This document shows positions 1-36,851 of a DNA stretch of 36,851 nt, one piece after another; position 1 is the first letter of the stretch; each line of letters starts with the position of its first letter. A program made the translations under genes and the position numbers. The DNA is taken from positions 1 to 36,851 of the IMG/VR virus record IMGVR_UViG_3300049423_000005; one strand, 5' to 3'. Source of the DNA: a virus. The notes under the pieces were generated by a model that was not told the DNA's origin, did no database searches, and saw nothing but the letters and a program-made list of their open reading frames with translations.

Positions 1-1111
1 GCACTTTCCCTAAGTCCATCAGCGCCTTGATCTGGTTGTACACCGACAAAGTCAGGAATTTGGTGCTGTCATTGAGCGCCATGCTGGCTGACAAGGGGTC
101 TTTGGCCAGCGCGGCAAACTGCTTGGCGGTCTCAGCGACACTGACCCCGGTTTCCTTTTCTAGTTTGAGCGCCACGCTGGCGAACTGCTGCAAATTGCCG
201 GACGCGATATTGCCGTTGCTGGTCAAAGTCGCCAAGGCAGCGGCGGCAGCACCCACCGTGCTACTCGTCCCTTGGCCAATCGCTTGCGCCATGCCCAGCA
301 GTTGTTGGGTGGTGGTGCCCGAGGCGTTGCCGTTTAGGATCAGGGCGCGGTTGAACGCCAGGGTTTCATCGGAACCCTGTTTGAACGCCAGACCCAAGCC
401 CAGTACCGCTGCCGCCACTACGGTGTAGGGGTTAATCAGGGTGCGGATGTAGCCGCCCAGCGCTTTGGCTGCATTGCCAACCCCGCCAAACATGTCTTTG
501 AGTTGGCCGCCTTGCTGCAAGAACACGGTCAAGGGTTGTTGGCCACCTTGCAAGGACACCACGATATCGGTCAACTGGGCTGGCACCAAGCGCAGCGCAG
601 CGGCCGTGCCTTTGGCGGTCATGCCCAGGTCATTGAGTGCAGAAGGGGCGCTGCGCAGCGCGGCGGCGGCGGCGGTATTGGCCTCTTTTTCAGCCTTGCG
701 GGCGGTGGTCAAATTTTGGCTGGCTTGGGTCGCAGCAATGTCATCGGCAATTTTCTTGGCATCAAGCTGTTGCAGGGTTTGATACTGCGCCTTCAGGGCT
801 GCGGTGCTGTCTACTGTGAAACCTTTGGCCTCAATGCGGGTTTTAAAGGCATCAGCGGTACTCATGCCTGCGGTTTTGGCATCGAGCGCCACGCGCTTGA
901 ACATGTTGCTGATGCTTTTGGTTTGCTGGTCGATATCACCAGCCGCTTTGGTCGCGCCGTCTTTACCTTTTTTAAAGCCATCATCCATTTTTTGGCCGGA
1001 ATCTTGGGCCTCATCGCCCAAATCCTTGATGGTTTTACCCAGTTTGCCGATTACAGAAGTGGCTTGACCGGCTTCAGCGGTGAATATGAGCTTATTCTCT
1101 TTATCTGCCAT
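1..1111 (-). CDS. Phage tail tape measure protein, N-terminal part (runs off window)
   Basis: This is the first 370 codons of a tail length tape measure protein; the rest lies beyond base 1. The N-terminus has Lys/Asp-rich helices and then a segment reading LRLVPAQLTDIVVSLQGGQQ and LQQGGQLKDMFGG, which is the hallmark of the lambda gpH-like family (TMP_2). A hydrophobic helix (YTVVAAAVLGLGLAF) and Ala-rich coiled coil follow. The family sets siphovirus tail length and is ejected during DNA delivery. ATG at 1111 lies 8 bases after the stop of the frameshifted chaperone extension, the standard lambda order G-T-H. The reading frame is open to the window edge. Family assignment is firm; total length cannot be given. 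Confidence 0.93.
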   Translation of the reverse strand, partial: MADKENKLIFTAEAGQATSVIGKLGKTIKDLGDEAQDSGQKMDDGFKKGKDGATKAAGDIDQQTKSISNMFKRVALDAKTAGMSTADAFKTRIEAKGFTVDSTAALKAQYQTLQQLDAKKIADDIAATQASQNLTTARKAEKEANTAAAAALRSAPSALNDLGMTAKGTAAALRLVPAQLTDIVVSLQGGQQPLTVFLQQGGQLKDMFGGVGNAAKALGGYIRTLINPYTVVAAAVLGLGLAFKQGSDETLAFNRALILNGNASGTTTQQLLGMAQAIGQGTSSTVGAAAAALATLTSNGNIASGNLQQFASVALKLEKETGVSVAETAKQFAALAKDPLSASMALNDSTKFLTLSVYNQIKALMDLGKV

Positions 1112-1119
1112 GACTGCCT

Positions 1120-1428
1120 TTACTGTTGCTTGGCGTGAATGGTGTTGAGGACTTCGATTTCCATCACCCGAATGTCATCACATAGCTGCTCGTAGCGCTC
1201 GTTGGGGAGTTGGCGGCGATCCAAGCAGTGAAACAACACGTTGTAGTCCAGCCCGGTCATGCCACCAGGGCCGGTGCGCCACTGGGTGCTGATGCTGATA
1301 AAAAGCTCTACCGCTGCTTGGTTGTCTGGCCAGATGGCCAGCGGCGCTTGGGCAAAGTCTTCAGCGGTGAAGCCAAAAGCTTCAAGCTCATTGGTATGGG
1401 GCTCGGTGGCGTAGAGAGCTTGCGCCAC
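1120..1428 (-). CDS. Tail assembly chaperone C-terminal extension (DUF1799, lambda T-like)
   Basis: The 102 residues contain WRTGPGGMTGLDY and VMEIEVLNTI, typical of DUF1799 phage proteins that follow the tail chaperone. The only upstream start in frame is a GTG at 1428 without a clear ribosome-binding site, but the frame stays open upstream through the end of the chaperone gene. It lies in the -1 frame relative to that gene, and a slippery heptamer sits at the junction. It is therefore best read as the second half of a frameshift fusion (about 210 residues in total) rather than as an independent protein. In lambda the equivalent GT product recruits tail tube subunits to the tape measure protein; that role here is inferred. 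Confidence 0.85.
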   Translation of the reverse strand: MAQALYATEPHTNELEAFGFTAEDFAQAPLAIWPDNQAAVELFISISTQWRTGPGGMTGLDYNVLFHCLDRRQLPNERYEQLCDDIRVMEIEVLNTIHAKQQ

Positions 1429-1433
1429 TGCCT

Positions 1434-1751
1434 TTAGTTTCCCAAACGTGCGGCCGTCAGTTCAGACAGGTATTTTTCGATCACTACGCGCGCGGCACCC
1501 AAATAGTTTTGGGTCAACAACTCCACATTGGCTTGGTCAAAGGGGTCTTCCAACTCCCAGCCGCTGGCCACATCCATGATGACATCAACATCTTTGCGAT
1601 CACCCACACCATCAATAAACGCACGAAATTCATCACGGGTGCGACTTTTAAAGGTGAACTCAACTGGAGCTGATGTCCCGCCGGGAACTGGCACATCGAC
1701 CACTGCTTTAAAAGTGGGATTGGCATTTAGGGAGAATTTTGCTTTGGCCAT
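1434..1751 (-). CDS. Phage tail assembly chaperone (lambda G-like)
   Basis: A 105-residue acidic protein with a short beta N-terminus (FSLNANPTFKAVVDVPVPGG) and a helical C-terminus. It includes WELEDPFDQANVELLTQNY, which fits phage tail assembly chaperones of the TAC_4 type. It sits between the tail tube and tape measure genes, the fixed place for this family. Its last codons hold the GGGAAAC slippery site, so some ribosomes should continue into the DUF1799 frame. Start ATG at 1751. It should chaperone tape measure and tube subunits during tail assembly and not remain in the virion (family knowledge). Confidence 0.88.
   Translation of the reverse strand: MAKAKFSLNANPTFKAVVDVPVPGGTSAPVEFTFKSRTRDEFRAFIDGVGDRKDVDVIMDVASGWELEDPFDQANVELLTQNYLGAARVVIEKYLSELTAARLGN
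1437..1443 (-). promoter_or_regulatory. Programmed -1 ribosomal frameshift site (slippery GGGAAAC)
   Basis: The minus strand reads TTG GGA AAC TAA at the end of the chaperone gene, so the heptamer G GGA AAC has the exact X XXY YYZ phase needed for a -1 slip. After slipping, the ribosome avoids the TAA at 1436-1434 and reads CTA AAG GCA GTG straight into the downstream frame. Lambda uses GGGAAAG at the same gene junction. No downstream pseudoknot was worked out. Confidence 0.88.
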
Positions 1752-1800
1752 GATTTACTCAAGAAGTGATAGACCCACCGAGGCGCACCCCGGCAGGCGT

Positions 1801-1822
1801 AAAAAAATCCACAACCGTGGAT
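1801..1822 (-). terminator. Intrinsic terminator after tail tube gene
   Basis: On the minus strand ATCCAC-GGTT-GTGGAT forms a perfect 6-bp stem with a 4-base loop, followed by seven T. It lies between the tail tube stop (1847) and the chaperone start (1751). Confidence 0.75.
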
Positions 1823-1846
1823 CAAGACAACATTGCAGGCAGCGGC

Positions 1847-2485
1847 TTAAAACCGGGTGTGACGAGCCACCAGCGATAGCGTGGCTTTAACCTTGATCAA
1901 TTCGCTTTTTACGATCATCGGGCTGTCTTGCAACGAGACAAAGCCGTGGTAATAAATGGTGGTGTTTCCCGGCAAGGCCAAACTCATCACCCGCAAAGCT
2001 CTGTTATCCGACGCTGTTTTAAGCGCCTGCATACCGGGCATATCAGGGTCATCGGCAATCACTATAGAGATTGACTGGGCGCTGAAAATAGTGGGAATCT
2101 GCTGTTCAGAGTTCATTTCCAAATAGGAGTAAGTCAGATACTGCTGTTCACCACCGGCCGTGTTGAATTCTATGATTTGACTGATGATTTCGGGACTAGA
2201 AATTTGAATAGCTTCACCATAACCATTGTCTGGTGGGAACAGGATTGAGTCGCTGGTGTCCACGCCTTTAAAAGTAAAGGTCGTCGGCGTGTTCTGGGTA
2301 ACTTGGACCACCCGGTTGTTGAGTTCCGACCAAGCAGATTTGATGAGCACGCGATCACCAATTAAGTAGGTATTGTTGGCAGTCGCCTCCGGCTCAACGC
2401 CATTGGTGATTGAAGATATGTCAACGGCGGGTTCGTAGGCGGCGTATAGTGAAACTATCGCGCCATCAGGTAATTTAGCTGCCAT
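1847..2485 (-). CDS. Phage major tail tube protein
   Basis: A 212-residue protein beginning MAAKLPDGAIVSL with beta-rich sequence and many Thr, Ser and Asn. It occupies the tail tube position between the tail completion protein and the chaperone pair. The start at 2485 is chosen because AAAGGAG lies 6 bases upstream; an in-frame start 10 codons further up would use sequence preceding that ribosome-binding site. It should polymerise into the non-contractile tail tube, as lambda gpV does. The gene is bracketed by intrinsic terminators on both sides, as would suit separate high-level expression. The tail-tube call rests on position and composition more than on a sharp motif. Confidence 0.8.
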   Translation of the reverse strand: MAAKLPDGAIVSLYAAYEPAVDISSITNGVEPEATANNTYLIGDRVLIKSAWSELNNRVVQVTQNTPTTFTFKGVDTSDSILFPPDNGYGEAIQISSPEIISQIIEFNTAGGEQQYLTYSYLEMNSEQQIPTIFSAQSISIVIADDPDMPGMQALKTASDNRALRVMSLALPGNTTIYYHGFVSLQDSPMIVKSELIKVKATLSLVARHTRF

Positions 2486-2528
2486 GAAAGGCTCCTTTGA
2501 AATAAAAAAGCCCACTTGACGCAGGCAT

Positions 2529-2562
2529 AAAAAAAGCCACCCTGTCTTGCGACAAAGTGGCT
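2529..2562 (-). terminator. Intrinsic terminator before tail tube gene
   Basis: The minus strand carries AGCCAC paired with GTGGCT, with an inner TGTC-TTGC-GACA hairpin and a two-base internal bulge, then a run of seven T. It lies between the stop of the DUF3168 gene (2593) and the tail tube ribosome-binding site. Confidence 0.78.
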
Positions 2563-2592
2563 GGCGGGGGTGGCCGGGTGGCCGAAATTAAT

Positions 2593-2949
2593 TTAGCGGT
2601 CGGACCAGATCGTGAAGTCCTGCATGGAGCCGAATAAATCCATGCCGTTATCGAATTCGGAGTTGGGCGCACTGACCGGGCGGACTTGCATCGTGCTGCT
2701 GGTGAGCAAGGCGGTCTCAACTTGCAACATCACTGCCGCACAGGTGGCACGGGTGTCGGCCCAAATATTGAGTTGGAAGCGCCCGTTTTGTTTGGTGGAC
2801 ACGGTGTTTTCCAGATAGTCAACTACTTCGCCGCCGACTTGGTTGTAAACAATGTAGGGACGCACTGTGGTCAGTGGGGCCACATCGGGAAAGACCCGGC
2901 CACCCACCAAAGGACTCAGGGCGTTGTAAATTTTGGCTTCTATGGTCAT
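2593..2949 (-). CDS. DUF3168 tail completion / head-tail joining protein
   Basis: A 118-residue protein starting MTIEAKIYNALSPLVGGRVFPDVAP, with RPYIVYNQVGG and RFQLNIWADTRATC, which matches DUF3168 (gp17-like tail completion proteins of HK97-type phages). These proteins cap the top of the tail or join it to the head. The gene overlaps the preceding HK97 gp10-like gene by 4 bases, so translation is probably coupled. Start ATG at 2949. Confidence 0.88.
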   Translation of the reverse strand: MTIEAKIYNALSPLVGGRVFPDVAPLTTVRPYIVYNQVGGEVVDYLENTVSTKQNGRFQLNIWADTRATCAAVMLQVETALLTSSTMQVRPVSAPNSEFDNGMDLFGSMQDFTIWSDR

Positions 2950-3554
2950 AAATAGGCCCGCATCAAGGCGTTGTTCATCTCTTGGGAGGCGGCATCGAGT
3001 GCGGCATTTTGTTTAGCCTCGTAGGTGCTGCGTAAAAAGGGTTTGGGGGCCACTGGCAACGATCCACCAGGGCGCGGCATCCAGTAAGCGTCTTTGACGG
3101 CGCGACTGTCGCTCGATTTAGGTTTGGGTTTGCCACGCATCTCGGGTCGCGCCAACGTCACCCATTGGCCCTTAAAGGGGCCAGATTTCGCCACAACTGT
3201 CATGTAGCGATGCACATAGCCATGCTCAATCCAGTAGCCCATCGTGGTGAAGGGCAATCCAGCACTGGGGTTGGGTTTACCTTTAATCGTGGCCTTGGCC
3301 TTTTGCTTGCGCCAACTGATGTGGTATGTGGCACTCAGGCCCAAGGCTTCTTCGCGGGTCTCCACCACAAACTTTTGGTAGATGGCGGCTTGCAACTGGC
3401 GTGATTTACCAACGGTCAGGGCGCGCAGTTTCATCTCATCGTAGAAGACCTGGGCACCGGCTTGGGCGGTTGGCCGCACGTTGTTGCGCATCACATCGGA
3501 CATCTCATTGATGCGGCTGGTTAACTTGTCAACATCAAACGCCATCTTAAACAT
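2946..3554 (-). CDS. HK97 gp10-like head-tail connector / minor tail protein
   Basis: About 202 residues with an N-terminal DVDKLTSRINEMSDVMRNNVRPTAQAGAQVFYDEMK helix region and a C-terminal APKPFLRSTYEAKQNAALDA segment. Both are characteristic of HK97 gp10-type proteins, which act at the head-tail interface. The sequence between them is basic and tolerant of insertions (KGKPNPSAGLPFTTMGYWIEHG). Two starts are possible, ATG at 3554 (GAGG upstream, overlapping the preceding stop) or ATG at 3545; 3554 is preferred. It overlaps both neighbours by a few bases, as expected in a tightly coupled late operon. Confidence 0.87.
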   Translation of the reverse strand: MFKMAFDVDKLTSRINEMSDVMRNNVRPTAQAGAQVFYDEMKLRALTVGKSRQLQAAIYQKFVVETREEALGLSATYHISWRKQKAKATIKGKPNPSAGLPFTTMGYWIEHGYVHRYMTVVAKSGPFKGQWVTLARPEMRGKPKPKSSDSRAVKDAYWMPRPGGSLPVAPKPFLRSTYEAKQNAALDAASQEMNNALMRAYL

Positions 3555-3864
3555 TGACCACCTCACACACCAAGTCCACATAGACCTTGCGCGAGTCGGG
3601 CAGCACGACCTGCACATTGAAGATGACGTTCTCAAACAACACCCGCATAGCGGCATTCAGGGGCCGGTAGCGCAGTCGCACCCTGGCTTTGGTGACGCTG
3701 GTATTGGCATCGGCTTTAATCGTTTCCAAGCCCGATAAATAGCGCACATCGGCTGAAATATTACTGGCCACAACGCGCCAAGTGCGCACTGGCTGTCCCA
3801 GCGCATCTTGACCCGAAATTAACTGCTGGATCGTGATGCGGTGGCGCATTTGGCCGATGCTCAC
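3547..3864 (-). CDS. Phage head closure protein (SPP1 gp16 / HK97 gp7-like)
   Basis: A 105-residue protein starting MSIGQMRHRITIQQ, followed by DALGQPVRTWRVVASNISADVRYLSG. This is the standard opening of the phage head-tail adaptor family (PF05521). These form a ring under the portal that seals the filled capsid and docks the tail. The start at 3864 overlaps the connector gene stop by 4 bases. Both the family and the order connector, closure, gp10, DUF3168 match other HK97-like phages. Confidence 0.92.
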   Translation of the reverse strand: MSIGQMRHRITIQQLISGQDALGQPVRTWRVVASNISADVRYLSGLETIKADANTSVTKARVRLRYRPLNAAMRVLFENVIFNVQVVLPDSRKVYVDLVCEVVNV

Positions 3865-4454
3865 AAGCCACCCCCATTGACCAAGTAGCGGTTAAGCAAG
3901 GCATCAACAAAGCCCAGTTTGACCTGGACACCGCGCCCGTTTGTTTCAGCTTCGCGGTTTTCGTACATGGCAGCGACTTGCAGCTTGATCCACTGCTTGA
4001 TGCTGGCCGGCACCAAGCTGGCGTCAACGCAACCCGCGACAAAGCGCAGCTTGACGTCACGCGCTTCGCTGGGCCACAGGGTGGCAAAGGCGGGCGCGAC
4101 GGTGGCAAAGCCAAAGTCGTCGCAGTTGTTCAGCAAATAATTCACCGGCAGCAAGGTTTGAATCACCCCGGCCGCATCGGTGTAACTCAAACTCACAATG
4201 CTTTGCACCGGAACTCTCGTCAACACCAGTGCTTCGCTGTAAATGCTGCGGGTGGGCGGGAAGGACTCCCGGCTCAGTTCCCAGGTTTGTGGCATTAACG
4301 CGCGCCCGGTGGCCTGCTCGGCCAACTCGGTGGCGGCTTCCAGCAGGGTCTGCAGCAAGGCGTCGTCATCGTTCAGGTCCACCCGGCAGTGCGCTTTGAC
4401 GTCTGCCAGGCTGACCGGCCAAGTGCTGGGCGCGCTTAGGCGTTGCAAGGCCAT
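3861..4454 (-). CDS. Phage head-tail connector protein (gp6 / phiE125 gp8 family)
   Basis: A 197-residue protein with LADVKAHCRVDLNDDDALLQTLLEAATELAEQATGRAL at the N-terminus, the diagnostic helical start of gp6-like head-tail connectors. A beta region (WELSRESFPP..., VPVQSIVSLSYTDAAG) and a C-terminal helix SIKQWIKLQVAAMYENRE follow. It forms the first adaptor ring below the portal. The longer form, with the mid beta domain, resembles the phiE125 gp8 subfamily. The ATG at 4454 immediately follows the stop of the small upstream gene. Confidence 0.9.
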   Translation of the reverse strand: MALQRLSAPSTWPVSLADVKAHCRVDLNDDDALLQTLLEAATELAEQATGRALMPQTWELSRESFPPTRSIYSEALVLTRVPVQSIVSLSYTDAAGVIQTLLPVNYLLNNCDDFGFATVAPAFATLWPSEARDVKLRFVAGCVDASLVPASIKQWIKLQVAAMYENREAETNGRGVQVKLGFVDALLNRYLVNGGGL

Positions 4455-4664
4455 TTAAGACTCCAAAGCCAGCTGGGCCGCAGCAATGGCGTTCGGGTGC
4501 AAATCGAGCATGCCATGGTGCGCGCCGGTCTGTGCATCAGCAGCGCTCAGGCGGATGACGCTGCCCACGGCGCCGAAGTGGCAGTCCATCAGGACGAAGG
4601 CGTCGACCCACTCAGCGTCTGCTGGGGGCATCAACACAGGGGAGATTGGTTTCTTTGTCGCCAT
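4455..4664 (-). CDS. Small conserved phage protein of unknown function
   Basis: A 69-residue protein with a central VLMDCHFGAVGSVIRLSAADA, followed by DLHPNAIAAAQ. Small proteins of this kind lie between capsid and connector genes in Burkholderia-type siphophages; function is unknown. The sequence looks like a compact beta domain. GGAG lies 6 bases before ATG 4664, and the stop abuts the connector start, which supports a real gene. The upstream side holds an intrinsic terminator ending the AbiE cassette, so its message must come from read-through or a local promoter. Confidence 0.7.
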   Translation of the reverse strand: MATKKPISPVLMPPADAEWVDAFVLMDCHFGAVGSVIRLSAADAQTGAHHGMLDLHPNAIAAAQLALES

Positions 4665-4682
4665 ACAGGCTCCAGTTCAGGC

Positions 4683-4707
4683 AATAAAAAAGCCCCTTGA
4701 AGGGGCT
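4683..4707 (-). terminator. Intrinsic terminator after the AbiE cassette
   Basis: On the minus strand AGCCCC-TTCAA-GGGGCT forms a strong 6-bp stem with two more possible A-T pairs, followed by TTTTTTATT. It lies 74 bases after the last AbiEii stop and just before the 69-residue gene. Confidence 0.85.
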
Positions 4708-4780
4708 CGTGGTGGAAATACAGGAGATCAGCGACTCAGCGCGAACCCGTCCTCGCAGGACCTGGCTTGGCCAGTGCGGC

Positions 4781-5626
4781 TTAAACGAAGATAAAACTCA
4801 AGGATTGACGCAGAGAGATCACCGCTTCGCTCAAGCTGGGCGCCTGCAAAGCATTGCGCTTGATGAAGGCGTTCCACTGCGCGTTCTTTTGGACGTCGGC
4901 CATGAATTCATCGGACAATCCAAGCGGCAGTCCGACAGGCACCACGGTACGCCGGCGGGCCATGGTGGCGTTGACCGCCTGGTGCAAGATCTGGGGATCG
5001 AGCTCGCAGCGGTTCAACAAGACCCAAAGGTCAAAGTAATCTTCTCAACGGCTGTTGGCCATACCCAGGGAGACGATGGCATCGAGTTTTTCTGCCACCA
5101 CCGTGTAGCGGGGGTAGACCCGCAGACGCGGTGCAGCAAAGCCCTCCAGCATGACCGGGTAGTCGGCCATCTCCGGCGCCGGGGTGACCGCATCGCCATA
5201 ACCGACATCGACTTGCACCGAGCACTTGGCGCTGTCAATCCAGGCCAGCAGCGTGAGCCGTATGCCGGCGTAGTTGGCCTCTTTTCTGATCTCTTGAGCC
5301 TCAATCGTCGCGCCATCAAAGCGAATGCCATCGTCGACGTCCAACTGGCACAGCGCCTCAAATACCCCGGTCAAATGGGGCAACTCAGCCAGGCCAAAGC
5401 CCAACAAATCAATGTCACGCGTGGGTCGCAGGGGCACATCAAACCAGAGATCAAACAACAAAGCGCCCTTGAGCAAAAAGTTATCCCGGTGGATGGAGAC
5501 GCTCAGGCGGTATAACAAGCGTTCCAACGCATAACGCGTCAGCACCCAGGAGAAATCAAGGCCGTCAGCTCGGGCTTTGCTGAGTAAGCGCGCCCGAACC
5601 GAGGCCCCTGTGTTGCGCAGCGTCAT
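4781..5626 (-). pseudogene. abiEii: AbiEii-type nucleotidyltransferase toxin, interrupted by in-frame TGA
   Basis: The frame reads MTLRNTGASVRARLL..., then LKGALLFDLWF and RPTRDIDLLGF (nucleotidyltransferase motif with D71 and D73), NYAGIRL, VDVGYGD and AEKLDAIVSLGMANSR. At codon 194 (5047-5045) a TGA interrupts it. The same frame then continues EDYFDLWVLLNRCELDP for another 87 codons to 4781, which is the expected AbiEii C-terminus. So this is a single nonsense codon, not a frameshift. It falls inside motif IV of the family (NSRxKDYFDL). The ATG at 5626 overlaps the AbiEi stop as ATGA, the usual coupling. The 193-residue product would lack the C-terminal lobe and is probably inactive unless the TGA is suppressed. 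Confidence 0.88.
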
Positions 5627-6222
5627 GTCAAACTTTCCAAATAGGGTCGCATCACGTTGGCCACCCGACAAATCTGCGCGCTTTGCCACAGCTCATCCAT
5701 CGTGACGCGTTTGGCGCTCCAGGCTTCGCGCAGCGCTTCCAAGGCGACATCCAGGCCAATCTTGTTGCGGTACTTAAAGCAGTCTGCCACCGTTTTGGCC
5801 ACGGTCGTCACCGGGATCTGAACGACCCCATCCAGCGACTTCTGCTCCACGCCACTAGTCAGGGCCAATCCCGAGAAGCGCACCACGTGCAGCGCCGGGT
5901 AAGTTATTACAGGCGAGCGCGCCTTCACATCCACTGCCAGCCACACCTCATAGGGCGACTGCGTGGTCAGGCCATGAATTTGCAGGGCGGTAAGCAAGCA
6001 AAAGACGCCCTGCGGGTACTTAAGCGCCACCTCGGCGAGCTGATCATGCTCACTCACCGGGCGTTCACTTGCGCTGTAAATCCCCCGGCTCACGCGGGTC
6101 AAGCGGCCTTGCTGCACCAAGCCCGCCAACGCGGCGCGCGCCACCCCGAGGGCCTGCAGATCGCGGGCGCGAAACAGGCCTTGGTGGTGGCTCAGGGCCA
6201 TGATGGCGTCAGTGGCTTTCAT
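5623..6222 (-). CDS. abiEi: AbiEi-type antitoxin, winged-helix transcriptional regulator
   Basis: A 199-residue protein. The N-terminal winged helix (ALSHHQGLFRARDLQALGVARAALAGLVQQGRLTRVSRGIYS) is the AbiEi_4 domain. The remainder, including FCLLTALQIHGL, ALHVVRFSG and VTTVAKTVADCFKYRNKIGLDVALEAL, is the AbiEi antitoxin domain. In studied AbiE systems this protein represses its own operon and neutralises the AbiEii nucleotidyltransferase (type IV). It appears complete. It lies between the capsid gene and the connector genes, an unusual site for a toxin-antitoxin pair and suggestive of a cargo (moron) insertion. No ribosome-binding site is obvious before ATG 6222. Confidence 0.9.
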   Translation of the reverse strand: MKATDAIMALSHHQGLFRARDLQALGVARAALAGLVQQGRLTRVSRGIYSASERPVSEHDQLAEVALKYPQGVFCLLTALQIHGLTTQSPYEVWLAVDVKARSPVITYPALHVVRFSGLALTSGVEQKSLDGVVQIPVTTVAKTVADCFKYRNKIGLDVALEALREAWSAKRVTMDELWQSAQICRVANVMRPYLESLT

Positions 6223-6264
6223 GCGGGCATTATTACATAACGTCGGTAAATTTCAACAACTACA

Positions 6265-6279
6265 GACATTATGAATGTC
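6265..6279. promoter_or_regulatory. Candidate AbiEi operator and promoter region
   Basis: In the 82-base gap between capsid and abiEi lies a perfect inverted repeat GACATT-ATG-AATGTC. Closer to the gene the minus strand has a weak -35 (TTGTTG), a 16-base spacer and a good -10-like TGTAAT. AbiEi proteins bind inverted repeats in their own promoters, so this is a reasonable operator candidate; unproven. Confidence 0.4.
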
Positions 6280-6304
6280 ACCTTACCCGAGCCGTTGCTC
6301 AGAC

Positions 6305-7519
6305 TCAGGTCGCCGAGTTCACATAGACCTTGACCGCACTGGTATCAACCAGGTTGCCCCCGGTGCGCTGCCAGCCGCAGAAACCCACCTGGCCGTTTAA
6401 TGCAAAGGCCGAGTCATCAAAGCGGCGCAGCGAAGTGCTGTTGGCCACATCACGGATGATGTATTGGCTAAAGTCACCAAAGGCAATCGAGCGCGCATTG
6501 GCCGCCATGACCGCCATGTCGTTGTTGACGGTGTAGGCATAGCCGCAAATCGTGCCGGGAATGCCGTCGGCGATACCCTCGTTGTCACCCGGGTTCCAGA
6601 TCGGGCGCCCGGTGGTGTCTTTGAGCTTGCGTAGCACCGCCAAACTGAGGTCGTTGAGCATGAAGCGCGAGCCCGGAGTACGGTAGGCCACGTTAACGGA
6701 GTGAATCAAATCCACCAAGTCGTCGTAGGTCACGCTCAAGGTTTGCCCCGTCAGGCCGGTTTTACCGATCCCCGCGCGGGTGATGGCGCCGGCCGGTTGC
6801 GACACCCCGGTGCCCACCGTGTAGTGGCTGTTGGTGATGCGCGCCAAGCGGGTAGCTAAACGGTTGGTGACAAAGGCCACTACGTCGATCACGCTGTCCT
6901 GGATCAACTCGACCGGCAGGGCAATCTTCTTACTCGAGTACTTGTAGGGGTTCACAGCCACGGTACCAAAGCTGATGTCCAGGGCAGAGGCGCCAATGTT
7001 CTCCGCCACGATCTCGCCGACTTCCGCGGTACCGTCAGAAGCCGGGAAGTTCAGAGCATTGCCACCGGCGGTGCTGATGATTTGCGCCACTTCGCGCATG
7101 CCACCGTAGGCTTTCATCTGGTCGATTACCAGCGCGGCAATCTCACTGGGCACCGTGTAGCCACCTTCGGCCGGGGTGGTGGTCGACATGGCGTTGCGAA
7201 TAGCCAGCGCCTGCTCGGCATTCACATTGTGGCCATGGCGCAGATACAGTGCAGTCGCCGCTACTGCGTCTAAGCCCTCGCCATCCTCCCGGTTGGCACG
7301 CTGGGGCGCTGCGTTCTCGAAGAACTTGTCGGCTTCCAGCTCGCGCAGGGCTTCGGTAGCGCGGATCTGGCCTTTAACCAATTCGATCTCATTGGCGTAA
7401 TTGTCAAACTGGGTCTGGTCCTGGGCGCTCCAGGTCTGGGCACCCTTCTCGGCCAGTAAATGCTTGGCTTGTTGGGCGAGCAGGGCAATTTTTTCTCGCT
7501 GGGCTTGAAGGTTTGTCAT
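6305..7519 (-). CDS. HK97 gp5-like major capsid protein
   Basis: A 404-residue protein. The first ~100 residues are a charged coiled coil (NLQAQREKIALLAQQAKHLL, then EIELVKGQIRATEALRELEADKF), the delta scaffold removed by the prohead protease. The HK97 fold follows, with STTTPAEGGYTVPSEIAALVIDQMK, AVNPYKYSSKKIALPVELIQDS and YTVNNDMAVMAANARSIAFGDFSQYIIRD. This is PF05065. The ATG at 7519 is chosen; a TTG start 10 codons upstream would lie inside the terminator hairpin. No clear Shine-Dalgarno is present. The gene follows the ClpP-like protease, as usual. Confidence 0.96.
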   Translation of the reverse strand: MTNLQAQREKIALLAQQAKHLLAEKGAQTWSAQDQTQFDNYANEIELVKGQIRATEALRELEADKFFENAAPQRANREDGEGLDAVAATALYLRHGHNVNAEQALAIRNAMSTTTPAEGGYTVPSEIAALVIDQMKAYGGMREVAQIISTAGGNALNFPASDGTAEVGEIVAENIGASALDISFGTVAVNPYKYSSKKIALPVELIQDSVIDVVAFVTNRLATRLARITNSHYTVGTGVSQPAGAITRAGIGKTGLTGQTLSVTYDDLVDLIHSVNVAYRTPGSRFMLNDLSLAVLRKLKDTTGRPIWNPGDNEGIADGIPGTICGYAYTVNNDMAVMAANARSIAFGDFSQYIIRDVANSTSLRRFDDSAFALNGQVGFCGWQRTGGNLVDTSAVKVYVNSAT

Positions 7520-7532
7520 GGGGGTGGGTCCA

Positions 7533-7558
7533 ATAAAAAAGGGACTCAACAGAGTCCC
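7533..7558 (-). terminator. Intrinsic terminator between protease and capsid genes
   Basis: The minus strand forms GGGACTC-TGTT-GAGTCCC, a perfect 7-bp stem with a 4-base loop, followed by TTTTTTATTG. It sits directly before the capsid start. Confidence 0.82.
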
Positions 7559-7619
7559 TAGGGGTTGGCAGTGACCGACTGCGGGCGGAGTTTTCAGTAA
7601 TCAGGGATGCCGGGTCAGG

Positions 7620-8486
7620 TCAGAGCAGTTCCAGCAGGCGGGTGCGATTGGCGTGGGACTGGGACTGGGACTGGGCCTGGGCCTCGCTGCAGGCTTGTGT
7701 TGACTGGTCCAGCGGCTCTGGGTTGTCTGAGTGGTCGTGGCTGGCTTGCAACTCGTCGCCAACCTGGAGCAGCGCTGGTGGCTCCGGTGGCGCTGGTGGT
7801 GATAATTTCTGCTGGACTTGCGGCGCCTTGGGATAGACGCTCAGGTTCCATGGCGGTGCGGCATTGCTGGGCTGGCCGGACTTGTCTGCTGTGCGCTGGG
7901 GGGTGATCTGGTCAATGAAGCCGTGGGCCAGCGCTTCTTCTGCCGTCATCCAAGTCTCAGCGTCCATCATGGCCGTGATGTCCTCGGGTGTTTTTTGAGT
8001 TTTACGCGTGTAATCATTCACGATGGCCAGCTCAACCTTTTGCAGCAAGTCCGCGGTGTCGCGCATGGCGGTTTTATCACCCCACACCGCGCCACTGGCG
8101 TTGTGGATCATGAACAAGGCACCGGGACTCATGTTGACCTCACTGCAAGCCAAGGCAATGCTGGTGGCGGCGCTGGCGCACAAGGCGTCAATGTGCGCTA
8201 CGGTCTGGCCGGGGAAGCGTTGCAAGGCGGCCATGATGGCGCGGGCTTCAAATACGTCCCCGCCGGGGGAGTTGATGTACAGGTTGAGGACCGTGATGTC
8301 CCCTGCCCTTTGCGCGTGTTCAATCGCCGCAATGACCTGAGTAGCTGAGATACCCCAATCCGCGCTGATCACGTCGTACAGGTACAGCGAGGCTTGCAGC
8401 GCGCCTGCGGCATCGTTGCTGACCCGGCACAGATCGGTCTTGCTGCGGCTTTGGTTGTCGAGGTGTAGTTGATAAATCGGGTTCAT
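7620..8486 (-). CDS. ClpP-like prohead maturation protease
   Basis: A 288-residue protein with the S14 fold: NLYINSPGGDVFEARAI, then IDALCASAATSIALAC, whose Ser105 is the likely nucleophile, and ALFMIHNASG, whose His128 is the likely catalytic histidine. The segment YTRKTQKTPEDITAMMDAETWM plus ALAHGFIDQI is typical of phage ClpP proteases that cleave the capsid scaffold domain. The C-terminal ~90 residues are a Pro/Gln/Ser-rich tail ending in a QSQSQSQAQA-like stretch, probably flexible or scaffold-like. AGGA precedes ATG 8486. Confidence 0.93.
   Translation of the reverse strand: MNPIYQLHLDNQSRSKTDLCRVSNDAAGALQASLYLYDVISADWGISATQVIAAIEHAQRAGDITVLNLYINSPGGDVFEARAIMAALQRFPGQTVAHIDALCASAATSIALACSEVNMSPGALFMIHNASGAVWGDKTAMRDTADLLQKVELAIVNDYTRKTQKTPEDITAMMDAETWMTAEEALAHGFIDQITPQRTADKSGQPSNAAPPWNLSVYPKAPQVQQKLSPPAPPEPPALLQVGDELQASHDHSDNPEPLDQSTQACSEAQAQSQSQSHANRTRLLELL
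7654..7683. repeat. Hexanucleotide tandem repeat (TGGGAC / TGGGCC)
   Basis: Three copies of TGGGAC are followed by two of TGGGCC inside the 3' end of the protease gene. They code for alternating Gln-Ser and Gln-Ala on the minus strand. The unit of six keeps the frame, so slippage would only change tail length. Confidence 0.8.
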
Positions 8487-8493
8487 GTGATTC

Positions 8494-8679
8494 CTAGTTC
8501 AGGATGGCAAAAAAAAGGGCATCGTCGTTGTCCAAGCGACGCCGGCGCTTGACCCGAATACGGGTTCGGTAGTCACCGCGCCATTCGTCCTGGCCCACGT
8601 TGGCAAAACCTTGCACCGCCAGCACCATGGCAGCAAAACCGAGGCCTTGCAGTGCGATCGCCAAGGGGGTGAGCGTCAT
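8494..8679 (-). CDS. Small phage protein of unknown function
   Basis: A 61-residue protein, MTLTPLAIALQGLGFAAMVLAVQGF followed by a basic RTRIRVKRRRRLDNDDALFF. The N-terminus is hydrophobic, though short of a certain membrane helix; the rest is strongly basic. ATG 8679 overlaps the stop of the repeat protein as ATGA, and its stop overlaps the ribosome-binding site of the protease. Both support a translated gene. I do not recognise a family. Confidence 0.65.
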   Translation of the reverse strand: MTLTPLAIALQGLGFAAMVLAVQGFANVGQDEWRGDYRTRIRVKRRRRLDNDDALFFAILN

Positions 8680-10343
8680 TGCCGCGTCACGGTGGTCAAA
8701 CTGCCCACTTGGGCGATGGCCTGGTTAATGGGTCCGGCGCTGCGCTTGTTGGCACTGACCACCAGTGGCACGGTCAAACCATGCAAGGCGGCCAAAGCTT
8801 CAATCCAACTCCCCACATCGCCCACCAAACTGGGTGCACTGCTGGTGGTGATCGTCACAACATCACTGCCGCTGACGACTTGCGCCAAACTACCGGCTGA
8901 CCGGCTGGTGTCCGTCACTTGTAGCGGGTGGTTGTTCACCAGACCATGCAAGAGCGCCAATTGGTAGACCAGGTTGGCTTGATTCGGGGTCACGCTGTAA
9001 CTGCTAGCCTGCACCGCACCTAAGGCGTCTGAACTGCTGTCGATGTTGTGCTCGCTTTGACCGGCAATCACCAGCGCAAGCGAACCCTCCCCCAGCATCG
9101 CATCCAAGGGCTGCACTTGATAGGCTTGAACAGGAAGCGCACCACTGGCAACACTGCTCATGGCGGTGCTCCCTGATGCCGCACCACTGACCTGCACGAT
9201 GGCAGTCGCCCGGCTGGCCCACTCAAGCGTCGCGCTCTGCGTGCCCTGCAGCAGCAACTGGCCTGCCACCTCCCCCATTTGGGCGATGCCCGTCGCACTG
9301 TGGCCCACCAGGCTGAGGGCGCCGACTGCCACTTGGTTGGTGGAGATGCTGCTGAACGCACTGCCCTGCAAGGCCACTTTTGCTGCGGCTACGCTGGTCT
9401 GGCTGCTGGTGGTCGACTGTGTTGCTTCAATGACCTCTACGCCAGCGCCCGCACTGACCACCGCCACACTGTGGCTGGCGACCCCAGACAGCGACACGAG
9501 CCCCAAGGAGGTGCTGTGTTGGCTAAGGCTGCTTGCTGCCGTGGCGTTTAAGGCCACAAGTCCAGCAGCACTGCTGACTTGGCGGGTGGTGCTGCTGGCT
9601 GTACCCAGCAAAGGCACCGGACCCACCAGGCCGAGCGCTGACGCGGTTTGACTTGCGGTGTAGGCTGCATAGCCCGACAAGCTCACTTGGCCACTGCCCA
9701 GGCTGGCTTGCAACAGGGTCTGCGTTGCCTGAGCAATCACTGCTACATGGGCATGTCCAATACTGCTTTGCGTCGTGGTGGTGCTGGCTGTGCCCACCAC
9801 GGGTAATGCGGCAACCGTGCCAAAAGCCAGGCTGCTTTGCACGGTACTGTGTGAACTGGTTCCACTAAGACCAAGCAGGCCCAAGGCCACACTCGCTTGC
9901 GTGGTACTTTGCGCGCTGGTGCCGCTAAGCCCAAGCAAGCCCAGTGATGAACTGCTTTGCGTCACATGATGGGCAGCGGTTCCCAACAGTGGTAGTACGC
10001 CTACACCTGTGCTGCTCTGACTCAAGGCCACCGCAGCAGTTGCGGTCAAGCTTAATTGGCCGACCCCAATGCTGCTTTGAGTGGCGCTGTGGGCAGAGAT
10101 TCCTGTGCTAGACGCAGCTGCTGCCACATTGAACACCAGCCAGCTGACTTTGACCTCGATGGGCACCACGCCCAGCGCCACACTGCTTGGGCTGGTGCTG
10201 TGGCTGGCCTGCCCCGCAATCGCCACACGGGCCAGCGCCGTGCTGCTGGTACTGATGCTGGAAACACCCGCGCCATTTAGGGCCGTTGCCGAGGCCTCAA
10301 ACGCATCCGACTCAAAGGCGCCACTCTCAAACGTGGCACTCAT
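8676..10343 (-). CDS. 20-residue tandem-repeat virion protein (probable surface or fibre-like structural protein)
   Basis: A 555-residue protein made almost wholly of Ala, Ser, Thr, Gly, Val, Leu and Gln. Residues about 22-445 are some twenty repeats of 20 residues. Typical units are GTSAQSTTQASVALGLLGLS and ATAAVALSQSSTGVGVLPLL, roughly [GA]xAxxxxxQSSxxxGxLxLx. A few units carry 3-residue insertions. The pattern of spaced small residues and alternating hydrophobics suggests a beta-solenoid or other extended rod. The C-terminus holds two related ~50-residue segments, each with LHGL...RSAG...Q. The gene lies between portal and protease, among other apparent structural genes, so a head-decoration or fibre role is inferred. 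I do not recognise a named family. Confidence 0.75.
   Translation of the reverse strand: MSATFESGAFESDAFEASATALNGAGVSSISTSSTALARVAIAGQASHSTSPSSVALGVVPIEVKVSWLVFNVAAAASSTGISAHSATQSSIGVGQLSLTATAAVALSQSSTGVGVLPLLGTAAHHVTQSSSSLGLLGLSGTSAQSTTQASVALGLLGLSGTSSHSTVQSSLAFGTVAALPVVGTASTTTTQSSIGHAHVAVIAQATQTLLQASLGSGQVSLSGYAAYTASQTASALGLVGPVPLLGTASSTTRQVSSAAGLVALNATAASSLSQHSTSLGLVSLSGVASHSVAVVSAGAGVEVIEATQSTTSSQTSVAAAKVALQGSAFSSISTNQVAVGALSLVGHSATGIAQMGEVAGQLLLQGTQSATLEWASRATAIVQVSGAASGSTAMSSVASGALPVQAYQVQPLDAMLGEGSLALVIAGQSEHNIDSSSDALGAVQASSYSVTPNQANLVYQLALLHGLVNNHPLQVTDTSRSAGSLAQVVSGSDVVTITTSSAPSLVGDVGSWIEALAALHGLTVPLVVSANKRSAGPINQAIAQVGSLTTVTRQ
9009..10280 (-). repeat. Coding tandem repeats, 60-bp unit, about 20 degenerate copies
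   Basis: The 20-residue protein repeats correspond to a 60-bp DNA period. Conserved GCTGCTTTG-like and ACACTGCTTG-like plus-strand words encode the Q-S/A-S core. Copies are diverged in sequence, so the array is old rather than freshly amplified. Confidence 0.85.
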
Positions 10344-11302
10344 CAGTAATCGGTCTCGATGTAGGCGTTGATCACATCAAGCGAGACCGCCAGCGCGGTG
10401 GCGTTGTTGCAGCGCCAAAGGCGCGGCGCCAACAAGGTGGTGTTGGCAGGGGTCTGTAGCCCTGGGGTGGCAGGTGTGAGCGTGCCCCCGATGCTCGTGC
10501 CCGTGTCAATGCGCTCAAGCTGGTAGCTGACCTCACCGTTGCTGTTGGGTGGGCACCACAGCATCAAGTCATAGGGCACGCTGGGGTTGGCCGGTGGGAA
10601 GTCAGTGCCCAAAGCAATGGCGGTTTGGGCCGCACTGCCGCCACAGACCAGATACAACTGGGTGGCATCGGTGCTCAGTTGCGCCACACCAAAACTATTG
10701 AGCAAGGAAGATGGATCGACATTAGTGGGCACCGCAGTCGCACTGGACATACCGACAAACATTCTGGCGCCCGAGACAGTCGCCGCATCGGTGATGGCAA
10801 AGCGCACCGAGTAAAAGAAGCCACCATCGCCGCTGCCCGTGCCCGTGCTGAACTGGGCTGCAGGCGCGCGCAAGGAGCACAGCGAGCCTGCGGTGCTGGC
10901 ACTGGGGTACTGGATGCGGCGCATACGGGTCAGCCGGTTGGTGGTCGCCACATTGCGCGCCGTTGGCGTGCCCACCGCCGTCCAGGCCAAAAAGCCATCC
11001 ACGCCGGGCAAGGTAGCGGAGTTGCCGGACGGGTTCCAGCGCCCGGACTTTTGACGCCACAGCGAGGGTTGCAAGGCGTAATCCATGCCACTGGGGCCCA
11101 CCACCGCTGCCATGACCCGGGTGTAGCCCAAGGTGCGGCCAAACAGGTTGAAGTTGCCTTGGGCCGGAACTCCTGGGGTCGCCACCGCCGGGAACGTGAC
11201 CTCCGAGTCGATCACATGGTTGCTGTTCCAATTGCTCGGCTGCACCAAGGTGGCATCAGCCCCATCGGCTTTGGCACTGGCAAAGGTGTGTTTGATGGCC
11301 AT
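10343..11302 (-). CDS. Phage structural protein of unknown function, probable surface protein
   Basis: A 319-residue protein starting MAIKHTFASAKADGADATLVQPSNWNSNHVI, an opening commonly seen in phage tail-fibre-like and accessory structural proteins. The body (GFFYSVRFAITDAATVSGARMFVGMSSA, LYLVCGGSAAQTAIALG) is beta-rich and looks like a jelly-roll carbohydrate-binding or receptor-contact domain. ATG 11302 lies just after the upstream stop, with no good ribosome-binding site, so translation is probably coupled; a non-ATG start 19 codons earlier is less likely. The exact role is unknown. Confidence 0.72.
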   Translation of the reverse strand: MAIKHTFASAKADGADATLVQPSNWNSNHVIDSEVTFPAVATPGVPAQGNFNLFGRTLGYTRVMAAVVGPSGMDYALQPSLWRQKSGRWNPSGNSATLPGVDGFLAWTAVGTPTARNVATTNRLTRMRRIQYPSASTAGSLCSLRAPAAQFSTGTGSGDGGFFYSVRFAITDAATVSGARMFVGMSSATAVPTNVDPSSLLNSFGVAQLSTDATQLYLVCGGSAAQTAIALGTDFPPANPSVPYDLMLWCPPNSNGEVSYQLERIDTGTSIGGTLTPATPGLQTPANTTLLAPRLWRCNNATALAVSLDVINAYIETDY

Positions 11303-11306
11303 GGCG

Positions 11307-12434
11307 TTAGGTGGAGGCTGAGGTGGAAGTGAGGATGACCGAGAGCGCGCCAGCGCCAATCATGGCGATCTGCTGCGCGGTCAAGGTTTGGGTGTACGTG
11401 GTCAGGGTACTGCTCAAGGCATGGCTCCAACTGGCTATCGGGGTGCCGTTTTGTGTCAAGGTCACGCTCAAACCATTGCCGGTGGCACTGCTGGCGCGGT
11501 AGCTGATCGTTTGCTCTGCGGTACCGGGGTAACTGGTCTCAGTCAGCAGCACTTCGCAGCTGCTCAAGGCGGTCACCGAGATAAAGTCGCCATCATTGGC
11601 CACCGCTTCATCAAGCACGCCGCTTAAGGTCGTGCCACTGCTGGGACTCCACTGGCCGGTGCGGGTGTCACTGGCGGGGCGGCCTAAGGTGGGCAAACTG
11701 ACCTGGCTGGCACTGCGCCATTCCAAGCTATTTTTAGCCTTGAACAGCTGCCACGGGTTGCTACTTAAACTGCGCACTTGCGCGCTGGACAAGGCCCGGT
11801 TCCACACCGCCAGCAGCACTGGTCGGTGGTGCAAATAGGCGTAACGACCGCCGCTGTAGTTGGTGCAGCCCAGCTCGAAGTTAATCGTTGCAGAACTCGG
11901 GGCTGTTGTGCCACCCGCAAACGCATTGGGCGTGCCCAACACACCGTTTTGATAGGGCTTGATGCCTTGACTGCCCCAAGTGCCGCACAGGTTGAGCACA
12001 CCGACTTGGCCGGTATAAGGCAACAGCGCTTTGTTGTTGTCCACCCAAAAGCCGTTGGATTGAAACCCTAAACCGATGTAACCCGCGTCACTTTGGCTCT
12101 GGGCGCAGGGTGTGGCCCCAGTGGCGTCCCAGTTGGGCGCATCACTGGAGAGTAAAAACAGCGTGCCGTTGGCGCTGACATACTTTTGCCGCAGGTCCAG
12201 GCTTTGGTTCAAAGCCGGGTCACCCACTTCATAGGCTTTGCCCTGCAAGGTAGTAACGGATGGGCAGGCTGGACTGCCACGCGTAACGATCCGGGTGCCA
12301 TTGACCCAATCCACCGTGCCGTCGGCGCCGCAGTACAGGCTGACCAAGCCCTGGGCCAAAGGGTGGCCCCAGTCAATCGTGCCCGGGGTAGCTGGTTGGC
12401 GGGTTTGGCTAAAACGCCGAAGGGTGACGGACAT
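11307..12434 (-). CDS. LamG / concanavalin A-like domain structural protein
   Basis: A 375-residue protein. Residues about 1-230 resemble a LamG/concanavalin A-like module: WGHPLAQGLVSLYCGADG, then LAVWNRALSSAQVRSLSSNPWQLF, which is the typical terminal signature of phage LamG-like proteins. Residues 240-375 form a separate beta domain (GDFISVTALSSCEVLLTE, NGLSVTLTQNGTPIASW) of Ig or fibronectin-like character. Such proteins are usually exposed on the virion and bind glycans (family knowledge). It belongs to the cassette between protease and portal. Start ATG at 12434. Confidence 0.75.
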   Translation of the reverse strand: MSVTLRRFSQTRQPATPGTIDWGHPLAQGLVSLYCGADGTVDWVNGTRIVTRGSPACPSVTTLQGKAYEVGDPALNQSLDLRQKYVSANGTLFLLSSDAPNWDATGATPCAQSQSDAGYIGLGFQSNGFWVDNNKALLPYTGQVGVLNLCGTWGSQGIKPYQNGVLGTPNAFAGGTTAPSSATINFELGCTNYSGGRYAYLHHRPVLLAVWNRALSSAQVRSLSSNPWQLFKAKNSLEWRSASQVSLPTLGRPASDTRTGQWSPSSGTTLSGVLDEAVANDGDFISVTALSSCEVLLTETSYPGTAEQTISYRASSATGNGLSVTLTQNGTPIASWSHALSSTLTTYTQTLTAQQIAMIGAGALSVILTSTSAST

Positions 12435-12436
12435 GC

Positions 12437-12913
12437 TCAGGTGTAGTAAATTTCGCGGTACTGGGCTGACACGCTGGTCCCTAAGCTGACCCCGGCGTCA
12501 TTGACCAGCACGATGCCCCACTTAGGCGGTACGCAGCCAAAGGCGTTGCTGATCTCAAACTCGCCACGAATCGTGGCGGCCACCGCCCCGGTGTTGAGTT
12601 GCACGGTGCCGAGGTAGGTCAGGTTGGTCGGCGCGCCAATGGCCGTGAGCGTTTTATCCGTGCCATCGACGTTGTCTGACTGCGTGGAAGCGCCACTGAA
12701 GGTGCTCCCATTGAGCGACTTGTAACCGTACACCACCACTTGCTTGTTGCCGGCGGGCGCGCTGGTGGTGGTCAGGACACTCACCTCCAGCATCACTTGC
12801 ACCACATTGGTGGCCGTCGAAGTCGTGACCGCCGCGCTGGCTTGATTGAACCCGGCCATCATGCCGCCTGCAGTGATGGTGAGGGCCGTGGCGGGACCGT
12901 ATTGCAGTGCCAT
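12437..12913 (-). CDS. Phage structural protein of unknown function
   Basis: A 158-residue, beta-rich protein: MALQYGPATALTITAGG, VVQVMLEVSVLTT, KQVVVYGYKSLNG, PPKWGIVLVNDAGVSLG. It has few charges and ends SAQYREIYYT. Proteins like this are found beside similar small structural genes in other proteobacterial phages and may be head-decoration or fibre-adaptor proteins. ATG 12913 overlaps the stop of the preceding gene (TGATG), showing coupling. No enzymatic motif is visible. Confidence 0.7.
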   Translation of the reverse strand: MALQYGPATALTITAGGMMAGFNQASAAVTTSTATNVVQVMLEVSVLTTTSAPAGNKQVVVYGYKSLNGSTFSGASTQSDNVDGTDKTLTAIGAPTNLTYLGTVQLNTGAVAATIRGEFEISNAFGCVPPKWGIVLVNDAGVSLGTSVSAQYREIYYT

Positions 12914-13314
12914 CAGGGGTTACCTGCGGTGATGGTTTTGCTGGTGATGGTGATGTTCTGCCCCACCGCCACCGAGGTGTTGTCCAGGTTGAGGTCACCA
13001 CCCGTGGCGATCGCCACTGAGCCTTGTTCATGGCAACTAGTGCCCGCGCTGTCGAGAATCCGGTAGTAGCCTGCGGTGCCCGCGCCACTGGCCGCCACCG
13101 TCCATGTCCCCAAAAGTGTTTTAGTACCACCAGATGCGGCAGCCATCCAATCGGTTGGTAGGCTCAACGTTGCCAACACTACACCAGTGGCGGCTGCGGC
13201 GCAGTTGGCCGGTTGGCTGCCGGTGTACAAGACCAGCTTGGCCGAGGCGCCGGTGGTGGTTTCAATCGAGTCAAGCAGGTTGTTGCGCACGGCAACCGAG
13301 TATTGGACGGTCAT
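12913..13314 (-). CDS. Conserved phage structural protein of unknown function
   Basis: A 133-residue protein with MTVQYSVAVRNNLLDSIETTTGASAKLVLYTG, LATLSLPTDWMAAASGG and AGYYRILDSAGTSCHEQGSVA. This pattern is widely conserved in siphophage genomes of Burkholderiales and pseudomonads, next to portal or capsid genes. The fold appears to be a beta sandwich. Probably a virion surface or decoration protein, though no function is established that I can name. ATG 13314 is the first gene after the portal. Confidence 0.75.
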   Translation of the reverse strand: MTVQYSVAVRNNLLDSIETTTGASAKLVLYTGSQPANCAAAATGVVLATLSLPTDWMAAASGGTKTLLGTWTVAASGAGTAGYYRILDSAGTSCHEQGSVAIATGGDLNLDNTSVAVGQNITITSKTITAGNP

Positions 13315-13377
13315 AGGGGTTCCTGGTTAGGTGACTTAAGTTGGCTAAGTTGGTTTCGATCGTTCAGTGGGTTGGGC

Positions 13378-15270
13378 TTACACATCACGCTCAATTTGCG
13401 TGGCCCGGGTGATCTGGCCTTGGCTGTCACGGATCAGGGTGGTGTCGGTCTTGCGTGTCGGCAGGCTGACCACCACCTCGGCAGGCGCCACATTGACCAC
13501 TTGCGGCGCGATGTTGACTACTTGCGGTGCAATATTCACCGTCAGGGCGTCGGGTTTTTCGACCAGCACGGTGTTGTGCACGATAGGTGCGGCTTGGGCT
13601 GGCATCAGCGCTTCGACATGCACGTTGGTCTCGGGCAGGTTGACGGTGTTGTGCACCACGGGCGCGGCTTGTTCGGGCATCACGGCCTCAATATGCACGT
13701 TGGTCTCTGGCAGATTCACGGTGTTGTGCACGATGGGTGCCGCCTGCTCGGGCATCAGCGCCTGCACATGCACGTTAGTCTCAGGCACGTTGACGGTGGT
13801 GTGAACGATCGGGGCCTCGGGCGTGGGCAGCTTGTTCTCGACATGGATGGCGGGGGCAGCGATATGAAACACGGGGGCAGGTGCAGGCGCCGCATCGAGT
13901 TGCGCGCTGATTCGCACCGCTTGCACCTCGTGGGCATGGCGCATTTCACGCAGAGCGTGGGTGACGTCAGCGACCGCAGCCATGGTATTTGCCACTGCCG
14001 CCTCTTGTTGGCGGGTATCCGGGGCAACTGGCGCGGCTTGCAGGCTGCGCGGATCGAACACCTCACCAGCAGCCCCACCGAGCGGGCCCATGCCTTTGGT
14101 CTTGCGCACCTCATCGACACTCATCCAGCCCATGCCGGTGCCGGGTCCACCCAAAGCGGCGCGGTTGTAAGCAGCTTGGGCGGCTGAATCGCCTTCGATC
14201 AGGGCGTCACGGTCGAACTGGACAAAGCGCCCGGTGTTGCGCGGAAACAGTTTGCGGTTGAGCTCTTGCTCAATGCGCACCAGGTGCGGCTGCAAGGTGT
14301 AGGTGACAAAGCCACGGCTCATGGATTCAATGCCACTGCCCCACGAAGTGCTGGCACTGGTCTCGCCAATCATGTGCGGGGGCACACCAAAGGCACGGGC
14401 GATGTCGATCACCTGGAACTTGCGGGCCTCCAACAACTGGGCGTCTTGCGCCGACAAGGTGATCGGACTGGCCGTCAAGCCCTCGGTCAGCACCAGCGGG
14501 ATGCGGTGCGCGTTGTCTAATCCGGCGTATTTGCTGGCAAAGGCATTCTGCAGATTGGCGATCTGCTCGGGGTTCATCTTGCCCTGGGCACTCAGAATCA
14601 TGCTGGGGTGGGCGCCGTTGGCAAAGAACTTACCCGAGTAGTCGTCCATGGCCAACGCATTGCCCACCGCATTGCGCGCGGCGTAGCTGATTACCGACAT
14701 CGAGTGCAGGCCGTTAAAACCAAAGCCGGGGAAGTGCAAGAGGTCAGCGCCGTCGAGCCAGGTGTTGATGCCGTAATCCGGCAGGCTCAGGTAATAGCGT
14801 ACCGAGCCGTCCGTCTGGCGCACTGGGCTGACCGAGGCATGGGGCAAGGGCAGCAACTCGCGCACGCTGCCATTCATAGACCGGCGAATCCAGGTGTAGG
14901 CGTCCCCGCGCAGCAACTGCCCCATCGAGACCCCCTCCCAGTGGCTGGCCGCGGTGAACTGGCTGCTGGGCTGCTCGTTGAGTTTGTACCAGAGCTCATC
15001 ACGCGCCAAGCGCGCCTTGATGTCGCCATCGGTGCGGTACTGGTGCAGCGGCAAGGTGGCAATGGCCCCGGCAATCTTTTGCACACAGGCAAAGACAGCG
15101 GCGACCCGCATGGCACTGAGTGCAGTCACTGGCATACCGGCACTGGCGGCACTACTCATGCCCGTGCCAAAGCTGTCCATGACGTCTTGACTGTAGGTCG
15201 CGTTTTGGGGACGCACCTCCCCCGCCCCACCGAAACCCAAAGTTTGTGCGAGGCGTTGCAGGAGGTTCAT
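13378..15270 (-). CDS. HK97-type portal protein with repeat C-terminal extension
   Basis: A 630-residue protein. Residues about 45-410 are the HK97 portal core: SAMRVAAVFACVQKIAGAIATLPLHQY, LRGDAYTWIRRS, LLHFPGFGFNGLHSMSVISYA, IDIARAFGVPPHMIGE, and MSVDEVRKTKGMGPLGG near the end. It forms the dodecameric DNA channel at the capsid vertex. Typical HK97 portals have about 400-430 residues; here an extra ~200 residues follow. These include helices around VADVTHALREMRHAHEVQAV, then three near-identical 25-residue units (VHNTVNLPETNVHVEALMP) and VNIAPQVVNIAPQVVNVAP. The extension is probably a beta-rich stalk. Start ATG at 15270. Confidence 0.95.
   Translation of the reverse strand: MNLLQRLAQTLGFGGAGEVRPQNATYSQDVMDSFGTGMSSAASAGMPVTALSAMRVAAVFACVQKIAGAIATLPLHQYRTDGDIKARLARDELWYKLNEQPSSQFTAASHWEGVSMGQLLRGDAYTWIRRSMNGSVRELLPLPHASVSPVRQTDGSVRYYLSLPDYGINTWLDGADLLHFPGFGFNGLHSMSVISYAARNAVGNALAMDDYSGKFFANGAHPSMILSAQGKMNPEQIANLQNAFASKYAGLDNAHRIPLVLTEGLTASPITLSAQDAQLLEARKFQVIDIARAFGVPPHMIGETSASTSWGSGIESMSRGFVTYTLQPHLVRIEQELNRKLFPRNTGRFVQFDRDALIEGDSAAQAAYNRAALGGPGTGMGWMSVDEVRKTKGMGPLGGAAGEVFDPRSLQAAPVAPDTRQQEAAVANTMAAVADVTHALREMRHAHEVQAVRISAQLDAAPAPAPVFHIAAPAIHVENKLPTPEAPIVHTTVNVPETNVHVQALMPEQAAPIVHNTVNLPETNVHIEAVMPEQAAPVVHNTVNLPETNVHVEALMPAQAAPIVHNTVLVEKPDALTVNIAPQVVNIAPQVVNVAPAEVVVSLPTRKTDTTLIRDSQGQITRATQIERDV
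13567..13815 (-). repeat. 75-bp coding repeats in portal gene (three full copies plus a partial)
   Basis: Portal residues 486-568 comprise three 25-residue copies with consensus AP[IV]VHNTVN[LV]PETNVH, followed by [IV]EA[LV]MP.QA, and a partial fourth beginning APIVHNTV. The DNA copies are highly similar, pointing to relatively recent duplication. Confidence 0.9.
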
Positions 15271-15331
15271 GGAGGATGGGGTGGATGATTAGAAGGAAGA
15301 CGACGGTAAAAAATAACTGATTAACTTGGTT

Positions 15332-16852
15332 TTACAAAAGGACAAAGCCTTGTTCGATGTCGGTGTGCTGGGCTTGCTGGTGCATGACGCCCACGGCCAT
15401 GGCCAAGGCAACTGCGCCGTCAATGCGCCCGGTGGCTTTGGCTTTGTTCATTTTTCTGTTGCCTGCGCCATCGCGCTCAATGCGGGCGTTGGCCATACAC
15501 ATGGTGAGCACCGGGTGCGCGCCATGGGCGAGTTGTTCGTTCAGCAGCAGCTCTTCGAGCCGGTCAATAGCCGGGGCCATGTCTTTGAAGCCTTGGCCAA
15601 AGGGCAGCAGCGGCAAGTCCAGCCCAATCTCGTCGAGCTCTTTCTTGAGTAAATCAAAGCGCCAGCGGTCAAAGCCCAGGGCGGCTACTTCGCAGTCACT
15701 GAGCAGCTCCGCCATGTCACGCGCCACGGCCTCGTAATCAACGGCTGCCCCCGGGATGGCACGAATCAAACCTTGGGACTCCCACACGTCATAAGGGGCG
15801 CGGTCGCGTTTGGCACGCTCATGCAGACCTTTGGCCGGGGTCCAGAAGATGGACTTGACGTGCCACTTGTCCCTAAAAGCGATCATCACCAGGGCGGTCA
15901 GGTCGGTCTTGGCTGACAAGTCCAGGCCGACATAGACTGGTTCTTCGTAAAACACCCGGTCATCGGGTTCAGCACTGTTGAGCAGCCAGATGCTGCGTGA
16001 GATAAAGGGTGCCATCATCTCCACCCGCTGGTTAAGCACGAGGTTTCGAAAGGTCGGCTCAAAGGACGGCATGCGTTGGGCCCGCTCGGCTTGTTCTTGG
16101 ACATCAGCCAAACTGCGAAACTTGCCCAAGGCCGGGTTGGCGGCGCGCCAGGCGCTGGCATCGCTCAAGGCGCAGTCCTTAGCCCCCTCAAACAGGTGCG
16201 ACACGATGCGCGGGTCTTGCGAGGCCTTGGCGTCATCGAGCCACAGGCTGAGCAAGTCACCATCGTTGGGCGCTTGGGTGCTGATCACCATCAGCAAAGG
16301 ACCGGCATGGGCGCCTTGGGAGGTGGTGATGGCATCGACAAAGTCAGACTGGGGCCCACGCACCTGGCCGAGCTCATCGAGGATCGCCAGCACCGGGGAC
16401 AGGCCGTGGGCGGTCTTGCCTTCCGCACTGATGGCGCGGTACTCGGTGTTCAAGGGGATGCCGATGAGCTTCTTGCTGCTGGGCACCTCCCGGATGATGG
16501 CGCGCAAGGCGGGTGACTGCGCCACCATCTTGCTGGCCAGGTCATAGACGATGGCCGCTTGTTCACGCGACAAGGCGCCGCTGATGATCTGGGCGTTGCG
16601 CTTGGCCTCCGGTCCGACTAAATGCACCAACACCAGGCAGGCAATCAAGGCGGTTTTACCGTTCTTGCGCCCAATCGACAAATAGGCCCGCCGGGTGCCT
16701 GCCGGATGGGGGTTGGCGTAGACCGCGCGGATGAAGTCCTTTTGAAACTTCTCCAGCACAATGGCCTGGCCCACCTTGGCGCCACTGGGGATGAGGCAGT
16801 AGTGCTCGATGAAGCGGATCACCCGTGTGCCGCGGTTTGATGGGGTGGCCAA
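15332..16852 (-). CDS. Terminase large subunit (HK97-like, Terminase_1 family)
   Basis: A 506-residue packaging motor. Walker A is GRKNGKT (61-67) and Walker B LAILDE (155-160). The C-terminal nuclease carries VGLDLSAKTDLTALV (D311) and TGRIDGAVALAMAVG (D478), the RNase H-like metal site. It cuts concatemers and pumps DNA into the prohead. The start appears to be TTG at 16852: an in-frame TGA occurs shortly upstream and no ATG lies near. The gene follows the small unknown gene by 20 bases and is followed by the portal. Confidence 0.95.
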   Translation of the reverse strand: MATPSNRGTRVIRFIEHYCLIPSGAKVGQAIVLEKFQKDFIRAVYANPHPAGTRRAYLSIGRKNGKTALIACLVLVHLVGPEAKRNAQIISGALSREQAAIVYDLASKMVAQSPALRAIIREVPSSKKLIGIPLNTEYRAISAEGKTAHGLSPVLAILDELGQVRGPQSDFVDAITTSQGAHAGPLLMVISTQAPNDGDLLSLWLDDAKASQDPRIVSHLFEGAKDCALSDASAWRAANPALGKFRSLADVQEQAERAQRMPSFEPTFRNLVLNQRVEMMAPFISRSIWLLNSAEPDDRVFYEEPVYVGLDLSAKTDLTALVMIAFRDKWHVKSIFWTPAKGLHERAKRDRAPYDVWESQGLIRAIPGAAVDYEAVARDMAELLSDCEVAALGFDRWRFDLLKKELDEIGLDLPLLPFGQGFKDMAPAIDRLEELLLNEQLAHGAHPVLTMCMANARIERDGAGNRKMNKAKATGRIDGAVALAMAVGVMHQQAQHTDIEQGFVLL

Positions 16853-16872
16853 GTGCGACGCCAGTCAACGGT

Positions 16873-17082
16873 TCAAGCCGACGTCACTTGGGGCAACGCC
16901 GCCAGCAGCCGGTGCGCCAACTCCAGCGGCAGGACCGCCAACTCGACCACGTCAAACTTGTCCGGCTGGGCGCAGCTAAACAGTCGCGTGTTGGCCTTTT
17001 TTTTATGGGTGTACAAACCCCCTTCCACCGGCATGCCATCATGGCGGTGAACAACGGCCCAGCGGGTGCAGACGCCCTTCAT
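16873..17082 (-). CDS. Small protein of unknown function between methyltransferase and terminase
   Basis: A 69-residue protein, MKGVCTRWAVVHRHDGMPVEGGLYTHKKKANTRLF followed by FDVVELAVLPLELAHRLLAALPQ. ATG 17082 overlaps the methyltransferase stop by 4 bases, and it ends 20 bases before the large terminase start. This tight packing favours a real gene. There is a run of eight A in the coding strand (the KKK codons). No family recognised. Confidence 0.6.
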   Translation of the reverse strand: MKGVCTRWAVVHRHDGMPVEGGLYTHKKKANTRLFSCAQPDKFDVVELAVLPLELAHRLLAALPQVTSA

Positions 17083-18371
17083 GGGGCGCAGGCCAAGGTG
17101 GTGTCCCCTTCAATCGCCGCAAACGTCATACCACTGGCCTCCAGCGTAGCAGCGTCTCCTGTGAAGTCCTGCCAGCGCCGGATGATGACATCGCAGTACT
17201 TGGGATCCAGCTCCATCACCCGGGCCAGGCGGCCGTGCTTGTGGGCGGCAATCACTGTGGTGCCTGAGCCACCAAAGCTGTCGAGCACGATGTCGCTGCC
17301 CTTGGTGTTGTTGAGCAACTGGTACTCAAACAGCTCCACAGGCTTCATGGTCGGGTGCTCGCCATTGCGCGTGGGCTTGTTGAACTCCAGGATGGTGGTC
17401 TGTTTGCGGTCAGTCGCCCACAGGTGGGCGGCCCCGTCTTTCCAGCCGTACAGGCAGGGCTCATGCTGCCAGTGGTAGTCCTGGCGCCCCATCACCAAGG
17501 AGGACTTCTTCCAGATCAGGCATTGGCGCACTTTCCAGCCCGCATCACTGGCAGCGCCCCGAAAGTTATAGCCCTCCGAATCAGCATGCCAGATGTAGAA
17601 CACGGCACCGGACTTCATCACCGCATCGGCACCGACATACGCATCGCGCAGGAACTGGCGAAAGTCAGCATTGCCCATGGCGTCGTTTTGAATCGTAAGT
17701 TTGTCCTTGGTACCGCCCTCATAGGCCACGTTGTAGGGTGGGTCGGTCAGCCACATGTCGACCAAGGCCCCGGCCGTTAACTGCTCCAACTGCTCAATCG
17801 AGGTGGCGTCTCCGCACATCACCCGGTGGGGCCCTAAAAGCCAGACATCGCCGAGCTGACTGACCGGGTCAGGGCGCACCTCAGGCACCGCATCCTCATC
17901 GGTCAAGCCCGGGGCCACCAGCTCTGGCATCAGGGCGGCCAACTCGGCCGGGGTAAAGCCCAGCAGATCAAGGTTGAATTCAGCGGCTTGCAGGGCTTGG
18001 ATTTCCAGCAGCAGCATCTCCTGGTTCCAGCCCGCATTGAGGGCCAGCTGGTTATCAGCAATCACGTAGGCCCGGGTTTGGTTTTCCGTCAAGTGACTCA
18101 GGCGGATGCAAGGCACGGTTTTAAGGTTCAGCTGGCGCGCTGCCAACACGCGGCCATGACCGGCGATGATGCCGCCCTCGCCATCGACCAGCACCGGGTT
18201 GGTGAAACCAAACGCTTTGATGCTGGCAGCAATCTGCGCCACCTGCGCAGGCTCGTGCGTGCGGCTGTTGCGGGCGTAGGGGATCAAGGCTTCGATCGGC
18301 AGGTAGTCGATCTGCGACTCAGTGATAACGGTGGTGGAAGACATCAGGGTGGAATCCATGGGTGTAGTCAT
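17079..18371 (-). CDS. ParB-like domain fused to DNA (N6-adenine or N4-cytosine) methyltransferase
   Basis: A 430-residue protein. Residues about 20-115 are a ParB/Srx-like nuclease domain (IPYARNSRTHEPAQVAQIAASI, GGIIAGHGRVLAA). Residues 175-410 are an N6_N4 methyltransferase with DPPY at 210-213, HPTMKPVELFEYQL from 339 and the SAM-binding FGGSGTT at 366-372. The motif order (DPPY before FGGSGTT) indicates the beta class. Such fusions are common in prophages and modify DNA, perhaps protecting it from host restriction; no partner endonuclease is adjacent. The gene sits between the small and large terminase subunits, with 4-base overlaps on both sides. Confidence 0.93.
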   Translation of the reverse strand: MTTPMDSTLMSSTTVITESQIDYLPIEALIPYARNSRTHEPAQVAQIAASIKAFGFTNPVLVDGEGGIIAGHGRVLAARQLNLKTVPCIRLSHLTENQTRAYVIADNQLALNAGWNQEMLLLEIQALQAAEFNLDLLGFTPAELAALMPELVAPGLTDEDAVPEVRPDPVSQLGDVWLLGPHRVMCGDATSIEQLEQLTAGALVDMWLTDPPYNVAYEGGTKDKLTIQNDAMGNADFRQFLRDAYVGADAVMKSGAVFYIWHADSEGYNFRGAASDAGWKVRQCLIWKKSSLVMGRQDYHWQHEPCLYGWKDGAAHLWATDRKQTTILEFNKPTRNGEHPTMKPVELFEYQLLNNTKGSDIVLDSFGGSGTTVIAAHKHGRLARVMELDPKYCDVIIRRWQDFTGDAATLEASGMTFAAIEGDTTLACAP

Positions 18372-18829
18372 CGGGCAATCAGGTCATCAAAGCTGTTCAA
18401 GGCCCGGCCCAGGCGGGCTTGTCCCTGGCCTTGACCATTGAGGGTGCGGGGGTCTTGGGTTTGTTGGTTCAGGCTTAAGCTGCGGATCAGGGCGAGTTGC
18501 TGGCGTTGCAGGTTGTCGATGATGGCGAAGAAGGGGTTGGGCACTTTGGTGCCTCGTTCGTTGACGATGATCGGCCCGCTGCGGTCCAGCAAACCTTGGT
18601 ACTTGCGGATATCGGCCTCCAATCGCACCGACTTGGCCACAATCAATAAATCGAAATCACGCCAGCCCTCGCGCGTACGCGCGCGGGTGAACTGGCCCCA
18701 GATCACCACTTCTGCGTCATCGCGCAGGCTCACGCCCTCGGGCAAGGCCACTTGTTCGCTCAGTTCACTGGCGAGTTTGACGACCTGGTGGATGCTGTTC
18801 TTGCCAGGGCGTTGGGGTTTAGTGGCCAT
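18368..18829 (-). CDS. Terminase small subunit, P27 family
   Basis: A 153-residue protein with SVRLEADIRKYQGLLDRSGPIIVNERGTKVPNPFFAIIDNLQRQQLALIRSLSLN. This is the recognisable core of P27-like small terminases: helix, glycine turn, NP motif, then a long helix. It recognises the packaging site and loads the large subunit. The upstream half (VVIWGQFTRARTREGWRDFDLLIVAKS) also fits the family. It is the first gene of the late operon, after a strong terminator and a 150-base gap in which I could not find a convincing promoter. Confidence 0.85.
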   Translation of the reverse strand: MATKPQRPGKNSIHQVVKLASELSEQVALPEGVSLRDDAEVVIWGQFTRARTREGWRDFDLLIVAKSVRLEADIRKYQGLLDRSGPIIVNERGTKVPNPFFAIIDNLQRQQLALIRSLSLNQQTQDPRTLNGQGQGQARLGRALNSFDDLIAR

Positions 18830-18978
18830 GTGCAGGCGAAATTCCGTAAGTTTGTTAAAGCGAAGGAAAGCGAACGGTTACCCGGCAAAGCGCACAGACT
18901 TTGACTCCCCCCCACCCTGGGGCTACCGGCGGCGGTGGTGGCGCTGTTTCGTTGTTTTGCACCTGTGTGCGCAGACGT

Positions 18979-19004
18979 AAAAAAGGCGCGGGGTGAGCGC
19001 GCCT
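18979..19004 (-). terminator. Intrinsic terminator upstream of the late operon
   Basis: The minus strand has AGGCGCG-CTCACCC-CGCGCCT, a perfect 7-bp stem with a 7-base loop, followed by six T. It would stop leftward transcripts from the prlF/early side before the small terminase gene. It does not terminate the plus-strand brnA gene. Confidence 0.82.
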
Positions 19005-19054
19005 GAGGCTGGGTGACTTGAGTTTCACTGGTTTTGCTGACTTATATTTCGAAC

Positions 19055-19072
19055 CATAATTGTTACTACAAT
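19055..19072 (+). promoter_or_regulatory. Candidate brnA promoter and operator
   Basis: A perfect inverted repeat ATTGT-TACT-ACAAT (19059-19072) overlaps a good -10-like TACAAT and the end of another, CATAAT. TACAAT ends 7 bases before the ATG, so the message could be leaderless; no Shine-Dalgarno is visible. BrnA-type antitoxins bind their own promoters, so the palindrome is a plausible operator. The -35 match is weak. Confidence 0.4.
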
Positions 19073-19079
19073 CTGACTC

Positions 19080-19379
19080 ATGCCTATTCAAATTAAGCGC
19101 AAACAACGCTCTGCAGTAATTAACAGCAGCGGGGAAGTCCGCGAATTGACAGCAGCCGACATGCGGGGATTTAAACCCGCCAGCGAGGTGTTGCCGCTTG
19201 CTTTGCAAAAGACCTTGGGCGTGCGACCACGTGGTCCACAAAAAATGCCCACCAAAGTATCAACAACCATCCGCCTCTCCAGCGATGTCGTGCAGGCCTT
19301 TCGAGCAACCGGTGACGGCTGGCAAACCCGTGTGGACGCGGCACTGAAAGACTGGCTCAGCACGCACTCCCCGGTTTAA
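19080..19379 (+). CDS. BrnA-family antitoxin without adjacent BrnT
   Basis: A 99-residue basic protein. The C-terminal half reads RPRGPQKMPTKVSTTIRLSSDVVQAFRATGDGWQTRVDAALKDWL, the ribbon-helix-helix core and GWQTR signature of the BrnA antitoxin family. In known pairs the toxin gene brnT lies just upstream; here the 250 bases upstream contain no BrnT-like frame on either strand. It is the only plus-strand gene in the left 33 kb and faces the late operon back to back. It may be an orphan that neutralises a host BrnT or works as a regulator; both are inference. Confidence 0.82.
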   Translation: MPIQIKRKQRSAVINSSGEVRELTAADMRGFKPASEVLPLALQKTLGVRPRGPQKMPTKVSTTIRLSSDVVQAFRATGDGWQTRVDAALKDWLSTHSPV

Positions 19380-19539
19380 GTGCCGTTTGCGTTCTGGAGT
19401 TGCAGGCGCGAAGGTCCTAAGCATCGTGAGGTGCAGTGCCTGGGTCTGAGCAGTCAGCTTTACAGTTGTGCCTTCAAGAGGGAATGGCCCAGCAGGACCC
19501 ATACGTAACGCACGGTAGTTGGCGGTCAAGTTTATTCAT
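19380..19539 (-). pseudogene. Probable decayed yhaV-type toxin remnant
   Basis: Directly after prlF an ATG at 19539 overlaps the prlF stop, as a toxin gene would. The frame reads MNKLDRQLPCVTYGSCWAIPS and stops. The next residues expected of YhaV (GW, then HPLFL, then QL, then L-AQ-ALRL) appear spread over three frames: GSCWAI, GHSLLKAQL and VKLTAQTQALHL. The remnant ends at the 3' end of brnA, about 100 residues short of a full YhaV. I read this as a toxin broken by frameshifts and truncation, by eye only. Confidence 0.42.
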
Positions 19540-19861
19540 CAGCCACATTAAGCGGACTGACCAGATCAACTTCCACCTCACGCACCAAGCCGCGCAGCAT
19601 CTCCTGTAGGTCAATACCAAGCGTCTGCAGGCGCTCAGGCTGGGTTTGCATATCTTGGGCTAAAAAGTTGAGAAAGGCACCGACTACAGGATCCTCATCG
19701 TCGCCGCCCTTCGAGCGGCTGATCAAAACTGCACCATCGCCTTGGATTTTGTAAAGAATTTTGTCACGCTTACACAGGTGCAACGCACGCCTTACGGGCT
19801 CAGGCACGGTGGTCTGGTAGCGGTCGGTCAAGGTCGATTCAAAGTCAAGTACTGTGAGCAT
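19532..19861 (-). CDS. prlF: PrlF-family antitoxin (AbrB-like)
   Basis: A 109-residue protein starting MLTVLDFESTLTDRYQTTVPEPVRRALHLCKRDKILYKIQGDGAVLISR, the swapped-hairpin AbrB fold of PrlF antitoxins. The C-terminus (VGAFLNFLAQDMQTQPERLQTLGIDLQEMLRGLV) also fits the family. PrlF neutralises the YhaV ribonuclease and represses the operon. The start at 19861 is preferred over an upstream in-frame ATG because homologues begin at this position. Only a decayed toxin sequence follows, so the antitoxin appears to have outlived its partner. Confidence 0.85.
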   Translation of the reverse strand: MLTVLDFESTLTDRYQTTVPEPVRRALHLCKRDKILYKIQGDGAVLISRSKGGDDEDPVVGAFLNFLAQDMQTQPERLQTLGIDLQEMLRGLVREVEVDLVSPLNVADE

Positions 19862-19889
19862 GTTCGCCTCTGCGGATAAAAGTGGCACC

Positions 19890-19918
19890 ACCGTAATGCA
19901 TTTGAAATGACTCGTCAA
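19890..19918 (-). promoter_or_regulatory. Candidate prlF promoter
   Basis: On the minus strand a -35-like TTGACG is separated by 17 bases from TACGGT, a weak -10, with the start codon about 28 bases further on. The -35 is good and the -10 poor, so this is tentative. Confidence 0.35.
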
Positions 19919-19980
19919 TACTCAGTAAACACACTCAGCTAACTGACGCTTCAGCTAAAACCGTGCTCACCAGCCACCGG

Positions 19981-20003
19981 CGCCTGATCAAGGCGATCAG
20001 GCG
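19981..20003. other. Perfect hairpin at the end of the early operon
   Basis: CGCCTGATC-AAGGC-GATCAGGCG is a 9-bp perfect inverted repeat with a 5-base loop that overlaps the stop codon of the 67-residue gene. It lacks a T run on the minus strand, so it is not a standard intrinsic terminator. It may stabilise the mRNA 3' end. Confidence 0.7.
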
Positions 20004-20200
20004 ACTTGGTCGGCAGCCGCTTTGCCAAACCGGGCCTCTACGATGTCGTAGATCATCCAGTCTTTGCGCTGCTCAGCCAGCTGGGCGTTGTGCACACGTC
20101 CCAAGCAGACTGAGACCCACACCTTAAATACCTGCGCTTTGGTTTGGCTTCGCAATCCAGCCACCATCCGCTTGGCCTGCTCAACTTGGGGTTCGCTCAT
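19997..20200 (-). CDS. Small phage protein of unknown function
   Basis: A 67-residue protein: MSEPQVEQAKRMVAGLRSQTKAQVFKVWVSVCLGRVHNAQLAEQRKDWMIYDIVEARFGKAAADQVA. It is helical with amphipathic segments. AGGTG lies 6-7 bases before ATG 20200, and it follows the preceding gene by 18 bases in the same orientation. No recognised domain; the last gene of the early block before the prlF junction. Confidence 0.6.
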   Translation of the reverse strand: MSEPQVEQAKRMVAGLRSQTKAQVFKVWVSVCLGRVHNAQLAEQRKDWMIYDIVEARFGKAAADQVA

Positions 20201-20218
20201 CGGGCACCTGCTTGCCTG

Positions 20219-20596
20219 TTAACTTTTACAGGTGCCGGTAAAGATCGCCGCTACATACCGACCGTAATCACTTCCTTCAGGGTTGACATACAGATAAGGC
20301 CTGCCGGGTGCGCAGACTTCCACACAGAAGTAGGCATCGCCTTTGCCGCCACCTTTGCCGGCTAGCCAGTCACGCGACTTCAACAAGTGGCTGGCAAACT
20401 CATCAAACGCGGACGGGCTCAGCACCCGGGTCTCGGTTACCCACACCCGGTGCAGACCTTCGCCGCCCAGCGCACTGAGGTTTTCTGGCTTGCGGGCAAA
20501 CGGCAAGCGGATGCTGAGTTCCTCAACTTCAATCATCTGGCCATCTCTCATGACCTTGCGGGGCGTGCGCTCTATGGTGATGGTCATGGTGCTCAT
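20219..20596 (-). CDS. Phage protein of unknown function
   Basis: A 125-residue protein with an N-terminal beta segment (MSTMTITIERTPRKVM, MIEVEELSIRLPFAR) and a C-terminus with GGKGDAYFCVEVCAPGRPYLYVNPEGSDYGRYVAAIF. ATG 20596 overlaps the DUF3489 gene by 4 bases. No family is recognised. It belongs to an operon of small early phage genes (DUF6900, DUF3489, this, 67 aa). Confidence 0.65.
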   Translation of the reverse strand: MSTMTITIERTPRKVMRDGQMIEVEELSIRLPFARKPENLSALGGEGLHRVWVTETRVLSPSAFDEFASHLLKSRDWLAGKGGGKGDAYFCVEVCAPGRPYLYVNPEGSDYGRYVAAIFTGTCKS

Positions 20597-21105
20597 GCGG
20601 GTGCTCCTGCTGGGGCCAACCGGTAGATGCGTTCGCCACCGGCGTCCTTGCTGGAGGTGATGACCAAGCCAAGCTTTTTCTTAAAGGATCCAGCCAAGGC
20701 GCCGCGCATCGTGTGCGCTTGCCAATGGGTCAGGGCGCACATTTGCTGCAAGGTCGCGCCCTCGTCGCGTTGCAGCAAGGCCAGCACCTGGGCTTGTTTG
20801 CTGGGTGTGCGCTGGCTTGACTTCTGTGCTGCCTGATCAGCTGCGTTGGCGTTGGCTATCACCGCATCAAGGGCCTCCAGCGTCACAGGGGCGCGTCGCG
20901 GCAGGCCTAGGGCGGCGTAGCCTGGTGCGGAAACAAACCAGTCGGGGCCTTGTCGGGTGATCAAGTCGCGCTTGCTCAGGCTACTGAGCACTTTGGCTTT
21001 CGCGCCACCTTTGAGGTTCTCGGGAAACCAGAGCAGTCGGCCTTCGGTTGTTAGGGCGGCGTGTTGCAGCACTTGGGTTTGCGTGGCGCTGAGGTCGGCG
21101 CTCAT
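20593..21105 (-). CDS. DUF3489 winged-helix-like protein
   Basis: A 170-residue protein whose C-terminus reads SKQAQVLALLQRDEGATLQQMCALTHWQAHTMRGALAGSFKKKLGLVITSSKDAGGERIYRL. This is the DUF3489 signature, a probable winged helix. The N-terminal half (TQTQVLQHAALTTEGRLLWFP, KVLSSLSKRDLI) looks like a second helix-turn-helix unit. In many proteobacterial genomes DUF3489 is encoded beside DUF2924 and a serine recombinase. Here those two lie 13 kb away at the other end of the same prophage. It overlaps DUF6900 by 4 bases. Confidence 0.85.
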   Translation of the reverse strand: MSADLSATQTQVLQHAALTTEGRLLWFPENLKGGAKAKVLSSLSKRDLITRQGPDWFVSAPGYAALGLPRRAPVTLEALDAVIANANAADQAAQKSSQRTPSKQAQVLALLQRDEGATLQQMCALTHWQAHTMRGALAGSFKKKLGLVITSSKDAGGERIYRLAPAGAPA

Positions 21106-21344
21106 GTGGTGGCTCCTGGCGCCTTGGCGGCCTTCAGGGTCTTGGCGGCTTCGGTGCGCTCTGCCTGCTTGCCAGCTTCAAACGCGGCTTGCAAGGCGCT
21201 CTTAACGCTCCAGACGCTCACATCATGGAAGTCGAGCTGGTCGCTGCGTTGGGTCTGCAGGGTCTCGATCGAGAGGTGCTGGCGGGCGATGTGTTCGAGC
21301 AGCTGGTCCAGGGCTCGTTGTGTCATGCTGTGGTCGATTTTCAT
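21102..21344 (-). CDS. DUF6900 protein
   Basis: An 80-residue helical protein: TQRALDQLLEHIARQHLSIETLQTQRSDQLDFHDVSVWSVKSALQAAFEAG. The IETLxxxxSDxLDFHDVxVWxVKxAL pattern marks the DUF6900 family, found in plasmids and phages, function unknown. Its ATGA overlap with DUF3489 shows they are co-translated. Confidence 0.8.
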   Translation of the reverse strand: MKIDHSMTQRALDQLLEHIARQHLSIETLQTQRSDQLDFHDVSVWSVKSALQAAFEAGKQAERTEAAKTLKAAKAPGATT

Positions 21345-21438
21345 GGGGGAGGGTCTGGGTGGTTGGTGATGACGCTAGTAACGCTCTGTTTAGCCCATAA
21401 GCCAAGCACCATCTGGCCATTTTTTGGGTAATGATTGA

Positions 21439-21741
21439 TCAGGCGTCAATAACTGGCCAACCATCCAGGCCGATCACGGGTTTGACGCGCTGCCCCAGGT
21501 CCACCGCCGTCTTGTCCACATGACACGAGGCGCACAGGCCTTGCAAATTCTCATCCTCGTTGCCGCCACCGTTGACCAGGGCTACGATGTGGTCGAGCTC
21601 ACTGGCCAGGTTCAAGCGCCCTGCCCGTTGGCACGCCACACACAAGGGCTGGGCACTGAGCAGTCGTCGACGCAGGGTTTGCAGAGGGCGCCCCCGCAGG
21701 CGTTGGGTCTTCTGCGTCTGGGACGCGTTGTTAGCGGCCAA
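21439..21741 (-). CDS. HNH endonuclease
   Basis: A 100-residue protein with a zinc-binding CVAC (34-37), the catalytic ELDHIVALVNGG (D50, H51), ENLQGLCASCHVDKT (C70, C73, H74). This is a complete HNH core. Small phage HNH proteins often help the terminase cut DNA. This one is 2.6 kb from the small terminase, beside the HEPN/MNT pair rather than the terminases, so its role is less certain. The start is TTG at 21741; an in-frame stop lies three codons upstream and no ATG fits. Confidence 0.9.
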   Translation of the reverse strand: MAANNASQTQKTQRLRGRPLQTLRRRLLSAQPLCVACQRAGRLNLASELDHIVALVNGGGNEDENLQGLCASCHVDKTAVDLGQRVKPVIGLDGWPVIDA

Positions 21742-21768
21742 ATCCGATCAACTGATCGCGGCCGCTGC

Positions 21769-22218
21769 TCATGGCGCAGGCCATGGCGTGCCCGTTAATT
21801 TGTAGGCTTGGGCCATGTATTTTTCCAGAATGCCCACCAAGGCTTGCGCTTCGGCCATTGAAACCGGTGGAAAGGGGGAGTGGTAGGAGGTCTCATTTCT
21901 GCGGGTGTGCGCCTTGATGATGAGCGCCATCTCTGCGGGTGACATTTTTAGATCACTGCTCACGCGCTGGATGACGAGGTTTCGCCCTGCACTTTTGGCC
22001 CGCACACCGTAGTACTCCTGCACGGCTTGCACCAACTGGAAGTAGCCCTCATAGGCTGCGGTAAAGCGCTGCATTGACAGCTTTTCTTCAATTTGCCGGG
22101 CGCTGGACAGGTAGTTTTGCGCATTGAGCAGGTACATGGCGATGGCGCCAGGCGTCTGCGCGACCTCTTCAAGGGCATGGGTCTTGAGGAGATTTTGATA
22201 TTCAATGGGCCGTTGCAT
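21769..22218 (-). CDS. HEPN-type toxin / RNase partner of the MNT protein
   Basis: A 149-residue helical protein: YLLNAQNYLSSARQIEEKL, RFTAAYEGYFQLVQAVQEYYG, then HTRRNETSYHSPFPPVS. R107-N108...H113 is a HEPN-type R(N)x4-6H ribonuclease motif, and the helical layout fits the HEPN fold. It overlaps the nucleotidyltransferase gene by 17 bases, the hallmark of MNT/HEPN (type VII) toxin-antitoxin pairs. In the studied HepT/MntA pair the antitoxin adenylylates a Tyr just after the motif His. Here the residues after His are SP, so that target is missing, though Tyr112 is adjacent. Probably intact. Confidence 0.72.
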   Translation of the reverse strand: MQRPIEYQNLLKTHALEEVAQTPGAIAMYLLNAQNYLSSARQIEEKLSMQRFTAAYEGYFQLVQAVQEYYGVRAKSAGRNLVIQRVSSDLKMSPAEMALIIKAHTRRNETSYHSPFPPVSMAEAQALVGILEKYMAQAYKLTGTPWPAP

Positions 22219-22777
22219 GGGGAAGAATCCTTATTTTTGAGTCTTGCGAAATCTGAGCCAATACCGGGTCATTTTTTTGCAGCTGTGCCCACTCCGGTGA
22301 ACTGTAGAGATTTAAATGCACTGGGCGCCCAAGCACCGCCTCCACATTCAACATGGCGTCGGTCAGCGCCATCAGTGGGGCGCTCCCCACCACGATCAAA
22401 TCGATGTCGCTGTGGTGGGTATCCGTGCCTTTTGCCACTGAGCCAAACACAAAGGCTTCTTCGATCTGGGCAGCAAAGAGCGTCAGTGCTAAACGCAATG
22501 GCTCAACCAGGCCGAACGACTTCAGCACAATGCCGCGCAACTCAGGGTAAAGAAAAAAACTTGTGTTGACTTTGATGCTGCGTTGACGCGCACGTCTGGG
22601 GCCTTCTTCCAAGACCCCGGCGGCCAACAAGTTTTCTATCTGTCGCTGACCACCACCGCGCCCGCCACCGGCCTTGACCAACAGCTCGTTGAGTGCAAAG
22701 CTTTGTGTCGGGTCCACAAATACCAAGCCCAGGACTTTTTGCATGCTGGGTGTAAATAAAAAATCTGCTGCGCTCAT
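22202..22777 (-). CDS. Winged-helix MNT-type nucleotidyltransferase antitoxin
   Basis: A 191-residue protein. The N-terminal ~70 residues (MQKVLGLVFVDPTQSFALNELLVKAGGGRGGGQRQIENLLAAGVLEE) form a winged-helix DNA-binding domain. The C-terminus has VFGSVAKGTDTHHSDIDLIVVG, the G112-S113 and D124/D126 signature of minimal nucleotidyltransferases. The start at 22777 is chosen because GGAG lies 6 bases upstream. The winged helix allows it to repress its own promoter, which carries two matching palindromes. It is the likely antitoxin to the overlapping HEPN gene. Confidence 0.85.
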   Translation of the reverse strand: MSAADFLFTPSMQKVLGLVFVDPTQSFALNELLVKAGGGRGGGQRQIENLLAAGVLEEGPRRARQRSIKVNTSFFLYPELRGIVLKSFGLVEPLRLALTLFAAQIEEAFVFGSVAKGTDTHHSDIDLIVVGSAPLMALTDAMLNVEAVLGRPVHLNLYSSPEWAQLQKNDPVLAQISQDSKIRILPHATAH

Positions 22778-22821
22778 GGATTCTCCACAGTCAGGCCAGT
22801 GCCTCACGTTCGGATGAGTAT

Positions 22822-22866
22822 CGCATAAATCCCCTAAGTAGGGATGTAAATCCCCTTCTTAGGGAT
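22822..22866 (-). promoter_or_regulatory. MNT/HEPN promoter with two operator palindromes
   Basis: Two 17-bp palindromes of form ATCCC-N7-GGGAT lie at 22829-22845 and 22850-22866, with centres 21 bp apart (two helical turns). On the minus strand a -35-like TTTACA (22850-22845) lies between them. It is followed by a 17-base spacer and TATGCG. The proximal palindrome therefore fills the promoter spacer, ideal for autorepression by the winged-helix MNT protein. Confidence 0.7.
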
Positions 22867-23062
22867 TAACCAAGTGCAATGGAAGCAGTCAGCCGGTGGG
22901 GTTTACGTTCAACTCTTGTCAGAAGATAGCTCAAATATAGCCCTAAACGCTCAGAAGTGTTGCACGCGTTTTGAGCGTAAAAAGGGACAAGGACCGAATG
23001 CGGGGACTTGTGGCCCACGCCTTACGCTGCGTGGCTCAGGGCGTGTGAACGCATTGACTGGC

Positions 23063-23494
23063 CTAGCGCAGTTTTTTTCCTTGATTGAGCTGTTCGGCCA
23101 TGGTGTGCAGGGCTTGTTGCCAGTGGCGCCAGGCGGTGCTGCGGTCACAGGCAAAGCGGATGCCGATCTCGCGCCAGCCGTAGTGCTGGGCCCGCATCCA
23201 CACCAGGTGGCGCTGCTCCACCTCGAGCCACTGCACCCAGCGCATGACCTCGAGCATGCGTTCGACATCACGTGGGCTGGGGGGACTGGGGCGCAGTACG
23301 GGCGGCTCAGCGGCGAACGCCTCCCAGTGGCTGCGCGCCACCACGGGCCAGGCGTTGAAGTAGCCTTGCACCCGCACCGGTGGCAAACGCCTACTAGTCT
23401 GCGCGGCCTCGATGAGGCGGTTGGCAACCTCCTCGGCACTGCACAACAGGCTGGGGCGGGCTGGGGGCGTCCCCGGGATGGCGGCCTTATGCAT
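23063..23494 (-). CDS. DUF6362 helix-turn-helix phage protein
   Basis: About 143 residues: EEVANRLIEAAQTSRRLPPVRVQGYFNAWPVV, RMLEVMRWVQWLEVEQRHLVWMRAQHYGWREIGIRFACDRSTAWRHWQQAL. This matches DUF6362, with a clear C-terminal helix-turn-helix (WREIGIRFACDRSTAWRHW). Likely a DNA-binding regulator. The ATG at 23494 has GGAG upstream and overlaps the previous stop by 8 bases; other in-frame ATGs further up (23506, 23545) lack better signals. The 285 bases after it, before the MNT gene, contain only the MNT promoter and operators; no further gene was seen. Confidence 0.8.
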   Translation of the reverse strand: MHKAAIPGTPPARPSLLCSAEEVANRLIEAAQTSRRLPPVRVQGYFNAWPVVARSHWEAFAAEPPVLRPSPPSPRDVERMLEVMRWVQWLEVEQRHLVWMRAQHYGWREIGIRFACDRSTAWRHWQQALHTMAEQLNQGKKLR

Positions 23495-23687
23495 GGCGTG
23501 CTCCATACAGGCGCTCACCCAAGCGTTGCACCCACTGGCGCTCATGCCAGTCCAGGCGCGGGTCGTCGCAGGCGATCACCAGGATGCGTTGGGCCCGCCA
23601 GCCTTGGGCTTTGACGGCCTCAAGGTCGGTGCAGCTGGGTTGCAGGCGCCCCAGGGTGGCGCTGTAGTAGGGGGGTGGAGTTTTCAC
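23487..23687 (-). CDS. Small phage protein of unknown function
   Basis: A 66-residue protein starting at GTG 23687, VKTPPPYYSATLGRLQPSCTDLEAVKAQGWRAQRILVIACDDPRLDWHERQWVQRLGERLYGARHA. AGGAGA lies 7 bases upstream, and the start follows the resolvase stop by one base. A longer frame exists, but it would overlap the resolvase gene by 65 bases. No family recognised, though the LDWHERQWVQRLGERLYG end is distinctive. Confidence 0.7.
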   Translation of the reverse strand: MKTPPPYYSATLGRLQPSCTDLEAVKAQGWRAQRILVIACDDPRLDWHERQWVQRLGERLYGARHA

Positions 23688-23688
23688 A

Positions 23689-24156
23689 TCAGCTCTCCTG
23701 GGTGGCCAGCGCCCAGTGCAGCAGGGCCAGGGCGTCGGCTTCGTTGTCGTCACTCACCGGGTGGCCGTGGGCACGCATGGCGGCCATGACCTGGGCCTTG
23801 CTGGCGTTGCCTTGGCCGGTGGCGTGCTTTTTGATGGTGCCCACCGGTACCCCTTGGTACGCGATGTGGTGGTGCTCGCACCAGCTGGTCAGCGTGGCCA
23901 GCAGGCCGCCGTACACATGGGCGGCGTCGACACCGAGGTGGCGCCGGACCTCCTCGAAATAGACGAGGTGGACGTCACCGGTCAGGCCTTGGAGCTCAGA
24001 CAGCCAGCGTTTAAAGCGCAGGTAGCGCATGCCACCGCCCTCAAAGCGTTGGGGCTTGAAGCTGGCAAAGCCGTGCGCAATCTGGCCCTCCCGCGGCTGC
24101 ATAGCCCAGCCGGTGGTGGTACCGAGGTCGAGACAAAGAATCGTTGGGGTCATCAT
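23689..24156 (-). CDS. RuvC-like Holliday junction resolvase
   Basis: A 155-residue protein with the RNase H-like acidic residues in order: CLDLGTTTGWA (D10), VYFEEVRRHLG (E68/E69) and SDDNEADALALLHWA (D137/D141). Also TIKKHATGQGNASKAQVMAAM, typical of phage RuvC-like resolvases. It should cut branched recombination or replication intermediates before packaging. The start is one of two adjacent ATG codons (24156 or 24153). It lies just beyond the repeat-rich non-coding region after the primase gene. Confidence 0.9.
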   Translation of the reverse strand: MMTPTILCLDLGTTTGWAMQPREGQIAHGFASFKPQRFEGGGMRYLRFKRWLSELQGLTGDVHLVYFEEVRRHLGVDAAHVYGGLLATLTSWCEHHHIAYQGVPVGTIKKHATGQGNASKAQVMAAMRAHGHPVSDDNEADALALLHWALATQES

Positions 24157-24304
24157 TTTTTTTCAATTTCAGGTGGAGTGACCGAAGGTGACCAGAATCT
24201 CGATAAGTCTTTAGCGTGCGCACGCGTGAGCGTTAATCGTTAAGACGGTCACCTTCGGTCACTATTGGTTTTTTTGCTTCAATTTCAGGTTGGAGTGACT
24301 GGGG
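24157..24304. repeat. Nested inverted and direct repeats in a gap in the replication module (origin candidate)
   Basis: This non-coding gap holds a perfect 17-bp inverted repeat (AGTGACCGAAGGTGACC at 24177-24193 and its complement at 24247-24263). Each arm contains two GTGACC hexamers 10 bp apart. Near the centre is a perfect 12-bp palindrome GCGTGCGCACGC (24214-24225). A direct repeat TTCAATTTCAGGT(T)GGAGTGAC occurs on both flanks (about 24162-24182 and 24279-24300). On the plus strand the right arm is followed by a T run. It could be a replication origin, an operator cluster or a large hairpin. Confidence 0.75.
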
Positions 24305-26743
24305 CTAATCGTCGGCATAGGGCAAGCGCCCGCCGTAGTCTTTGGCTTTGAGCGACAGGCCAGCCAGTGCTTTGATGCCACCCGTCAGACGAACCCGGGC
24401 AAAGCCGCGGTTGGCTAATTGCTGTGCCAACCAGCGACTGGTGCCCACATACTCGCCAAGCCGGCTTGCCCACTCTTGCCAGCGGGCAAACACATCGACC
24501 ACACTGACTTTGGCCGGCGCACAGAGTTGCGCCTCGGCAGTGAGGAACTCCGCAATGGCGTCTTCCTCATCAAAGTACGCCTCGGTTGCCGCCAGCACCG
24601 AGGCCGGCGGGTTCAGGCCGCTGGCCTGCCACCGCAAGCACCCCTGCACGGCCCACGCCATGATGGCGTCGCGCTCCATCAGCAGCTTTTCTGTCAACTT
24701 GCCGTCGCGCCGGGCTGCAGGAATGGTGACGGTAAACGGGATGAGGTGAACCCGTCGCTTCATGGCTTCATCAACATTGCGAATCGACGGCTTGTGGTTG
24801 CCCGCGATCAGCAGCTTGAACTGGGGGAAGTACTCAAAGAAGTCCTGACGCATGAAGCGCGCAGACACCTTGTCACCCCCGGTGATGGCCTTGACCTTGG
24901 ACTCGTTCCAGCTGCGCCCCTGCTCGGTCTCGATGCTTGAGACAAAGCGGGCGCCGCGCAGCCCGGCCAGGTCGGTTGGGTGGCGGTCCCCCCGGGTGTC
25001 CATGAAGGTATCCATGGGGGCGTTGGCCGCGTAGTCGCCCAAAATGGTGGACAAGACGTTGACGAAGACCGATTTGCCGTTGGCACCGGTGCCGTACAGA
25101 AAGAACAAGGCATGCTCACTGGTGACCCCAGTCAGGCAGTAGCCCACCACCGCTTGCAAGTAGTCCATCAGCGCCTGCTCGCCATCGGTGATGTCGGCTA
25201 AAAACCGCAGCCAAGTCGGGCACTCGCCCCGCGGCGCGGCGGTGGCGATCTTGGTCATGTGGTCTTGGCGCTGATGCGCACGCAGTGCGGCGGTACGTAA
25301 ATCAATTACCCCAGCCGGCGTGTTGAGTGCCCACACATCGGCATCCCACTGCTGGGTGGTCCCGGCATGGCGGCGATCACTGCGCGCGAGTCGCTCGACC
25401 CCACCAATCGTGCTCGAAGCAGCCAGTTTGCTTGCCGTCCTGGGGCTGCTCGATTGCAGCGCAGCAAAGCGACAGACTTGGCGCACCAAGTCCGAGGCCG
25501 CCAAGGTGTCCTCACTGCGCCAGCGCTGGCCATCCCACACCAGCCACTTGCCCCAGGCAGCAACAAAGCGCCAGTCGTGCTGGTAGCGCTGGGTAAAACT
25601 CAAGGCCAGCGCATCGTCACTGCCCCACACCGAGTCCTCCAGCACATCAGCACTGGCATCGGCACTTGCATCGGCGTTGGCGTCTGATTTGGCAGCGGCC
25701 CTGACATCCACGTTAGGTGGGCACTCAGCCTGCGGACGAATCGCCGGCAAATGCACCGCCAAGCTAGGCCCGTTGGCCAGCAGCGCCGCGACATCCAAGC
25801 CTTCGGCCAAGGCATCAAAGCAGTCCCAGCCCGGCGCCTTGTCCTGCGGCGGGTACAGAATGGCGCAACTCAGCGCCTGGGCCAACAAGATGGCTTGCGA
25901 CGCTTTCTCCGCATAGGCCCAACCGGGCACGTCCTTGTCCGGCCAGATCAGCACATGCTTGCCCGAAAGCGGCGTCCAGTCGGTCTTGTCCACCGGTGCG
26001 TTGGCCCCATGCATGGCGGTGGTGGCGCACACACCGATGTCCATGAGTGCCTGGGCACACTTTTCTCCTTCGACCAGCACCACCCGCTGGGCGTGTACCA
26101 AAGCGGGCTGGTTGTACAGCGGGCGGGGGTCCGGTGGCGCCATTTTGCGGCGCTGCGCATCCCAGGGCCGAAACACCTTGCGCTGGCCCGGGGGGTCAAA
26201 GCGGTACACCACGGCCAGCAACTTGCCGTGGGCATCCAAGTAGTCCCACTTGGCGCTGGCCGGGCCGAGTTCATCGACCGGCTGCTCAACGGGACGCGCG
26301 CTGCGTGGGGGCACTGGGCGCAAGGACTGCACCACACCGGGCGCCGGCTGACCCAGCCACTGCGCCGCCCGAGCCAGCACGCCGGCAAAGTCGGTGTGCA
26401 CGTTGAGTTGGTAGTGCGCCCCCAGCAGGGCGAACAAATCACCGCCCTGCCCGCTGGCCCGATCCGTCCACAGGCCCGCTTTTTCTCCTGTGAGCACCAC
26501 CTCCAGGCTGTCGCCCGGGCTACCCCGCACGTCACCCACCACGAAGGTGCCACGGCGCACTTTGCCGGCGGGAAACAAACTCGCCAGCAGGGCTGGCAAC
26601 TGCGCCAGCAAGGCCAGGCGCAGGCTTTCGCGCTGGTGCTCACGGGTCGACTTAAGGGTCGACTCACGGGCCCGTTCTTGGCTTGGCTCACGCCTGGCAG
26701 CAAGCGCCGGGGCACCAGGGTCAGGGTCGTTGAAATCCATCAT
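24305..26743 (-). CDS. Toprim primase fused to SF3 (D5/P4-type) helicase
   Basis: An 812-residue replication protein. The N-terminal half is primase-like: GEKAGLWTDRASGQGGDLFAL, then a Toprim domain with VVLVEGEKCAQAL (E225) and LIWPDKDVPG (D269, D271). An Ala/Asp-rich linker (KSDANADASADASADV, residues 352-367) follows. The C-terminal half is a phage/plasmid P4-family helicase: Walker A GTGANGKS (551-558), FVSSIETEQG, RFMRQDFFEYFPQFKLLIAGNHKP and MKRRVHLIPFTVTIP. It should prime and unwind phage DNA. Tandem ATGs (26743 or 26740) overlap the upstream stop. The repeat region right after its stop may be the origin it acts on. Confidence 0.95.
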   Translation of the reverse strand: MMDFNDPDPGAPALAARREPSQERARESTLKSTREHQRESLRLALLAQLPALLASLFPAGKVRRGTFVVGDVRGSPGDSLEVVLTGEKAGLWTDRASGQGGDLFALLGAHYQLNVHTDFAGVLARAAQWLGQPAPGVVQSLRPVPPRSARPVEQPVDELGPASAKWDYLDAHGKLLAVVYRFDPPGQRKVFRPWDAQRRKMAPPDPRPLYNQPALVHAQRVVLVEGEKCAQALMDIGVCATTAMHGANAPVDKTDWTPLSGKHVLIWPDKDVPGWAYAEKASQAILLAQALSCAILYPPQDKAPGWDCFDALAEGLDVAALLANGPSLAVHLPAIRPQAECPPNVDVRAAAKSDANADASADASADVLEDSVWGSDDALALSFTQRYQHDWRFVAAWGKWLVWDGQRWRSEDTLAASDLVRQVCRFAALQSSSPRTASKLAASSTIGGVERLARSDRRHAGTTQQWDADVWALNTPAGVIDLRTAALRAHQRQDHMTKIATAAPRGECPTWLRFLADITDGEQALMDYLQAVVGYCLTGVTSEHALFFLYGTGANGKSVFVNVLSTILGDYAANAPMDTFMDTRGDRHPTDLAGLRGARFVSSIETEQGRSWNESKVKAITGGDKVSARFMRQDFFEYFPQFKLLIAGNHKPSIRNVDEAMKRRVHLIPFTVTIPAARRDGKLTEKLLMERDAIMAWAVQGCLRWQASGLNPPASVLAATEAYFDEEDAIAEFLTAEAQLCAPAKVSVVDVFARWQEWASRLGEYVGTSRWLAQQLANRGFARVRLTGGIKALAGLSLKAKDYGGRLPYADD

Positions 26744-27084
26744 TGGGCCAACCCCGTCTCATCGGCATCCTGTGCCGCCAAGGGGCGAGGCGAGACTTTG
26801 TTTTGCGCCACCCAAGCTTCTAACTCCTGCATGCGAAAGCGCACCAGGCGCCCGAGCTCATAGTGCGGGATGCGGTAGCGCGTGCGCACCCGGTGGTCGG
26901 TAAACCAAAACAGCGGCAGGCGCAAACCTTGGGCTGCCTGGCGGGCATCGCTCATGGCTTGGACGGCGTGATCAGGGCCATGGTCATGGTCGTCCTCATG
27001 CTCAGCGTAGAGGTCATCAGCGGCGCCCTCAGTTGAGGCATCACAGGCCATGTATCCAGGGGGTTTAGTGTCCATCGGTTTCAT
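26740..27084 (-). CDS. AlpA/excisionase-like helix-turn-helix protein
   Basis: A 114-residue protein. An acidic N-terminus (ASTEGAADDLYAEHEDDHDHGPDH) is followed by LRLPLFWFTDHRVRTRYRIPHYELGRLVRFRMQELEAWVAQNK. This is the pattern of MerR/AlpA-type DNA-binding domains, where a tyrosine- or arginine-rich wing precedes the final helix. ATG 27084 overlaps the stop of the nuclease gene by one base (TAATG), with GGAGT 9 bases upstream. Its position before the primase suggests a replication or regulatory role. Confidence 0.7.
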   Translation of the reverse strand: MKPMDTKPPGYMACDASTEGAADDLYAEHEDDHDHGPDHAVQAMSDARQAAQGLRLPLFWFTDHRVRTRYRIPHYELGRLVRFRMQELEAWVAQNKVSPRPLAAQDADETGLAQ

Positions 27085-27818
27085 TAAGGGGTACTCCAGC
27101 AGCGCTGTGTGTAAGCGCAAAACTTGCATTCAAAGTGGGCGGGGTCGGTGAAGGCGCGGGGCAACAAGTCACCGGCCTGACTGGCTTCGATCACGCGCAC
27201 CGCACGGTCGGACATGCGCTGCGCCAACGCCGCATCAAAGGGAATCAGCTCCGCGTAGATGTCCATGGTGTCGGCATTGACCGCGGTAAACAGCGCGGGC
27301 TGCTCGTGCAGGCCCAGGTAGCACTGGTAGAGCGCGATTTGCGCGGCGTAGACGGGCTTGGCTTGGGCGAGCGACTTTTTTTGCACCTCGCGCCAGGATT
27401 TACTCCCCAGGCATTTGTTTTCCCAAAGGGCGGGGTAGCTAAAGCCCTGTGGGCCGGCCATCAGCACGCCATCGATGTGCCCGCGCAGGCGCCCACCGGC
27501 ACTGGCAAAGCCAAACTGCTGGCCTTGGGCACGCTCGGTGTGCAGCGTAAAGCCGGCCTGACGCAGCCAGCCGATGACCATTTGCTCGCTTTGGTGGCCG
27601 CGCTCAAAGATGCGCAGCAAGCGCCCCGAGAAGGCCCGCCCGGGGTCCACTGCAGCCTTCACGTACTCAAACTGCAGCTGGCGCTCACACGCCGCGCCCA
27701 GCCTTGAGGCGCCCAGGTAGTCGCGCGCCGGGGTGGCCTGCTGCTGGGCTTGCAGGGCCTGCTCGATCAGGGTCTCAAGCCGCTCGGACAAGACCCGCGT
27801 GGAGTTGAAGTCCATCAT
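27084..27818 (-). CDS. PD-(D/E)XK nuclease with iron-sulphur cysteines (Cas4/AddB-like)
   Basis: A 244-residue protein. The nuclease motif is HIDGVL (D116) then LWENKCLG (E133, K135), preceded by FERGHQSEQMVIGWL. One cysteine near the N-terminus (SRLGAACERQL, C44) and three at the C-terminus (CKFCAYTQRCW, C231, C234, C240) give the four-Cys arrangement that binds a 4Fe-4S cluster in AddB and Cas4. It probably works as a 5'-3' exonuclease in phage recombination, alongside the Sak4-like ATPase. ATG 27818 overlaps the DUF6511 stop (ATGA). Confidence 0.88.
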   Translation of the reverse strand: MMDFNSTRVLSERLETLIEQALQAQQQATPARDYLGASRLGAACERQLQFEYVKAAVDPGRAFSGRLLRIFERGHQSEQMVIGWLRQAGFTLHTERAQGQQFGFASAGGRLRGHIDGVLMAGPQGFSYPALWENKCLGSKSWREVQKKSLAQAKPVYAAQIALYQCYLGLHEQPALFTAVNADTMDIYAELIPFDAALAQRMSDRAVRVIEASQAGDLLPRAFTDPAHFECKFCAYTQRCWSTP

Positions 27819-28366
27819 GGCGCGTCCTCCCACGGTTGGTCGCCCACCATGCCCTCAAACGGGTTGTCTGAGAGGTCAGGGTCTGAAGTTTGCAGCGCGT
27901 TTTGCGACGAGTTTTGCGACGAGTTTTGCAGCGGCGCTTGAAAGGGATCCCGCACAGGCGTGCGCCCAGGCATGCGCACCGCCGGGTAGTGGCTGCGCTC
28001 ATGCTGGGCCACCATCTCACCCACATAGCAACCCACAATCGCTTCAATGACTTGCAAAGCCTGGGCTTCGGAGTAGACACCCAAGGCCAGCTCAAAGCCG
28101 ATGGCACTGGCAGCCGTGCCAAAGGCTTTGAGGCAGCTGCGCATGGCCGCTTGTTCTAACGGGGTGACATCAACCATGGCGGCCTCCCCGGGCAGGCCTT
28201 GTGCCAGCGCAGCGCGCCAAGCACCGTAGCTTTGGTGAAACGCGGCCTGACAACGCCGCGAACAAAACACCCAGTCGACGGGATAGCGCCGGGGGTCGCC
28301 GATGCGGTGGCGATTTTCTGAATGGCCATAGGCGCGGGCCTGGCGGGTACAGATCCAGCACTTCAC
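27815..28366 (-). CDS. DUF6511 zinc-binding phage protein
   Basis: A 183-residue protein starting (V)KCWICTRQARAYGHSENRHRIGDPRRYPVDWVFCSRRCQAAFHQ. The CxxC...CxxxC cysteines form a zinc finger characteristic of DUF6511. The middle (EQAAMRSCLKAFGTAASAIGFELALGVYSEAQALQVIEAIVGCYVGEMVAQHE) is helical. The C-terminus has a repeated QNSSQNSSQN tract encoded by a 15-bp direct repeat (27899-27928). The start is GTG 28366; no ATG fits. Function unknown, though a single-stranded DNA or recombination role would suit the neighbours. Confidence 0.85.
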   Translation of the reverse strand: MKCWICTRQARAYGHSENRHRIGDPRRYPVDWVFCSRRCQAAFHQSYGAWRAALAQGLPGEAAMVDVTPLEQAAMRSCLKAFGTAASAIGFELALGVYSEAQALQVIEAIVGCYVGEMVAQHERSHYPAVRMPGRTPVRDPFQAPLQNSSQNSSQNALQTSDPDLSDNPFEGMVGDQPWEDAP

Positions 28367-28378
28367 ACGCGGCGCCCA

Positions 28379-29071
28379 TCATTGCGCCCAGGCCGGTTTG
28401 CCCGGGGCTGCGGCAGTGGGTGCGCTGGGCACTGGCAACGTCGGCTGTGTCGTCTGTGTCAGCTGCGCCATGTGCTGCGTCATCTGTGCTGTCTGCGGCA
28501 CCGGCATCAAGTGCGTCATATGGGCGCCGTAGTCTTTGTGGTCGGGCTCGATGATGAGTTTGATCACGTTGCGCTCGTCACCGCGACCGTCTTTTTCCAC
28601 ATCAACACGGGCTAAAAACTCCAGGCCGTCGAGCTCGGCAAAGCTGCCAATGCGCCGGGCCTCGTTGGCCTGCGCGCTGTGGTCTTGTGGCGCCACGCGC
28701 CGGGCACTGTTCAAGGCGGCGCGGATAAAAGCGCGCCCCATCTGGCCCCACATCGCGCCTTTGGCTGAATGCAGTCCGATGTTGGACCACAGCTTGCGTT
28801 TGGCAAAGGGGCCGGCGGTGACGATGAACTCGGCGGCCAAATAGACCGCGCCACTCTCCAACGACTGGGTGGCGTAGCCGCCCGTCCAGCCTTGGCTGAA
28901 GTCATCAAAGCCGCCAGGTTTGAGGCTCATGCGCACCGCCACCAAGCTGCCCTTGGGGATCAGGTCATAGGCGCCTTGCTGAGCCTGCGCGTCGTTGAAG
29001 TCATTCCAGGGCGTCACTGGGGCGGGGAGCGTGTGGGTGTGGGTGTTGGAGTAAGAGTGGGAGGGGTTCAT
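28379..29071 (-). CDS. Conserved phage recombination-module protein, possible ssDNA-binding partner
   Basis: A 230-residue protein: WNDFNDAQAQQGAYDLIPKGSLVAVRMSLKPGGFDD, WTGGYATQSLESGAVYLAAEFIVTAGPFAKRKLWSNIGLHS, MGRAFIRAALNSAR. The C-terminal ~60 residues are low complexity (Thr, Gln, Pro, Met) and end in WAQ, reminiscent of the flexible tail of ssDNA-binding proteins. It follows a Sak4-like ATPase, and in several phages the gene next to Sak4 encodes an SSB. The SSB idea is inference; the family itself is recurrent in phages. AAGGA precedes ATG 29071 by 6 bases. Confidence 0.72.
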   Translation of the reverse strand: MNPSHSYSNTHTHTLPAPVTPWNDFNDAQAQQGAYDLIPKGSLVAVRMSLKPGGFDDFSQGWTGGYATQSLESGAVYLAAEFIVTAGPFAKRKLWSNIGLHSAKGAMWGQMGRAFIRAALNSARRVAPQDHSAQANEARRIGSFAELDGLEFLARVDVEKDGRGDERNVIKLIIEPDHKDYGAHMTHLMPVPQTAQMTQHMAQLTQTTQPTLPVPSAPTAAAPGKPAWAQ

Positions 29072-29080
29072 GAATATCCT

Positions 29081-29902
29081 TTAGTTGAAAGTGGGGATTG
29101 GGGTCTGGCGGTCGTGGCTGAGGCACTTGGCGATGAGCTTGGCAAGGTCAGGCGCCTCCAAGGCGTCCAGGCGACCCGAGCGGTCTTTGCTGGGGTAGCC
29201 ATACGGGTTGTCGGCCCGGGTGACAAAGGCGCGGTAGGGCGTGCCGTCCTCGGTCTTGAGCAGGGCCAGCGTGATCACCTCGTCAAGGACCCCTGGCAGC
29301 TCCAAGGCGGTCTTGCTGCCTTCGAGTTGCAGCCCGAAGTGGCGCCGGTTGTACTCATCGGTTTTTTCTTCCAAGATGGCGACGTAGATCACGTGCTTGT
29401 CGCGCACGTGCTGCAAGTGCGTCAGCGCCGTGATCATTTCCTGGCCCAACAAGCCGTAGGCGCCGCGGCTGTCGGGTTTGCCGGTTTTTTCACTAAAGGC
29501 GCCGGGCTGGTTTTTGCACCAGGCCAGGCACATGCGCGACAACACGGTCAGGCTGTCGACAAAGTAGGTGTCGTACTTGGCAAGCTGAGCCGGGTCACCG
29601 AACTGGGCACAGACATGGGCAAAGTGGGCCGGCGAGAACGCCTGCTCGACGCTGGCTGAGGGCATGGGGCCGGCCAGAAACACCACCAGATCACGAAACT
29701 CGGGCCAGGTGCGTGGGCGCAAGGTGTCGCCCGCCCAGTCCAGGATCGACAGGTCGCCCGCTTCGGTGTCGACAAACAAGGTGCGCTGGGCATCCAAGGT
29801 GCGGATCTGGGAGGTCTTACCCGAGCCGGGCACCCCGATCAGAGCGATCTTGGCGCAGCGTTTCTCCGCCAGGCGCTGGTCAGCTGAAATAATGGGCAGC
29901 AT
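29081..29902 (-). CDS. Sak4-like AAA ATPase (RecA-fold ssDNA annealing protein)
   Basis: A 273-residue protein with Walker A GVPGSGKT (23-30), LFVDTEAGDLSIL, then DTYFVDSLTVLSRMCLAW (Walker B region) and VIYVAILEEKTDEYNRRHFGLQLEGSKTALELPGVLDEV. This is the AAA_24 / Sak4 group of phage recombination ATPases. They bind ssDNA and promote annealing. ATG 29902 has AGGAGG 7 bases upstream and overlaps the previous stop (TGATG). Confidence 0.9.
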   Translation of the reverse strand: MLPIISADQRLAEKRCAKIALIGVPGSGKTSQIRTLDAQRTLFVDTEAGDLSILDWAGDTLRPRTWPEFRDLVVFLAGPMPSASVEQAFSPAHFAHVCAQFGDPAQLAKYDTYFVDSLTVLSRMCLAWCKNQPGAFSEKTGKPDSRGAYGLLGQEMITALTHLQHVRDKHVIYVAILEEKTDEYNRRHFGLQLEGSKTALELPGVLDEVITLALLKTEDGTPYRAFVTRADNPYGYPSKDRSGRLDALEAPDLAKLIAKCLSHDRQTPIPTFN

Positions 29903-30390
29903 CACAGCACCTCCTGTGGCGCATCCAGCGTGAGCGCAAAGCTGGGCTTACCCGGCTCCAGGGTGCGCGCCGGCGCGAACTGCTGCTGCAGGGCGGGCGG
30001 CCAGTTCGCATACCGTGACTCTGGGACTGAGAGCTTGATGTCAAGGTAGCTCTCGGGCGCCTCGCCAGCGGCGCTGATGCGCTGGGCGATCTCTTTGAGC
30101 AGCGGCTGGTCCCAGCTGATTTTTTTCGGTAAGTCAAACTTGATGCGCAAGGCGCCGTCCTGGAAATGGGCGGTGCCAAAGTCTCGCCCGCTACTCAGCA
30201 GGGTGCTGCGCCCCTGGGGGCCAAAGCGCTGCTCCAAAGCGGTGTCGAGTTTGCTGCGGGTCTGGCGCGCCCAGAGCACCAAAGCGTCCAGGTTGGCATC
30301 GGCTTCTTGCAGCTGGTGGGCCGGCAGTTGGGCTAACTGGTGCACACTGAGCTCGGTCAGGTGCGCAGGAAATACGGTTAACGGGTGCAT
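29902..30390 (-). CDS. Conserved phage protein of unknown function in the recombination operon
   Basis: A 162-residue protein: LTELSVHQLAQLPAHQLQEADANLDALVLWARQTRSKLDTALEQRFG, then GTAHFQDGALRIKFDLPKKISWDQPLLKEIAQRI. The pattern helix followed by a beta segment and WPPALQQQFAPARTLEPGKPSFAL is recurrent beside Sak4-like genes; no function can be named. GGAGA lies 6 bases before ATG 30390. Overlaps the Sak4 gene by one base. Confidence 0.75.
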   Translation of the reverse strand: MHPLTVFPAHLTELSVHQLAQLPAHQLQEADANLDALVLWARQTRSKLDTALEQRFGPQGRSTLLSSGRDFGTAHFQDGALRIKFDLPKKISWDQPLLKEIAQRISAAGEAPESYLDIKLSVPESRYANWPPALQQQFAPARTLEPGKPSFALTLDAPQEVL

Positions 30391-30400
30391 GCAGGTCTCC

Positions 30401-30658
30401 TTAAGGGTAGGCACGGGCAAAGGTGGAGTGGCGCGAGACCCGGCGCTCATAGGCCTCGATGTCGCCCAGCAAGTAAGTGACGCGGGCGCCGAGCTTGCAA
30501 AAGATCGGCCCGAGTTGCTCCTGGCGCCAGCGGCGCAGTGTTTTAACCGACAGGCCCCAGCGCTGGGCCAGCTCGGTCTCGTTAAGGGCTAAGCGCGGTA
30601 TGGGGCGCGCGCGCTGCGGGTGGATGGGCCGGCTTTCGCCGCAGGGGTGTTTGTGCAT
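30401..30658 (-). CDS. AlpA-like helix-turn-helix regulator
   Basis: An 85-residue basic protein with LALNETELAQRWGLSVKTLRRWRQEQLGPIFCKLGARVTYLLGDIEAYERRVSR, a clear HTH_17/excisionase-type domain. These act as excisionases or activators of early phage genes. A strong AAGGAGG precedes ATG 30658 by 8 bases. It begins the replication and recombination run and follows the unknown 329-residue gene by 48 bases. Confidence 0.83.
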   Translation of the reverse strand: MHKHPCGESRPIHPQRARPIPRLALNETELAQRWGLSVKTLRRWRQEQLGPIFCKLGARVTYLLGDIEAYERRVSRHSTFARAYP

Positions 30659-30706
30659 GTGAGGTGCCTCCTTGTTGAAATGGCACCTCAAATTTTGTTC
30701 ACGGAT

Positions 30707-31696
30707 TTACGGGGTGCTTACGGTCGGACTTACGCTTAAATCTACGGATTGCAGGTGGCGGCGCACTTGGTAGTAGCCCCCGGCGCGCACCAGCTGGAGG
30801 TACTGCTCGCGCTGGGCTTTGCCGCCAAACGCCTCGTCAAACGAGCGGTAGCCGCAGTCAATGCGGGCGTTGACCTCGGCCCACTTCAGGACCGGGGGCG
30901 TCTTTTGATCACCGCCCCACATGAATTTGAGGATCGAGGCACACCGGGCGCTGACCAGTTGGGAGTGCTGGAAATGCGCCAGCTTGACCCGGCGCCCCTG
31001 CAGGAACTGGGCTGGCTCGCGCTGCTCTAAGCGCGAGACGTAGCCGCGCAGCACCCGGTCCAGGGCGCCGGCATCAAAGGCGTCTACCCCGTCGGCGACA
31101 CTGACCAGCTCGCCCAGGCTGCGCACCGCATGGTCGCGGGCGAGCACCTCACCACTGGGGGCATGGCACAACAGCACCCCCTCGCGCGCCCAAATCGCGT
31201 CCCCCAGCACCCGCTGCATCTGGGCCAGCGGTGCCCGGCGCCAACGCCGTCCGACAAACACCGGGGCAAAGTCATGGGTGCCGGCAATACGCACCTCGCC
31301 CAGATGCCACAAATGATCGGCCACCCGCAGGCGCTGGTTGGAGCTGTGGCGCGGCTCCAAGGCCATCAACTGGCCCAAGTCATCGAGCCATTGCATGACA
31401 TTAAAACGGTACAGCGTGATGTCTTGCAGCGAGCGGGTCAGCACTTGGCGCCGGCGCTGCGGGTTGCGGTAGCGGTAGACACCGGCGAGCTCGTCGATCT
31501 CCAGGCAGACCTCCTCCATCGAATCGAGAAACGGCACCATGTCATGGCTTAAAAAGCCATCTGCCACCACCCAACGCCGGCGAATAAAGGTCTCGCGCTG
31601 GTGCCCCAGGCTGTGGTGGCGCACGCGCACAGCCAGACTGTGCTGGCGCTCCATCAAACTCAAATACGCACAATAGGACGGCTCATCAGGCGTCAC
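30707..31696 (-). CDS. Unknown protein, second gene of a two-gene early operon
   Basis: A 329-residue Arg- and Leu-rich protein that I do not recognise. It contains HQRETFIRRRWVVADGFLSHDMVPFLDSMEEVCLEIDE, TRSLQDITLYRFNVMQWLDDLGQL and RCASILKFMWGGDQKTPPVLKWAEVNARIDCGYRSFDEAFGG. No signal peptide, membrane helix or nucleotide-binding loop is visible. The start appears to be GTG 31696, with AGGGG upstream, overlapping the 469-residue gene by 11 bases. The tight overlap suggests that the two proteins work together. Confidence 0.75.
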   Translation of the reverse strand: MTPDEPSYCAYLSLMERQHSLAVRVRHHSLGHQRETFIRRRWVVADGFLSHDMVPFLDSMEEVCLEIDELAGVYRYRNPQRRRQVLTRSLQDITLYRFNVMQWLDDLGQLMALEPRHSSNQRLRVADHLWHLGEVRIAGTHDFAPVFVGRRWRRAPLAQMQRVLGDAIWAREGVLLCHAPSGEVLARDHAVRSLGELVSVADGVDAFDAGALDRVLRGYVSRLEQREPAQFLQGRRVKLAHFQHSQLVSARCASILKFMWGGDQKTPPVLKWAEVNARIDCGYRSFDEAFGGKAQREQYLQLVRAGGYYQVRRHLQSVDLSVSPTVSTP

Positions 31697-33095
31697 ATAG
31701 CACCCCTAAGCGGCCCAGCTGCGCGAGCACGCAGCGCCGGTCGTCCTCGGTCTTGCTGGTGTCGTTGAGGCCATTGGGCCAGGTGATCTGCACCGCCACA
31801 CTGTGCGCCCGGCGGTGCGTCTGGGCCGCCAAGTGCAGCACCAGCTTCACCTGGGACAAGGTAAAGCCGCTCAGGTCGTCAAGCCCGTAGTCATGCTGGG
31901 CCACTTGGTAAATATGGCGTTGGTCGCGCCGGTCACAACTCATCAACAAGGAGCTGGTGAGTTGCTGCGCCATGACGCGGGCGTTGGCCTCGTCGGTGGC
32001 GCGGGCCTCCAAGGGGTGGGCGATGCGCACTTGCAAAATCGAGATCGCCTGTACCCCCTCAATGCGCGCGTCTTGCAAGCGCGCCAGTATGTCTTGCGTG
32101 GAGAAGCCGACTAAGTTGAATTCACGCAGCGCCATGCTGTGCAAAGGCCCCGCGCAGGCCAGCACCAGCTCGCCAAACAAGGTGGCCAAGTCCTGGCGCA
32201 GCCCCTTGTCTTCGCAGTACACCCCCAATGCCCCGGTGCGGGCCTCCCAGGAGAAGTGGATCGCCACGGCTGCCGGCTCCTCCACGTCGTGCACCTCGCC
32301 TCCACTCAAACGCTTGAAGTGCACCACCGAGCCGTTAAAGGTCGCCGTCACCGTGTGCAACTGCACCAAGGCGTGTGCCGGGGTGAGGCCGCTCGGATCA
32401 GGCGCAGCCCCCGTTAAGGCCGGGGCCGCCCGGGTGAAGCTCTCAATCAGGATCTGCTCGGCATCGACCAGTGCGTAAAGCTGGGCAATGCGCTGGCGCA
32501 ACAAGGCCTTGACCTCGGCACTGAGCGTGGGTACCACCCCTTTGGGGCCAAGGTAGTGGCTGGTGAAACACTCCGAGCGCCACTGCCGGTGCAAGGCCTG
32601 CTGGCGCTCGGCCTGATCAAAGCGCTGCTCCTGGGGCGCCCCCCTCAAGGGGAAGTCTTGCAGCAGCAGCAAATGCAAGGCACGGCTGTAGCGGTCCAGG
32701 GGCGCTTGCAAGACCTCAGCGTCCAAGCCCGACTGCGCATCGAGCAAGGCCGAGGTGGCCTGCGCACCGTAATCATCATCGAGCAACACCACCCGTTCGG
32801 CGGCATTTTGCAAGCGCTGTTGTTGGGCGGCAGGCCAACGCGCCACCTCCTCAAACCACACCGTGCGGTCCGCGCTGGGCAACACCCCAAAGGCGCCTTG
32901 GGCCAGCACGGCCAGGCGGCTCAGACCTTGCCCGCTGATGCGTGCCAACAGCACCAGCACCAAGTTGGGTTGCTTGACTTTGCGCAGCAGGCTCACAAAG
33001 TGCTCCATGCCGGGCAGCAGCTCTGGGCCGCCGTCGCAGGCGTGGGCCTGTGGCGTGGGCGACTGGGTCGGTGGCGTGGTCGGTTCAAGTGTCAT
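31686..33095 (-). CDS. Unknown protein, first gene of a two-gene early operon
   Basis: A 469-residue protein, soluble and mostly helical by eye, with no motif I can name. Segments include PGMEHFVSLLRKVKQPNLVLVLLARISGQGLSRLAVLAQ, HFKRLSGGEVHDVEEPAAVAIHFSWEARTGALGVYCEDKGL and LVGFSTQDILARLQDARIEGVQAISILQVRIAHPL. The first gene after the repressor terminator, with GGGAG before ATG 33095. The location, between repressor and replication genes, is where phages often carry immunity, exclusion or host-takeover functions, but it could also be a core gene of this phage group. Confidence 0.78.
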   Translation of the reverse strand: MTLEPTTPPTQSPTPQAHACDGGPELLPGMEHFVSLLRKVKQPNLVLVLLARISGQGLSRLAVLAQGAFGVLPSADRTVWFEEVARWPAAQQQRLQNAAERVVLLDDDYGAQATSALLDAQSGLDAEVLQAPLDRYSRALHLLLLQDFPLRGAPQEQRFDQAERQQALHRQWRSECFTSHYLGPKGVVPTLSAEVKALLRQRIAQLYALVDAEQILIESFTRAAPALTGAAPDPSGLTPAHALVQLHTVTATFNGSVVHFKRLSGGEVHDVEEPAAVAIHFSWEARTGALGVYCEDKGLRQDLATLFGELVLACAGPLHSMALREFNLVGFSTQDILARLQDARIEGVQAISILQVRIAHPLEARATDEANARVMAQQLTSSLLMSCDRRDQRHIYQVAQHDYGLDDLSGFTLSQVKLVLHLAAQTHRRAHSVAVQITWPNGLNDTSKTEDDRRCVLAQLGRLGVLCDA

Positions 33096-33154
33096 CAGCG
33101 GGCTCCCTTGGGTGATAAAAATTGTGTGATTGCGTAAATAACTAAGCGTGAAAG

Positions 33155-33182
33155 AGAAAAAAATGCCGACACAAAGTCGGCA
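33155..33182 (-). terminator. Intrinsic terminator of the repressor gene
   Basis: On the minus strand TGCCGAC-TTTGT-GTCGGCA forms a perfect 7-bp stem followed by seven T. It lies between the XRE gene and the 469-residue gene and isolates the repressor transcript from the early operon. Confidence 0.88.
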
Positions 33183-33266
33183 GCCGCAGGGGCGAAGTGG
33201 GGAAACTGGAAACGGGTTAACTAAGCGAGCCCACCACAGGGCCCACCGTGCGCAGAGTGCCTCAAT

Positions 33267-33539
33267 CTAAGTGTGCAGACGCTCTCGGTGCTGGTGCACG
33301 ATCTGACCCAGATGGGCACGCAGGTCGGGCGGCAGGCGACCGGCGGCGACAAAGGCTTGGTCCGGGCTTATCTGCAAGATGCAGGCGGCCAGCGCGATCA
33401 GCTCGTCCTTGGGTGGGTTTTCTAATGCGCGCTCAATGCGTGACCAGTAAGGGGCCGACAAATGAAGCTGGCCGGCCAGGTCTTTCAAGGTCATGCCCTG
33501 GGCTTCGCGTCGCTGTCGAATAAAGCTGCCAAATCCCAT
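33267..33539 (-). CDS. XRE-family helix-turn-helix repressor
   Basis: A 90-residue protein: GSFIRQRREAQGMTLKDLAGQLHLSAPYWSRIERALENPPKDELIALAACILQISPDQAF, a canonical XRE/Cro-like domain with an extra C-terminal helix (VAAGRLPPDLRAHLGQIV). A short repressor of this type, next to the recombinase and facing away from it, is a likely lysogeny or operon regulator. It is monocistronic between a palindromic promoter and a terminator. It lacks the peptidase domain of CI-type repressors, so induction would need another route. Confidence 0.88.
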   Translation of the reverse strand: MGFGSFIRQRREAQGMTLKDLAGQLHLSAPYWSRIERALENPPKDELIALAACILQISPDQAFVAAGRLPPDLRAHLGQIVHQHRERLHT

Positions 33540-33574
33540 GTCGTGACCCTGTTGTGTGATGGCTTAAGGGGTTC

Positions 33575-33603
33575 ATCGTATTTTTTTATTGACCCAGGTC
33601 AAT
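33575..33603 (-). promoter_or_regulatory. XRE gene promoter with palindromic operator
   Basis: A perfect inverted repeat ATTGACC-CA-GGTCAAT (33588-33603) contains a -35-like TTGACC on each strand. On the minus strand TTGACC (33602-33597), a 16-base spacer and TACGAT (33580-33575) form a good promoter, about 36 bases before the start codon. On the plus strand no good -10 follows. The palindrome is a strong autorepression site candidate. Confidence 0.72.
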
Positions 33604-33749
33604 TGAGAATTCGCAACTTACAGCCAATTCAAGTCACTTCAGTCCACCGCGCAGACGCACCGCAAGTGCCCGGCCTTACCCGCCATGGCTCATGTGCTGT
33701 GGCAAATCCGGCGACCATAAAGGACGCTTTACTCATCCTGACTTGTGCC

Positions 33750-34004
33750 ATGAACACCTATGAACTGATCTCTGCCCACGCCCTGTCTCCCCGCTCGCGG
33801 GCCTTGGCCATTACCCACGTGCTGGCCACGGCACTTGCGCGCACCTCTGGGGTAGATGCATCCCCGCTGCGCACCAGCAAGCCGGCCTTAAAAGGGGCCA
33901 CCAAACCGGCAGCACCGATAAGCGCAAGAGCGCCTGCAATAAAACTTGCCTTTGTGCCCAGGCAGAGCGTTCATACCAACCCGTCTTCACTGGAGTCATT
34001 TTGA
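33750..34004 (+). CDS. Small protein of unknown function before DUF2924
   Basis: An 84-residue protein: MNTYELISAHALSPRSRALAITHVLATALARTSG, then a Lys/Ala/Pro-rich C-terminus. It has no recognised domain and no clear ribosome-binding site. Its stop overlaps the DUF2924 start (TGATG), which supports it as the first gene of the recombinase operon. The 210 bases upstream contain the shared regulatory region of the divergent repressor. Confidence 0.5.
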   Translation: MNTYELISAHALSPRSRALAITHVLATALARTSGVDASPLRTSKPALKGATKPAAPISARAPAIKLAFVPRQSVHTNPSSLESF

Positions 34005-34459
34005 TGAATCACACCCCAAGCACCTTAGCCGCACAAGTGGCCGCCCTGCCCACCCTGCCGATGCACGAGTTATGGCCATTGTGGGACCGCTTCTTTAAGC
34101 GCCGCCCCGACAACCCCAACCGCGCTTACCTGGAGTCCCGCCTGGCCTACAAGTTGCAAGAGGCCGTCTTGGGTGGATTGGCACCCCAGACCCAGCGCCG
34201 ACTGGCCAACATCGGTCAGCAGTATTCCAAAATCAAAGCACGGCGCAGCACGCGCACCGTCGAGTTGGCGCCAGGCACCCAACTGATCCGGCAATGGGGC
34301 GAACGTGAGCACCAGGTGACGGTCAATGCCGACGGGCACTTTGACTACGAGGGCCACAGTTTCAAAAGCTTGTCAGCCGTCGCGCGCCACATCTCGGGCA
34401 CACCTTGGTCGGGCCCCTTGTTTTTTGGTCTGAACCAAGACCGGGGAGAGGCCACATGA
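34004..34459 (+). CDS. DUF2924 protein
   Basis: A 151-residue protein: VAALPTLPMHELWPLWDRFFKRRPDNPNRAYLESRLAYKLQEAVLGG, LIRQWGEREHQVTVNADGHFDYEGHSFKSLSAVARHISGTPWSGPLFFGL. This is the DUF2924 signature (R-W-G-xxxxV-V, Y-G-xx-SLSxxAxxIxGTxWxGPxFFGL). Members are nearly always encoded just before a serine recombinase, as here, with an ATGA overlap. A DNA-binding or recombination accessory role is suspected from context. Confidence 0.9.
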   Translation: MNHTPSTLAAQVAALPTLPMHELWPLWDRFFKRRPDNPNRAYLESRLAYKLQEAVLGGLAPQTQRRLANIGQQYSKIKARRSTRTVELAPGTQLIRQWGEREHQVTVNADGHFDYEGHSFKSLSAVARHISGTPWSGPLFFGLNQDRGEAT

Positions 34460-35901
34460 CAAGAGCCCAACAGCAGCCCCCATTGGCCCGTGCCCGCGCT
34501 TCGGGTACGACTGCGGGTACCACCACGGCACCCCCGGCCCTGCGCCGCTGCGCCGTGTACTGCCGGGTCTCCTCGGATGAGCGTTTGGCGCAGGACTTCA
34601 ACTCGATTGACGCCCAGCGCGAGTCTGGCCAAGCCTACGTGACCAGCCAACGCGCTGAAGGTTGGCGCGCGGTGGCCGATGACTACGATGACCCGGGGTT
34701 TTCTGGTGGCAATACCGAGCGCCCAGGCTTGAAACGCTTGTTGGCCGACATTGAGCGTGGGCTGCTGGACATTGTGGTGGTCTACAAGATTGACCGGCTC
34801 ACCCGCAGTCTGGCGGATTTCTCCAAGATGGTGGAAGTGTTTGAACGCCAGGGGGTGTCATTTGTATCTGTCACCCAGCAGTTCAATACCACCACCAGCA
34901 TGGGGCGCTTGATGCTCAATGTGTTGTTGTCGTTTGCCCAGTTCGAGCGCGAGGTCACCGGTGAGCGCATCCGCGACAAGATTGCGGCCAGTAAACGCAA
35001 GGGGATGTGGATGGGCGGGGTGCCGCCGCTGGGTTATGACGTCGTGAACCGCTTGCTGGTGGTCAACGAGGGCGAGGCGGCAGTGGTGCGGCGTATTTTT
35101 ACGGACATGCTGAGCGTGGGCTCACCAACGCTGATTGGGCGTGCCTTAAATACCGAAGGCATCACGACCAAAACCTGGACCACCCAAAGCGCTCACGTGC
35201 GGGTGGGCAAGCCCATCGACCGCAAGTACCTGTACGCCTTGCTGCGCAACCGGATGTACCTCGGCGAGGTGTCGCACAAAGGCAGCTGGTTTGCTGGCGC
35301 ACAGGACGCCATCATTGACCATGGCCTGTGGAGCCAGGTGCATGCGGTGCTTAAAAGGGATCCGCATGAGCGCTCGCGTGCCACTCAGTCCCTTGCCACC
35401 CAGGCCAGACCGGGGCATGCAGCCTTGCTGCGTGGTTTGTTGTTCACCCCTGCAGGGGATCCGATGTACGCCACCTACACACGCAAAAAGGGGCGCATCT
35501 ACGGCTACTACGTGTGCAAAGCGGAACTGCGCTTTGGCGCGGCCGATAAAACCCATGCCCGCATCCCCGCCGGTGAGGTCGAAGGGGCGGTGGTGGCGCA
35601 AATCAAATCCGTGCTTAGCAGCCCAGAGGCCATCGCCGGCGTGTGCCGCTTGGTGGCGCACCACGGCGTGCGTCTTGACGAGCCCGGGGTGGTGCTGGCG
35701 CTGCACCGCACCTGCAGCATCTGGGAGCAGCTGTTTGCGCCTGAGCAGCACCGTCTGGTGAAGTTGATGATCGAGCGGGTCGATCTGGTGAGTACGGGCT
35801 TGAAGATCAAATGGCATGCCTTGGGTTGGAAAGCTTTGCTGGAGGAATTTGCGCCCGAGAGTATTGGCGCGGAACTGCTGGCGCTGGAGGACGTGGCATG
35901 A
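34456..35901 (+). CDS. Large serine recombinase (probable prophage integrase)
   Basis: A 481-residue protein. The resolvase catalytic domain runs from about residue 30: AVYCRVSSDERLAQDFNSIDAQ (nucleophile S39), VVYKIDRLTRSLADF and NVLLSFAQFEREVTGERIRDK. A recombinase domain follows (GGVPPLGYDVVNRLLVVNEGEAAVVRRIF, KYLYALLRNRMYLGEVSHKG) and then a C-terminal DNA-binding region. The zinc-ribbon cysteines usual in this region are partly missing: YVCKAEL keeps one. GGGGAGAG precedes ATG 34456. As the only integrase-like gene in the window it is the likely integrase; attachment sites were not identified. Confidence 0.92.
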   Translation: MTRAQQQPPLARARASGTTAGTTTAPPALRRCAVYCRVSSDERLAQDFNSIDAQRESGQAYVTSQRAEGWRAVADDYDDPGFSGGNTERPGLKRLLADIERGLLDIVVVYKIDRLTRSLADFSKMVEVFERQGVSFVSVTQQFNTTTSMGRLMLNVLLSFAQFEREVTGERIRDKIAASKRKGMWMGGVPPLGYDVVNRLLVVNEGEAAVVRRIFTDMLSVGSPTLIGRALNTEGITTKTWTTQSAHVRVGKPIDRKYLYALLRNRMYLGEVSHKGSWFAGAQDAIIDHGLWSQVHAVLKRDPHERSRATQSLATQARPGHAALLRGLLFTPAGDPMYATYTRKKGRIYGYYVCKAELRFGAADKTHARIPAGEVEGAVVAQIKSVLSSPEAIAGVCRLVAHHGVRLDEPGVVLALHRTCSIWEQLFAPEQHRLVKLMIERVDLVSTGLKIKWHALGWKALLEEFAPESIGAELLALEDVA

Positions 35902-36287
35902 GCAACGAACGAGAAACCCTGGTGACGCTGCGTTTTAAGACCAAGGGAGCTTCGCAACCAGCGCCAAGCCCAGCGGCCCATCACACCACCCCGCGCGGGC
36001 ATGACCAGGTGTTCATCGTCGGATTGGCGCGGGCCTTTTACTGGCAGCACCTGCTCGATAGCGGCGCCATGCCCAGCGGCTCAGCCATCGCCCGCAGCGA
36101 GGGCTTGCACCCCTCCACGGTCAACGAGTTGCTGCGCCTGACCCTGCTGGCCCCGGACTTAATTGAGCAATGGATGCGTGGGGCCCAGCCCGCTGGCTTG
36201 AACTTGATGTGGTTTCAACGCCATCCATTGCCCGTCGATTGGTCAGCTCAGCGTGAGGTGCTGGCCCGTCTGACTGAAGTTCACTGA
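35898..36287 (+). CDS. ParB/KorB-like helix-turn-helix protein, first copy
   Basis: A 129-residue protein: VFIVGLARAFYWQHLLDSGAMPSGSAIARSEGLHPSTVNELLRLTLLAPDLIEQWMRG, a helix-turn-helix protein of the kind encoded after DUF2924-linked recombinases. The ATG at 35898 overlaps the recombinase stop (ATGA). The next gene is a related second copy. It may help the recombinase find its site or regulate it; that is inferred from linkage. Confidence 0.78.
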   Translation: MSNERETLVTLRFKTKGASQPAPSPAAHHTTPRGHDQVFIVGLARAFYWQHLLDSGAMPSGSAIARSEGLHPSTVNELLRLTLLAPDLIEQWMRGAQPAGLNLMWFQRHPLPVDWSAQREVLARLTEVH

Positions 36288-36316
36288 AACCACCGAAGTT
36301 TTACCGAAGCGAATCT

Positions 36317-36805
36317 ATGCCCAAAAAAGACACCGGTGTGCTGACTGGCACGCCCAGCACCTACGCCCTGCCCTGCCCCGCCGGCGGGGTGCAGATGGAG
36401 ACCTTTGTGCCTTGGAAGTTGGTCAAACGCGGCGTCAAGCGGCGCATTGTCACACCGTCAGGGTCGTCTGGCGCCTTACGGCTCAAAGTTCAGCCAGCGC
36501 ACCAAGCGCGCTCCCTGGAGCAGATCAGCCCGTTGCTGCGCTCGCTGGGTTTGGCGCACTACTGGCAAAGCTTGCTGGAAGACGGCACGTTCAGCTCAGT
36601 GACACAGATCGCCCTCGCGGAAGGCCTCGACTTGGCACAGGCGAGCCGGATTTGGCAATTGACGCGCCTGGCCCCCGATCTGGTTGATTTATGCCTGGGG
36701 AGTAGCCGCAGCGAACACACGCTGGCGCAGATAACACGGGCTTGTCTTGCCAGCACATGGGCGAAACAAGTCCGCCTTGTTAAGCGTGAGAGCAAGACTG
36801 GGTAG
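36317..36805 (+). CDS. ParB/KorB-like helix-turn-helix protein, second copy
   Basis: A 162-residue protein. Its N-terminal half (TYALPCPAGGVQMETFVPWKLVKRGVKRRIVTP) is basic; the C-terminal half (LLRSLGLAHYWQSLLEDGTFSSVTQIALAEGLDLAQASRIWQLTRLAPDLVD) shares the YWQ-LL-G, A-EGL and RLTLLAPDL pattern of the preceding gene. The two are probably diverged duplicates. It starts 29 bases after the previous stop. Its message may end at the inverted repeat at the window edge. Confidence 0.75.
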   Translation: MPKKDTGVLTGTPSTYALPCPAGGVQMETFVPWKLVKRGVKRRIVTPSGSSGALRLKVQPAHQARSLEQISPLLRSLGLAHYWQSLLEDGTFSSVTQIALAEGLDLAQASRIWQLTRLAPDLVDLCLGSSRSEHTLAQITRACLASTWAKQVRLVKRESKTG

Positions 36806-36828
36806 CAGGAAATTTGGAAGGTGCTGGC

Positions 36829-36849
36829 AGGGGTCGGCTTGAGACCCCT
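36829..36849 (+). other. Inverted repeat at window end, possible terminator
   Basis: AGGGGTC-GGCTTGAG-style loop-GACCCCT forms a 7-bp stem 24 bases after the last plus-strand stop. A T run, if present, would lie beyond the window, so the terminator call is unfinished. Confidence 0.45.
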
Positions 36850-36851
36850 AG

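What the first reader, a model, noticed from the sequence alone, without database searches (positions are those of the whole stretch)
4683..6304. AbiE cassette inserted among head genes, with the toxin cut by a TGA inside motif IV
The sequence shows an intact AbiEi antitoxin and a coupled AbiEii whose frame carries a single TGA at codon 194, exactly where family motif IV reads NSR-x-K/E-DYFDL. The rest of the toxin (87 codons) is still in frame and undamaged, so the lesion is recent or tolerated. A candidate operator upstream and a strong terminator downstream make the cassette a self-contained moron between capsid and connector genes. Possibilities are a lab or natural inactivation of a costly toxin, or read-through giving a low dose of full-length protein.
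Basis: partly seen in the sequence, partly recalled or inferred. Interest (0 to 1): 0.68.

Follow-up and report, generated by a model that had tools for sequence, protein, structure and literature searches.

The report
Phage AbiE cassette with broken toxin
A temperate phage carries a movable two-gene AbiE toxin-antitoxin cassette between its capsid and connector genes; the antitoxin is intact, but the toxin is cut short by a stop and also damaged beside it, so this looks like an ordinary, recently inactivated toxin rather than a new mechanism.

Summary
On the minus strand lie an intact AbiEi (6222-5623) and, overlapping it by ATGA, an AbiEii frame (5626-4781) with one in-frame TGA at codon 194 (5047-5045). 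Operator and terminator are well supported. The interpretation needs correcting. In about 90 relatives codon 194 is Met or Leu, never a stop, and the next residue is an invariant Lys that is Glu here. Five consecutive bases (5044-5048) differ from the closest intact copy, so two motif-IV codons were hit. The stop removes motif IV and the C-terminal helices; even read-through would lack the invariant Lys. Selenocysteine, recoding or a normally short toxin find no support. The same TGA copy is in a second record (L002), identical over the cassette but diverged beyond it. Two records carry an intact toxin at the same site; one close relative has the empty site. So the cassette is an exchangeable moron whose toxin was recently inactivated. 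In related loci, broken toxins with intact antitoxins recur (9 loci); the reverse was not seen (0). Most likely the locus now makes only self-repressing AbiEi. Antitoxin-only protection against a host AbiE is possible but unproven. New member of a known kind; modest interest.

The parts
5623..6222 (-). AbiEi antitoxin / autorepressor, 199 aa, intact
   Evidence: PADLOC AbiEi 1e-80; all 19 invariant residues kept; model matches S. agalactiae AbiEi 6y8q, TM 0.78
4781..5626 (-). AbiEii toxin frame, 281 codons with an in-frame TGA; pseudogene
   Evidence: Pfam AbiEii 1e-42 when read through; frame shown
5048..5626 (-). Predicted translated fragment of AbiEii, 193 aa, motifs I-III only
5045..5047 (-). 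TGA stop at codon 194
5044..5048 (-). Five consecutive bases that differ from the nearest intact copy; affects codons 193-195, including the invariant Lys195 (Glu here)
6261..6273 (-). Operator, upstream arm of the inverted repeat
   Evidence: conserved in L002, L005, L006
6236..6248 (-). Operator, downstream arm of the inverted repeat, 12 bases after the first
6229..6256 (-). Sigma-70-like promoter (TTGAAA, 16, AATAAT) between and over the operator arms
   Evidence: consensus match only
4690..4708 (-). Intrinsic terminator after AbiEii
   Evidence: z -3.73; conserved in L005
6305..7549 (-). Major capsid protein gene, upstream neighbour (exact start uncertain)
   Evidence: PHROG major head protein 1.4e-66
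4455..4664 (-). 69-aa gene of unknown function, first gene downstream of the cassette
3861..4454 (-). Head-tail adaptor (connector) gene
   Evidence: PHROG head-tail adaptor 4.8e-27

Best explanation
A temperate tailed phage carries an AbiE (type IV toxin-antitoxin) cassette as a moron between its major capsid and connector genes, with its own promoter, operator and terminator. AbiEi is intact and, by analogy with S. agalactiae AbiEi, represses its own promoter through the inverted repeat. AbiEii has been inactivated by a recent small block mutation in motif IV: it makes a stop at codon 194 and replaces the invariant Lys at 195. Translation should end before the motif-IV helix, giving a 193-residue fragment without the C-terminal helices, so no nucleotidyltransferase toxicity is expected. 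The cassette moves between related phages as a unit. Shown here: gene content, lesion, conservation, intact and empty relatives, exact sharing of the broken cassette with a diverged phage record. Inferred: loss of toxicity, autorepression by AbiEi, recombination as the means of exchange.
For: Codon 194 is Met (84) or Leu (10) in the relatives aligned there, one Ala in a damaged copy, and TGA only in the window and L002. Lys195 is invariant, 90/90, and Glu here; Lys195, Asp196 and Asp199 are invariant columns. Motif IV (+DxxD) is needed for GTP binding and toxicity, and D192A impairs it in S. agalactiae AbiEii (PMC3985639). In the model of the intact relative a helix begins at residue 194, and the last five helices all lie after the stop. 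AbiEi keeps all invariant residues and matches solved AbiEi. Intact toxin at the same site in L005 and L006; empty site in L088 with 99% identical capsid protein. Window and L002 are identical from 6300 to 4621 and diverge beyond, mostly by 5-25% per 100 bases. Toxin broken with antitoxin intact in 9 relatives, the reverse in 0.
Against: The frame after the stop is not decayed, which fits a very recent lesion but also some residual use. The broken version is the one shared between two phage backgrounds, which a neutral reading must count as coincidence. Loss of toxicity is not tested. Read-level support for the lesion is unavailable; L002 and the window could stem from overlapping read sets, and L002 starts at 6300, so its upstream flank is unknown.
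Confidence: 0.85

Rival explanations
1. The cassette is kept as an antitoxin-only gene: AbiEi neutralises AbiE toxins of the host or of competing prophages, so loss of the phage's own toxin is favoured and the broken version spreads.
For: AbiEi, operator and terminator are intact. The broken cassette is identical in a diverged phage record. Phage antitoxins against host TA systems are known for other families (review PMC12548467). An AbiEi-like gene without AbiEii occurs in another phage contig, L181.
Against: Serratia AbiE antitoxins did not cross-neutralise each other's toxins (PMC7725324), so the range would be narrow. One sharing event is not proof of selection, and a young pseudogene looks the same.
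Confidence: 0.12
2. TGA is partly read through, giving a low dose of full-length active toxin.
For: The frame after the stop is open for 87 codons and still matches AbiEii.
Against: The read-through product would still carry Glu at the invariant Lys195. No stimulating structure follows the stop. TGA is an ordinary stop in neighbouring genes and no tRNA gene was found. Relatives have Met or Leu, not Cys, at 194, so selenocysteine is unlikely.
Confidence: 0.03
3. The TGA is a sequencing or assembly error and the toxin is intact.
For: No reads were available, and L002 and the window might share reads. Contigs L002 and L087 end at the cassette edge, where assembly is strained.
Against: The same five-base block appears in two records with different flanks. 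A five-base block without length change that also alters the next codon is not a usual error.
Confidence: 0.05

Closest known systems
AbiE type IV toxin-antitoxin system (S. agalactiae AbiEi/AbiEii; Dy et al. 2014, PMC3985639)
   Same: Bicistronic AbiEi-AbiEii order, inverted-repeat operator at the promoter, AbiEi fold, NTase motifs I-III with the x15 spacing between motifs I and II
   Different: Toxin truncated before motif IV, with the motif's invariant Lys replaced by Glu; carried among phage head genes
AbiGII, PDB 9hlo
   Same: Best solved-structure sequence relative of the read-through toxin, E 2.6e-26
   Different: Not truncated; comes from a system named AbiG
M. tuberculosis MenT / MenA (PMC11375011)
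   Same: Homologous NTase toxins with the same four motifs; MenA3 and MenA4 are related to AbiEi
   Different: Intact toxins on a chromosome; distant subfamily
Phage-borne orphan antitoxins against host TA systems (cited in review PMC12548467)
   Same: An antitoxin without an active partner toxin in a phage
   Different: Counter-defence is not shown here, and the toxin remnant is still attached

Membership tests
AbiE type IV toxin-antitoxin system | AbiEi antitoxin with N-terminal winged helix and C-terminal antitoxin domain | tested here: met
   PADLOC AbiEi 1e-80; full-length structural match to 6y8q, TM 0.78
AbiE type IV toxin-antitoxin system | AbiEii directly downstream in one operon | tested here: met
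   ATGA overlap at 5626-5623; PADLOC AbiEii 2e-100 on the read-through
AbiE type IV toxin-antitoxin system | NTase motifs I and II (hG[G/S], x15, DhD) and motif III Lys | tested here: met
   Gly54, x15 after residue 55, Asp71 and Asp73, and Lys180 present and invariant in relatives; residue 55 is Ala in this subfamily where the general motif has G/S
AbiE type IV toxin-antitoxin system | Motif IV (+DxxD) in the translated toxin | tested here: not met
   The stop at 194 precedes it, and the + position is Glu. The locus is AbiE by descent; its toxin copy is not a complete AbiEii
AbiE type IV toxin-antitoxin system | Inverted-repeat operator at the promoter, bound by AbiEi | tested here: inconclusive
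   Repeat present with a geometry conserved across AbiE operons; binding itself could not be tested
AbiE type IV toxin-antitoxin system | Toxicity of AbiEii, its reversal by AbiEi, phage resistance | not testable with these tools
   Needs expression and infection assays
Phage moron | Extra transcription unit with own promoter and terminator, absent from a close relative at the same site | tested here: met
   Promoter-like site and terminator; empty site in L088
Orphan-antitoxin counter-defence | Antitoxin neutralises a host toxin during infection | not testable with these tools
   Only the gene content is compatible

The most novel reading that the evidence does not exclude
The cassette has been turned from a toxin-antitoxin module into a spreading antitoxin-only immunity gene: a phage moron whose dead toxin is tolerated or favoured because AbiEi protects the phage or lysogen against related AbiE defences.
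Probability: 0.12. Interest if true: 0.6.

Novelty: new member of a known kind. Interest (0 to 1): 0.3.

Why it matters
On the plain reading it is a clear natural example of how a phage-borne abortive-infection cassette decays: toxin first, antitoxin and control region kept, with intact, broken and empty states of the same site in near relatives. If the antitoxin-only reading were true, it would show a simple route by which a phage turns a defence module into protection against that defence, and it could be tested directly because an intact version exists in close relatives.

Tried and rejected
The first family and locus searches used a wrong frame; they were repeated with the right frame. Selenocysteine or stimulated read-through: no hairpin better than shuffles, and relatives have Met/Leu. 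Alternative genetic code: TGA ends many genes here. Source of the five-base block by local copying: CGTTGAGAAG is no more frequent in the window than chance. A viral scan for the 16-mer over the lesion gave seven further records besides L002; they were not examined and are taken as chance matches of a short pattern, because the protein and operator scans return only L002, L005 and L006. The cassette DNA has no match among sequenced phages. The paper on orphan antitoxins against DarTG1 is not held; only its citation in a review was read.

Full report
Observation. On the minus strand of this environmental viral record lie AbiEi at 6222-5623 and an AbiEii frame that starts at 5626, overlapping the AbiEi stop by ATGA. 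Codon 194 of AbiEii (5047-5045) is TGA; the frame then runs 87 codons to TAA at 4783-4781. Pfam AbiEii matches the read-through (1e-42), the part before the stop (7e-29) and the part after it (6e-8). PADLOC gives AbiEi 1e-80 and AbiEii 2e-100. The finding is therefore real.

What the stop does. In relatives from 80 genome loci and a set of viral loci, codon 194 is Met (84) or Leu (10); one apparent Ala lies in a copy that is itself broken (L081), and the only other TGA is in L002. Residue 195 is Lys in 90 of 90 aligned relatives and Glu here. Lys195, Asp196 and Asp199 are invariant columns. They form motif IV, +DxxD, which Dy et al. found necessary for GTP binding and toxicity (D192A; PMC3985639). 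In the model of the intact relative L005 (mean pLDDT 93) a helix begins at residue 194, and the last five helices all lie after the stop; the truncated product lacks them. The best fold match is JHP933, a nucleotidyltransferase of H. pylori, and the best sequence match in the PDB is AbiGII, 9hlo.

The lesion is not one point change. Compared with the closest intact copy (L005, 46 differences in 843 bases) five consecutive bases differ, 5044-5048, with no net change in length. Runs that long appeared in 8 of 20,000 shuffles of sites and 181 of 20,000 shuffles of codons. A single complex mutation is the simplest account; its mechanism is not known. Before the stop no amino-acid change could be assigned to the window's branch; after it, beyond the lesion, three could, all in the last 14 codons, a variable tail. 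The lesion is therefore young.

Read-through, recoding and a normally short toxin. The RNA after the TGA folds no better than shuffles (z 0.89 and 0.10), relatives do not carry Cys, no tRNA gene was found, and TGA ends the capsid, protease, AbiEi, methyltransferase and other genes. A read-through product would still lack the invariant Lys. No relative ends at NSR.

Antitoxin and control region. AbiEi keeps all 19 invariant residues of its relatives. Its model (pLDDT 92) matches S. agalactiae AbiEi 6y8q over the full length, TM 0.78. Upstream lies the inverted repeat CATAATGTCTGTA-N12-TACCGACGTTATG, whose arms flank the -35 box; AbiE operons of L007, L014, L016 and L017 have a repeat with the same N12 spacing at nearly the same distance from the start. 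The stretch is unchanged in L002, L005 and L006 although bases just upstream differ in L005 and L006. The terminator at 4708-4690 is strong (z -3.73).

A moron with intact, broken and empty states. The neighbours are the major capsid gene upstream and a 69-aa gene plus a head-tail adaptor downstream; the phage has an integrase gene and is probably temperate. L005 and L006 carry the cassette at the same site with an intact toxin, 96% identical. L088, with a 99% identical capsid protein, has no cassette: its capsid gene is followed directly by the 69-aa gene. L002 is identical to the window from 6300, where its contig begins, to 4621; beyond that it differs mostly by 5-25% per 100 bases, more in places. 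L087, from another metagenome, is identical to the window over 6,210 bases and ends at 6307, the capsid stop; L189 is identical over 4,397 bases and begins at window 4397. Contig ends at the cassette edge fit a mixed population, but can also reflect assembly of a shared repeat; reads are needed. Together these point to recent exchange of the broken cassette as a unit, probably by recombination (inferred).

How usual is a broken AbiEii? Among 100 loci examined, nine have a toxin with a stop, frameshift or insertion and an intact antitoxin; none has the reverse; one has both broken. Weighted by gene length, nine of nine would arise by chance with probability about 0.008 (my arithmetic, 0.585 to the ninth power; the loci are not fully independent, and some lesions in assembled genomes may be errors). 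This fits toxins being costly: two Serratia AbiE toxins could be cloned only with mutations (PMC7725324). The present case is thus an example of a common fate.

Counter-defence reading. A phage that keeps AbiEi but not active AbiEii could be protected against related AbiE systems. Phage antitoxins with such a role are reported for other systems (review PMC12548467). Against it, Serratia AbiE antitoxins do not cross-neutralise, and a young pseudogene gives the same picture. I rate it at 0.12.

Verdict. AbiE by descent and by the tested features except motif IV of the toxin, which is lost. New member of a known kind: a natural toxin pseudogene in a movable phage cassette; interest 0.3.

Noticed in passing
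L087-L166, between major capsid and connector genes: The spot is variable in related phages: the gap ranges from about 100 to over 4,000 bases and holds endonuclease VII-like (L110), HNH (L204) and GIY-YIG (L139) genes, a weakly lectin-like protein (L091) and large proteins without family.
   Followed up: partly
window 8676-13314: Five genes without Pfam family (three of 555, 338 and 375 aa) separate the portal gene from the head protease, which usually lie side by side; the 338-aa one matches a PHROG of unknown function.
   Followed up: partly
window 30707-33095: Two large genes, 329 and 469 aa, near the integrase, without any PHROG, Pfam or PADLOC match.
   Followed up: no
window 17079-18371: ParB-like domain fused to a DNA methyltransferase.
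   Followed up: no
L181:4617-5168: AbiEi-like gene without a recognisable AbiEii, in a phage contig upstream of a portal-like frame (portal reading by eye); candidate orphan antitoxin.
   Followed up: partly
L170:5001-5582: AbiEi-like gene directly upstream of an 819-aa helicase-like frame instead of a toxin.
   Followed up: no
L005:5405-6001: AbiEi of the phage with the intact toxin has changes at three positions (153, 163, 189) where the window and all seven outgroups compared agree.
   Followed up: no
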